NCBI GenBank assembly: GCA_028291365.1
Contig: JAQGIE010000076.1
Coordinates: 1-43,191, forward strand
DNA length: 43,191 nucleotides
Origin: Rhodospirillales bacterium
Lineage (GTDB): Bacteria > Pseudomonadota > Alphaproteobacteria > BOG-932 > Roseiterribacteraceae
Direction of reading: 5' to 3'
Below the pieces are notes generated by a model. It made no database searches, was not told where the DNA came from, and was given only the letters and a program-made list of their open reading frames with translations. Shown in pieces: positions 1-43,191 of this stretch; the first letter of the stretch is position 1; each line of letters starts with the position of its first letter. The translations under genes and the position numbers were made by a program.

Positions 1-232
1 CGAACAGTGCGTCGGCATCGCCGGGATCCGATGCGGTGATCGCCGCCGACGGCAACACCCACAGGCTCACCCCTTCCATGCGACGCGTATAGGTGTCGCG
101 TGCCGCTTCGATCGCCATCTTGGCGTCGGCTGCGTGGACGCTGCCGACGTGACGATGATTGAGCCCGTTGCGCGAACGCACGAACACTTCCCACAAGGCG
201 AAATCACCCGCCAAATTTTTCTGCGGCGACAT
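1..232 (-). CDS. paaB: PaaB, phenylacetyl-CoA epoxidase subunit (partial)
   Basis: This is the N-terminal 77 residues of PaaB, the small subunit of the multicomponent 1,2-phenylacetyl-CoA epoxidase (PaaABCDE). The reading frame opens with an ATG that shares one base with the paaA stop (TGATG), so the two genes are probably translationally coupled. The segments LWEVFVRSRNGLNHRHVG, HAADAKMAIEAARD and YTRRMEGVSLWV closely match the PaaB family as I remember it from E. coli. The family is about 95 residues long, so only the last part is missing beyond the left edge. PaaB has no catalytic metal and bridges PaaA/PaaC assemblies (family knowledge). paaC, paaD and paaE are expected further left but cannot be seen. 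Confidence 0.93.
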   Translation of the reverse strand, partial: MSPQKNLAGDFALWEVFVRSRNGLNHRHVGSVHAADAKMAIEAARDTYTRRMEGVSLWVLPSAAITASDPGDADALF

Positions 233-1236
233 CACGCGGCCTCCGCACGGGCGGCACGCCTGGCGGCATGCGCGGCCGCGGCTTCGCGCACCCAGGCGCC
301 GTCTTCCCAGGCGCCGATGCGCGCCTGCATCCGTTCTTTCGCCACCGGACCTTCGCCGCGCACGACGGCGTAGAACTCGTCCCAGTCGACGGCGCCGAAA
401 TCATACGCGCCGCGCGCTTCGTTCCAGCGCAGATCGGGGTCGGGGACGGTGAGCCCGATCGCCTCGGCCTGCGGCACCGTCACATCGACGAATTTCTGGC
501 GCAGCTCGTCATTGGTCTCGCGCTTGATGCGCCAGCGGATCGATTGCGCGGTGTTCGGCGAGTTATCGTCAGGCGGGCCGAACATCATCAGCGACGGCCA
601 CCACCAGCGATTCAACGCATCCTGCGCCATGCGCTTCTGGGCCTCGGTGCCGGCGGCCAGCACCATCATGATCTCGAAGCCCTGGCGCTGGTGGAAACTC
701 TCTTCCTTGCAGATACGCACCATGGCGCGCGCATAGGGACCGTAGGAGGTGCGCTGCAGCGGCACCTGATTCATGATCGCGGCGCCGTCGACCAGCCAGC
801 CGATGGCACCGATATCGGCCCAGGTCAGCGTCGGATAGTTGAAGATCGTCGAGTATTTGGCTTTGCCGCTGTGAAGCGCATCGACCATCTGCTCGCGCGA
901 CGTGCCCAGCGTTTCCGCGGCGGCATAGATGTAGAGGCCGTGACCACCTTCATCCTGCACCTTGGCGAGCAGCACCGCCTTGCGACGCAAGGACGGGGCG
1001 CGGCTGATCCAGTTGCCCTCGGGCAGCATGCCGACGATTTCCGAATGGGCGTGCTGCGACATCTGCCGGACCAGGGTCCGGCGATAGGCTTCCGGCATCC
1101 AGTCCTTGGGTTCGATGAACTCGTCGCGCGCGATCCGCGCCTCGAATTCCTCGACCCGCGCCGGATCTTCGGCGACGAGGACTCCGGGAGTCTTGTTGGA
1201 GTCCGGGCCGGATTTCTGCAGTTCGGTCGTGTACAC
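232..1236 (-). CDS. paaA: PaaA, phenylacetyl-CoA epoxidase catalytic subunit
   Basis: PaaA is the di-iron catalytic subunit of the ring epoxidase that turns phenylacetyl-CoA into ring-1,2-epoxyphenylacetyl-CoA using O2. The 334-residue product has the ferritin-like metal ligands expected for the family: a Glu in [15 protein letters not shown], Glu and His in KVQDEGGHG, and Glu and His in [13 protein letters not shown]. The usual family length is about 310-330; the Ala/Arg-rich C-terminal tail explains the excess. The start is a GTG with a GGGGAGG ribosome binding site about 6 bases upstream. It heads the leftward paaAB... operon and diverges from paaG. Its promoter region carries PaaX-type half-sites. 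Confidence 0.96.
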
Positions 1237-1266
1237 GCAGCCTCCCCTGGATAGGCCCGGGGACTA

Positions 1267-1305
1267 TGCTACGGTTTTGGCTGGATGCCAACCGAAACTG
1301 TATCA
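1267..1305. promoter_or_regulatory. Candidate PaaX operator, paaA side of the divergent promoter
   Basis: An imperfect inverted repeat TGCTACGGTTT / AAACTGTATCA lies between paaA and paaG. Its 6-base cores (TGCTAC at 1267-1272 and GTATCA at 1300-1305) are separated by 27 bases. As I recall, E. coli PaaX binds TGATTC-N27-GAATCA, so the spacing is identical and the core is similar. A shorter inverted repeat (GGTTTTGGC / GCCAACC) sits inside the spacer. The same extended half-site AAACTGTNTNA recurs at the paaF/paaZ promoter. Binding is inferred. Confidence 0.6.
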
Positions 1306-1355
1306 CGTTGAGGCCGGAATCCAGGGCAGCCCGGGTTGCTGCCCCGGTTTCGGGC

Positions 1356-1395
1356 TGATACGTATCGGATCGGCCGACCGCCCGACGGTGTATCA
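1356..1395. promoter_or_regulatory. Candidate second PaaX operator, paaG side
   Basis: TGATAC (1356-1361) and GTATCA (1390-1395) form a perfect inverted pair of cores separated by 28 bases. They lie just upstream of the paaG ribosome binding site. The left core is also part of the 10-base perfect palindrome GATACGTATC (1357-1366). Protein bound here would cover the paaG start region and so could repress paaG and, through the operon, paaX itself. The assignment rests on similarity to the site at 1267-1305. Confidence 0.5.
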
Positions 1396-1403
1396 GACGG
1401 GGA

Positions 1404-2207
1404 ATGACCAGCATGTCTGCAGAACCGGTTCTCTACGCCGTCGAGCGTGGCGTCGCCGCGATCACGCTCAATCGTCCCGACAAGTTGAACAGCTTCACGC
1501 CCGAGATGCATGCGGCGCTCGCCGGCGCGCTCGATCGTGCCGAGCGCGACGCGACGGTGCGGGCGGTGCTGCTGACCGGGGCCGGGCGCGGCTTCTGCGC
1601 CGGCCAGGATCTCGCCGATCCGTCGATCTCGCCGCTGGGCGACGCCAAGCCGGATCTCGGCGCCACGATCGACCGATATTACGGCCCGCTGATCCGCAAG
1701 CTCCGCGCCTTGCCCAAGCCGGTGATCGCCGCGGTCAACGGCATCGCGGCGGGGGCGGGCGCCAATCTCGCTTTGTCGTGCGACATCGTGCTGGCCGCCA
1801 GGTCGGCGAACTTCATCCAGGCCTTCTGCAAGATCGGGCTGGTCCCCGACAGCGGCGGTACGTTTCTGTTGCCGCGCCTGATCGGGTTGGCACGAGCCCG
1901 CGCGCTGGCGCTGCTGGGCGAAAAAGTGTCGGCCGAGACCGCGGTCGCGTGGGGCATGATCTGGCGCGCCGTCGACGACGACGCGCTGCTTGGCGAAGCG
2001 ACCGCGCTGGCGCGCCAGCTCGCAACGCAGCCGACCGCGGGCCTGGCGCTGATCAAGCGCGCGCTGGACGAGTCGCTGACCAACGATCTCGACACGCAGC
2101 TCGACCTCGAACGCGACCTGCAGCGCCAGGCGGGCCGCACCGAAGATTACCGTGAAGGGGTCGCCGCGTTTTTTGAAAAGCGTGCGCCGAACTTCGTGGG
2201 GCGGTAG
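1404..2207 (+). CDS. paaG: PaaG, epoxy-phenylacetyl-CoA isomerase (crotonase family)
   Basis: PaaG converts ring-1,2-epoxyphenylacetyl-CoA into 2-oxepin-2(3H)-ylideneacetyl-CoA. The product (267 residues from this start, matching the family's roughly 262) reads through the crotonase oxyanion-hole segments GRGFCAGQDL and NGIAAGAGANLALSCD. It has the isomerase-type Asp in KIGLVPDSGGTF in place of the hydratase Glu. The C-terminus, LDTQLDLERDLQRQAGR then EGVAAFFEKRAPNF, is typical of PaaG. Two in-frame ATGs are possible, at 1404 and 1413; a GACGGGG ribosome binding site is better spaced for the second. This is the first gene of the rightward operon that includes paaX. Confidence 0.95.
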   Translation: MTSMSAEPVLYAVERGVAAITLNRPDKLNSFTPEMHAALAGALDRAERDATVRAVLLTGAGRGFCAGQDLADPSISPLGDAKPDLGATIDRYYGPLIRKLRALPKPVIAAVNGIAAGAGANLALSCDIVLAARSANFIQAFCKIGLVPDSGGTFLLPRLIGLARARALALLGEKVSAETAVAWGMIWRAVDDDALLGEATALARQLATQPTAGLALIKRALDESLTNDLDTQLDLERDLQRQAGRTEDYREGVAAFFEKRAPNFVGR

Positions 2208-2210
2208 TTT

Positions 2211-2378
2211 GATGAACGCACCACCAAGACACCAAGAACACCAACAAGCACCGAGCTGCTTCCCGCGTGCGAAGCGCGCACCCGATCCTGCGGTGATTGG
2301 TTTCGTTGCGCGCTGCGCGCGCGAGCTCGTTCCCTTGGTGAGGCTTGGTGCTCCTGGTGCCTTGGTGGTTTCTTCATG
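2211..2378. repeat. Inverted-repeat element of CACCAAG units between paaG and paaI
   Basis: The two ends of the paaG-paaI gap form a long imperfect inverted repeat. The left arm is 2211-2255 and the right arm 2334-2378; they align without gaps, with about 33 of 45 positions identical in the reverse complement. Both arms consist of reiterated ACCACCAAG / CACCAAG units. The centre (2256-2333) is GC-rich, with GCGCGC and GAGCTC stretches. The paaI start codon lies inside the right arm. The transcript could fold into a long hairpin. I recall similar CTTGGTG-unit repeats as recurrent intergenic elements in many Gram-negative genomes, but this is unverified. Confidence 0.85.
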
Positions 2379-2819
2379 ACTGACGAGCCGACCATTTTGG
2401 CGCAACGCGTCAGCGCCAAGATGGAAAGCGGCGACACCGCGGCGTCGCTGCTCGGCATCCGGCTCGAAGAGGTGAAGCCGGGCTATGCGCGGATGCGCAT
2501 GATGGTGACGCCGGACCACGTCAACGGTCATGCGATGTGCCATGGCGGCGTGATTTTCGCGCTGGCCGACACGTCGTTCGCCCATGCCTGCAACTCGCGC
2601 AACGTCGCGACGGTGGCGGCGGGCGCCGACATTTCGTTCCTGTCGCCGGCCAGGATCGGCGAAGAACTCGAAGCGGTGGCGATCGAGCGCGCGCTCGGCG
2701 GCCGCACCGGCGTCTACGACATCGAGATCGTCGAAGTCGACTCGCGGCGCCGGGTGGCGCTGTTCCGTGGCCGCTCGCACGCGCTGCACCGACCGGTCGT
2801 TCCTGAACCAAAAGCCTGA
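2376..2819 (+). CDS. paaI: PaaI, acyl-CoA thioesterase of phenylacetate pathway
   Basis: PaaI is a hotdog-fold thioesterase that releases CoA from stalled (hydroxy)phenylacetyl-CoA intermediates. The 147-residue product has the family signature HVNGHAMCHGGVIFALAD followed by TSFAHACNS, containing the HGG turn and catalytic Asp of this thioesterase class, and it matches the usual length of about 140. The ATG start sits in the right arm of an inverted-repeat element, and the likely ribosome binding site (GGTGG) is also contributed by that element. paaJ follows 12 bases downstream. Confidence 0.93.
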   Translation: MTDEPTILAQRVSAKMESGDTAASLLGIRLEEVKPGYARMRMMVTPDHVNGHAMCHGGVIFALADTSFAHACNSRNVATVAAGADISFLSPARIGEELEAVAIERALGGRTGVYDIEIVEVDSRRRVALFRGRSHALHRPVVPEPKA

Positions 2820-2831
2820 GCGAGAAACCAG

Positions 2832-4033
<1,202 letters not shown>

Positions 4034-4034
<1 letters not shown>

Positions 4035-4996
4035 TGTCGAAATCCGCGCCCCTCCGCCGCGTTCTGCGGGCGCTGCTGGCCGACACGTCGCCGCGCGCCA
4101 AGTCGCTTATCGTCACCGTCTTCGGTGACGCGATCCTGCCGCATGGCGGCTCGATCTGGATGGGCAGCCTCGTCGCGCTGCTGGCGCCGTTCGGCGTCAA
4201 TGAGCGGCTGGTGCGGACGGCGGTGCTGCGGCTGACGCGCGACAATTGGCTGGTCGCCGACAGTGTCGGGCGGCGCAGCTACTACCGCCTGACCGACACC
4301 GGCAGTCATCGTTTCGAAGAAGCGGCGCAGCGCATCTATGCGGCCGGCAGCGTGCCGTGGGACGGCAACTGGTCGATCGTGATGATCGACGCCGACAAGG
4401 CCGAGCAGCGCGACCGCATCCGGCGCGATCTCGGCTGGCTGGGTTTCGCTTCGATCTCGCAAAGCCTGTTGCTGCATCCCAATCCCGATCGCGCCAGCCT
4501 GGCCGAAGCGATCCGCGACGACGCGCAGGACGGCGCGGTGCTGGTGCTGCGCGCGACGCGCGACCAGCTGCCTGGGCTCGAGCGCGACGATCCGGAAAAG
4601 CTCCGAAGGCTGGTGCAGACGACCTGGGATCTCGACGCGCTGTCGGTGATGTACCAGTCGTTTCTCGACCGTTTCCGTCCCGCGCTGCGCATTCTGCAGG
4701 AGCATGCCGCCGCCGACCCCGAGGGGGCGTTCGTGGTGCGAACCTTGGCGATTCACGAATTCCGCCGCGTGCTGTTGAAGGATCCCGACCTGCCGCCTGA
4801 GTTGCTGCCGCCCAACTGGCCCGGCAGCACCGCGCGACAGCTGTGCCGCAATCTCTATCTCGCCGCCGAGCAGCCGGCCGAGAAACATCTGCTCGACACG
4901 GTCGAGACCGCCGAAGGTCAGTTGCCGGCCGCATCGGCGCGGCATCGCGCGCGCTTCGGCGGCTTGCCCGCCGCACGCAGCCGCGCCCGCCGATGA
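4034..4996 (+). CDS. paaX: PaaX, phenylacetyl-CoA-responsive transcriptional repressor
   Basis: PaaX is a GntR-like winged-helix repressor that releases DNA when it binds phenylacetyl-CoA. The product (320 residues from this ATG; E. coli PaaX has about 316) has an N-terminal winged helix (roughly residues 15-95) with FGDAILPHGGSIWMGSL, LLAPFGVNERLVRTAV and GRRSYYRLTDTG. The PaaX-C ligand domain follows, with WDGNWSIVMID and TTWDLDAL. Near the C-terminus, HEFRRVLLKDPDLPPELLP is a PaaX hallmark. The ATG overlaps the paaJ stop (TGATG), and the gene overlaps the next one by 4 bases (ATGA). Because it sits in the paaG operon, autoregulation is likely. Confidence 0.95.
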
Positions 4997-5598
4997 GCGC
5001 CCTCGTCACCGAAGCGCGGCGCGACGACGTCGTCACGCTGGCGCTCAACCGTCCCGACCGGCTCAACAGCTTCACCGTCGCGCTGCACGAGGAATTCGCC
5101 GCCGCGTTGGCGCGCGTGGGTTCGGCGCGCGCGCTGATCATCACCGGCAACGGACGCGCCTTCTGCGCCGGCCAGGATCTCAGCGAGCGGCGCGTGCCCG
5201 AGGGCGCGCCGATGCCCGATCTCGGGGAGTCGCTGTCGCTGCGCTACAACCCGATGATCCGCGCCATCGCGGCGCTGAAGATGCCGACCATCGCGGCGGT
5301 CAACGGCGCGGCAGTGGGGGCGGGCGTCGGCATCGCACTGGCATGCGACATCGCCGTCGCTGCGGAGTCGGCGAGCTTTCGCCTCCCAGGCAGCAAGCTC
5401 GGCCTGATTCCGGACGCGGGCTCGACCTGGACCGCGTCCCGCACGGTCGGTCTCGCGCGGGCGCGTGCCATGGCGATGCTGGGCGAGGCCTTCACCGCGG
5501 CCGAAGCCGAACGGGTCGGGCTGATCTGGCGTTGCGTCCCCGACCCGGCGTTGCTCGACGAAGCGCACGCGCTGGCGTTGCGCATGGGCGAGGGCTGA
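4993..5598 (+). CDS. Truncated PaaG-like enoyl-CoA hydratase/isomerase
   Basis: This is a second PaaG paralogue lacking its C-terminus. The 201 residues align with PaaG through the oxyanion-hole segments ([30 protein letters not shown]), the isomerase Asp in [12 protein letters not shown] and the LIWRCV segment. It then stops at LALRMGEG, where PaaG continues for about 55 more residues (the C-terminal helices that help form the trimer and close the active site). paaY begins 2 bases after the stop, so nothing of the missing end remains in another frame. The start overlaps the paaX stop (ATGA). It may be an expressed short form or a decaying duplicate; it is not frameshifted within the visible part. 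Confidence 0.8.
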
Positions 5599-5599
5599 G

Positions 5600-6205
5600 A
5601 TGCCGATCTACGCGCTGGGCAATTCGATTCCGGTGGTCGACCCCACCGCGTTCGTGCATCCGACGGCGGTGCTGATCGGCGACGCGATCGTGGGACCGAA
5701 TTGCTATGTCGGTCCGGGCGCCTCGATGCGCGGCGATTTCGGCCGCGTGCAGCTCGCCGAAGGCGCGAACCTGCAGGACAATTGCGTCATGCATTCGTTT
5801 CCCGGGCGCGTCGCGCTGGTCGACGTGAACGGTCATATCGGGCACGGCGCCATCCTGCACGGCTGCACGGTCGGGCGCGACGCGCTGGTCGGCATGCAGG
5901 CGGTGATCATGGACGACGCGGTGATCGGCGAGGGCGCCTTCGTCGCCGCAATGAGTTTCGTGAAGAGCAAGGAGCAGGTGCCGCCGCGCGTCCTGGTCGC
6001 CGGCATTCCTGCTCGCGTGATGCGCGAACTGAGCGAGCAGGAGATGACCTGGAAGCGCAAAGGCACCGAAGAGTACCAGGAGCTTGCGCGCCGCTGTCTC
6101 GAAGGCTTGCGCGAATGCGCACCGCTGCGCGAGATCGAACCGGACCGGCCGCAGAACATGGGCACGGTGCAGCCGCTGGCCGAGTTTCGCACCAAGAAAC
6201 TGTAG
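5600..6205 (+). CDS. paaY: PaaY, hexapeptide-repeat thioesterase of phenylacetate pathway
   Basis: PaaY is a left-handed beta-helix (gamma-carbonic-anhydrase-like) protein. It is reported as a thioesterase that removes the dead-end CoA derivative formed when the PaaZ ring-opening intermediate cyclises. The 201-residue product opens with [14 protein letters not shown], then [30 protein letters not shown] and [12 protein letters not shown]. The metal-binding His residues lie in MHSFP and in [12 protein letters not shown]. Downstream comes the PaaY-specific helical tail, [18 protein letters not shown] and LREIEPDR. The length equals the family's. It starts 2 bases after the truncated paaG copy. 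Confidence 0.94.
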
Positions 6206-6244
6206 ATGCTTGCGTCCGGGCGGGCGCGACGGCAGGCTTCGGCC

Positions 6245-6616
6245 ATGAATCGCGCTCGCCTTTTGCTATTGCCGCTCGCCGCAGCTTCGTTGCTGGCCGG
6301 CGTGCAGCCCGCCGCCGCCGGTCCCTACGTCACCAGCCGATGGACCAAATGGTCGGGGCCGGTCGAGCCCTGCCTGCACGCGGCACGTCGCGTGCTCGAG
6401 ATCCGGCGTTTGCAGATCGATCGCTTCGGCCCGAACCAGGTCATCGGTGAGGCAGGCGGCGTTACCGTCGCGGTGCGCTGCGACGCGCCCGGCTACGCGT
6501 TTGTCTTTTTCGCTTTCACCGACGGCGCGCCGTCGCAGGTGCGCGAGCAGCTCGCCGACGACGTGCGCGAAGAGCTGCGCCGCTCGCTGTCCGGCGGTGG
6601 CGGCGGACGCTACTGA
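6245..6616 (+). CDS. Small exported protein of unknown function
   Basis: I do not recognise this gene. From the ATG chosen here it encodes 123 residues, beginning with a clear Sec signal peptide: MNRAR, a hydrophobic core LLLLPLAAASLLAGV and a cut after PAAA. An upstream ATG at 6206, directly after the paaY stop, is possible but would add 13 residues ahead of the signal. The mature part has two Cys residues (EPCLHAARR and VRCDAPGY) that could form a disulfide, and a Gly-rich end. It is the last gene of the rightward paa operon and converges on paaH with only 6 bases between the stop codons. A periplasmic role is inferred from the signal peptide alone. Confidence 0.7.
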   Translation: MNRARLLLLPLAAASLLAGVQPAAAGPYVTSRWTKWSGPVEPCLHAARRVLEIRRLQIDRFGPNQVIGEAGGVTVAVRCDAPGYAFVFFAFTDGAPSQVREQLADDVREELRRSLSGGGGGRY

Positions 6617-6622
6617 GTTCGT

Positions 6623-8131
6623 CTAGCTTTCCGGCGTCAGCAGCGACACGCCCAGCAGGGCGCGGCGGCGCAGCCACGGCGTCACGCGATAGCGCGGGTC
6701 ACCGTAGAAATTCGCCATCGCGTCCAGCACCGCGACGATGCGCGTGGCGCCATACTTGTCGCCGAGGCTGAGCGGGCCGGCGGGATATCCCAGGCCGAGT
6801 CGCACCGCTTCGTCGATATCCTCGGGCGTCGCGATACGCTGCTGCGCGATGTCGGCGGCGGTGTTGACGATGTTGGCGAGAATGCGCGGCGCGACGAAGC
6901 CGGGACTGTCATGCGTGACTGTGACGCGCGCGCCGCCGGCAGCGAGCAGCGCGCGCGCCGCTTCGCGATACGCAAGCTTGGTCACGCTGGTCGTCATCGC
7001 GCCGCGGCGCGGACCCCGGCCCAGCCACGCATCGACCGCGACGGTGCGCGTCGGATCGAGACCCAGCACATGCGCGGTGACGGTCGCGTCGTGGCCCAGC
7101 GGCGTCACCAGCAGCAGCGACGACGCACCCGGCGTCACCCCGTCGTCCAACGGCCAGCCCGCTTCGACGGCGAGCTGCCGCAACCATCCCGACGCATCGG
7201 TGTCCCGCGGGTCGATCCAAACCGGCACCGCGTTGCCGGTGACGGCGGGCTCGCCGGGTTCGACACGCTTGTCGCCATCATAGTCGTACCAGCCGCGGCC
7301 GGTCTTGCGGCCGAAGCGGCCGGCCTCGACCTGGCGTCGCGCGAGATGCGAGGAGCGCAGCCGCGGGTCGTGCTCGAACCCGGCATGGATCTGCGCCAGC
7401 ACCGCGCTCGACACGTCCATGCCGGTCAGGTCGAACAGTTCGAACGGGCCCATTCTGAGCCCGATCGCGTCGCGCACGACGCGGTCGATGTCTTCGACCG
7501 GCGCGATGCCTTCCTGGAGAATGCGCAAAGCTTCGGTGCCGAGGCCGCGCCCGGCATGGTTGATCAGGAACCCGGGACTGTCTTCGGCCCGCACCGGCTT
7601 GTGCCCGAAGGCGCGCACGAACTCGGCCAGGCGCGCCACCGTCGCTTCGTTCGTCTGCACCGCCGGGATCACTTCGACCACGCGCATCAGCGGCGCCGGG
7701 TTGAAGAAATGCAGCCCCGCGACGCGCGACGGCTCGCTGCATGCGGCGGCGATCGCGGTGATCGACAGCGACGAGGTGTTGCTGGCCAGGATCGTATCCT
7801 TGCGCACGATCGCTTCGAGGTCGCGGAACAGCGCCTGTTTGGTGGCGAGGTCTTCGCGCGCCGCTTCGATGATCAGATCCGCATCGGCGAGATCGGCCAG
7901 GCCTGACGCCGCGTGCAGGTTGGCGATCTGGCGCTCGGCCTCGTTGTGCGGGACGGTGCCTTTCTCGGCCTGACGCTGCAGCATCTTGGCGACGAAGGCG
8001 ATCGCCTCGGTGACCGCTTCGGCGCGCACGTCGAACAGGCGCACGCGAGCGCCGGTGGCGGCGGCAAGCTGCGCGATGCCGCGGCCCATCACGCCTGCGC
8101 CGATCACGGCGACGGTCTTTGGCAGACTCAT
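6623..8131 (-). CDS. paaH: PaaH, 3-hydroxyadipyl-CoA dehydrogenase
   Basis: PaaH oxidises (S)-3-hydroxyadipyl-CoA to 3-oxoadipyl-CoA with NAD+. The 502-residue product starts with the Rossmann motif VAVIGAGVMGRGIAQ (Gly11-x-Gly13-x2-Gly16), followed by Asp35-type cofactor selection in LFDVR. It carries the catalytic His141 in GLHFFNPAPLM with the partner Glu in VVEVIPA, and ASNTSSL. The first 3HCDH C-terminal domain contains FLINHAGRG and a second one GFVAPRILANIVNTAAD, giving the duplicated architecture (about 475-505 residues) usual for PaaH. It follows paaF with one base between stop and start, so the two are co-transcribed. Confidence 0.95.
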   Translation of the reverse strand: MSLPKTVAVIGAGVMGRGIAQLAAATGARVRLFDVRAEAVTEAIAFVAKMLQRQAEKGTVPHNEAERQIANLHAASGLADLADADLIIEAAREDLATKQALFRDLEAIVRKDTILASNTSSLSITAIAAACSEPSRVAGLHFFNPAPLMRVVEVIPAVQTNEATVARLAEFVRAFGHKPVRAEDSPGFLINHAGRGLGTEALRILQEGIAPVEDIDRVVRDAIGLRMGPFELFDLTGMDVSSAVLAQIHAGFEHDPRLRSSHLARRQVEAGRFGRKTGRGWYDYDGDKRVEPGEPAVTGNAVPVWIDPRDTDASGWLRQLAVEAGWPLDDGVTPGASSLLLVTPLGHDATVTAHVLGLDPTRTVAVDAWLGRGPRRGAMTTSVTKLAYREAARALLAAGGARVTVTHDSPGFVAPRILANIVNTAADIAQQRIATPEDIDEAVRLGLGYPAGPLSLGDKYGATRIVAVLDAMANFYGDPRYRVTPWLRRRALLGVSLLTPES

Positions 8132-8132
8132 T

Positions 8133-8918
8133 CTAGTTTCCCTTGAAGCTCGGCTTGCGCTTTTCGATGAAGGCTCTCATGCCTTCTTTCTGGTCCTGCG
8201 TATCGAACAAGGATTGGAACAGCCGCCGTTCGAACGCCAGGGCCGCGTCGAGCGGTTGTTCGGGGCCCTGCAGCGCCGCCTGCTTGATCGCGCGCAGCGC
8301 CAGCGGCGGCAGGGCGGCGATCTGCGTCGCCAGTTCGAGCGCGCGTTGAACCGCGCCGCCGGGCGGCGTCACCTCGCTGGCGAGGCCGAGTTCATGCGCG
8401 CGCGCGCCGCTGAACATGTCGCCGGTCAGCAGCAGGCGCATCGCGGCGAACTTGCCCACCGCGCGTACCAGGCGCTGCGTGCCGCCGGCGCCGGGCATGA
8501 TGCCGAGCTTCACTTCGGGCAGGCCGAAACTCGCGCTTTCCGACGCGACGATGATGTCGGCATGCATCGCTAGTTCGCAGCCGGCGCCGAGCGCGAAGCC
8601 TTCGACCGCCGCGATCAGCGGCTTGGGAAAGCGTTCGATCGGCGCCCAGAGTTTTTCGAGTTCGAGCGCGGCGACTTGTTGCGACGAACGTTCGGCGAGC
8701 AGCTTGACGTCGGCGCCCGCAGCGAAGGCCTTCTCGTCGCCGGTGATGACCACGCAGGCGATCTGTGGATCCTCCGCCAGCGCACCCATGCGCTCGGCCA
8801 GCGCGGTGCGCACGTCGAGATTGATCGCGTTGCGCGCCTCGGGCCGGTTGATGCGCAGCAAGGCGACGCGCGGCGCAGGCCGCTCTTCAAGAACAGGCAG
8901 GGGCGGTTTCTCGGTCAC
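8133..8918 (-). CDS. paaF: PaaF, 2,3-dehydroadipyl-CoA hydratase
   Basis: PaaF hydrates 2,3-dehydroadipyl-CoA to 3-hydroxyadipyl-CoA, directly feeding PaaH encoded next to it. The 261-residue crotonase has both catalytic Glu residues of true hydratases: Glu115 in GAGCELAMHAD and Glu135 in LPEVKLGIMPGAGGTQRL. It ends in the canonical EGMRAFIEKRKPSFKGN. The two Glu residues separate it from the PaaG-type isomerases in the same window, which have Asp at the second site. It diverges from paaZ across a roughly 100-base promoter region containing a PaaX-like half-site pair. Confidence 0.93.
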   Translation of the reverse strand: MTEKPPLPVLEERPAPRVALLRINRPEARNAINLDVRTALAERMGALAEDPQIACVVITGDEKAFAAGADVKLLAERSSQQVAALELEKLWAPIERFPKPLIAAVEGFALGAGCELAMHADIIVASESASFGLPEVKLGIMPGAGGTQRLVRAVGKFAAMRLLLTGDMFSGARAHELGLASEVTPPGGAVQRALELATQIAALPPLALRAIKQAALQGPEQPLDAALAFERRLFQSLFDTQDQKEGMRAFIEKRKPSFKGN

Positions 8919-8936
8919 CTTTGCTGGCCTCCAAAG

Positions 8937-8976
8937 CGATACAGTATAGGTGGATCTGGCGGCCGAAACTGTCTTA
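8937..8976. promoter_or_regulatory. Candidate PaaX operator between paaF and paaZ
   Basis: CGATACAGTAT on the left and AAACTGTCTTA on the right form an imperfect inverted repeat (cores 8937-8942 and 8971-8976, 28 bases apart). The right half-site is nearly identical to that upstream of paaA: CCGAAACTGT is shared exactly and is followed in both by a similar TATCACGTTG / CTTATGTTG. Its place in the divergent paaF/paaZ intergenic region suggests common control with the paaA/paaG promoter. Protein binding is inferred from the repetition. Confidence 0.55.
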
Positions 8977-9019
8977 TGTTGCCGGCGCCGTCCACCCCGC
9001 TTGTGTGTCGAGGATCGTT

Positions 9020-11485
9020 ATGAAGCTGATGAGCTACGCGGAGAGCCGCTGGATCGAGCCCACGGGCACGATGGCCGAGCTGATGAGCGCGGTCGACGGC
9101 CGCCTGATCGCGAGCTGCTCGAGCGCGGGCGTGGATTTCGGCGGCATGGCCGCCTATGCGCGCAAGGTCGGCGGGCCGGCGCTGCGCCAGATGACATTTC
9201 ACCAGCGCGCCGAACGGCTGAAGGCGCTGGCGCTGTATCTGAACGAGCGCAAGGAAGCGCTCTACGAGCTGAATTACGATACCGGCGCCACGCGCAAGGA
9301 CGGCTGGATCGACATCGAAGGCGGTATCGGGACGGTGTTCGCGTACGCGTCCAAGGGGCGGCGCGAACTGCCGAACCAGCGTTTCCTGCTCGACGGCGCG
9401 GTGGAGAATCTGTCCAAGGGCGGCACCTTCATCGGCCGCCACATCGTGAGCCCGCTCCAGGGCGTCGCGGTCCATATCAACGCGTTCAATTTCCCCTGCT
9501 GGGGCATGCTGGAAAAGCTCGCGCCGACGATTCTCGCGGGCGTGCCCGCGATCGTGAAGCCGGCCTCGGCGACGTCATGGCTGGCCGAGGCGATGTTCCG
9601 GCAGATCATCGAATCCGGCCTTCTTCCAGAAGGCAGCGTGCAGTTGATTGTCGGCAGCACCGGCGACCTGCTCGATCATCTGACCGGCCAGGACGTCGTG
9701 TCTTTCACCGGTTCGATCGATACATCGTCGAAGCTGCGCAACCACCCGACCATCACGCAGCAGGCGGTGCGGTTCGTCGCCGAACGCGATTCGCTGAATT
9801 CGTCGGTGCTGGGCCCGGACGCGACGCCGGACTCGCCCGAATTCGATCTGTTCATCAAAGAAGTCGTGCGCGAGATGACGACCAAGGCGGGGCAGAAATG
9901 CACCGCCATCCGCCGCGCCTTCGTCCCCGAACATTTGCTGGACGCCGCGTGCAAGGCGCTCGCCACGCGGCTGGGCAGGGTGGTGGTCGGCGATCCGCGC
10001 CGCGACGAGGTGATGATGGGCGCGCTGGCGAGCCGCTCGCAGCTCGACGACGTGCGCGGCAAGATCGCGACTCTGCGCAAGGAAGCGACGGTCGCGTTCG
10101 GCGATCCCGACCAGGTGCAGCTGTCGGGCGGCTCCGAAAGGGATTTGCGGCTCGGCGCGTTCCTGAGCCCGGTGCTGCTGCGCTGCGAGGGTCCGGACGA
10201 GGCGATCGAAGTGCATGCGTCGGAGCCGTTCGGTCCGGTCGCCACGCTGATGCCGTATCGCGACGTCGAACACGCGTTGAACCTGGTCAAGCGCGGCGAG
10301 GGAAGCCTGGTCGCGTCGGTGTTCACCTATGACGACGCGGTCGCGTCCGAACTGGTGCACGGCGCCGCCTCGTTCCACGGCCGCATCATTCTGGTCGATC
10401 GGGACTGCGCCAAGGAATCGACCGGTCACGGCTCGCCGCTGCCGGGCCTCGTCCATGGCGGACCCGGCCGTGCGGGCGGCGGCGAGGAACTGGGCGGCAT
10501 TCGCGGCGTCATGCATTACATGCAGCGCACCGCGTTGCAGGGCTCGCCCAAGCGCATCGCGCAACTCACCAACGCCTGGACCAAGGGCGCGCCCGAACTG
10601 ACGTTCGACGCGCATCCATTCCGCAAGAATTTCGAAGAGCTGGTGATCGGCGAAACCTACCGCACTGCGCCGCGGGTGGTGACGCTGGGCGACATCGAAC
10701 ATTTCGCGCATTTCACCGGCGACACGTTTTACGCCCACATGGACGAGGAAGCCGCGGCGGCGAACCCGTTCTTCCCCGGCCGCGTCGCGCACGGCTATCT
10801 GCTTCTGTCCTTTGCCGCCGGCCTTTTCGTCGATCCCGCGCCGGGTCCGGTGCTGGCCAATTACGGGCTCGACAATCTGCGGTTTCTGAAGCCGCTGTCG
10901 CCCGGTGACGCGATGCAGGTGCGGCTGACCGCGAAAGAAAAGAATCTGCGCAACGCCGACTATGGCGAAGTGCGCTGGGACGTGGCGGTCACCAACCAGC
11001 ATGACGAGCTGGTCGCGTCCTACGACCTGCTGACGATGAATGCGCGGCCGCGCGAGCTGTACGAGGTCGAAGAGCAGGCGGTGGTGAAAGCGCCGCCCGC
11101 GACGGTGTGGAAGATCCTGCGCGAATTCGGCGATGTCGCCGCGTGGCATCCGTCCTTCGCCAGCAGCAAGCTCGAAACCGAAGGTCCGTTCGGCGCCGGC
11201 TGCGTGCGCGCGCTGGAAATGCCCAAGAGCGGCGTGACGCGCGAAGAGCTGACCGCGTTCGACGATGCCGGCCGCTCGATGAGCTATCGCATCGTCGAAG
11301 GGCCGCTGCCGGTGCGCAACTACCGTTCGACCTTGCGGGTCGAGCCCGAGGGCGAGGGCAGCAAGGTGATCTGGTCGGCAGCGTTCGACGCCCCGTCCGA
11401 CACCGGCGCCGGCCTGCTCGCCGGGGTGCGCAAGGTGGTGCTGAAGCGCGGGCTCGACGCGCTGGTGAAACAGCACGGCGGCTGA
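9020..11485 (+). CDS. paaZ: PaaZ ring-opening enzyme fused to a C-terminal SRPBCC domain
   Basis: PaaZ hydrolyses the oxepin-CoA ring (enoyl-CoA hydratase domain) and oxidises the resulting semialdehyde with NADP+ (ALDH domain). The ALDH part (about residues 1-510) has Glu255 in AERDSLNSSV and the catalytic Cys294 in TKAGQKCTAIRR. The MaoC hotdog domain (about 538-675) has Asp568 and His573 in GDTFYAHMD. These four match the E. coli catalytic residues by position. E. coli PaaZ ends at about 681 residues; this protein continues to 821. The extra 141 residues (from about 681) resemble an SRPBCC/START-like ligand-binding fold: AVVKAPPATVWKILREFGD, AAWHPSFASSKLE, FGAGCVRALEMP and YRSTLRVEPEGEGSKV. 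The frame is continuous. The ATG at 9020 was chosen because it opens conserved PaaZ sequence. Confidence 0.93.
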   Translation: MKLMSYAESRWIEPTGTMAELMSAVDGRLIASCSSAGVDFGGMAAYARKVGGPALRQMTFHQRAERLKALALYLNERKEALYELNYDTGATRKDGWIDIEGGIGTVFAYASKGRRELPNQRFLLDGAVENLSKGGTFIGRHIVSPLQGVAVHINAFNFPCWGMLEKLAPTILAGVPAIVKPASATSWLAEAMFRQIIESGLLPEGSVQLIVGSTGDLLDHLTGQDVVSFTGSIDTSSKLRNHPTITQQAVRFVAERDSLNSSVLGPDATPDSPEFDLFIKEVVREMTTKAGQKCTAIRRAFVPEHLLDAACKALATRLGRVVVGDPRRDEVMMGALASRSQLDDVRGKIATLRKEATVAFGDPDQVQLSGGSERDLRLGAFLSPVLLRCEGPDEAIEVHASEPFGPVATLMPYRDVEHALNLVKRGEGSLVASVFTYDDAVASELVHGAASFHGRIILVDRDCAKESTGHGSPLPGLVHGGPGRAGGGEELGGIRGVMHYMQRTALQGSPKRIAQLTNAWTKGAPELTFDAHPFRKNFEELVIGETYRTAPRVVTLGDIEHFAHFTGDTFYAHMDEEAAAANPFFPGRVAHGYLLLSFAAGLFVDPAPGPVLANYGLDNLRFLKPLSPGDAMQVRLTAKEKNLRNADYGEVRWDVAVTNQHDELVASYDLLTMNARPRELYEVEEQAVVKAPPATVWKILREFGDVAAWHPSFASSKLETEGPFGAGCVRALEMPKSGVTREELTAFDDAGRSMSYRIVEGPLPVRNYRSTLRVEPEGEGSKVIWSAAFDAPSDTGAGLLAGVRKVVLKRGLDALVKQHGG

Positions 11486-11524
11486 GGCCGCTCGCCGTCG
11501 TTTTTCGTCACCCCCATTTTCCCT

Positions 11525-11548
11525 TCACCCCGGCCTGCGCCGGGGTGA
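11525..11548 (+). terminator. Hairpin after paaZ, probable terminator/palindromic repeat
   Basis: TCACCCCGGC and GCCGGGGTGA are perfect reverse complements flanking a 4-base loop, followed a few bases later by a run of five T. This fits a rho-independent terminator for paaZ. The stem sequence also looks like the GC-rich mobile palindromes common in alphaproteobacteria, so it may be a repeat put to use as a terminator. Confidence 0.7.
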
Positions 11549-11626
11549 CAATCTTTTTGCTTTCTGGTCGCTGCCCGATGTCGGCGCGCCGACCTTTCCT
11601 TCGTCCTCGGGACAAAGGAGACCTGC

Positions 11627-12115
11627 ATGTCCAAGATCACGTCCAAGATCGCCCCGTGCCTGTGGTTCAACGGCCAGGCTGAGGAAGCGGCCAGGTTTTA
11701 TACGTCGCTGCTGCCTGACTCGCGGATCGACCATGTCCAGAAGAACGTGATCGACGCACCCGGCGGCAAGGAGGGCTCGGTGCTGGTCGTCGAGTTCACG
11801 CTCGCGGGCCAGGGCTTCCTCGCGCTCAATGGCGGCTGCGACTTCGAGTACACGCACGCCATCTCGTTCGCCATCGATTGCGAGGACCAGGCGGAGGTCG
11901 ACCGCCTCTGGGATGGGTTGGGCAAGGGTGGCCAGATCGAGCAATGCGGCTGGCTGCGCGACCGCTACGGCGTTTCGTGGCAGATCGTGCCCAGCGTGCT
12001 GCGCAAGCTGGTGGCCGATCCCGACCCGGTCAAAGCGCGCCGCGTGATGGCAGCGATGCTGCAGATGGTGAAGCTCGACGTCGCCGGGCTGCAGAAGGCC
12101 TACGACGGCACATAA
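11627..12115 (+). CDS. VOC family (PhnB-like) protein
   Basis: This 162-residue protein belongs to the vicinal-oxygen-chelate superfamily, in the group often labelled 3-demethylubiquinone-9 3-methyltransferase domain (PhnB-like). It opens with KIAPCLWFNGQAEEAARFYT, has SVLVVEFTLAGQGFLALNGG and HAISFAIDCEDQAEVDRLWD, and ends with GVSWQIVPSVL and RVMAAMLQMVKLDV, all typical of the family. An AAGGAG ribosome binding site 7 bases before the ATG fixes the start. The true reaction of this group is not known, and the methyltransferase label is probably historical. It follows the paaZ terminator and looks monocistronic. Confidence 0.85.
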   Translation: MSKITSKIAPCLWFNGQAEEAARFYTSLLPDSRIDHVQKNVIDAPGGKEGSVLVVEFTLAGQGFLALNGGCDFEYTHAISFAIDCEDQAEVDRLWDGLGKGGQIEQCGWLRDRYGVSWQIVPSVLRKLVADPDPVKARRVMAAMLQMVKLDVAGLQKAYDGT

Positions 12116-12146
12116 TCGCCTGCCGAAATTTTCCCGTCGCCGGACC

Positions 12147-12164
12147 GGATGTTCCGCAACATCC
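12147..12164. other. Perfect short hairpin upstream of hisC
   Basis: GGATGTT and AACATCC form a perfect 7-base stem around a CCGC loop in the 140-base gap between the VOC gene and the aminotransferase. No T-run follows directly, so it is at best a weak terminator for the VOC gene. A role in the 5' leader of the next transcript is equally possible. Confidence 0.4.
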
Positions 12165-12255
12165 TTGCCCGGGGCGGGCGAAATCGGGGGCAATTAGACA
12201 GGATCTGCCCTGGCGCCTCGGTCCACACTCGGGTGTCCAAGCTGGAGAATCCCGC

Positions 12256-13368
12256 GTGTCCAAGCCTCGCTCGCCGTTCCGCCCCGCGCTCGACGCGGTG
12301 ATCCCTTACAAAGGCGGCATGTCGCTGGCCGAGGCGGGTCGGCGCTATCGCCGGACCCGATTCGCCAAGCTGGCGAGCAACGAGAATCCGTTCGGCCCCA
12401 GCCCGAACGTCACCGTCGCGGTGCGCGAGGCGCTGCGCGAGATCGAGTTCTATCCCGATGCGGCCTGCAGCGCGTTGCGCGCGCGCATCGCCGCCGACCT
12501 TGCGGTCGATCCCGACTGTCTCGTGTTCGGCCCGGGTTCGGAAGCGATCCTCGACTATGCGCTGCGCGCGACGGTCGATCCCGGCGAAATCGTCGTCCAG
12601 TCGGCGCCGACCTTTCCGTCCTATGCGATCGTCGCCAACGGGATCGGCGCGGTGCTGCGCGACGTGCCGCGCAAGCCGGATTGGAGCATCGACGTCGAGG
12701 CGCTGACCCGGGCAGTGCAGGGCGGCGTGCGCGTGCTGGTCCTGTGCACGCCCAACAACCCGACCGGAAATCTGATCGAGCGCGCCGAGTTCGAGCGCAT
12801 TCTGCAGGCGCTGCCCAAGGACGTGGTGCTGCTGCTCGACGAGGCCTACCGCGAATATGTCGACGCGGCGAAAAGCTTCGATCCGCTGCCGCTGCTGCGG
12901 AACTGGGGCGGCACGTGGCTGGCGCTGCGGACGTTCTCGAAAGCGTACGGGCTGGCCTCGATGCGGGTCGGCTACGGCATCGCCTCGTCGCCCGATTTCG
13001 TGTCCTACATCGACCGGCTGCGCCCGTTCTTCAACGTGCCGACCTTGAGCCAGGCGGCGGCACTGGCGGCGTGGGACGACACGGCGCATCTGCAGCGCAC
13101 CGTCGCCGACACCGTCGCCGAGCGCACGCGCCTGGCGCCGAAGCTGCGCGAGCTGGGCGTCACGCCGTCTTCCTCGCAAGCCAATTTCCACTTCTTCGAA
13201 GTCGAAGACGCGATCGCGACCAGCGAGGCGATGCTCGCTGAAGGCGTGATCGTGCGGCCCATTCCGGTCGGCAAGCGCTCGTTCCTGCGCATTTCGATCG
13301 GCACGCCCGCGGATAATGACCTGATGCTGGGCGTGCTGGCGGCGCAGCTGCGGAAGAAGGCGGCGTAG
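12256..13368 (+). CDS. hisC: HisC-type histidinol-phosphate aminotransferase
   Basis: A PLP-dependent class I/II aminotransferase of the histidinol-phosphate type, about 370 residues from the GTG chosen here, with a GGAGAAT ribosome binding site just upstream. Key features are KLASNENPFGPSP near the N-terminus, the Asn in CTPNNPTGN, Asp195 and Tyr198 in LLLDEAYREYVD, the PLP lysine Lys229 in RTFSKAYGLASMRVGY, and the phosphate-binding Arg in SFLRISIGTP. It stands alone rather than in a his operon, and a broader role on aromatic 2-oxo acids is known for such solitary copies. The gene symbol is therefore by family only. Confidence 0.85.
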   Translation: MSKPRSPFRPALDAVIPYKGGMSLAEAGRRYRRTRFAKLASNENPFGPSPNVTVAVREALREIEFYPDAACSALRARIAADLAVDPDCLVFGPGSEAILDYALRATVDPGEIVVQSAPTFPSYAIVANGIGAVLRDVPRKPDWSIDVEALTRAVQGGVRVLVLCTPNNPTGNLIERAEFERILQALPKDVVLLLDEAYREYVDAAKSFDPLPLLRNWGGTWLALRTFSKAYGLASMRVGYGIASSPDFVSYIDRLRPFFNVPTLSQAAALAAWDDTAHLQRTVADTVAERTRLAPKLRELGVTPSSSQANFHFFEVEDAIATSEAMLAEGVIVRPIPVGKRSFLRISIGTPADNDLMLGVLAAQLRKKAA

Positions 13369-13379
13369 CGCTGCTCCAC

Positions 13380-13703
13380 CTAAGCCGCTTTGACGGCCTG
13401 CACTTTGATCCGGACTCCAAGGCGCGCGCGTACGGCGCCGAAGATCGCAGCAAGATTGTCCATGCTTGGATTTCCCCGCCGCGAGAGCATGCGGTGAAGG
13501 CTTTTGCTTGGTTTTGACGTCACATCGGCCAGGCCCTCGAAACCGACCGTGGCATTGACCAGATCGCGAAGAATGAGTCGTGCGGCTTCGGGTTCGCCAT
13601 TGAGAAAAAGCGTGGCGGCTTCATCGAGGAGAGCATTGGCAAACGCGGGCTCGCGCGCCACGCGCTCCGTGATGGTCAACTTGAAATCGCGTGTAAGGGC
13701 CAT
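13380..13703 (-). CDS. Antitoxin, HigA-like XRE-family DNA-binding protein
   Basis: The 107-residue product is the second gene of a toxin-antitoxin pair; the toxin gene ends 2 bases before its ATG. The stretch GLADVTSKPSKSLHRMLSRR followed by NPSMDNLAAIFGAVR is an XRE-type helix-turn-helix as found in HigA-like 'probable addiction module antidote' proteins, here in the C-terminal half. The N-terminal half, LTITERVAREPAFANALLDE and TLFLNGEPEAARLILRDL, is the usual partner region. Toxin-first order is typical of higBA. Its function in neutralising the toxin and binding the promoter is inferred from the family. Confidence 0.85.
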   Translation of the reverse strand: MALTRDFKLTITERVAREPAFANALLDEAATLFLNGEPEAARLILRDLVNATVGFEGLADVTSKPSKSLHRMLSRRGNPSMDNLAAIFGAVRARLGVRIKVQAVKAA

Positions 13704-13705
13704 GC

Positions 13706-14050
13706 TCAGCGCTTCCTATCTTCCCGCTCTGCGCGCTTGCGGGACTTGTATTCACGAAGAAGCGTCTTTGCCCGATCGATGTCGGCCTGTTGACGCTTTT
13801 TGGTTCCGCCGCCGAACAGGACAATGAGAAAATCGCCATCCTTGGCGAGATAAATCCGATAGCCGGGGCCCCAGTCGATGACGCACTCGCCGATCCCGTC
13901 GAACCATTTCCCATTCGACGTGTTGCCAAGCTCGAGGCGAATTTTCGCGAGCGTGACTTTCGCGGCCGCCTGATCGTTCAGGCTATCGAACCAAACCTTG
14001 TAAGGAATGGAGCCATCTTCCCGAACGTACTCAACGACCCGTACAGACAT
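13706..14050 (-). CDS. Toxin, RelE/HigB-like mRNA interferase family
   Basis: This 114-residue protein has the RelE/ParE-superfamily pattern of the Gp49/HigB-like group: YKVWFDSLNDQAAAKV, IRLELGN, FDGIGECVIDWGPGYRIYL, DFLIVLFGGGTKKRQQ and DIDRAKTLLREYKSR. The ATG at 14050 begins MSVRVVEY. An upstream in-frame ATG at 14077 would run through the putative operator and is less likely. Family members cleave mRNA at the ribosome. The two genes are less GC-rich than their surroundings, suggesting acquisition. They lie between a hisC-like gene and an Lrp regulator that have no obvious connection with them. Confidence 0.85.
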   Translation of the reverse strand: MSVRVVEYVREDGSIPYKVWFDSLNDQAAAKVTLAKIRLELGNTSNGKWFDGIGECVIDWGPGYRIYLAKDGDFLIVLFGGGTKKRQQADIDRAKTLLREYKSRKRAEREDRKR

Positions 14051-14075
14051 GATAGTACCAGATAGGTTACTATGC
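14051..14075 (-). promoter_or_regulatory. Imperfect palindrome at toxin start, candidate HigA operator
   Basis: ATAGTACC and GGTTACTAT form an imperfect palindrome directly in front of the toxin ATG, in an AT-richer stretch. Another ATAGTAC copy lies about 60 bases further upstream near 14116. Such palindromes overlapping the promoter are where HigA-type antitoxins repress their own operon. No binding evidence is visible. Confidence 0.45.
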
Positions 14076-14161
14076 AAGCCCCTCTCTGTCGAACGGATGC
14101 ATAGGAATTATCCGGTATAGTACAGGGAAATGGCGTTTTCCTGAAAGTGATTGGTTCAGGT

Positions 14162-14647
14162 TTACTCGTGCACGGGCAGCGCGGTTTCATACTTCACCGC
14201 GCGCAGAGCGAAGTTCGACTTTACCTGGCTGACCGCTTTCTGCGTGAAGATCACGTCGCGCAGGAATTGTTCGTACTGGCGCACGTCGCGCGCCACGACG
14301 CGCAGCAGATAGTCGGCGTCACCGGTGGTTGAATAACATTCGAGCACTTCGGGCCGTCGCGACACGGCGCGCTCGAATTCCTCGATGCCGGCCAGGTCGT
14401 GCTTGGTCAGCGTCACATGCGTGAAGACGCATTCCGGCACGCCCGCTTTCACCGGGTCGAGCAGCACCGTGTAGCGCTGGATGTAGCCCTCGTCCTGCAG
14501 CCGCTTGAGCCGTCGCCAGCAGGGCGAGGCCGACAGGCCGACCTTCTCCGACAGTTCCTGCGCGGTAAGGCGCGAATCCTGCTGCAGCTCCTGGAGGAGC
14601 CGGACTTCGAACGAGTCCAGCCCGCGTGCTTCTTGCGACATGGTCAT
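14162..14647 (-). CDS. Lrp/AsnC family transcriptional regulator (BkdR-like)
   Basis: This 161-residue regulator has an N-terminal helix-turn-helix (LLQELQQDSRLTAQELSEKV then SPCWRRLKRLQDEGYIQRY) and a C-terminal RAM ligand domain (ECVFTHVTLTKHD, VLECYSTTGDADYLLRVVA, ALPVHE). The length is normal for Lrp/AsnC. It diverges from the E1/E2 genes of a 2-oxo acid dehydrogenase across roughly 100 bases. In Pseudomonas the Lrp-type activator BkdR has the same arrangement with the branched-chain dehydrogenase and responds to branched-chain amino acids, so a similar role is inferred. ATGs at 14647 and 14641 are both possible starts. Confidence 0.88.
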   Translation of the reverse strand: MTMSQEARGLDSFEVRLLQELQQDSRLTAQELSEKVGLSASPCWRRLKRLQDEGYIQRYTVLLDPVKAGVPECVFTHVTLTKHDLAGIEEFERAVSRRPEVLECYSTTGDADYLLRVVARDVRQYEQFLRDVIFTQKAVSQVKSNFALRAVKYETALPVHE

Positions 14648-14650
14648 TTC

Positions 14651-14660
14651 CCGATATCGG
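14651..14660. promoter_or_regulatory. Palindrome in Lrp/E1 intergenic region
   Basis: CCGATATCGG is a perfect 10-base palindrome just upstream of the Lrp-family gene, in the divergent promoter region shared with the fused E1 gene. It could be part of the regulator's binding site, but it is short and GC-rich and so may be chance. Confidence 0.3.
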
Positions 14661-14750
14661 CCGATCCCGGCATTCTATGCCCATTCTCCCCCGGGTCGCG
14701 ACCGGAAAAGCACAGAAATCCGCCCGGCCCGGGTCCAGACTGGCTCGAAC

Positions 14751-16862
14751 ATGCCTGGGAGCGACCCGATGCAGAAACTGGCCGAGCGCAAGACCCCGAC
14801 CGTGGGCGAGACGGGTAGGGCACCCGCGATCGACTGGGCCCGCATCGTCCATCTGCTGCATGTCTCGCGCGGGCTCGACGAGCTCGAAGAGACCACGCTC
14901 GTTCCCGAAAAGAAGGTCCTCTACCAGTTCTCGGCGCGCGGCCACGATCTCGCGCAGATCCTGCTCGGCACGCTGCTCACCGATCACAACGACGCGGTGT
15001 GCGGCTATTACCGTTCGCGTCCGATGCTGCTGGCGCTGGGCGTCGATCTCGACGATGCGCTGGGCTCGGCGATGGGACGCGCGGGCGGCTATTCCGACGG
15101 GCGCGATATCGGCGTCGTGTTCAACTATCCCAATGCGAGCGGGGCCTCGGCGCTGCCGATGTGCGGCGGCGTCGGCGCGCAATACACGCCGACGGCAGGC
15201 TGGGCGCAGGCGGTCGAATATCGCCGCACCGTGCTGAACGATCCCGCCTATGCGCGCGCCATCGGCGTGGTGCTGGGCGGCGACGCGTCGGTCGCGACCA
15301 ACGGATTCTGGTCGGCGCTGACCATCGCGACGACGCTGCAGCTGCCGATGCTGTTTTATATCGAAGACAATGGCTACGGCATTTCGGTGCCGGGCGAATT
15401 GCAGACGCCGGGCGCCGACATCGCGCGCAATCTGAAAAGCTTCTCCGGCCTGCGCGTCCTGTCGGGCGACGGCACCGAACCGGTCGAAGCCGCGTCGCTG
15501 ATCGAACAGGCGATGACCCATGTGCGCGGCCGCAGCGGCCCGTGCCTGCTGCGCCTCACCGTGCCGCGCCTGCAGGGCCATTCGTTCCAGGACACGCAAA
15601 CCTACAAATCGGAAGAGACGGTCAAAGCGGAATGGGCGCGCGACCCGCTGCCCAAGCTCAAGTCGTTCCTGGTGCCGAACCACCTGTCGCAGGCGGCATG
15701 GGACGACGCGGCTTCGTCGGCGACCGCGCTGGTCGCCGATGCGCGCGGCAAGGCCGAAGCCCGTCCGGTGGCGGACCCCGAGACGGTGACGCGCAACGTT
15801 TTCTTCGAAAGCGCGATGCAGACGCAGGGCGGCCAGTGGGTCGAAGGCTACGTGCCGCCGGTCTCGAGCAGCGAGGCTGCGACCGCCGGACCGCGCATCA
15901 ACATGGTGACCGCGATCCGCCGCGTGCTCGAGCACGAGCTGACGCTCAATCCGCGGGTCGTGGTGTTCGGCGAGGATGTCGGGCCCAAGGGCGGCGTGCA
16001 CGGCGTCACGTTGGGGCTGCAGCAGAAATTCGGAGTCGAGCGCGTGTTCGACACCAGCCTGTCGGAAGAGGGCATCGTCGGCCGCGCCGTCGGTATGGCG
16101 ATGGCGGGGCTGATGCCGGTGCCGGAAATCCAGTTCCGCAAATATGCCGACCCCGCCGTCGAGCAGATCAATGATTGCGGCACGATGCGCTGGCGCACCA
16201 ACAACCGCTTCGCGGCCCCCATGGTGCTGCGCATGCCGATCGGCTTTTTCAAATGCGGCGACCCGTGGCACAGCATGACGAACGAAGTGCAGTTCGTGCA
16301 CGCCCCGGGCTGGATGGTGGCGGCGCCGTCGAACGCGGCCGACGCGGTCGGATTGCTGCGCACCGCGCTGCGCGGCAACGATCCGGTGATGTTCCTCGAG
16401 CATCGCGCCATGCTCGATGCCGCCTGGGCGCGACGGCCCTATCCGGGCGACGCGTATGTGCTGCCGTTCGGCAAGGCCAAGATCACGCAGCGCGGCGACA
16501 AGCTCACCATCGTCACCTGGGGCGCGATGGTCGAACGCTGCGAAGACGCGGCCAAGGCGAGCGGCCAGTCGGTCGAGATCATCGATCTGCGCACGTTGCT
16601 GCCGTGGGACAGCGCGACGGTGCGGGCGTCGGTGTCGCGCACGCATCGCTGCCTGATCGTGCATGAAGACCTCAAGACCGGCGGCTTCGGCGGCGAGATC
16701 GCCGCCTTCGTCGCCGACGAATGTTTCCTCGATCTCGACGCGCCGGTGTCGCGCCTGGCCATGCCCGACATTCCCAGCCCGCACAATGCAGTGTTGCTCG
16801 AACATGTGCTGCCGTCGGTCGACTCCATCCGCGCCAAGATCGACGCGCTGATCGGATTTTAG
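14751..16862 (+). CDS. 2-oxo acid dehydrogenase E1, alpha and beta subunits fused
   Basis: One continuous frame of about 703 residues holds both halves of an alpha2beta2-type E1. The alpha part (about 30-345) contains the thiamine-diphosphate signature from GGDAS at 177 to Asn207 in YIEDNGYGISVP. The beta part (from about 382) contains NPRVVVFGEDVGPKGG, the conserved Glu in SLSEEGIVGRAVGMA and HEDLKTGGFGGEIAAF. The product decarboxylates a 2-oxo acid and loads the acyl group on E2; branched-chain substrates are inferred from the divergent Lrp regulator. Starts at 14751 or 14769 are possible. The E2 gene follows immediately after the stop. No E3 gene is visible, so a shared lipoamide dehydrogenase from elsewhere must serve. 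Confidence 0.9.
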   Translation: MPGSDPMQKLAERKTPTVGETGRAPAIDWARIVHLLHVSRGLDELEETTLVPEKKVLYQFSARGHDLAQILLGTLLTDHNDAVCGYYRSRPMLLALGVDLDDALGSAMGRAGGYSDGRDIGVVFNYPNASGASALPMCGGVGAQYTPTAGWAQAVEYRRTVLNDPAYARAIGVVLGGDASVATNGFWSALTIATTLQLPMLFYIEDNGYGISVPGELQTPGADIARNLKSFSGLRVLSGDGTEPVEAASLIEQAMTHVRGRSGPCLLRLTVPRLQGHSFQDTQTYKSEETVKAEWARDPLPKLKSFLVPNHLSQAAWDDAASSATALVADARGKAEARPVADPETVTRNVFFESAMQTQGGQWVEGYVPPVSSSEAATAGPRINMVTAIRRVLEHELTLNPRVVVFGEDVGPKGGVHGVTLGLQQKFGVERVFDTSLSEEGIVGRAVGMAMAGLMPVPEIQFRKYADPAVEQINDCGTMRWRTNNRFAAPMVLRMPIGFFKCGDPWHSMTNEVQFVHAPGWMVAAPSNAADAVGLLRTALRGNDPVMFLEHRAMLDAAWARRPYPGDAYVLPFGKAKITQRGDKLTIVTWGAMVERCEDAAKASGQSVEIIDLRTLLPWDSATVRASVSRTHRCLIVHEDLKTGGFGGEIAAFVADECFLDLDAPVSRLAMPDIPSPHNAVLLEHVLPSVDSIRAKIDALIGF

Positions 16863-18089
16863 ATGATGGACCAGATCGACAAGACGCGCCTGATCGACGT
16901 GCAGATGCCGGTCGAGCAGGAAGGCACCAAGGCGACGATCCAGACCTGGCACAAGCAGATCGGCGACGCGGTCGCGGCCGATGAGCTGCTGGTCGAAATC
17001 GAAACCGACAAAGTCGTGGTCGAAGTCGCGGCGCCCGCTGCCGGCGTGCTGCGCGAGATCGTGCTGGCGACGGGCGCCGAAGCGGGCCCGGGCGACGTGC
17101 TGGCGCGCATCGAAGCGGGTACTGCGGCGGGCGCGGCGCCTGTTGTCGCTGCCGCAGCGCCGAAGCAGACCGAGTGGCGTCAGGACTTCTCGGCGCCGCC
17201 GGAATTCGATCGCGAGCTGCGCCTGTCGCCATCGGTGCGGCGCCTGCTGCGCGAGAATGATCTCGATCCCGCAGGCATCAGCGGCACCGGAAAACATGGA
17301 CGCATTTCGCGCGAAGATGTGATTCTGGCGTGCGAAGCACGCTCCCGGATTTCAAAGGAGCCGAAGGCCGTCGAACCGAAATCCGGGACGTCGCTGCGCG
17401 ACGTGAAAGTCCCGCACACGACGATGCGCAGACGCATCGCCGAGCACATGTCGCATTCGCTGCAGGTCGCGCCGCACGTGACCGCGGTGTTCGAATGCGA
17501 TTTCACGGCGATCAGCGCCCATCGCAAGGCGAACAAGGACTCGTTCGCCAAAAGCGGTGCCAACCTGACCTTCACCGCCTATTTCGTCGCCGCCGTCGTC
17601 GAGGCGATGCGCGCGGTGCCGACGGTCAACAGCCGCTGGCACGACGACGCGATCGAGATCTTCGGCGACGTCAATGTCGGCATCGGCACCGATCTCGGCG
17701 ACAAGGGACTGATCGTTCCGGTGCTGCACAAGTCGAACGAGCTGTCGCTGCTCGGCATCGCAACGCGGCTGACCGAGCTGGTCGACAAAGCGCGGCGCGG
17801 CAAGCTGGCGCCGGCCGACGTGCAGAACGGCACGTTCTCGATTTCCAATCACGGCGTGTCGGGTTCGCTGGTGGCGGCGCCGATCATCATCAACCAGCCG
17901 CAGTCGGCGATTCTCGGCGTCGGCAAGCTGGAGAAGCGCGTCGTGGTGCGCGAGATCGACGGTCAAGACGCGATCCAGATCCGGCCGATGGCCTATGTCT
18001 CGCTGTCGATCGACCACCGCGTGCTCGACGGCAACCAGACCAACGCCTGGCTCAGCAAGTTCGTCGAGGTGCTGGAGGGCTGGGCTTAA
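16863..18089 (+). CDS. 2-oxo acid dehydrogenase E2 (dihydrolipoamide acyltransferase)
   Basis: The 408-residue E2 carries one lipoyl domain (1-85, lipoyl Lys50 in IETDKVVVEVAA), a linker, a peripheral-subunit-binding domain (about 121-155, LSPSVRRLLRENDLDPAGI then GKHGRISREDV) and a catalytic domain. The catalytic domain has His385 and Asp389 in SIDHRVLDGNQTN. It transfers the acyl group from lipoate to CoA and forms the core of the complex. It begins directly after the E1 stop with two consecutive ATGs, so coupling is near certain. The single lipoyl domain fits either a branched-chain or a 2-oxoglutarate-type E2, and the E1 type favours the former. Confidence 0.92.
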   Translation: MMDQIDKTRLIDVQMPVEQEGTKATIQTWHKQIGDAVAADELLVEIETDKVVVEVAAPAAGVLREIVLATGAEAGPGDVLARIEAGTAAGAAPVVAAAAPKQTEWRQDFSAPPEFDRELRLSPSVRRLLRENDLDPAGISGTGKHGRISREDVILACEARSRISKEPKAVEPKSGTSLRDVKVPHTTMRRRIAEHMSHSLQVAPHVTAVFECDFTAISAHRKANKDSFAKSGANLTFTAYFVAAVVEAMRAVPTVNSRWHDDAIEIFGDVNVGIGTDLGDKGLIVPVLHKSNELSLLGIATRLTELVDKARRGKLAPADVQNGTFSISNHGVSGSLVAAPIIINQPQSAILGVGKLEKRVVVREIDGQDAIQIRPMAYVSLSIDHRVLDGNQTNAWLSKFVEVLEGWA

Positions 18090-18207
18090 CGCCCCGCGAA
18101 GGCGGCGCGACGTCGAACTTGGTCACGGGCCGCTTCCAGCGCGTCTTCCGGCGCGGGCGCGACACCGATACGATCGTGCCAACTCACGCATTGGGATTGC
18201 CTGCAGC

Positions 18208-19179
18208 ATGCCGAAGAAGCTCGTCTGGGATGCTCATTCCTGCCTGCCGCTGCGCCCCGGCCTCGATTTCAGCGTGCTGTCCCGGCATGCCGCGGCGGGC
18301 GTCGATTTCGTCTCGATCAATGTCGGCATGGACTTCAATCCGTGGCCCGACATGCTGCGCGTGATCGCGTCCTATCGCGCCTGGATCCTGGCGCGACCCG
18401 AGCAGTTCGTGCTGGCCGGGCGGATCGAAGACGTCGAGGCTGCCAGGCGCGACGGCAAGATGGCGATCGCCTTCGACCTCGAAGGCTCGGAGATGCTCGA
18501 CGGCGATATCGATCTGTTCCGGCTGTTTCGCGATCTCGGCGTGCGCCAGATCCATCTCGCCTACAACCGGAACAATCGGGCGGCGGGCGGCTGTCACGAT
18601 GCCGAAGACGGCAACGATGTCGGGCTGAGCGACTGGGGCCGGCGCATCGTCGCCGCCGCCAACCAGTTCGGCGTGATGATGGACTGCTCGCACAGCTCGT
18701 ACCGCACCAGCATGGAGGTGATGGAGCAATCGTTGCGGCCGGTCGTCTTCTCGCATGCCAATGCGCGCGCGCTGACCGATCATCCGCGCAACATTCGCGA
18801 CGACCAGATCCGTGCCTGCGCCGCCACCGGCGGCGTCGTCGGCATCACCGGCATCGGACCGTTTCTCGGCGTCAGCGACGATCTTGCCGCCGCGATGCTG
18901 CGCCATATCGACCACGTCGCCGCGATGGTCGGACCGGCGCATGTCGGGCTTGGCTTCGACGCCAGCCTGATGCCGGGCGTCGCCGACGCGCTTCCACCCG
19001 ACCGCGAGCCCTGGTGGCCGGCCCGTTTCGGCTATGGCGGCAACACGGTCCGGGCAGGGGCCGAGCAGTTGCCGGCGATCGTCGAGGGCCTGCAGCAGCG
19101 CGGTTACGACGACGCGTCGGTGCACGGCATCCTGGGCGAAAACTTCCTGCGCGTGGCCCGCGCCTGCTGGCTGCCATGA
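18208..19179 (+). CDS. Membrane dipeptidase family protein (peptidase M19)
   Basis: This 323-residue protein is of the renal-dipeptidase (M19) family, binuclear zinc hydrolases of dipeptides and related amides. Metal-ligand regions are visible: His10 in WDAHSCLPL, Glu in AFDLEGSEML, His in MMDCSHSSY, His in VVFSHANARAL and Asp in VGLGFDASL. In the classic family the first motif is HxD; here it is HxC (His10-Ser-Cys12), so one zinc ligand is changed. I believe this is a subfamily trait, which would affect zinc binding or specificity. No signal peptide is seen, so it is probably cytoplasmic. The ATG at 18208 was chosen as the first start preceding the conserved motif. Confidence 0.85.
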   Translation: MPKKLVWDAHSCLPLRPGLDFSVLSRHAAAGVDFVSINVGMDFNPWPDMLRVIASYRAWILARPEQFVLAGRIEDVEAARRDGKMAIAFDLEGSEMLDGDIDLFRLFRDLGVRQIHLAYNRNNRAAGGCHDAEDGNDVGLSDWGRRIVAAANQFGVMMDCSHSSYRTSMEVMEQSLRPVVFSHANARALTDHPRNIRDDQIRACAATGGVVGITGIGPFLGVSDDLAAAMLRHIDHVAAMVGPAHVGLGFDASLMPGVADALPPDREPWWPARFGYGGNTVRAGAEQLPAIVEGLQQRGYDDASVHGILGENFLRVARACWLP

Positions 19180-19218
19180 CGGAGCGTGCAAATCACCTGG
19201 TTCGCGCGTTCCAGGTAT

Positions 19219-19590
19219 ATGAAGCGCGAGCCGCCGCCGCCGCCCGAACCGCTCCGCACCCCTGACGGGCGTTACCTCGTCGTGCGCGGCCGGCTGTGGC
19301 GCGCATCCAACCCGAACCTGCCTCCGGCAGAGCACGAGCGGCTGGTCCGGGCCTTGGCGGAGGCGCGTCGCGACGTGGCGCGCGCCAAGAAGCGCAGCGA
19401 TCCCGAGCCTGGCATCGAGGCGCGTGCGCGGGTCGAGGAAGCCAGGCGCAGGCTCGGCGAGCGCGGACCTCCCTGGTGGGATGACGGGGCGCCCGACTAC
19501 AACCGGCGCATGGTGCACAACACGCCCTATGCCGACTGGTTTGCGTCCTTGCCCGCGAGGACGTGCGAGTTGGCGCTCACCGAGACGTGA
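19219..19590 (+). CDS. Conserved small protein of unknown function
   Basis: The product is 123 residues from the ATG at 19219; a GTG at 19186 would add 11. It reads PDGRYLVVRGRLWRASNP, then an Arg/Ala-rich helical middle (LVRALAEARRDVARAKK, ARVEEARRRLGERG), then PPWWDDGAPDYNRRMV and NTPYADWFASL. I recognise this pattern from unannotated alpha- and betaproteobacterial proteins, sometimes given misleading names, but know no function. The charged middle could be a short coiled coil. There is no signal peptide. Confidence 0.75.
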   Translation: MKREPPPPPEPLRTPDGRYLVVRGRLWRASNPNLPPAEHERLVRALAEARRDVARAKKRSDPEPGIEARARVEEARRRLGERGPPWWDDGAPDYNRRMVHNTPYADWFASLPARTCELALTET

Positions 19591-19779
19591 AAATCCCCGT
19601 TGCCGTCACGATAGGGCTTCGCTAGCTTCCGCCCCGCATCAAGAGTGGGTCGACGCCCACGCCAACCTGCCTTCCCGGGCAAGGTGGCGGTCCTCCGGGA
19701 CGATGCGGCCGGTCAGGCAACCAAACGGGACCGTTACCGCATATTTCTGTCGGCCTGCTCCAAAGCGGAGTGGTGTTCG

Positions 19780-20127
19780 ATGTTCGATGGTTTGCTGAGA
19801 TCCGACGACCCGGCCTGTCCCGTGCGGCTCGGTCCGCATGACTCGATCCTGAGCTTCTGGTCCCGTCACGAGCGCAGCCGGATCTGGACCTACTGCGCCG
19901 TGGCGCATCGTGACGAGGGCGCGTGGACGCATCTCTATGCGATCGAGCGTCTGCCCGCCTTTACCAACGTGCATCTGCTGAAATTCTGGCAGGGCGAACG
20001 GCTCGCCGCCGCCAGCGCCTGGATGCGCGAACGGCGCGGCGCCTGCGCCCGCTGCATCCGAAACGGGCAGGGACGTTGCGAACGCGGCGACTGCGACGCG
20101 CCCGTCTTCTACGAAGCGGCGGCGTGA
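19780..20127 (+). CDS. Hypothetical protein with a C-terminal cysteine cluster
   Basis: I do not recognise this gene. From the ATG at 19780 (a GCGGAG ribosome binding site lies about 9 bases upstream) it encodes 115 residues. The N-terminal half is rich in aromatic residues (ILSFWSRHERSRIWTYC, TNVHLLKFWQGERL). The C-terminus ACARCIRNGQGRCERGDC holds four closely spaced Cys, a likely metal site. A longer frame back to 19645 exists but has no conserved-looking start. The preceding 190 bases (19591-19779) contain only a weak GTGGG/CCCAC hairpin. Confidence 0.6.
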   Translation: MFDGLLRSDDPACPVRLGPHDSILSFWSRHERSRIWTYCAVAHRDEGAWTHLYAIERLPAFTNVHLLKFWQGERLAAASAWMRERRGACARCIRNGQGRCERGDCDAPVFYEAAA

Positions 20128-20171
20128 AAGCGCCTATTCACCTTGGGCGAATTGCGCCCATATCGGCGTCC

Positions 20172-20957
20172 ATGCGCCTCGCTCTCCTTGCATTCTCGTC
20201 CGCTGGGCTGCTCGCCGGCTCCGCGTCGGCAGCGCCGCTCAAACTCGATTACAAGATCTACGCCGGTGGGCTCGAAGCCCTGTCGGCGACGATCGACTAT
20301 GGGTTGAACCCGTCGAGCTACGCGCTCGACATCGAGGCCAGGACATCGGGCAATATCGGCGCGCTGTTTCCATGGACGACGCATCTCCATTCCAACGGCC
20401 GCATCGCCGCGGGCCAGGTGCGCCCCGAGAAGCACGTGGTGGAAAGCCGGTGGAAGGACCAGAAGCGTTCGACCACGCTTGCCTATGACGGCGCCGGCGG
20501 TTTCCTCACCAAGCACGTCGAGCCGCCGCCGGCCGACGACAATGTCGACGAAGTCGCGCCCGAGCTGACGCAGAACACGGTCGATCTTTTATCCGCGGTC
20601 GCGGCCGCGCTGAAACGCATCGAAGACACCGGCACCTGCACCGGCGCGCAATCGGTCTATGACGGGCGTCGCCGGTTCGAAGTGAAGTTCGCCGACGGCG
20701 GCGTCGCGACGCTGGAGCCGTCGTCCTACACGGCCTATGCCGGCGCGACGCGCAAATGCGAGATCAAAGTCGAGCCGGGGCCCGGCTTCTGGCGCAAGAA
20801 CCAGAAGCGCTGGTTCACGCAGAAGGACGGCTCGCTGCCGCCGATCACCGTCTGGGCCGCACCGCTCGGCAACGACAAGCGGCAGGTGCCGGTAAAGATC
20901 GAAAGCGTGAGCCCGTTCGGCGCGCTGGTCGTGCAACTGGTGCAGTTGCGATCGTAG
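20172..20957 (+). CDS. DUF3108 exported protein
   Basis: A 261-residue protein of the DUF3108 family, with a Sec signal peptide (MRLALLAFSSAGLLAGSASA, cut before APLKLDYK). Typical family features follow: LDYKIYAGGLEALSATIDY, YALDIEARTSGN, then Trp in ESRWKDQKRS, and VDLLSAVAAALKRIEDTGTC in the middle. The C-terminal part ends in PVKIESVSPFGALVVQL. The family is thought to be periplasmic or outer-membrane associated in alphaproteobacteria, but its role is unknown. The start at 20172 is set by the signal peptide. It converges on the methyltransferase-like gene, with a hairpin between them. Confidence 0.85.
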   Translation: MRLALLAFSSAGLLAGSASAAPLKLDYKIYAGGLEALSATIDYGLNPSSYALDIEARTSGNIGALFPWTTHLHSNGRIAAGQVRPEKHVVESRWKDQKRSTTLAYDGAGGFLTKHVEPPPADDNVDEVAPELTQNTVDLLSAVAAALKRIEDTGTCTGAQSVYDGRRRFEVKFADGGVATLEPSSYTAYAGATRKCEIKVEPGPGFWRKNQKRWFTQKDGSLPPITVWAAPLGNDKRQVPVKIESVSPFGALVVQLVQLRS

Positions 20958-20971
20958 CCATCCTCGCGCGA

Positions 20972-21001
20972 AGCGCTCTGACTTCCGCGTCAGAAGGCGC
21001 T
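20972..21001. terminator. Hairpin between two convergent genes
   Basis: AGCGCTCTGAC and GTCAGAAGGCGCT pair with a small bulge around a TTCCGC loop. The hairpin sits in the 64-base gap between the DUF3108 gene and the converging methyltransferase-like gene, and probably serves as a bidirectional terminator. A strong T-run is lacking. Confidence 0.5.
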
Positions 21002-21021
21002 CCGCGCTGGACGCTGCTGCT

Positions 21022-21765
21022 TTACGGCTTCTTGAATTTCAAAATGAACTGATCGGTCTTGCCGCGAATGGCGGGGTCGAAGACTTTGATCGTGCGCGAA
21101 TCGTCCTTGTTGCGCAGCACGTCGCTCGATCCGTCATATTTGAATCCGGCCGCTTCGACTTCCTTGCGCACCGCCGCTTCATCGATCCGATGCAATGTCT
21201 CGGCGTCGTTGAGCCCGGTCCCGGCCGGTGCCGAATGGTCGAGCACGATAAACGTGCCGCCCGGCTTGAGCGCGTCGAACACGCTCTTGTTGAACTTGGC
21301 GATGTCGACCGGCAGCAGCTTGGTGTGCAGGTCATGATAGTTCTGCGACGTCCACACCAGGTCGACCTTGTCGGGCGCCTTGAACTCGCTGATCGGCGTG
21401 GTGACGAAGGTCACGTTCGGCCGCGTCGGATCGGGCTTCGATCCGTTGGCCGGCATCGGCTCCTTGGCGAACTTGCCGAATTCGGCCGGCTGGTACGAAT
21501 AGACCGCACCGGTCGGTCCGACCGCGCCCGCGAACAGGCGGGTGAAGTAACCGCCGCCCGTCATCAGGTCGAGCACCTTGTCGCCCGGCTTGACGCCGGC
21601 AAAGGCGAGTAGTTGCGCCGGCTTGCGATCGGCGTCGCGTTTGACGTCCGTCTCCGGACGCGCGCTGTTGGCGACCGCCTCGGTAATGTTCTTCGGCGCG
21701 TCGGCTGCGAAAGCCGGCGCGGCCAGCGCAGTCAGCGCAACGAGTATGGCAAAAGATGACCGCAT
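21022..21765 (-). CDS. Predicted exported SAM-dependent methyltransferase-like protein
   Basis: The product has 247 residues. After a clear Sec signal peptide (MRSSFAILVALTALAAPAFA) it shows a class I methyltransferase core: LAFAGVKPGDKVLDLMTGGG with YFTRLFAGAVGPTGAVY (motif I region), FVTTPISEF, VDLVWTSQNYHDLH and LKPGGTFIVLDHS (motif IV/post-IV). This is the group annotated as 'predicted methyltransferase' (COG4798-like). Export is puzzling because SAM is cytoplasmic; the fold may bind another ligand in the periplasm. The glycine loop GGGYF departs from the classic GxGxG. Its substrate cannot be judged from the neighbours. Confidence 0.82.
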   Translation of the reverse strand: MRSSFAILVALTALAAPAFAADAPKNITEAVANSARPETDVKRDADRKPAQLLAFAGVKPGDKVLDLMTGGGYFTRLFAGAVGPTGAVYSYQPAEFGKFAKEPMPANGSKPDPTRPNVTFVTTPISEFKAPDKVDLVWTSQNYHDLHTKLLPVDIAKFNKSVFDALKPGGTFIVLDHSAPAGTGLNDAETLHRIDEAAVRKEVEAAGFKYDGSSDVLRNKDDSRTIKVFDPAIRGKTDQFILKFKKP

Positions 21766-21833
21766 GGTCGGGTTCCTTCTTGGTTTGATCCACCCCTTGC
21801 CAGGAGCATGGGCGAATTTCGCCTCCGTTGCCG

Positions 21834-22547
21834 CTAAAAAACGTCGTCGCCGACGCGCAGCTCGCCGCGCGCCAGGATGTTGGCGTAGACGCCGATCTCG
21901 TTGCCGAATTTCTGCGACACGGTGCGCAGCACCGACGGGTCTTTCGCCGAATTGTCGGGATCGATCGTGACCATGACGCAGCGGTCGATCGGCTCGACCA
22001 CCGCGATACGCGCCTGCGTGCCGAGGGAAAGCGTCTTGCCGACCCAGCCCGTCTCGTTGGCGGCGCGATCGGCGAGCGCGATTTCGAGGTTGATGCGAAA
22101 GCGACGGCGATCGACCGGCGCGCCGTGCAGCGCGGCGATGCGATCGTCGATATCGGTGGCGACCAGCGACAGCGCCATCGAGTCATAGGCGCCGCGTCCG
22201 AGCTGCAGCCGCGCGACCGGCTCGCCGGCTTCTTCCGACAGGCGCGCGACCAGCGCCGCGTCGTCGATCGCATAGATCTTTCCGTCGGGCGCCTCGACCG
22301 TCAGCTTCGCCACGTGCGGATTGTCCGGCGTGTCATAGCGCGCGATCCAGCGCACCAGGTCGGGCAGTTGCCGTCCGGTCAGCCACGGAAAGCGCGTGCG
22401 GTCGTTGCGACGCAGGAAGGCATATTGCCGGTCGCCGAACAGGCCGGTGCCGCGCAGCTTGCCCGTTTCGAGCTTCTCGCCGCGCATCGACTTCACCGGA
22501 AAACGCCAGATCGCTTCGATCTGGCCAATGACAGTGGGGGCGATCAC
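21834..22547 (-). CDS. MOSC domain protein
   Basis: A 237-residue protein with the MOSC N-terminal beta-barrel (GQIEAIWRFPVKSMRGEKLE, GLFGDRQYAFLRR) and a C-terminal MOSC core (IALADRAANETGWVGKTLSL, IDRCVMVTIDPDN, NEIGVYANILARGELRVGD). MOSC proteins handle sulfur or molybdenum-cofactor-linked chemistry. The Cys in PIDRCVM corresponds to the conserved Cys of the family. The start is a GTG overlapping the previous stop (GTGA), and the gene is last in the seven-gene train. A link with pyrimidine or LPS synthesis is not evident. Confidence 0.88.
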   Translation of the reverse strand: MIAPTVIGQIEAIWRFPVKSMRGEKLETGKLRGTGLFGDRQYAFLRRNDRTRFPWLTGRQLPDLVRWIARYDTPDNPHVAKLTVEAPDGKIYAIDDAALVARLSEEAGEPVARLQLGRGAYDSMALSLVATDIDDRIAALHGAPVDRRRFRINLEIALADRAANETGWVGKTLSLGTQARIAVVEPIDRCVMVTIDPDNSAKDPSVLRTVSQKFGNEIGVYANILARGELRVGDDVF

Positions 22548-22966
22548 GAAAGCGCCTCGAACGAGATGCAGGCGCAGGCCAAGGCCAGCAGGAGGCTCAA
22601 CGGCACGTAAAAGCGTGTGTCGAGACGCGAAAACTTTGAAGCGTTCTCACGCTTGAAGAGGCCGAGCCATTTGAAGTCGCCGATCGCGCGTGCGAGGAAA
22701 ACGAACGCCAGCATCGCGACGAGGCCACCGGCAACGCCATGAAACATGCCGTCGCGCACTGCGAGCTGCACGACGAGGGCGGCACCTACCAAGATCAGCG
22801 CCACCAGGACGGTGCTGCGCTTTGATGGTTCGAACAGACGCTCGCCGGTCGAGCGGCGCGGGAGGGCGGCGTCGTGGCCCCAGCGTCCGCCCATCGCCCA
22901 ATAGAGATGCAACAGCGCCAGCGTGTTCAGTACCGCCGCGACGGCGGTCGCCAGCGCGAAGGTCAC
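22544..22966 (-). CDS. DUF3995-like small membrane protein
   Basis: A 140-residue integral membrane protein with four hydrophobic segments: [20 protein letters not shown], then VLVALILVGAALVVQLAV, HGVAGGLVAMLAFVFLARA, and a last one near PLSLLLALACACIS. The segment LHLYWAMGGRWG after helix 1 is what I associate with DUF3995. The function is unknown. It starts with a GTG that overlaps the pyrE stop (GTGA) and overlaps the MOSC gene in the same way, so it is translated from the pyrCE transcript. Confidence 0.75.
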   Translation of the reverse strand: MTFALATAVAAVLNTLALLHLYWAMGGRWGHDAALPRRSTGERLFEPSKRSTVLVALILVGAALVVQLAVRDGMFHGVAGGLVAMLAFVFLARAIGDFKWLGLFKRENASKFSRLDTRFYVPLSLLLALACACISFEALS

Positions 22967-23616
22967 GGCCGCCAGCCGTGCGGGTCGCGCAGGAAGCGCT
23001 CGACCGCGTCCAGCTCGGACGCATCGAAGATGCGCTTCTCGCGCGCCACCGCCAGCACGTCCCACCACGTCGCCAGCGCGTGCAGCTTGACCCCCAGCCG
23101 TTCGTTGGTGGCGAGGCTCTCGGGAAAAATGCCGTAATGGAAGATCACGAACATGTCGGACACGACCGCGCCCGCCTCGCGCAGCGCCGTGACGAAACGC
23201 TCCTTGGACGAGCCTTCGCTTTGCAGGTCTTCGACCAGCAAGGTGCGCGCACCGTCGCGCAGATGGCCTTCGATCTGCGCCATGCGCCCGAAGCCCTTCG
23301 CTTCCTTGCGCACATACTGCATCGGCAGGCCGAGCCGGTCGGCGATCAAGGCAGCATAGGAGATGCCGGCGGTCTCGCCGCCCGCCACGCCGTCGAGCCG
23401 TTCGAAGCCGAGATCGCGTTGCAGGGTCGCGACGGCGAAATCCATCAACGCGCTGCGCACGCGCGGAAAGGAATTGACCTTGCGGATGTCGACATAGACC
23501 GGGCTCTTGCGTCCCGACGTGAAGGTGAACGGCTCGCCGCGCGCGAACAGGACCGCTTCGATCTCGAGCAGCGCCTCGGCGGTCAGTCGCGCGATCGTGG
23601 CGGAATCGTAGGTCAT
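22963..23616 (-). CDS. pyrE: PyrE, orotate phosphoribosyltransferase
   Basis: PyrE makes orotidine 5'-phosphate from orotate and PRPP in pyrimidine synthesis. The 217-residue product has [16 protein letters not shown] near the N-terminus, the flexible-loop region [17 protein letters not shown] and the PRPP-binding motif [15 protein letters not shown] (a variant of the usual VEDVxTTGxS). The C-terminal portion, with [14 protein letters not shown] and [14 protein letters not shown], is typical of the alphaproteobacterial form. It overlaps the pyrC stop by 4 bases (ATGA), so PyrC and PyrE are produced together. Confidence 0.93.
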
Positions 23617-24665
23617 GCGAATTCAAGTCTCCACGCGACGGTCTCGCCGCCGCGGAAAGGGTGTACTGCCTTCTCGTCGCTCACGTCGATACGCGCCGGC
23701 ACCTTGGCTTCGCCGCGCACCAGCGTCACGCGCGTCTGGTTGACCGGGAGCCCATAAAAACGCGGCCCGGCCAGTGAGGCGAATTCTTCCAGCCGGTCGA
23801 GTCTGCCCGTCTGGTCGAAGGCTTCGGCATACAGCTCGATCGCATTCGGCGCGGTGAAGATGCCGGCGCAGCCGCAGGCCGACTCCTTGTCCGAGATCGG
23901 ATGCGGCGCGCTGTCGGTGCCGAGAAAGAACTTGCCGTCGCCCGAGGTGGCCGCTTCGAGCAGCGCCACGCGATGCGTCGCGCGCTTGGCGACGGGCAGG
24001 CAGTACATATGCGGGCGGATGCCGCCGACCAGCATCGCATTGCGGTCGATCAGCAGGTGATGCGCGGTGATGGTGCCCGCGGTCGGGCCCTCGGCTGCGC
24101 GCACCCAGTCGACGCCTTCGCGCGTGGTGACATGCTCGAGCACGATCTTCAGCCCGGGATGATCGCGCCGGAGCGGCGTCAGGACGCGGTCGAGGAATAC
24201 GGCCTCGCGGTCGAACACGTCGATCTCGTGATCGGTCACTTCGCCGTGCACCAGCAGCGGCAGGCCGATCTTCTCCATCCGCTCGAGGGCGGGGCGGATC
24301 TTGGCCACGTCGGTGACGCCGTGCGCCGAGTTGGTGGTGGCGTGTGCCGGATAGAGTTTGGCGGCGGTGAAGATTTCGTCTTCGAGCTGGTCAGGGTCGG
24401 TGCTGTCGGTGAGATAGGCTGTCATCAGCGGCTCGAACTTGCTGCCGGGGCCTGCCCCCGCGAAAGCGGGGGGAAGGGCGGCGCGGATCTCGTCGCGATA
24501 GCTCCGCGCGCGCGCCGCGTCGATCACCGGCGGGCGCAGATTGGGCATGACGATGGCGCGGCCGAACTGGAGCGCGGTGTATTTCAGCACCGCGCGCAGC
24601 ATCGCCCCGTCGCGCAGATGGAGATGCCAGTCGTCGGGCTGGCGGATGGTCAGTCTGTCGGTCAT
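23613..24665 (-). CDS. pyrC: PyrC, dihydroorotase (type II) with an in-frame palindrome insert
   Basis: PyrC cyclises carbamoyl-aspartate to dihydroorotate. The 350-residue product follows E. coli PyrC closely: [11 protein letters not shown] (two metal His), [25 protein letters not shown] (carbamylated Lys), [36 protein letters not shown] (metal Asp) and [11 protein letters not shown]. Against E. coli it has about seven extra residues (PAFAGAGPG) between helix RDEIRAALP and [14 protein letters not shown]. These are encoded by a palindromic repeat (24455-24472). The ATG at 24665 overlaps the O-antigen ligase stop. Catalytic residues are all present, so the insert is probably tolerated in a surface loop. 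Confidence 0.94.
24455..24472. repeat. Palindromic repeat inside pyrC
   Basis: CCCCCGC-GAAA-GCGGGGG is a perfect hairpin of the same type as two copies at 35373-35390 and 35446-35465. It lies in frame in pyrC at a point where E. coli PyrC has no counterpart. On the pyrC strand it reads as the peptide PAFAGAG, a phrase I recall from coding palindromic elements of alphaproteobacteria. Confidence 0.8.
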
Positions 24666-25861
24666 GCGGCTTTGTCGAGTTTCTGAAAGGCGAGGGCGCC
24701 GGTCGCGAGCATCGCCATCCACCAGCTTTGCCACGCGCCGAAGGCGAGGCTGGCGACGACGAAGGCAACGCAGAAGGCGGGAATGGCGAAGCGGCGCGTG
24801 TCGGCGGCGAAGTTGGCCAGCCGCGTCGTGAGCGCGACGCCGGCGGCGAGGATCAGCGCCCCGCCGACGATGCCGAGCTCGAGCAGCACCTGGAGCCAGC
24901 CATCATGCGGATGCAAGGTCAGCACGGGTTTGTCGGGCGCCTGGAAGCGCGACACGGCACCCTCATTGGGCACCACGCGCGAATTGTTGAGGCCCCAGCC
25001 GAGCACCGGCCGATCGAGGAATTTCTGCGCCGCAAAGCCCCAGATCTCGACCCGGTGGCGAGCCGATGTGAAGAGGTGCTCTTGATCGGCAAGGCCGGCG
25101 CGATCGGCCATTCGCGCCAGCGGCACGCACAGCAGCACCGCCAGCACGACCAGCAGAACCGGCAGGCGCCGCAACGCGTTCGGCATCACGCTGACGAGCG
25201 CGAATACGACCAGCGCGACGACGCTCGACAGGCGCGACGAGGCGCTTTCGGTGAGCGGCGTCAGCAGAGCGAAAACCACCAGCATCGCCACGGCAAGCCG
25301 GTGACGACCCTGCCGCCACAGCACCAGCGCGGTCGGCCACAGCAGCAGCGGCAGCGCGTCGGCGGCGCGGTTGGCGAAGCTGAAATGGAGGCTGCGGCTG
25401 GAATAAACCTGCGCCAGCGGCATCGCCAGCACCGACTGGAGCGCGAACAGCGCCAGCGCGATCGCGGTGCCGAGCAGCAACGCGCGCTCGACCTTGCGTC
25501 GCTCACCGTCGTCGAGCTTCACCGCGCTGACGAAGACGCTGCCGATCAGCAGCACGGTCAGGTCCGGCGCTTTGGCGAAGACTTCGTGCGGCGAGAAGGC
25601 CCAGAAAGCGCTCGCCGCGCTCCATCCGGCGATCGCGACGGCGAGGATCAGCGCGGTGCGCGACGGCGTCGGCCAGGCTTTGTCGCGCAGCCGCGCCAGC
25701 ACGATCGTCGCGACGATGAACAGGAAAGCCAACGGCGCGGTGCCGAGCGGTGCGATCACCAGCATCGGCCCGGCGAGCCCGAACCACAAAGCGAGCGCGG
25801 TCGCGGGGGTCATAAACCCCACGCTCGGCGGGGAGAGCGGATATGCGTGTTCGCGCGTCAT
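24662..25861 (-). CDS. O-antigen ligase family membrane protein
   Basis: A 399-residue polytopic membrane protein of the Wzy/WaaL family with about ten hydrophobic segments ([46 protein letters not shown] and others). A periplasmic loop near residues 275-320 holds the family motif: [11 protein letters not shown], then [20 protein letters not shown] with the conserved His. It probably ligates O-antigen, or another lipid-linked glycan, to the LPS core. It lies between a GT2 gene and pyrC, joined to both by 4-base overlaps. The start at 25861 is the overlapping ATG; an internal ATG 16 codons later (MTPATALAL) is an alternative. Confidence 0.85.
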
Positions 25862-26652
25862 TTCTTCCCGTCTTCCAACGTCGCTTTCAGATAGGACAGG
25901 ATCGGATAGATGGCGGCCATCAGCGCGATCAGCACGCCGTATCCGCCTTCCTTGTAGCCCTTGCGCAGCACGTAGGTCTTGTAGAAGCGTGCGAAGAAAC
26001 GCCCGACCCAGCGCCGCATCGGGTCCTTCGGTTTTCCCTGCGCCCAGTTGTGGCGCAGATCGAGCGCGAGCTCGGTCGTGTAGCGGTCGAGACGGCGGAT
26101 CATGTCCGAGATGTCGTCATCGACCTTGTGCTGGATACGGCCGGTCAGCATCGGGCCTTTGCGCCCGTCCATCTTCACTTTGGGATGGCTGTAATTGTGG
26201 CCCCAATGTTTGTGGCCGCGTTTGTAGAGCGCGACATGGGCCGACTTGCCCCAGGCCGCACCCCAGCCATATCGCACCAGCCGTTCGCCGACAAAATTAT
26301 CGACCGGGACCAGGTGATAGTCGAACTCGCTCGTCTCGATGGTGCGGCGGATCTCGTCGGCGAGTTCGGGCGGAATGCGCTCGTCGGCATCGACTTCGAG
26401 ACACCACTCGCCGGTCGCCGGCGCGTTCGAGGCCTCGCGCCGCTCGCCCCAGGTCGACCACGCGCCTTCGACGATGGTGGCGCCGCGCGCCAGCGCGATC
26501 GCCTTGGAACCGTCGGTGCATTTGTCGAGCGCGACGACGATCTGGTCGCAGAACGACAGCTGCTGCAGGCACGCATCGAGATGCCGCTCCTCGTCATGCA
26601 CGCAGAGACAGGCGGTGAGTTTCATACTGCGATGCCCAAGAAAAACACTCAT
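25858..26652 (-). CDS. Glycosyltransferase family 2 (WaaE/KdtX-like)
   Basis: A GT2 enzyme of about 264 residues resembling the LPS-core beta-1,4-glucosyltransferase WaaE/KdtX. The GT-A fold is seen in LTACLCVHDEERHLDACL, QIVVALDKCTDGSKAIA and EWCLEVDADERI (metal-binding DxD-like). The second half has NYSHPKVKMDGRKGPMLTG and IRRLDRYTTELALDL, followed by a C-terminal amphipathic or hydrophobic stretch that may touch the membrane. The ATG at 26652 overlaps the preceding stop by 4 bases; an ATG at 26625 (MKLTACLC) is equally plausible biochemically. It acts with the neighbouring GT9 and ligase genes in cell-surface glycan synthesis. Confidence 0.86.
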   Translation of the reverse strand: MSVFLGHRSMKLTACLCVHDEERHLDACLQQLSFCDQIVVALDKCTDGSKAIALARGATIVEGAWSTWGERREASNAPATGEWCLEVDADERIPPELADEIRRTIETSEFDYHLVPVDNFVGERLVRYGWGAAWGKSAHVALYKRGHKHWGHNYSHPKVKMDGRKGPMLTGRIQHKVDDDISDMIRRLDRYTTELALDLRHNWAQGKPKDPMRRWVGRFFARFYKTYVLRKGYKEGGYGVLIALMAAIYPILSYLKATLEDGKK

Positions 26653-27650
26653 GCTTGTAACTTAGCGAGCAAGTGCGCCGCCGCCTCGTACGCCGCGTCG
26701 ACCGACAGCGCTTCCATCAATCGCGTCGCGAGCGCGTCGTCGACTTTGCACAGGTCGGTGGTGCGCAGCGGATCTTCGTGCGCGATGGCGTAGGCGGCGC
26801 GTTCGCCCCACGGGCGATAGCGGCGCGGCAGGCCGGGGCCGAACAGCGCCAAAGTCGGGCAACAGATCGCGGCAGCCAGATGCGTCAGGCCGGAATCGTT
26901 GCCGACATACAGCGAGGCACGTTCGAGCAGCGCGGCCGCGACCAGCGGCCTGGTGCGGTTGGCGAGATCGATTGCGCCCGGCAACGAAGCTGCGATCTGC
27001 GCCGTGATCGACGCGTCGTCGCAGGCGCCGAGCAGCACGATGCGCGCCTCCTGCAGCTCGTTGCTGGTGAGACGCTGCGCCAGTTCGGGCCAGCGCGACG
27101 CGGGCCAGCGCTTGCCGACCGAGGCGGCGCCGGGCGCCAGCGCGAGCAACGGACGGCCGTCATCGGGGATCAGCGCAGCCGCTTCGGCGCGGCTCGCCTC
27201 GTCGAGTTCGATGCGCGGCGATGGCGGCTCGGCGAGGCCCAGCGTCGAGCCGATCTGTTCCACGACATGGCGGGTCGGATCGGCGCGCCCCATGGCGATG
27301 CGCTTGCCGGTGCGCAGCAGCCGCGAGACCGGCGAGTTGCGCAGGTCGACGACGAGGTCCCAGCGCGTGCCGACGGTTTCACGCCACAGCATCCGCCAAT
27401 GTCCGGCGCCCCGCTGCTTGACCAGCGGCAGCACGCGCGCGACGCCGGGCAGGGTTGCGAACAGATCGGCGGCTACCGGCCCACAGGCCACGGTGACGCG
27501 TGCATTCTCGCCGAGTCGCGCGGCCGCCCCGGTCGAGAGCACGGCGTCGCCCAACCGGGTCGCGGTGACGTAGAGGACGTGCAAGGAGAACGTTTCCAGG
27601 CTAGCTAGAGGGACCTCTGGTAGCCCTCCCGGCCCCGCCTTGCCAAGCAT
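26649..27650 (-). CDS. Glycosyltransferase family 9 (heptosyltransferase-like)
   Basis: A GT9 enzyme, 333 residues from the ATG at 27650. It has the N-terminal VLYVTATRLGDAVLSTGAA, WDLVVDLRNSPVSRLL in the middle and LLALAPGAASVGKRWPASRW. The C-terminal nucleotide-sugar motif is YVGNDSGLTHLAAAICCP, with the conserved Asp. Family members add heptose or similar sugars to the LPS core. The first 22 residues are not conserved-looking, and a TTG at 27584 would give a typical N-terminus. However, a strong AAGGAAGGGG ribosome binding site precedes the ATG at 27650. That ATG shares a CATG with the divergent ygfZ start. It is the first gene of the seven-gene train. Confidence 0.86.
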   Translation of the reverse strand: MLGKAGPGGLPEVPLASLETFSLHVLYVTATRLGDAVLSTGAAARLGENARVTVACGPVAADLFATLPGVARVLPLVKQRGAGHWRMLWRETVGTRWDLVVDLRNSPVSRLLRTGKRIAMGRADPTRHVVEQIGSTLGLAEPPSPRIELDEASRAEAAALIPDDGRPLLALAPGAASVGKRWPASRWPELAQRLTSNELQEARIVLLGACDDASITAQIAASLPGAIDLANRTRPLVAAALLERASLYVGNDSGLTHLAAAICCPTLALFGPGLPRRYRPWGERAAYAIAHEDPLRTTDLCKVDDALATRLMEALSVDAAYEAAAHLLAKLQA

Positions 27651-28500
27651 GACGACCCCTTCCTTCCGCACGAAACTCGACGATCGCGGCCTATTGCGGG
27701 TCGGCGGGCCCGATCGCGTCGATTTCCTGCAGGGGCTGATCACCAACGATGTGGCCACGATCGAGCCGGGCTGCGCGCGCTATGCCTGGCTGCTGACGGC
27801 ACAGGGGCGGTTCCTGCACGAGATGATCGTGCGCGACGACGGCGACTCGCTGCTGCTCGACGTCGAAGCGTCGCGGCGCGACGACCTGCTCAAGCGTCTC
27901 TCGCGCTTCCGCCTCCGCGCCAAGGTCGAGCTGGCCGACGTCAGCGCCGATTTCAGCGTCTGGGCCGGCTGGGGTGCGGACCCCCAAGGTGCGTCAGAAT
28001 GGCCCGAGCTGGCGCTGCATCATGCCGATCCCCGGCTCGCCGCGCTGGGCTCGCGCGCGCTGCTGCCGGCCGGCGCCGACCTGCATGCCAACGCCACGCA
28101 CGAGGACTGGGATCTGCACCGGCTGGCGCTGGGCGTGCCCGACGGCAGCCGCGATTGCGCGGTCGAGGACGCGCTGGCGGTCGAAAGCAATCTCGACCTG
28201 CTGCACGGCGTCGCCTGGGACAAAGGCTGTTATGTCGGCCAGGAACTGACCGCGCGCACGCATTTCCGCGCCTTGGTGAAAAAGCGCATCGCACCGGTGT
28301 CGATCGACGGCGCCGCGCCCGAGTTCGGTGCGATCCTGACCGACGGGGACGGCAAGCAACTCGGCGAGATGCGTTCGTCGAACGGCCCGCGCGGACTGGC
28401 GCTGATGCGCCTCGAGGCGATCACCGGCAACGCAACGCTGGTCAGCGGCGCCTCGAAACTCACGGTACAACGACCGGACTGGCTCGTCCCGCATGGATGA
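27649..28500 (+). CDS. ygfZ: YgfZ/GcvT-like folate-binding protein
   Basis: YgfZ is a tetrahydrofolate-binding protein needed for the repair or assembly of some Fe-S clusters. The 283-residue product has RGLLRVGGPDRVDFLQGLIT and DVATIEPGCARYAWLLTAQG at the N-terminus. The family signature WDKGCYVGQELTARTHFR near residues 190-207 includes the conserved Cys. The length is normal. The ATG at 27649 lacks a clear ribosome binding site and overlaps, on the other strand, the start of the GT9 gene. The last 8 bases overlap the start of the GT4 gene downstream. Confidence 0.92.
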   Translation: MTTPSFRTKLDDRGLLRVGGPDRVDFLQGLITNDVATIEPGCARYAWLLTAQGRFLHEMIVRDDGDSLLLDVEASRRDDLLKRLSRFRLRAKVELADVSADFSVWAGWGADPQGASEWPELALHHADPRLAALGSRALLPAGADLHANATHEDWDLHRLALGVPDGSRDCAVEDALAVESNLDLLHGVAWDKGCYVGQELTARTHFRALVKKRIAPVSIDGAAPEFGAILTDGDGKQLGEMRSSNGPRGLALMRLEAITGNATLVSGASKLTVQRPDWLVPHG

Positions 28501-29602
28501 GCTGCTGGTCTATCGCGATCTGCTCGGCGCGCGCAGCGAAGGCTTCGTCGCCACGCAGTATGCGGGTTTCACGCGCCTGAAGCCGTTCTTCGTCGGCACG
28601 CGCGGCGAATTGCCGGGCGACGGAATGCTGATCGCCGACGGTCCGCTCGGCCGCTTTCGCGCGCGCCAGCTCGGGCTGGCCGGCGCGGCGCTGACAGCTT
28701 GGATGGAGGCGCACCGGCCGCGCGCCATCCACGCGCAGTTCGGTCTCGGCGGCGCGCTGGCACTGCCGTTCGCGCAACGCTTCGACCTGCCGCTCTTCGT
28801 CACCTTTCATGGCGGCGATGCGACCAAGGAAACGCATTACCGCAAGCGTTGGCCGGTGCCGACCATCTATCAGCGCCGCATGGACGCGATGGTCGAACGC
28901 GCGCGGCTGATCTTCTGCGTGTCGGACTATCTGCGCGACGTGCTGCTTGAGCGCGGCTTTCCCGGCGCGAAACTGCTGACCCATTATCTCGGCATTACAC
29001 TGCCCAAGAAGCCGCTGCTGCGGCCCTATCCGCTGCGCTCGCCCAACGTGCTGCTGGTGGCGCGCCTGGTCGAGAAGAAGGGCGTCGACGTTGCGATCGA
29101 CGCGATGGCGAAGCTGAAAAGCGAAGCGCCCGAGCTGGTGCTCGGCATCGTCGGCGACGGTCCGTTGCGCGCGCAGCTCGAGCAGCGCGTGCGCGAGACC
29201 GGCGCGCACGTGCATTTCTTCGGCTGGCACACGCCGGACGAGGTTCACGCACGCATGCGCGAAGCGGCGATGCTGCTGATCCCCAGCCGCACCGCCGGCA
29301 GCGGCGACGCCGAAGGGCTCGGCCTGGTGACGCTGGAAGCGCAATCGGTCGGCTGCCCGGTGATCGGCAGCCGCCATGGCGGCATTCCCGAAGCGGTGCT
29401 GCACGAACGCACCGGCTTGTTGTTTCCCGAGGGCGACCCCGACGCGCTCGCTGCCGCCGTCCTGCGCGTGCGGCGCGAGGCGGGCCTGGCCGAACGCCTG
29501 CGCGTTGCGGCGTTCGAGCGGTTGCTGGAAGATTTCGACGCCGCGAAGCAGAGCGCGTGGCTCGAACGGATCCTGATCTCGATGACCGGAGGCGAAGCAT
29601 GA
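28493..29602 (+). CDS. Glycosyltransferase family 4
   Basis: A 369-residue GT-B glycosyltransferase. The N-terminal half has PLFVTFHGGDATKE and LIFCVSDYLRDVLLE. The C-terminal half carries SPNVLLVARLVEKKGVDVAI, LGIVGDGPLRAQLE, HFFGWHTPDEVHARM and the GT4 donor site EGLGLVTLEAQSVG followed by HGGIPEAVLHERTG. It transfers a sugar from a nucleotide donor, probably to a capsule, LPS or other surface glycan. The start overlaps the ygfZ end by 8 bases, and the stop overlaps the next gene (ATGA). Confidence 0.9.
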   Translation: MDELLVYRDLLGARSEGFVATQYAGFTRLKPFFVGTRGELPGDGMLIADGPLGRFRARQLGLAGAALTAWMEAHRPRAIHAQFGLGGALALPFAQRFDLPLFVTFHGGDATKETHYRKRWPVPTIYQRRMDAMVERARLIFCVSDYLRDVLLERGFPGAKLLTHYLGITLPKKPLLRPYPLRSPNVLLVARLVEKKGVDVAIDAMAKLKSEAPELVLGIVGDGPLRAQLEQRVRETGAHVHFFGWHTPDEVHARMREAAMLLIPSRTAGSGDAEGLGLVTLEAQSVGCPVIGSRHGGIPEAVLHERTGLLFPEGDPDALAAAVLRVRREAGLAERLRVAAFERLLEDFDAAKQSAWLERILISMTGGEA

Positions 29603-30708
29603 AGCGCTTTCTTGCGATCGTGACGATGGCCGCGACGATGGCGATTGCCGCGTGCGGCAAGAAGGACGACGCGATCGAGATCGGCTTTGCCGGTCCCATC
29701 ACCGGTTTCAACGCCGTCTTCGGCGAGCAGATGCGTCGCGGCGCCGAACAGGCGGTCGCCGACATCAACACCGCCGGCGGCGTGCTGGGCAAACCGCTCA
29801 AGCTGCGCATCGGCGACGATGTCTGCGATCCCAAACAGGCGGTCGCGGTCGCCAACCAGATGGCTTCGGCGAAGCTGCCTTTCGTGCTCGGCCATTTCTG
29901 CTCGGGTTCATCGATCCCGGCGTCGGACGTCTATGCCGAAGCCAACGTGATCGCGATGTCGCCCGGTTCGACCAATCCCAAGCTCACCGACGACCCGAAG
30001 AAGAAAACCATCTTCCGCATCTGCGGCCGCGACGACGCGCAGGGACGCGTGGCGGGTGCGTGGCTGGCCAAGAACTTCGCGGGCAAGCGCGTCGCCATCG
30101 CGCATGACCGTCAGGCTTACAGCCAGGGCATCGCCGACGAGACCAAGAAGGCGATGAACGCGGCCGGCCTCCAGGAAGTGCTGTTCGACACGATCACGCC
30201 GGGCGAGAAGGATTATTCGGCCTTCGTCAGCAAGCTCAAACAGGCCCGCATCGACGCACTTTATTATGGCGGCTATCCGATCGAAGCATCGCTGCTGGCG
30301 CGCCAGATGCGCGAGCAGGGGCTCGAGGCTGCCTTCATTTCGGGCGACGGGCTGGGCACCAGCGAATTCTGGAACGCGGCGGGCGAGGGCGCCGAAGGCG
30401 CGGTCTTCACGTTCGGTCCCGATCTCGCCGCCGATCCGCGCAACGCGCCGATCGTGCAGCGGTTTACGGCCGCGGGCCGTCCGCCCGAGGGCTACACGCT
30501 CTATGCCTACGCCGCGCTCCAGGCCTGGGCGCAGGCGGTGGCCAAGGCCGGCACCACCGATCCGACCACCGTCGCGGCCACGCTTCGCAGCAACAAAGCC
30601 GACACCGTGTTCGGCCCGGTTACGTTCGACCAAAAAGGCGACGTGATCGGCGAGGGGTTCATCATGTATCGCTGGTCGAAAGGAAAGTTCGCGCCGCTGA
30701 CCGGATGA
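29599..30708 (+). CDS. Liv-type ABC transporter substrate-binding lipoprotein
   Basis: A 369-residue periplasmic binding protein of the branched-chain amino acid (LivJ, Peripla_BP_6) family. It starts MKRFLAIVTMAATMAIAACG, a lipoprotein signal with a lipobox (IAAC, Cys19). The mature part has EIGFAGPITGFNAVFGEQM, INTAGGVLGKPLKL, VCDPKQAVAVANQM, SPGSTNPKLTD and DALYYGGYPIEASLLARQM. Ligands are usually branched-chain amino acids, amides or related small molecules. No Liv permease or ATPase gene is next to it, so it is an orphan component. Its ATG overlaps the GT4 stop by 4 bases, an odd partner, and a terminator follows it. Confidence 0.9.
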   Translation: MKRFLAIVTMAATMAIAACGKKDDAIEIGFAGPITGFNAVFGEQMRRGAEQAVADINTAGGVLGKPLKLRIGDDVCDPKQAVAVANQMASAKLPFVLGHFCSGSSIPASDVYAEANVIAMSPGSTNPKLTDDPKKKTIFRICGRDDAQGRVAGAWLAKNFAGKRVAIAHDRQAYSQGIADETKKAMNAAGLQEVLFDTITPGEKDYSAFVSKLKQARIDALYYGGYPIEASLLARQMREQGLEAAFISGDGLGTSEFWNAAGEGAEGAVFTFGPDLAADPRNAPIVQRFTAAGRPPEGYTLYAYAALQAWAQAVAKAGTTDPTTVAATLRSNKADTVFGPVTFDQKGDVIGEGFIMYRWSKGKFAPLTG

Positions 30709-30766
30709 CGCGACGCAGCTTCGCGCTCGAATCATGAGCAGGCGACTGCTCGTTTCCTGAGCCTCC

Positions 30767-30799
30767 AAAAACCCGCGCGAGGATTCGCGCGGGTTTTTT
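30767..30799 (+). terminator. Rho-independent terminator
   Basis: ACCCGCGCGA (30771-30780) pairs perfectly with TCGCGCGGGT (30785-30794) around GGAT, preceded by AAAA and followed by a T-run. This is a textbook intrinsic terminator ending the ygfZ-GT4-binding-protein transcript. The A-tract on the left would let it work in the other direction too. Confidence 0.9.
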
Positions 30800-30823
30800 C
30801 GTGGCATGGAAGCTGCGAACGGT

Positions 30824-30873
30824 CCCGGCGACAGGCCGGGGATGGACGAACGCTTTCCCGGCGACAGGCCGGG
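30824..30873. repeat. Two tandem copies of a 17-base palindromic unit
   Basis: CCCGGCGACAGGCCGGG occurs exactly twice, at 30824-30840 and 30857-30873 (period 33). Each copy is preceded by CGAACG-like and followed by GATGGA/GCGCGGA-like flanks. Each unit can fold on its own (CCCGGC...GCCGGG). They lie between the terminator and the ABC transporter operon, close to its promoter. The pattern fits a small repetitive extragenic palindrome that has duplicated in place. Confidence 0.85.
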
Positions 30874-30912
30874 CGCGGACGATTGCCCGGCTGCTGAAAC
30901 GGCGGAGGGTTG

Positions 30913-31689
30913 ATGACGAAGCTGTCGGTACGCGATGTGCGCAAGAGTTTTACGGGCAAGTCCGGGCGAACCGACGTGCTTGGCGGACTGACATTCGACA
31001 TACGCGACGGCGACTTCGTCAGCATCATCGGGCCCAGCGGCTGCGGCAAAAGCACGGTGTTCAACATCATTGCGGGTCTGCTCGAACCCGATTCCGGTTC
31101 GCTGGTCTATGAAGGCGCCCTGGTCGAAGGACTGCGCGGCCGCGTCGGCTACATGATGCAGAAGGATCTGCTGCTGCCGTGGCGCACCGTGCTCGACAAT
31201 GTCGTGCTCGGGCTCGAGCTGCGCGGAGTTCCGCGCAAGATCGCCGTGGAAGAAGCGCGCGAACATCTTTCGACCTACGGACTCGCCGGCTTCGAGGATT
31301 CATATCCGCAAGCGCTCTCGGGCGGCATGCGCCAGCGGGTGGCGCTGATCCGCACCTTGATCGTGAATCCAGATCTGCTGCTGCTCGACGAGCCGTTTTC
31401 GGCGCTCGACTACCAGACGCGTCTCTATCTCGAAGGCGTGCTGATGGAGGCGGTGGAGAATTTCCGCAAAACGGTGGTGCTGGTCACCCACGACATCGAC
31501 GAAGCGGTGGCACTGTCCAAGCGCGTCATCGTGCTCAGCGGCCGGCCCGCCGGCGTCAAGGCGATCTACGACATCGAGCTGGCCGAGCGCACGCCGATCG
31601 GCGCGCGCAGCGATCCGCGATTTGCCGGCTATTTCCACGCGCTGTGCGGTGAACTCGATATCCAGACCAAGCGCGGGGAAGCAGCATGA
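30913..31689 (+). CDS. NitT/TauT-type ABC transporter ATP-binding protein
   Basis: A 258-residue ABC ATPase of the nitrate/sulfonate/taurine class. All motifs are present: Walker A IIGPSGCGKST, Q-loop YMMQKDLLLPWRTV, signature ALSGGMRQRVAL, Walker B LLLLDEPFSALD and the H-loop LVTHDIDEAVAL. It energises import by the permease encoded next, with which it overlaps by 4 bases. The start was put at the ATG at 30913, with CGGAGGG upstream, rather than at the TTG one codon earlier. Confidence 0.94.
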   Translation: MTKLSVRDVRKSFTGKSGRTDVLGGLTFDIRDGDFVSIIGPSGCGKSTVFNIIAGLLEPDSGSLVYEGALVEGLRGRVGYMMQKDLLLPWRTVLDNVVLGLELRGVPRKIAVEEAREHLSTYGLAGFEDSYPQALSGGMRQRVALIRTLIVNPDLLLLDEPFSALDYQTRLYLEGVLMEAVENFRKTVVLVTHDIDEAVALSKRVIVLSGRPAGVKAIYDIELAERTPIGARSDPRFAGYFHALCGELDIQTKRGEAA

Positions 31690-32543
31690 CGCGCGTCGAA
31701 TCCCAGCTCGCAGCACGGCCGGCGAAAGTGCAGCCGCGCAAGCGTCATCGCCGCGCGCGGCTCGACACGCCGCTCGGCCGCGTCGCGCTGCAGGTCGGTT
31801 CGATCGCGCTGCTGCTTGGCGTATGGGAAGCGGCGGCGCGCTTCGGTTGGATTTCCGCTTTCCTGTTCGGCTCGCCCGCGGGCATCTACGAGTCGGCGCG
31901 GCGCAGCCTGCTCGACGGTTCGCTGCTGGTCGATGTCTGGACCACCAGCTTCGAGGCGCTGCTAGGCTTCGTCATCGGCACGGCCGCTGGTTCGCTCGCG
32001 GGACTCGCGCTGTGGTATTCGCGCTTCGTCGCGCGTGTCGTCGAACCGCTGATCGTCGCGTTCAACTCGGTGCCCAAGATCGCGTTCGCGCCGGTGATCA
32101 TTCTGTGGTTCGGCACCGGCCTGCTGGCCAAGGTTGCGCTGGCGGTTTCGCTGACTTCGATCGTGGCCCTGATCGCGGCGTATCAGGCGGCGAAGGATGC
32201 CGATCCGGATCTGCAGCGCCTCGCGCTCGCGCTGGGCGCGACAAAATCGCAGGTGTTTCGCAAGATCATCGTGCCCGCGTCGCTGCCGGCCATCGTCGCC
32301 TGCTTCCGTATTAATCTCGGCTTCGGCCTGGTCGGCGCGGTGGTGGGCGAATTCATCTCGTCGCAGCGCGGGCTGGGTCACCTCGTTTTCACCGCCTCCA
32401 GCCTCTACGACATCTCGACTGTGTGGGTCGGGCTGTTCGTGCTGATGGCGATCGGCTTCGCGCTCTATTTCGTCATCGACCGGATCGAGCGCGCGTTGCT
32501 GCCGTGGAAGCTCGATCGCGGCGGACACGATCTCAACGTCTGA
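31686..32543 (+). CDS. NitT/TauT-type ABC transporter permease
   Basis: A 285-residue inner-membrane permease of the SsuC/TauC type with about six transmembrane segments, the first after a basic N-terminus (RKRHRRAR). The cytoplasmic coupling loop is visible as KDADPDLQRLALALGATKSQ followed by FRKIIVPASLPAIV, the EAA-like motif. VGAVVGEFISSQRGLGHLV is also typical of the family. The ATG overlaps the ATPase stop. It forms the channel used with the neighbouring binding protein. Confidence 0.93.
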   Translation: MTRVESQLAARPAKVQPRKRHRRARLDTPLGRVALQVGSIALLLGVWEAAARFGWISAFLFGSPAGIYESARRSLLDGSLLVDVWTTSFEALLGFVIGTAAGSLAGLALWYSRFVARVVEPLIVAFNSVPKIAFAPVIILWFGTGLLAKVALAVSLTSIVALIAAYQAAKDADPDLQRLALALGATKSQVFRKIIVPASLPAIVACFRINLGFGLVGAVVGEFISSQRGLGHLVFTASSLYDISTVWVGLFVLMAIGFALYFVIDRIERALLPWKLDRGGHDLNV

Positions 32544-32569
32544 CAGACAATCGACCAACAGGGGGTCTC

Positions 32570-33535
32570 ATGAAGTCCTTTGCCCGGCTGCTCGCATTCG
32601 TGCTCGCAATCTCGTTCGCGTCACCGTCCTTCGCGGCCGACGCCAAGAAGGCGACGGTGAGCCAGGCCTTCCAGTCGATGCTGTATCTGCCGCTCTATGT
32701 GGCGCTCGATGAGGGGTTCTTCGCCAAACAGGGGCTCGACGTCACCAAAGAGACGGCAGGATCGCCCAGTGCGGCCCTTTCGGCGGTGCTGTCGGGCAGC
32801 GCGCAATTCTCGCTGCACGGACCGGAATGGACCGCGATCGCGGCCTCGAAGGGCGCCGGCGTGCAGCTCATCGCCAACTGCGTGAATGGCGCCGCGGTGT
32901 GGATCGCAGCCGATCCCGACTTCCAGTTCAAGACCGTCAAGGACCTCAAGAACGTCGCCGTCGTCAGCGGCCAGATGCCAACCACCAGCACATCGCTGTT
33001 CTTCAAGCTGCTGCGCGAGAACGGGATGGATCCCGAGAAAGACATCAAGCTGACGCAGGTGCCGCTCGGCACCGAAATCGGTCCGTTTCTCGCCGGCCAG
33101 GTGAAGGTGGCGGTGATGTACGAACCCGGCCTCGATCAGGCGGTGGCCAAGGGCAAGAAAGTCGTGCTCGGCTTTCCCGCCTTGTACGGGCCGTATGCGT
33201 TCTCGGCGATCTCGTCGCGCAAGGACGTCGATCCGGACGTGGCTCAGAAATTCGCCAACGGCATGGAAGCGGCGATCCGCTACATGCACAGCAATCCGGA
33301 CGGCGCCGTCGCGGTGGCGAAGAAGGAGTTTCCCAGCCTGGAGGCGTCGGTGGTCGAGGCCGCGGTCAAGCGCATGATTGCCGAGAATGTCTATCCGACC
33401 AGCGTCGATATCACGCCGGCAGCGCTGAAAGTCGCTCTCGACACGCAGATCGCCTTGGGCAATCTGAAGGAGCAGCCCGTCTACGAGAATTTCGTCGCGG
33501 CCGGGATGCTCAAAACAGCCATTGCGATGAAGTGA
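32570..33535 (+). CDS. NMT1/SsuA-like ABC transporter substrate-binding protein
   Basis: A 321-residue periplasmic binding protein with a Sec signal peptide (MKSFARLLAFVLAISFASPS, cut after SFA). The fold markers are YLPLYVALDEGFFAKQGLDV, ALSAVLSGSAQFSLHGPEW, DLKNVAVVSGQMPTTSTSLF and GQVKVAVMYEPGLDQA. The NMT1/THI5-like group binds pyrimidines, sulfonates, nitrate or aromatic acids, so the ligand is open. The amidase gene starting 2 bases after the stop suggests an amide-containing substrate. The start was chosen from the signal peptide and the GGGGG stretch upstream. Confidence 0.92.
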   Translation: MKSFARLLAFVLAISFASPSFAADAKKATVSQAFQSMLYLPLYVALDEGFFAKQGLDVTKETAGSPSAALSAVLSGSAQFSLHGPEWTAIAASKGAGVQLIANCVNGAAVWIAADPDFQFKTVKDLKNVAVVSGQMPTTSTSLFFKLLRENGMDPEKDIKLTQVPLGTEIGPFLAGQVKVAVMYEPGLDQAVAKGKKVVLGFPALYGPYAFSAISSRKDVDPDVAQKFANGMEAAIRYMHSNPDGAVAVAKKEFPSLEASVVEAAVKRMIAENVYPTSVDITPAALKVALDTQIALGNLKEQPVYENFVAAGMLKTAIAMK

Positions 33536-33537
33536 GC

Positions 33538-34830
33538 ATGTACCGACTGGATCTTTGCGACGGCCTCGCGCGCGGAACACCCCGTGCGTGGGCCGAGTCC
33601 TCCCTGGCCCGCGCGCTCGCCGTCGACCCCAAGCTGCGCGCCTGGATCACGCTCGACGAAGGCATCGCGCGTGCCGCCATCGACGGATTTCCGCAGCAGG
33701 CGCCGCTTGGCGGTGTGACGGTCGGTGTCAAGGACATCATCGACACGCAGGAGCTGCCGACGCAGATGGGCTCGGCCCTGTTCGCCGGGAACCAGCCGGC
33801 GCGCGACGCGTGGGTCGTGGCACGGCTGAAGAGTCTCGGCGCGGTGGTGTTGGGCAAGACGGTGACGACCGAATGCGCCTGGCGCACGCCCGGCGTTACG
33901 CGCAATCCGTGGAACCCGGCGCACACACCGGGCGGTTCTTCGAGCGGCTCCGCTGCCTCGGTTGCGGCCGGGTGCGTACCGCTGGCGCTTGGCACGCAGA
34001 CGCTGGGCTCGGTCATCCGTCCGGCCGCCTATTGCGGCATCGTCGGATTCAAACCGAGCATCGGCGCCATTCCGCGCACCGGGGTGCTCGAGCTCGCGCG
34101 CAGTCTCGATCATATCGGCCTGTTCACGCGCGCGGTTGCCGACGTCGCGCGTGTGGCGCCGCTGCTGTTCGCGCAGGACGCGGGCGATCCGGTGCCGGCG
34201 GTACCGGCCTGGACCGATGCGCCCGATGCGGCGCCGGTGATTGCACGCGTGCGCACCGCGCGCGACGCGATGGCGAGCGCTGAACAGGTCGCCACGATCG
34301 ATCGCGCGCAACGCGCCTTCGAACAGGCCGGCGCGCGGATCGTCGAACTGGTGCTGCCGGCCGAGTTCGACGCGGTCTGGGAGGCGGCGCGCACCATCCT
34401 TGCCGCCGAAGCGCACGACGTGCATCGCAATCGCATTGCGGCGATGCCGGGCAGGGCGGGCGCAGCACTCACTTCGTTGGTCGAGGAAGGTGCCGTGACC
34501 GCGCCGGCCGTTCTCGAAGCCGCACGCACCTTGCAGGCATCGCTGCGCACGCGTTTCGCGTCGCTATCGAGCGGTGTCGATGCAGTGCTGACGCAGCCCG
34601 CGACGGGCGAAGCGCCGCTCGGTCTTGACGACACGGGCGACGCGGTCTTCTGCACCATGTGGACGTTCCTCGGCACGCCCGCCATCACCATGCCGGCGGG
34701 CGAGGGACCGAACGGCCTTCCGCTGGGACTGCAACTGGCGACTCGGTGGGGCGAGGATTCGCGACTCGTGCGCGTCGCGAGCTGGTGCGAGCGGGTGCTG
34801 GCAAGACCGAGGCGAATCGCGCTCGACTAA
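33538..34830 (+). CDS. Amidase signature family hydrolase
   Basis: A 430-residue amidase-signature enzyme. The Ser-cisSer-Lys triad is visible: Lys65 in GVTVGVKDIIDT, the Ser cluster at 134-136 in HTPGGSSSGSAASVAAG and the nucleophile Ser158 in LGTQTLGSVIRPAAYCG. It hydrolyses a carboxamide to acid and ammonia. Being the last gene of the NitT/TauT-type importer operon, it probably acts on the imported compound or a derivative. It is not the GatA subunit, as no gatB or gatC is nearby. No signal peptide is seen, so it works in the cytoplasm. Confidence 0.92.
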   Translation: MYRLDLCDGLARGTPRAWAESSLARALAVDPKLRAWITLDEGIARAAIDGFPQQAPLGGVTVGVKDIIDTQELPTQMGSALFAGNQPARDAWVVARLKSLGAVVLGKTVTTECAWRTPGVTRNPWNPAHTPGGSSSGSAASVAAGCVPLALGTQTLGSVIRPAAYCGIVGFKPSIGAIPRTGVLELARSLDHIGLFTRAVADVARVAPLLFAQDAGDPVPAVPAWTDAPDAAPVIARVRTARDAMASAEQVATIDRAQRAFEQAGARIVELVLPAEFDAVWEAARTILAAEAHDVHRNRIAAMPGRAGAALTSLVEEGAVTAPAVLEAARTLQASLRTRFASLSSGVDAVLTQPATGEAPLGLDDTGDAVFCTMWTFLGTPAITMPAGEGPNGLPLGLQLATRWGEDSRLVRVASWCERVLARPRRIALD

Positions 34831-34906
34831 CAGCGCGGGCAGTCGATCTCGAGCGAATCCAGCAATTGCGCGACTTCGCTCGCGCGTTCCGCGGTTAGCG
34901 AAAATT

Positions 34907-34924
34907 GTTGCAATCAGTTGCAAC
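34907..34924. promoter_or_regulatory. TTGCAA palindrome upstream of response regulator
   Basis: GTTGCAA-TCAG-TTGCAAC is a perfect 18-base inverted repeat in the 186-base gap after the amidase, about 90 bases before the response-regulator GTG. The palindrome stands out against the GC-rich background by its composition. It could be an operator; I cannot assign a regulator. A short outer TTGT/ACAA extension is also present. Confidence 0.45.
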
Positions 34925-35016
34925 CGACAACCGGCCGCTCGCGCCTTTCGGCCGTGCGGATCGATCTGCGTTGTCGTAGGTTACGCACCGAATGGGTACC
35001 GGCACTGCTTTCCTCC

Positions 35017-35409
35017 GTGATTAGCGCACTCACTGGCGCACGAATCCTGCTCGTCGAAGACGAAGCGCTCGTCGCGATGATGCTCGAAGACATGCTGACC
35101 GATCTCGGCTGCGTCGTGGTCGGCCCGGCCGCGCGCGTCGACGATGCGATGTTGCTGGTCGAGGGCGAGGCGATCGACGCCGCCGTGCTCGATGTCAATC
35201 TCGCGAACGAAACCGTCTTTCCGGTCGCCCGGGCGCTCGCTGCGCGCGGCGTGCCGTTCGTGTTCGGCACCGGTTATGCGCGGCCCGAAATGCTCGGTGA
35301 TTTCGCCGACCGGCCGGTGCTGCACAAACCTTATCGTTCGAGCGATCTCTCGGAAGCGATCCGCAGCATAACTCCCCGCGAAGGCGGGGATCCATTGCCG
35401 CGCAGCTGA
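35017..35409 (+). CDS. CheY-like single-domain response regulator
   Basis: This is a stand-alone receiver domain. From the GTG at 35017 it has 130 residues: the acidic pocket in ILLVEDEALVAMMLEDM, phosphoacceptor Asp59 in AAVLDVNLANETVFPVA, Thr85 in FVFGTGYARPEM and Lys104 in RPVLHKPYRSSDL. There is no output domain, so it acts by protein contact or phosphotransfer. The last 11 residues (PREGGDPLPRS) are encoded by a palindromic repeat and are not part of the fold. The start is uncertain: longer frames back to 34918 exist but look unconserved. No histidine kinase is adjacent. Confidence 0.8.
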   Translation: MISALTGARILLVEDEALVAMMLEDMLTDLGCVVVGPAARVDDAMLLVEGEAIDAAVLDVNLANETVFPVARALAARGVPFVFGTGYARPEMLGDFADRPVLHKPYRSSDLSEAIRSITPREGGDPLPRS

Positions 35410-35465
35410 GATCTTCGCGTTTATGCCACGGCGGCGGATGGATGGATCCCCGCTTTCGCGGGGAT
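35373..35465. repeat. Pair of inverted palindromic repeats between convergent genes
   Basis: Two related hairpins, TCCCCGC-GAAG-GCGGGGA (35373-35390) and ATCCCCGC-TTTC-GCGGGGAT (35446-35465), lie in opposite orientation. Their flanks ATCCATTGCCGC and GCGGCGGATGGATGGAT are also largely complementary, so the whole block is one long imperfect inverted repeat. It separates the converging response-regulator and ppdK genes and probably ends both transcripts. The left copy overlaps the coding end of the response regulator. Confidence 0.85.
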
Positions 35466-35467
35466 CA

Positions 35468-38188
35468 TTATTCCGGCCGGTCCTGCGCCTCCAGCACCGC
35501 CTGCGCGGCGGCGAGGCGAGCGATCGGCACGCGGTAGGGCGAGCACGACACGTAATCGAGTCCCACCGTCTCGCAGAATTTGATCGACGCCGGATCGCCG
35601 CCATGCTCGCCGCAAATGCCGAGCTTGATGTCGGGACGCGTGGCGCGGCCGCGTTCGCAGGCGATCTTCACCAGCTCCCCCACACCCGACTGGTCGAGCG
35701 TGACAAAGGGATCGTTCTCGTAAATGCCCTGGCGCAGATAGGTCGGCAGGAACAGCGCCGCGTCGTCGCGGCTGAGGCCGAACGTGGTCTGGGTCAGGTC
35801 GTTGGTACCGAACGAGAAGAACTCGGCGCTCTCGGCGATCTTGTCGGCGCGAAGTGCTGCGCGCGGCAGTTCGATCATGGTGCCGACCTGATATTCGATC
35901 TTGGCGCCATCGCCATGGACCGTCTCGGCAGCAACGCGATCGATGATCACCTTCAGGATATCGAGTTCCTTGCGCGTGCCGACCAGCGGAATCATGATCT
36001 CGGGCACGACCGTGTCGCCGGTCTCGTTCTTGACCTCGACCGCGGCGCCGAAGATCGCGACCACCTGCATCTCGTAGATCTCGGGATAGGAAATGCCGAG
36101 GCGGCAACCGCGATGGCCCAGCATCGGGTTCGATTCCGACAGCGCGCGCACGCGATCGCGCACGCGCGCTTCGTCGATCCGCAGCGACTTGGCGACTTCC
36201 GCGATCTCGCGGTCGCCATGCGGCAGGAACTCGTGCAAGGGAGGATCCAACAACCGGATCGTGACGGGCAGGCCCTTCATGATCTTGAACAGCTCGACGA
36301 AGTCGCGGCGCTGCATCGGCTCGATCTTGGCCAGTGCGACGCGGCGGCCGTGCTCATCCTCGCTGAGGATCATCTCGCGCACGGCGAGAATCCGGTCTGC
36401 GTCGAAGAACATGTGTTCGGTCCGGCAGAGGCCGATACCCTCGGCGCCGAACTTGCGCGCGGTCTCGGCATCGAGCGGCGTCTCGGCGTTGGCGCGCACC
36501 TTCATGCGGCGCAGCCGGTCGGCCCAGCCCATCAGGATCGCGAAGTCGCCCGAAAGTTCGGGCTGCCGCGTCGGCACTTCGCCCAGCATCACTTCGCCGG
36601 TCGAGCCGTCCAAGGTCAGCAGGTCACCCTCTTTCAGCGTGTGGCCGCGCACCGTCAGCGTCTGAGTCTTGTAGTCGATGCGGATGTCGCCGGCGCCCGA
36701 GACGCAGGGACGGCCCATGCCGCGCGCCACCACGGCGGCGTGGCTGGTCATGCCGCCACGCGTCGTGAGGATCCCCTGCGCGGCATGCATGCCGTGAATG
36801 TCTTCGGGGCTGGTCTCGATGCGGCAGAGAATGACTTTCTCGTTCTGCCCCGCGCGACGCTCGGCTTCGTCGGCTGCAAACACGATCTTGCCCGACGCGG
36901 CGCCGGGTGAAGCGGGCAGGCCCTTGGCCAGCACGTCCTTCTTCGCTTTGGGATCGATGGTCGGATGGAGCAGCTGGTCGAGCGCGGCGGCGTCGACGCG
37001 GCGCACCGCTTCAGTCTCGTCGATCAGTTTTTCCTGCGCCATGTCGACCGCGATCTTGAGCGCGGCGGCAGCGGTGCGTTTGCCCGACCTGGTCTGCAGC
37101 ATGTACAGCTTGCCCTGCTGCACCGTGAACTCGATGTCCTGCATGTCGCGGTAGTGCTGCTCGAGATTCTCGCGCACCTCGCAAAGCTGCCTGAACACTT
37201 CCGGCATCGTCTCTTCCATCGCCGGCAGGACCGAGCCGTTGGCCTCCTTGCCCTTGATGGTGAGATGCTGCGGCGTGCGGATGCCGGCGACGACGTCTTC
37301 GCCCTGCGCGTTGATCAGATACTCGCCGTAGAAAGCGTTCTCGCCGGTGGACGGGTTGCGCGTGAAGGCGACGCCGGTGGCGCAATCCTCGCCCATATTG
37401 CCGAATACCATCGACTGCACGGTGACCGCAGTGCCCCAATCCTCCGGAATGGAATGGAGGCGCCGATAGGTGTTGGCGCGCGGATTCTGCCAGCTGCCGA
37501 ACACGGCGCCGATCGCGCCCCATAGCTGCGCGTGCGGATCCTGCGGGAAGGCGGCACCGGTCTGGTGTTCGACCGCCTTCTTGTAGCCCTTGATGACTTC
37601 CTTCCAGTCCTCGGACTTGAGGTCGGTATCGAGATGCAGGTCGGCGTCGCGCTTGTGCGTCTCGAGCACTTCCTCGAATTCGTGATGGTCGATGCCGAGC
37701 ACGACGTTGCCGTACATCTGGATGAAGCGGCGATAGGAGTCGTAGGCAAAGCGCGCATCGCCCGAACGGCGTTCGAGGCCGGTCACCGTCTCGTCGTTGA
37801 GGCCGAGATTGAGGACCGTGTCCATCATGCCCGGCATCGAGACGCGGGCGCCCGAACGGACCGAGACGAGCAGCGGATTGCCGGCGTCGCCGAAGCGCGC
37901 GCCGATCGCTTCTTCGACCTTGGCCAGCGCCGCTTGGACCTGCGCTTCGAGTCCGGCCGGATAGTTGCGGCCGTTCTTATAGAACTCGGTGCAGACTTCG
38001 GTGGTGATGGTGAAGCCGGGCGGGACGGGCAGGCCCAGACTCGACATCTCGGCCAGGTTCGCACCCTTGCCGCCCAGCAGGTTCTTCATCTTGGCAGTGC
38101 CGTCGCTGCCGTCGGCACCGAAGCCGTAGACCCATTTGCGATCCACCGAAGCCTCCACCTTTGCCGCCAGCGCCGCGCTGCTGCTCAT
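35468..38188 (-). CDS. ppdK: PpdK, pyruvate phosphate dikinase
   Basis: PpdK interconverts pyruvate + ATP + Pi and phosphoenolpyruvate + AMP + PPi. The product has 906 residues from the ATG at 38188. The nucleotide-binding part has KNLLGGKGANLAEMSSLGLP and VSVRSGARVSMPGMMDT. The phosphohistidine domain has TTRGGMTSHAAVVARGMGR, with the catalytic His. The PEP/pyruvate TIM barrel ends with FFSFGTNDLTQTTFGLSRDD and LGICGEHGGDPASI (catalytic Cys). The length is normal for PPDK. It follows glyS by 4 bases and is the last gene of the glyQ-glyS-ppdK operon, an association common in alphaproteobacteria. Confidence 0.96.
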   Translation of the reverse strand: MSSSAALAAKVEASVDRKWVYGFGADGSDGTAKMKNLLGGKGANLAEMSSLGLPVPPGFTITTEVCTEFYKNGRNYPAGLEAQVQAALAKVEEAIGARFGDAGNPLLVSVRSGARVSMPGMMDTVLNLGLNDETVTGLERRSGDARFAYDSYRRFIQMYGNVVLGIDHHEFEEVLETHKRDADLHLDTDLKSEDWKEVIKGYKKAVEHQTGAAFPQDPHAQLWGAIGAVFGSWQNPRANTYRRLHSIPEDWGTAVTVQSMVFGNMGEDCATGVAFTRNPSTGENAFYGEYLINAQGEDVVAGIRTPQHLTIKGKEANGSVLPAMEETMPEVFRQLCEVRENLEQHYRDMQDIEFTVQQGKLYMLQTRSGKRTAAAALKIAVDMAQEKLIDETEAVRRVDAAALDQLLHPTIDPKAKKDVLAKGLPASPGAASGKIVFAADEAERRAGQNEKVILCRIETSPEDIHGMHAAQGILTTRGGMTSHAAVVARGMGRPCVSGAGDIRIDYKTQTLTVRGHTLKEGDLLTLDGSTGEVMLGEVPTRQPELSGDFAILMGWADRLRRMKVRANAETPLDAETARKFGAEGIGLCRTEHMFFDADRILAVREMILSEDEHGRRVALAKIEPMQRRDFVELFKIMKGLPVTIRLLDPPLHEFLPHGDREIAEVAKSLRIDEARVRDRVRALSESNPMLGHRGCRLGISYPEIYEMQVVAIFGAAVEVKNETGDTVVPEIMIPLVGTRKELDILKVIIDRVAAETVHGDGAKIEYQVGTMIELPRAALRADKIAESAEFFSFGTNDLTQTTFGLSRDDAALFLPTYLRQGIYENDPFVTLDQSGVGELVKIACERGRATRPDIKLGICGEHGGDPASIKFCETVGLDYVSCSPYRVPIARLAAAQAVLEAQDRPE

Positions 38189-38192
38189 AAAT

Positions 38193-40301
38193 TTATCCGC
38201 CCTGGACCGATGTGAAATCCGCGACCTTGGTAAGCACGGCGCGCAAGCGCGACAAGAGCCGCAAGCGATTGGCCCGCACGTCAGCCTGGTCCGCATTTAC
38301 CGTCACGCGGTCGAAGAAAACGTCGACGGCGCCGCGCAGTTCCGAGAGTGCGCGCATTGCGCCCACATAGTCTTCCGAGACCAGAAGGGGCTCGATCCGC
38401 GCCGTTGCGGCTTCGAGTGCTGCGCCGAGCGCGCGCTCCTCGGCCTGGACGTAGGCGGCGGCGTCGGGCGCCTGGTCGTAGGCGACGCCGTCTTTCTTTT
38501 CTTCGATGCGCACGATGTTGGTGGCGCGCTTGAAAGCGGCGAGCAGATTTTCGCCGTCCGGTGTGCCGAGGAAATCCTGCAGCGCCCGAACGCGGGCCAG
38601 CAATCGCACCAGATCGTCTTCGCCGCCCAGCGCGAACACCGCGTCGATCAGATCGTGTCGCGCCCCCTGTTCGCGCAGCGTCACTTTGAGACGGTCGGCA
38701 AAGAAATCGAGCAATTGTTGCGTGATGGCAGGATCGGCGCGCCCGTGCAGTGCCAGCGAAGTCGAGAATGCGTCGAGCAGGTGCAGCCGGAGGCTGTTCT
38801 CGATGATCAGCCGGATGACGCCCAGCGCGGCGCGGCGCAGCGCGTAGGGATCTTTCGAACCGGTCGGCGTCTCGCCGATGGCGAAGAAGCCCGCCAGCGT
38901 GTCGAGCTTGTCGGCGAGCGCGACGGCGACCGACACCGGCGCGGTGGGGCAAGCGTCGCTGGGGCCGAGCGGGCGGTAATGCGCCGCGATGGCGTCGGCG
39001 ATCTCTTCGACCGGGCCGATCTTGTGCGCCTGCTGCGAACTCGCGGTGGCGCCGTCATGCGTCTCGCGCAACAGGTAATAACGGCCGATGATTCCCTGCA
39101 GCTCGGGGAATTCACCGACCATGCCGGTGGTGAGATCGGCCTTGGCAAGTTTCGCCGCCAGTTTGGCGGAGAGGGGATCCGCCGAACAGGCGAGCGCCAG
39201 CTTCTCGGCCAAGGCCTGCATGCGCTCGGCCTTGTCGCGCATCGTGCCGAGCTTGGCGTGGAAGGTGACGTTGGCGAGATCGTCGTAGCGCGTCTCGAGC
39301 TTGCGCTTGCGGTCCTGGTCCCAGAAGAAACGCGCATCGGCGAGTCGCGCGCGCAGCACGCGCTCGTTGCCCGCGATGACCGACTTGCCGCCGTCGCTCG
39401 TTTCCATGTTGGCGACCAGCGCGAAGCGCGGCGCGGCGCGGCCGTTGCGATCGTGCAGCGTGAAGTATTTCTGGTTGGCGCGCATCGTGGTGCGGCGCAC
39501 CTCGACCGGCAGATCCATGAATTGCTGGTCGATCGAGCCCAGCAGCACGACCGGCCATTCGACCAGGCCGGCGACCTCCTGCATCAGCGCGTCGTCGCTC
39601 TCGACCAGCAGACCCTCGGCGTCGGTCTTCTCGTTGAGCTGGCGGATGATCTCGCGCATCCGTTCGCTGCGCTCGACCAGGACCTTGGCGCTTCTGAGCT
39701 TGTCGACATAGTCGGCGAACGAGGTGACGCCGATCGCGTCGGGGGCCAGAAAGCGATGGCCGCGCGTGGTGTCGCCGGCGGTCAGCAGGCGACCGGGCGC
39801 GAGTTCGAACGACAGCGGCACGATGGCGCCGTCGAAGATCGCGATGATCGATACCAGCGGACGCACCCAGGCGGCGCGCGTCTCGCCCCAGCGCATCGAT
39901 TTCGGCCACGGCAATTCGCGCATCGAAGCCGGCACCAGTTCGGTCAGCACTTCGGTGGTGGGACGGCCCGGCACCGACTTCGACGCGAACCAGAACTCGC
40001 CGCGCTGTTCGGCCTCGTCGAGCGAGGCGAGGCCGGATGCTTTCAGAAAACCCTGGATCGCACCGTCGGGCGAGCCGACGCGCGGACCTTTGCGTTCGAC
40101 ATTCTTGTCGGGCTGGCGCGCCGGCAGGCCGGTGATCTGCAACACCAGCCGGCGCGGCGACGAGGTCGCGTGCGCGCGCTCGAACGTCAGGCCCGCTTCG
40201 GTGAGTTTCCCGGTGACGAGACGCTGCAGATCCTCGGCGGGGCGCAGCTGCATGCGCGCGGGCACGTCTTCCTGCAGCAGCTCGAGAAAGAACTCGCTCA
40301 T
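38193..40301 (-). CDS. glyS: GlyS, glycyl-tRNA synthetase beta subunit
   Basis: The beta chain of the bacterial alpha2beta2 glycyl-tRNA synthetase, which binds tRNA and assists charging. The 702 residues start [20 protein letters not shown] (the typical opening). They include [76 protein letters not shown] and [20 protein letters not shown]. The end resembles an anticodon-binding (DALR-like) region with [20 protein letters not shown]. The ATG overlaps the glyQ stop by 4 bases. Confidence 0.95.
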
Positions 40302-41233
40302 CGTCCCGGCCCCCGAGCCGGGGGCGGGGATCCACCGACGGATCCGGTCGCATGGACCCCCGCTTGCGCGGCGGAGGATGCGAGCCAGGCTTCGCAGCAG
40401 GCTTTGGCGAGCGCGCGCACGCGGCCGATATAGGCGGCCCGTTCGACGACGCTGATCACGCTGCGCGCGTCGAGCAGGTTGAACAGATGCGAGGCCTTGA
40501 TGCAGTAATCATAGGCAGGCAGGGCAAGCTTCTTGTCGAGGAGCGACGCGCATTCGCGTTCCGCGTCTTCGAAATGCTTCAGCAGCATCGCCGTATCGGC
40601 GAACTCGAAATTGTAGGCGCTGAATTGCTGCTCGTTGCGCAGGAACACGTCGCCGTAGCTTTTATGCGCGGGACCGTCGGTGCCGTTGAACGGCAGCTGG
40701 TACACGCTTTCCTTGTTGAGGAGATACATGGCAAGGCGTTCGAGCCCGTAGGTCAGCTCGACCGCGACCGGATCGCATTCGATGCCGCCGACTTGCTGGA
40801 AATAGGTGAACTGCGTCACCTCCATGCCGTCGCACCAGACTTCCCAGCCCAGGCCCCACGCACCGAGCGTCGGCGATTCCCAATCGTCTTCGACGAAACG
40901 TATGTCGTGCAGGTTGGGATCGATGCCGAGCGCTTCGAGACTCTTCAGGTACAGGCCCTGCGCGTCTTCGGGCGACGGCTTCAGGATTACCTGGAACTGA
41001 TAATAATGCTGCAGCCGGTTGGGATTCTCGCCATAGCGGCCATCGGCGGGGCGGCGGCAGGGCTGCACATAGGCGGCGCGCCACGGCTCCTTGCCCAGCG
41101 CCCGCAGGGTCGTCGCCGGATGGAACGTGCCGGCCCCCATCTCGACGTCGTAGGGCTGCAGGATCAGGCAGCCCTGTTCAGCCCAGAAACGCTGCAGGGT
41201 GAGGATTACGTCCTGGAAGCTGGCAACCGTCAT
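40298..41233 (-). CDS. glyQ: GlyQ, glycyl-tRNA synthetase alpha subunit
   Basis: The catalytic alpha chain that activates glycine. The 311 residues include [74 protein letters not shown] and [20 protein letters not shown]. The conserved body ends near [13 protein letters not shown]. The final 25 or so residues ([11 protein letters not shown]...PPPARGPGR) are low-complexity and are encoded by palindromic GC-rich DNA (40310-40375), so they look like a repeat-derived extension. It heads the glyQ-glyS-ppdK operon. Confidence 0.95.
40310..40375. repeat. Palindromic sequence forming the glyQ 3' end
   Basis: CCCCCG-AGC-CGGGGG (40310-40324) is a perfect hairpin. It is followed by two GGATCC hexamers flanking ACCGAC (about 40328-40345) and a degenerate ACCCCCGCTTGCGCGGCGGA (about 40356-40375) resembling the CCCCGC-TTTC-GCGGGG repeats elsewhere in the window. 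The block is entirely inside the glyQ frame and adjoins the glyS start. Confidence 0.55.
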
Positions 41234-41287
41234 GAGGCCCGGAATCGACCAATCTGCAGAGAGGAAGGCTGGGCTTCCTAGACTGGC

Positions 41288-41533
41288 TCAGCCGGTGGGG
41301 CAATCGGGCCGGCCGCAGCCCTGCGTCGCGCCCGCCGCCATGTAGACGCCGCATACACGACAGCGTTCCGTCTCGGTGGCGTCGACCACGCGCGTGCGAT
41401 GCGATTCGTCGGGTGCGGCGGCCTGTTTGGCCGCTTCCCAGCGCTTGCGCGCCGCGTCGACGCGCGCGATCCAACGCGCGCCGTACCAGACGGCCCAGAG
41501 AATCGCGGCGAGGACGAGAAGCTTGACCAGCAT
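41288..41533 (-). CDS. Small membrane-anchored protein with a zinc-ribbon-like end
   Basis: An 81-residue protein of unknown function. The N-terminus is a single transmembrane helix (MLVKLLVLAAILWAVWYGAR). A charged linker follows (DAARKRWEAAKQAAA), then a four-Cys end RCRVCGVYM...GATQGCGRPDCPTG (CxxC then CxxxxC), which looks like a small metal-binding knuckle. It sits upstream of glyQ in the same direction, about 55 bases away, and may share the operon. I believe a similar small gene occurs here in other alphaproteobacteria, but cannot confirm it. Confidence 0.72.
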   Translation of the reverse strand: MLVKLLVLAAILWAVWYGARWIARVDAARKRWEAAKQAAAPDESHRTRVVDATETERCRVCGVYMAAGATQGCGRPDCPTG

Positions 41534-41545
41534 CGCTAGGGCTTA

Positions 41546-41670
41546 GCGCGTTTTCCCGCGAAAGCCTGCCCCGTACTTGCTACGGGGTGGATACCGGTTC
41601 GGGAGGGGAAACGCGCCAGATCAAAAAGTTAGAAAACAGGATCCGATCCACTTGGATCGGATCATGCTTT
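41546..41670. repeat. Composite intergenic palindromic element
   Basis: Nearly the entire gap between two minus-strand genes is structured. An outer imperfect stem (GCGTTTTCCC near 41548 with GGGGAAACGC at 41605-41614) encloses a hairpin CCCCGTA-CTTGC-TACGGGG (41569-41587). After an A-rich link comes a perfect hairpin GATCCGATCC-ACTT-GGATCGGATC (41640-41663) followed by ATGCTTTAA. I recall closely similar sequences as repeated intergenic elements in Hyphomicrobiales genomes. The second hairpin could also act as a terminator for the methyltransferase gene. Confidence 0.75.
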
Positions 41671-42421
41671 AACCCCCGCCGAGTTCGAGCTGCAAGGACG
41701 CCCCGTCCCACAGGACCGCGCGCGCCGCGTCGGTGTAGGCCCCGTCAGCCTCGTGCAGCACCAGCCCCGGCAGCAGGCTCGACGGCGCGCGCGAGCCGAC
41801 CGCGGCCTGGACCAGCACGCGCTTGGCCGCGACGTCCCGCTTGGGCCACAGCGGCAGCACCCGCACGTCGCCGAACAGCGGGTCGAGCGCAGCCAGGATC
41901 GCGGCCAGCCGGTCGGCGCGATGGATCAGGCTCAGCGTGCCGCGATGGACGAGGCGGGTGCGCGCCACGGTGATCCAGCGCGCGAGATCGTCGCCGTCGG
42001 CGTGGCCATGCGCCTTCGCCTTGCGCGGTTCGGGCGACGGGTCGTGCGCGCCGGCTTCGAGATAGGGCGGGTTGAGCAGCACGCGCGCAAATGGACCGGC
42101 GGGGGCCGCGGAGATGTCGGCACGTGCCACCCGCACGCGATCTTCGACGCCGTTGGCGACCGCGTTTTCGCGCGCCAGCACGACCGTTTCCTCGTCGGCT
42201 TCGACGCCGACCAGCTCGATCCCGGGCAGACGGGCGGCGAGGCAGAACAGGGCGGCGCCGACGCCGCAGCCGAGTTCGAGCACGGTCTCGCCGTCGCGCG
42301 CCGGCACCGACGCGGCGAGCAGCACCGGATCGATGGCGGCGCGGTAGCCCTGCGCCGGCTGGGTCAGCCGCACGCGGCCGCCGAGCAGCGTGTCAGCGCT
42401 GGTCGAGCGCATAGCCTGCAT
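41669..42421 (-). CDS. TrmN6-like methyltransferase
   Basis: A 250-residue class I SAM-dependent methyltransferase of the kind that methylates N6 of A37 in tRNA1(Val). Motif I is VLELGCGVGAALFCLAARLP, the acidic end of beta2 is in LVGVEADEE, and the amino-methyltransferase motif NPPY is in RVLLNPPYLEAGAHD. The region before it, LLGGRVRLTQPAQGYRAAID, is characteristic of this family. ATGs at 42421 and 42412 are both possible; either overlaps the DUF2007 gene, indicating co-transcription. The order ispB / DUF2007 / this gene is common in alphaproteobacteria. Confidence 0.87.
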   Translation of the reverse strand: MQAMRSTSADTLLGGRVRLTQPAQGYRAAIDPVLLAASVPARDGETVLELGCGVGAALFCLAARLPGIELVGVEADEETVVLARENAVANGVEDRVRVARADISAAPAGPFARVLLNPPYLEAGAHDPSPEPRKAKAHGHADGDDLARWITVARTRLVHRGTLSLIHRADRLAAILAALDPLFGDVRVLPLWPKRDVAAKRVLVQAAVGSRAPSSLLPGLVLHEADGAYTDAARAVLWDGASLQLELGGG

Positions 42422-42611
42422 CCGCGACCAGACGCCGCGCCGGGATCAGATCGTCCTGGTCGACCATGAGCCGACGCGGGATGGCGCCGATGGAGCCTTC
42501 GAGAACGCTCGTATGTTGATCGGCTACCAGCGACGTGATGCCGGCGTCCGCCAGCAGCGCCTGGAGGAAGGAAAGCAGCACGAGATCGTTGGTTCGCAGC
42601 AGTTCGGTCAC
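42393..42611 (-). CDS. DUF2007 protein (putative signal-transducing)
   Basis: A 72-residue protein of the DUF2007 family: TELLRTNDLVLLSFLQALLA then AGITSLVADQHTSVLEGSIG and IPRRLMVDQDDLIPARRLVA. The family is a small ACT/PII-like fold thought to bind a ligand, with no known function. The start is a GTG. It diverges from the polyprenyl synthase gene; about 170 bases lie between them, in which I see no clear promoter or hairpin. Its 3' end overlaps the methyltransferase gene. Confidence 0.85.
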   Translation of the reverse strand: MTELLRTNDLVLLSFLQALLADAGITSLVADQHTSVLEGSIGAIPRRLMVDQDDLIPARRLVADAGYALDQR

Positions 42612-42781
42612 AGGCTTGACCGGTCCAGGTGCCCAGTTATGTTGCGTTCACCGCGGATTTTGCCCGGAATTCCAGGCATTTCGCCAGCGTTGTGGTCGCC
42701 GGAAGTTCGGCCGGTTGCGGCAATGACGATCCGATCGGGTACAGTGTTCAAACGAATGCCCGTTTTCGGAGCGACCGACCT

Positions 42782-43191
42782 TTGACCGCCCCTGCCATCC
42801 AGATCCGTAGCGAGCGCGAGCCGCCTCTTCGAGAGGGTGGGTCCGATGGACTCGAGCGGCTGACGCGGCTGGTCGCTGACGATCTGGCCGAGGTCAATCG
42901 CGCCATCCTGGCACGGATGCAGTCGTCGGTGCCGCTGATCCCGCAGCTGGCGAGCTACATCGTCGCCGCCGGCGGCAAGCGGCTGCGTCCGCTGCTGACC
43001 TTGGCCTCGGCGCGGCTGTGCGGCCATGACGGCAATCGGCATGTCGCGCTCGCGACCGCGGTCGAGTTCATCCATACCGCTACGCTGTTGCACGACGACG
43101 TCGTCGATGAAAGTGAGCGTCGTCGCGGCCGGGCCAGCGCCAATGCGCTGTTCGGCAACAAACCCTCGGTGCTGGTCGGCGATTTCCTGTT
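42782..43191 (+). CDS. ispB: Polyprenyl diphosphate synthase (IspB-like), partial
   Basis: The first 136 residues or so of a trans-polyprenyl diphosphate synthase, which makes the side chain of ubiquinone. Visible are RLVADDLAEVNRAILARM, the substrate-binding YIVAAGGKRLRPLLTLAS, EFIHTATLLHDDVVDESERR (first Asp-rich motif DDxxD) and the start of the next segment, GRASANALFGNKPSVLVGD. The gene runs off the right edge. The TTG at 42782 is the best start I can find, with GGAGCG upstream; no in-frame ATG or GTG precedes the conserved region. Confidence 0.93.
   Translation, partial: MTAPAIQIRSEREPPLREGGSDGLERLTRLVADDLAEVNRAILARMQSSVPLIPQLASYIVAAGGKRLRPLLTLASARLCGHDGNRHVALATAVEFIHTATLLHDDVVDESERRRGRASANALFGNKPSVLVGDFL

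Follow-up and report, generated by a model that had tools for sequence, protein, structure and literature searches.

A PaaZ protein extended by a C-terminal SRPBCC domain in an alphaproteobacterial paa cluster, with a possible role in capturing leaked intermediates

Results

Gene content of the locus

The window (the whole stretch of DNA analysed, 43,191 nucleotides from a Rhodospirillales bacterium) holds a paa cluster in which a stop-free plus-strand frame of 821 residues encodes PaaZ with a third domain at its C-terminus. Genes for PaaJ, PaaX, a short PaaG-like protein, a PaaY-like protein, PaaH and PaaF accompany it, and the same local gene order surrounds the fusion gene in the second genome of the genus (G001).

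1404-2207, full-length paaG-like gene
2832-4034, plus strand, paaJ/pcaF, 3-oxoadipyl-CoA thiolase
4019-4996, plus strand, paaX, repressor
4993-5598, plus strand, second, short PaaG-like enoyl-CoA isomerase of 201 aa, adjoining paaX and paaY
5600-6205, plus strand, paaY-like gene (a strong 291 bits to TIGR02287, yet below the curated cut-off of 320)
6623-8131, minus strand, paaH-like 3-hydroxyacyl-CoA dehydrogenase
8133-8918, minus strand, paaF-like enoyl-CoA hydratase, divergent from paaZ
9020-11485, plus strand, paaZ-SRPBCC fusion gene (ALDH, MaoC hydratase, SRPBCC), 821 aa, assigned by profiles and found also in G001
9020-10576, plus strand, aldehyde dehydrogenase half, residues 1 to about 519, with Glu255, Cys294 and the channel residues Lys68 and Arg115
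10580-11047, plus strand, MaoC-type oxepin-CoA hydratase half, residues about 521-676, with Asp568, His573 and Arg621
11048-11056, plus strand, junction Pro677-Glu679, between the usual PaaZ C-terminus and the tail
11057-11482, plus strand, SRPBCC/PF10604 helix-grip domain, residues 680-821, with Arg51, Glu63, Tyr77 and Tyr89 (tail numbering)

Three neighbours deserve a remark of their own. The short PaaG-like protein (4993-5598) is without the last 55-60 residues of its family; its form in G001 (205 aa) is 88% identical with a dN/dS of 0.13, so the truncation is old and selected and not the mark of a fresh pseudogene. Between paaY and paaH, a small plus-strand gene product (6206-6616), glycine-rich at its end and with what looks like a signal peptide, has no Pfam match and has a diverged counterpart at the same position in G001. 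Directly downstream of the fusion, in both species, lies a gene for a glyoxalase-like protein (PF06983, 3-dmu-9_3-mt; 11627-12115, plus strand).

A complete PaaZ followed by an extra domain

Residues 3-676 match TIGR02278 (PaaZ) with 1036 bits over the entire model (1-664 of 664; curated cut-off 562.8 bits), and E. coli PaaZ (6jql) aligns end to end with this part of the fusion. Glu255, Cys294, Asp568 and His573 align with E. coli Glu256, Cys295, Asp561 and His566, the residues with described catalytic roles (PMC6739347), and are invariant in an alignment of 29 PaaZ proteins. The positively charged residues around which the CoA moiety pivots in the E. coli enzyme are K69, R116, R613, K631, K636 and R639 (PMC6739347); judging by alignments to E. 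coli PaaZ and to the 29 proteins, the fusion retains K68, R115, R621, K639 and R644, and the loop that bears E. coli K636 is shorter in it. Given that the catalytic and most CoA-pivot residues are kept, the ALDH and MaoC domains have the appearance of a PaaZ that is fully functional and capable of channelling. A first-pass annotation of this DNA had called both halves complete, named the same four catalytic residues and noted that the frame runs some 140 residues past the end of E. coli PaaZ, with the added part starting from 11060. All of this is borne out: the extension amounts to about 142 residues and the domain proper begins at about 11057 (residue 680).

The extension scores 110.2 bits (E 1.3e-31, residues 682-818) against Pfam PF10604 (Polyketide_cyc2) within the full protein and 114.9 bits on its own, for a gathering threshold of 27.4 bits. 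An AlphaFold2 model built from an alignment of 51 homologous domains reaches a mean pLDDT of 94.7 and a pTM of 0.88, with secondary structure elements in the helix-grip order (strand, two helices, six strands, long helix). Foldseek places this model at TM values of about 0.8-0.9 to SRPBCC and PYR/PYL structures in the PDB, the best matches being YPO0625 (7tmu; E about 1e-11, TM 0.9), XoxI, Tfu_2981 and the PYR/PYL receptors. A profile search of PDB sequences returned a similar set together with lachrymatory-factor synthase and a hydroxynitrile lyase. The earlier reading of the tail as an SRPBCC domain is thus upheld by profile, sequence and predicted fold, and the structural search did not move it to another fold. 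In the aligned homologue set W18 and R51 are invariant and E63, Y77, Y89 and W106 reach 98%; both fused proteins retain all six. The tail is, by prediction, an intact and confidently folded domain, and its pocket would bind a small hydrophobic or carbonyl compound.

At the junction, the alignment column of Leu680 holds the start methionine of the standalone homologues (Met in 82%), and the usual PaaZ C-terminus falls just before Pro677-Glu679. As PaaZ ends near residue 675 and the standalone proteins begin at 680, the fusion is end to end with few residues between the partners. In a full-length AlphaFold model two residues separate the final strand of PaaZ (664-675) from the strand that opens the tail (678-689). 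This model is unreliable in the tail (pLDDT <50 at 704-749), the underlying alignment covering the tail badly, and we discarded the model for placing the tail relative to the enzyme.

Between the two species the Nei-Gojobori dN/dS is 0.12 for ALDH and 0.11 for MaoC; for the tail it is 0.265. Purifying selection acts on the tail, whose amino-acid sequence evolves about twice as fast as the catalytic domains; this dN/dS speaks against an appendage that is decaying or there by pure accident, and does not tell the role of the tail. A frameshift, readthrough or assembly artefact is ruled out, since an independent congeneric genome has the fusion too, likewise in frame and with the tail under this selection. 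Separate translation of the tail from an internal ATG at about 11036 is unlikely, the bases upstream of it (CTACGACCTGCTGACG) offering no purine-rich ribosome site.

Distribution and origin

Both genomes of the source genus that were searched (G000 and G001) carry the fusion, 90% identical over residues 1-821. From all other PaaZ proteins extracted from their loci and read to the C-terminus, 96 out of 96 end no more than 10 residues past the aligned end, at about position 675-685, and none has the tail. This counters the possibility, named in the first-pass annotation as one that would refute it, that most PaaZ proteins share the extra domain, and agrees with its remark that the architecture was not familiar from described PaaZ proteins. 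The three other genomes of the order gave no PaaZ at the limit used. No other PaaZ match spanning the tail was found in 385 genomes of the class, 399 genomes of the phylum or the near-relative family, in a sampling that is broad in Pseudomonadota and thin elsewhere, and among plasmids the best 40 of 188 records reach no more than 83% query coverage, which leaves no tail among these. In the open-access literature searched, no paper names PaaZ and SRPBCC together, and papers that name PaaZ and polyketide cyclase, judged by their titles, include nothing apparently on PaaZ architecture. The three-domain architecture (ALDH, MaoC, SRPBCC) is almost certainly genuine and rare.

In a PaaZ tree the fused pair nests among tail-less PaaZ from Inquilinus, Roseomonas and others, in a group with SH-aLRT support of 96, which fits a single gain of the tail on the stem of the genus, as far as the sampled sequences go. 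We looked for a neighbouring paaZ/SRPBCC gene pair as the precursor and found no sign of one: a tail HMM run over 1.67 Mb around 99 PaaZ loci returned only the fused genes themselves. A partial match over residues 4-802 in another genome (G686), considered as an unfused neighbour, proved to be paaZ followed by a paaX-like gene, with no SRPBCC. The nearest standalone homologues of the tail are tandem genes in other Alphaproteobacteria, the second copy being fused to a zinc-type dehydrogenase:

L129, 7891-9805, tandem SRPBCC genes, the second dehydrogenase-fused
L130, 5338-7273, tandem SRPBCC genes, the second dehydrogenase-fused

The conserved block around these genes also encodes a coiled-coil flotillin-like protein, PEP_hydrolase, an ABC-UPF0261 fusion, FAA hydrolase and an amidohydrolase. 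In the data searched, the protein studied here is a genus-restricted PaaZ variant in which a standalone-type PF10604 protein has been joined to the C-terminus of the hydratase.

Possible roles of the SRPBCC domain

PaaZ is a well-studied enzyme that must retain its intermediate, and the leak of that intermediate is the origin of bacterial tropones. Even when the enzyme is wild-type, the semialdehyde it produces undergoes spontaneous cyclisation to a CoA ester with a seven-membered ring; the cyclised ester inhibits PaaZ, and in E. coli the thioesterase PaaY removes this dead-end product (PMC7497051). The first-pass annotation had proposed that the pocket could hold or shield oxepin-CoA or the open intermediate. 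A pocket for the semialdehyde that leaks, or for what it cyclises to, is plausible and would fit this published leak chemistry (PMC7497051).

Elaborating on that proposal, oxepin-CoA would undergo ring opening and oxidation in the ALDH and MaoC domains through the usual CoA-pivot channelling, and each subunit would carry one SRPBCC domain attached where its hydratase domain ends, which makes six to a hexamer should the fusion assemble as in E. coli. This domain would offer a hydrophobic pocket able to bind a carbonyl or hydroxyl group, most likely capturing a small hydrophobic or aldehyde-bearing molecule of the pathway. Candidate ligands are the escaped open semialdehyde, its cycloheptatriene condensation product and the free acid left after PaaY; choosing the semialdehyde, the cyclised product or a derived acid as the ligand is a guess. 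Capture would lessen product inhibition or leakage.

Taken as a whole, this model of a tail that captures or contains a leaked intermediate is possible, its chances being somewhat below even. The PF10604 fold, the presence in both species and absence from the 96 other PaaZ proteins, the selection on the tail, the R51/E63/Y77/Y89 set with its likeness to ligand-holding residues of a hydroxynitrile lyase and of PYL2, and the known leak of PaaZ speak for it, and there is a precedent for pairing this SRPBCC subfamily with redox enzymes in the tandem copy fused to a zinc-type dehydrogenase. Against it, the channelling residues K68, R115, R621, K639 and R644 and a PaaY-like gene are both kept, so no defect is visible that the tail must repair; most lineages manage without the domain, and its dN/dS is roughly double the value for the catalytic domains.

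The paaY-like gene at 5600-6205 sits in an alphaproteobacterial paa cluster, that is, in a class where PaaY is reported to be scarce (PMC13186573). The genus may therefore own two devices against the leak, the PaaY-like protein and the tail.

Three other roles, each unlikely, were weighed against capture. The tail could be structural, serving oligomer stability, solubility or docking onto a further paa enzyme, or it could be a fusion that is tolerated and plays no part specific to the pathway. The near lack of a linker after the last hydratase strand, the dN/dS above that of the catalytic domains and the confinement, within the data searched, to a single genus all go in that direction. We regard this as improbable, however, given the retained polar residues conserved across the family and a dN/dS that still denotes constraint (0.27 when rounded).

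With similarly low probability, the tail could be a third enzyme, its Arg-Glu-Tyr-Tyr set acting on the escaped semialdehyde or on the cycloheptatriene product by hydration, by retro-aldol repair or, in the opposite sense, by promoting cyclisation towards tropones. PF10604-type proteins do include enzymes, such as lachrymatory-factor synthase and hydroxynitrile lyase, and R51, E63, Y77 and Y89 are 98-100% conserved among homologues and present in both fused proteins. Hydroxynitrile lyase activity, however, needs Asp85/Ser87, and the tail would have Glu at the Ser87 position, judging by pattern and spacing; nor is there a tropone-pathway gene among the paa genes typed. A trifunctional PaaZ, with the SRPBCC domain supplying a third active site as a built-in repair or steering enzyme based on these four residues, is a distinctly unlikely outcome.

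Nor do we expect the tail to be a sensor in which a hydrophobic effector (e.g., the cyclised product, phenylacetate or a plant aromatic) alters PaaZ activity allosterically. PYR/PYL proteins, which alter a partner protein upon binding abscisic acid, are the closest well-studied folds with known ligands, and tail Glu63 and Tyr89 align with their ligand-contact residues. The switching device is missing, however: the SGLPA gate motif is absent from the tail sequence and the position of the HRL latch reads LPV, so the tail is, as far as these motifs go, no switch of the PYL type. Nothing points to a partner protein either.

Whichever of these roles applies, a PaaZ that naturally bears a pocket domain within its own chain is a direct system for studying intermediate leakage and product inhibition. 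Many PF10604 SRPBCC domains have no known ligand, and the fusion would be a rare functional handle on them.

Comparison with known systems

E. coli PaaZ (TIGR02278; 6jql-6jqo) is an oxepin-CoA hydrolase and 3-oxo-5,6-dehydrosuberyl-CoA semialdehyde dehydrogenase that couples ring opening to aldehyde oxidation in a domain-swapped hexamer. The fusion resembles it in its complete ALDH and MaoC domains, in all catalytic and most channel residues and in its place in a paa cluster, and differs by about 142 further residues that make up an SRPBCC domain, where E. coli PaaZ, like the 96 others, stops near residue 675-685.

With the PF10604/SRPBCC proteins of the PDB (3cnw XoxI, 3f08, 2le1 Tfu_2981, 7tmu YPO0625) the tail shares profile, fold and the conserved W18, W30, R51, E63, Y77, Y89 and W106. 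Those are single-domain proteins with no known function, whereas the tail is the C-terminal part of a catabolic enzyme.

The tail also shares the helix-grip fold (TM about 0.8-0.87) with the PYR/PYL/RCAR receptors, in which Lys59 of PYR1 anchors the carboxylate of abscisic acid. Glu63 and Tyr89 align with Glu98 and Tyr124 of PYL2 (numbers that we take from its known sequence), equal to Glu94 and Tyr120 of PYR1, which are pyrabactin contacts. Unlike these receptors, the tail is prokaryotic and fused to an enzyme, and their gate and latch motifs are missing.

The SRPBCC-dehydrogenase fusions of other Alphaproteobacteria (L129, L130) carry SRPBCC domains about 30-38% identical to the tail, one of them likewise fused to an oxidoreductase. 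There the SRPBCC domain is N-terminal, the partner is a zinc-type medium-chain dehydrogenase and the loci hold no paaZ.

A further point of comparison is DtHNL, the PF10604 hydroxynitrile lyase of Davallia, for which we considered Asp85, Ser87, Arg69, Tyr101, Tyr117 and Tyr161. Its Tyr101 and Tyr117 hydrogen-bond the hydroxyl or carbonyl group of benzaldehyde-type aromatic ligands, and Arg69 lies near these ligand-holding tyrosines, with a water link to Tyr101 (PMC5413884). At position 87 (DtHNL numbering) the family usually has Glu, and the authors regard Glu in place of Ser87 as incompatible with hydroxynitrile lyase activity (PMC5413884). Based on family pattern and spacing (14 residues from E to Y in both) rather than on a residue-level alignment, R51, Y77 and Y89 of the tail would correspond to the Arg-Tyr-Tyr set of DtHNL, with Glu63 in the place of Ser87.
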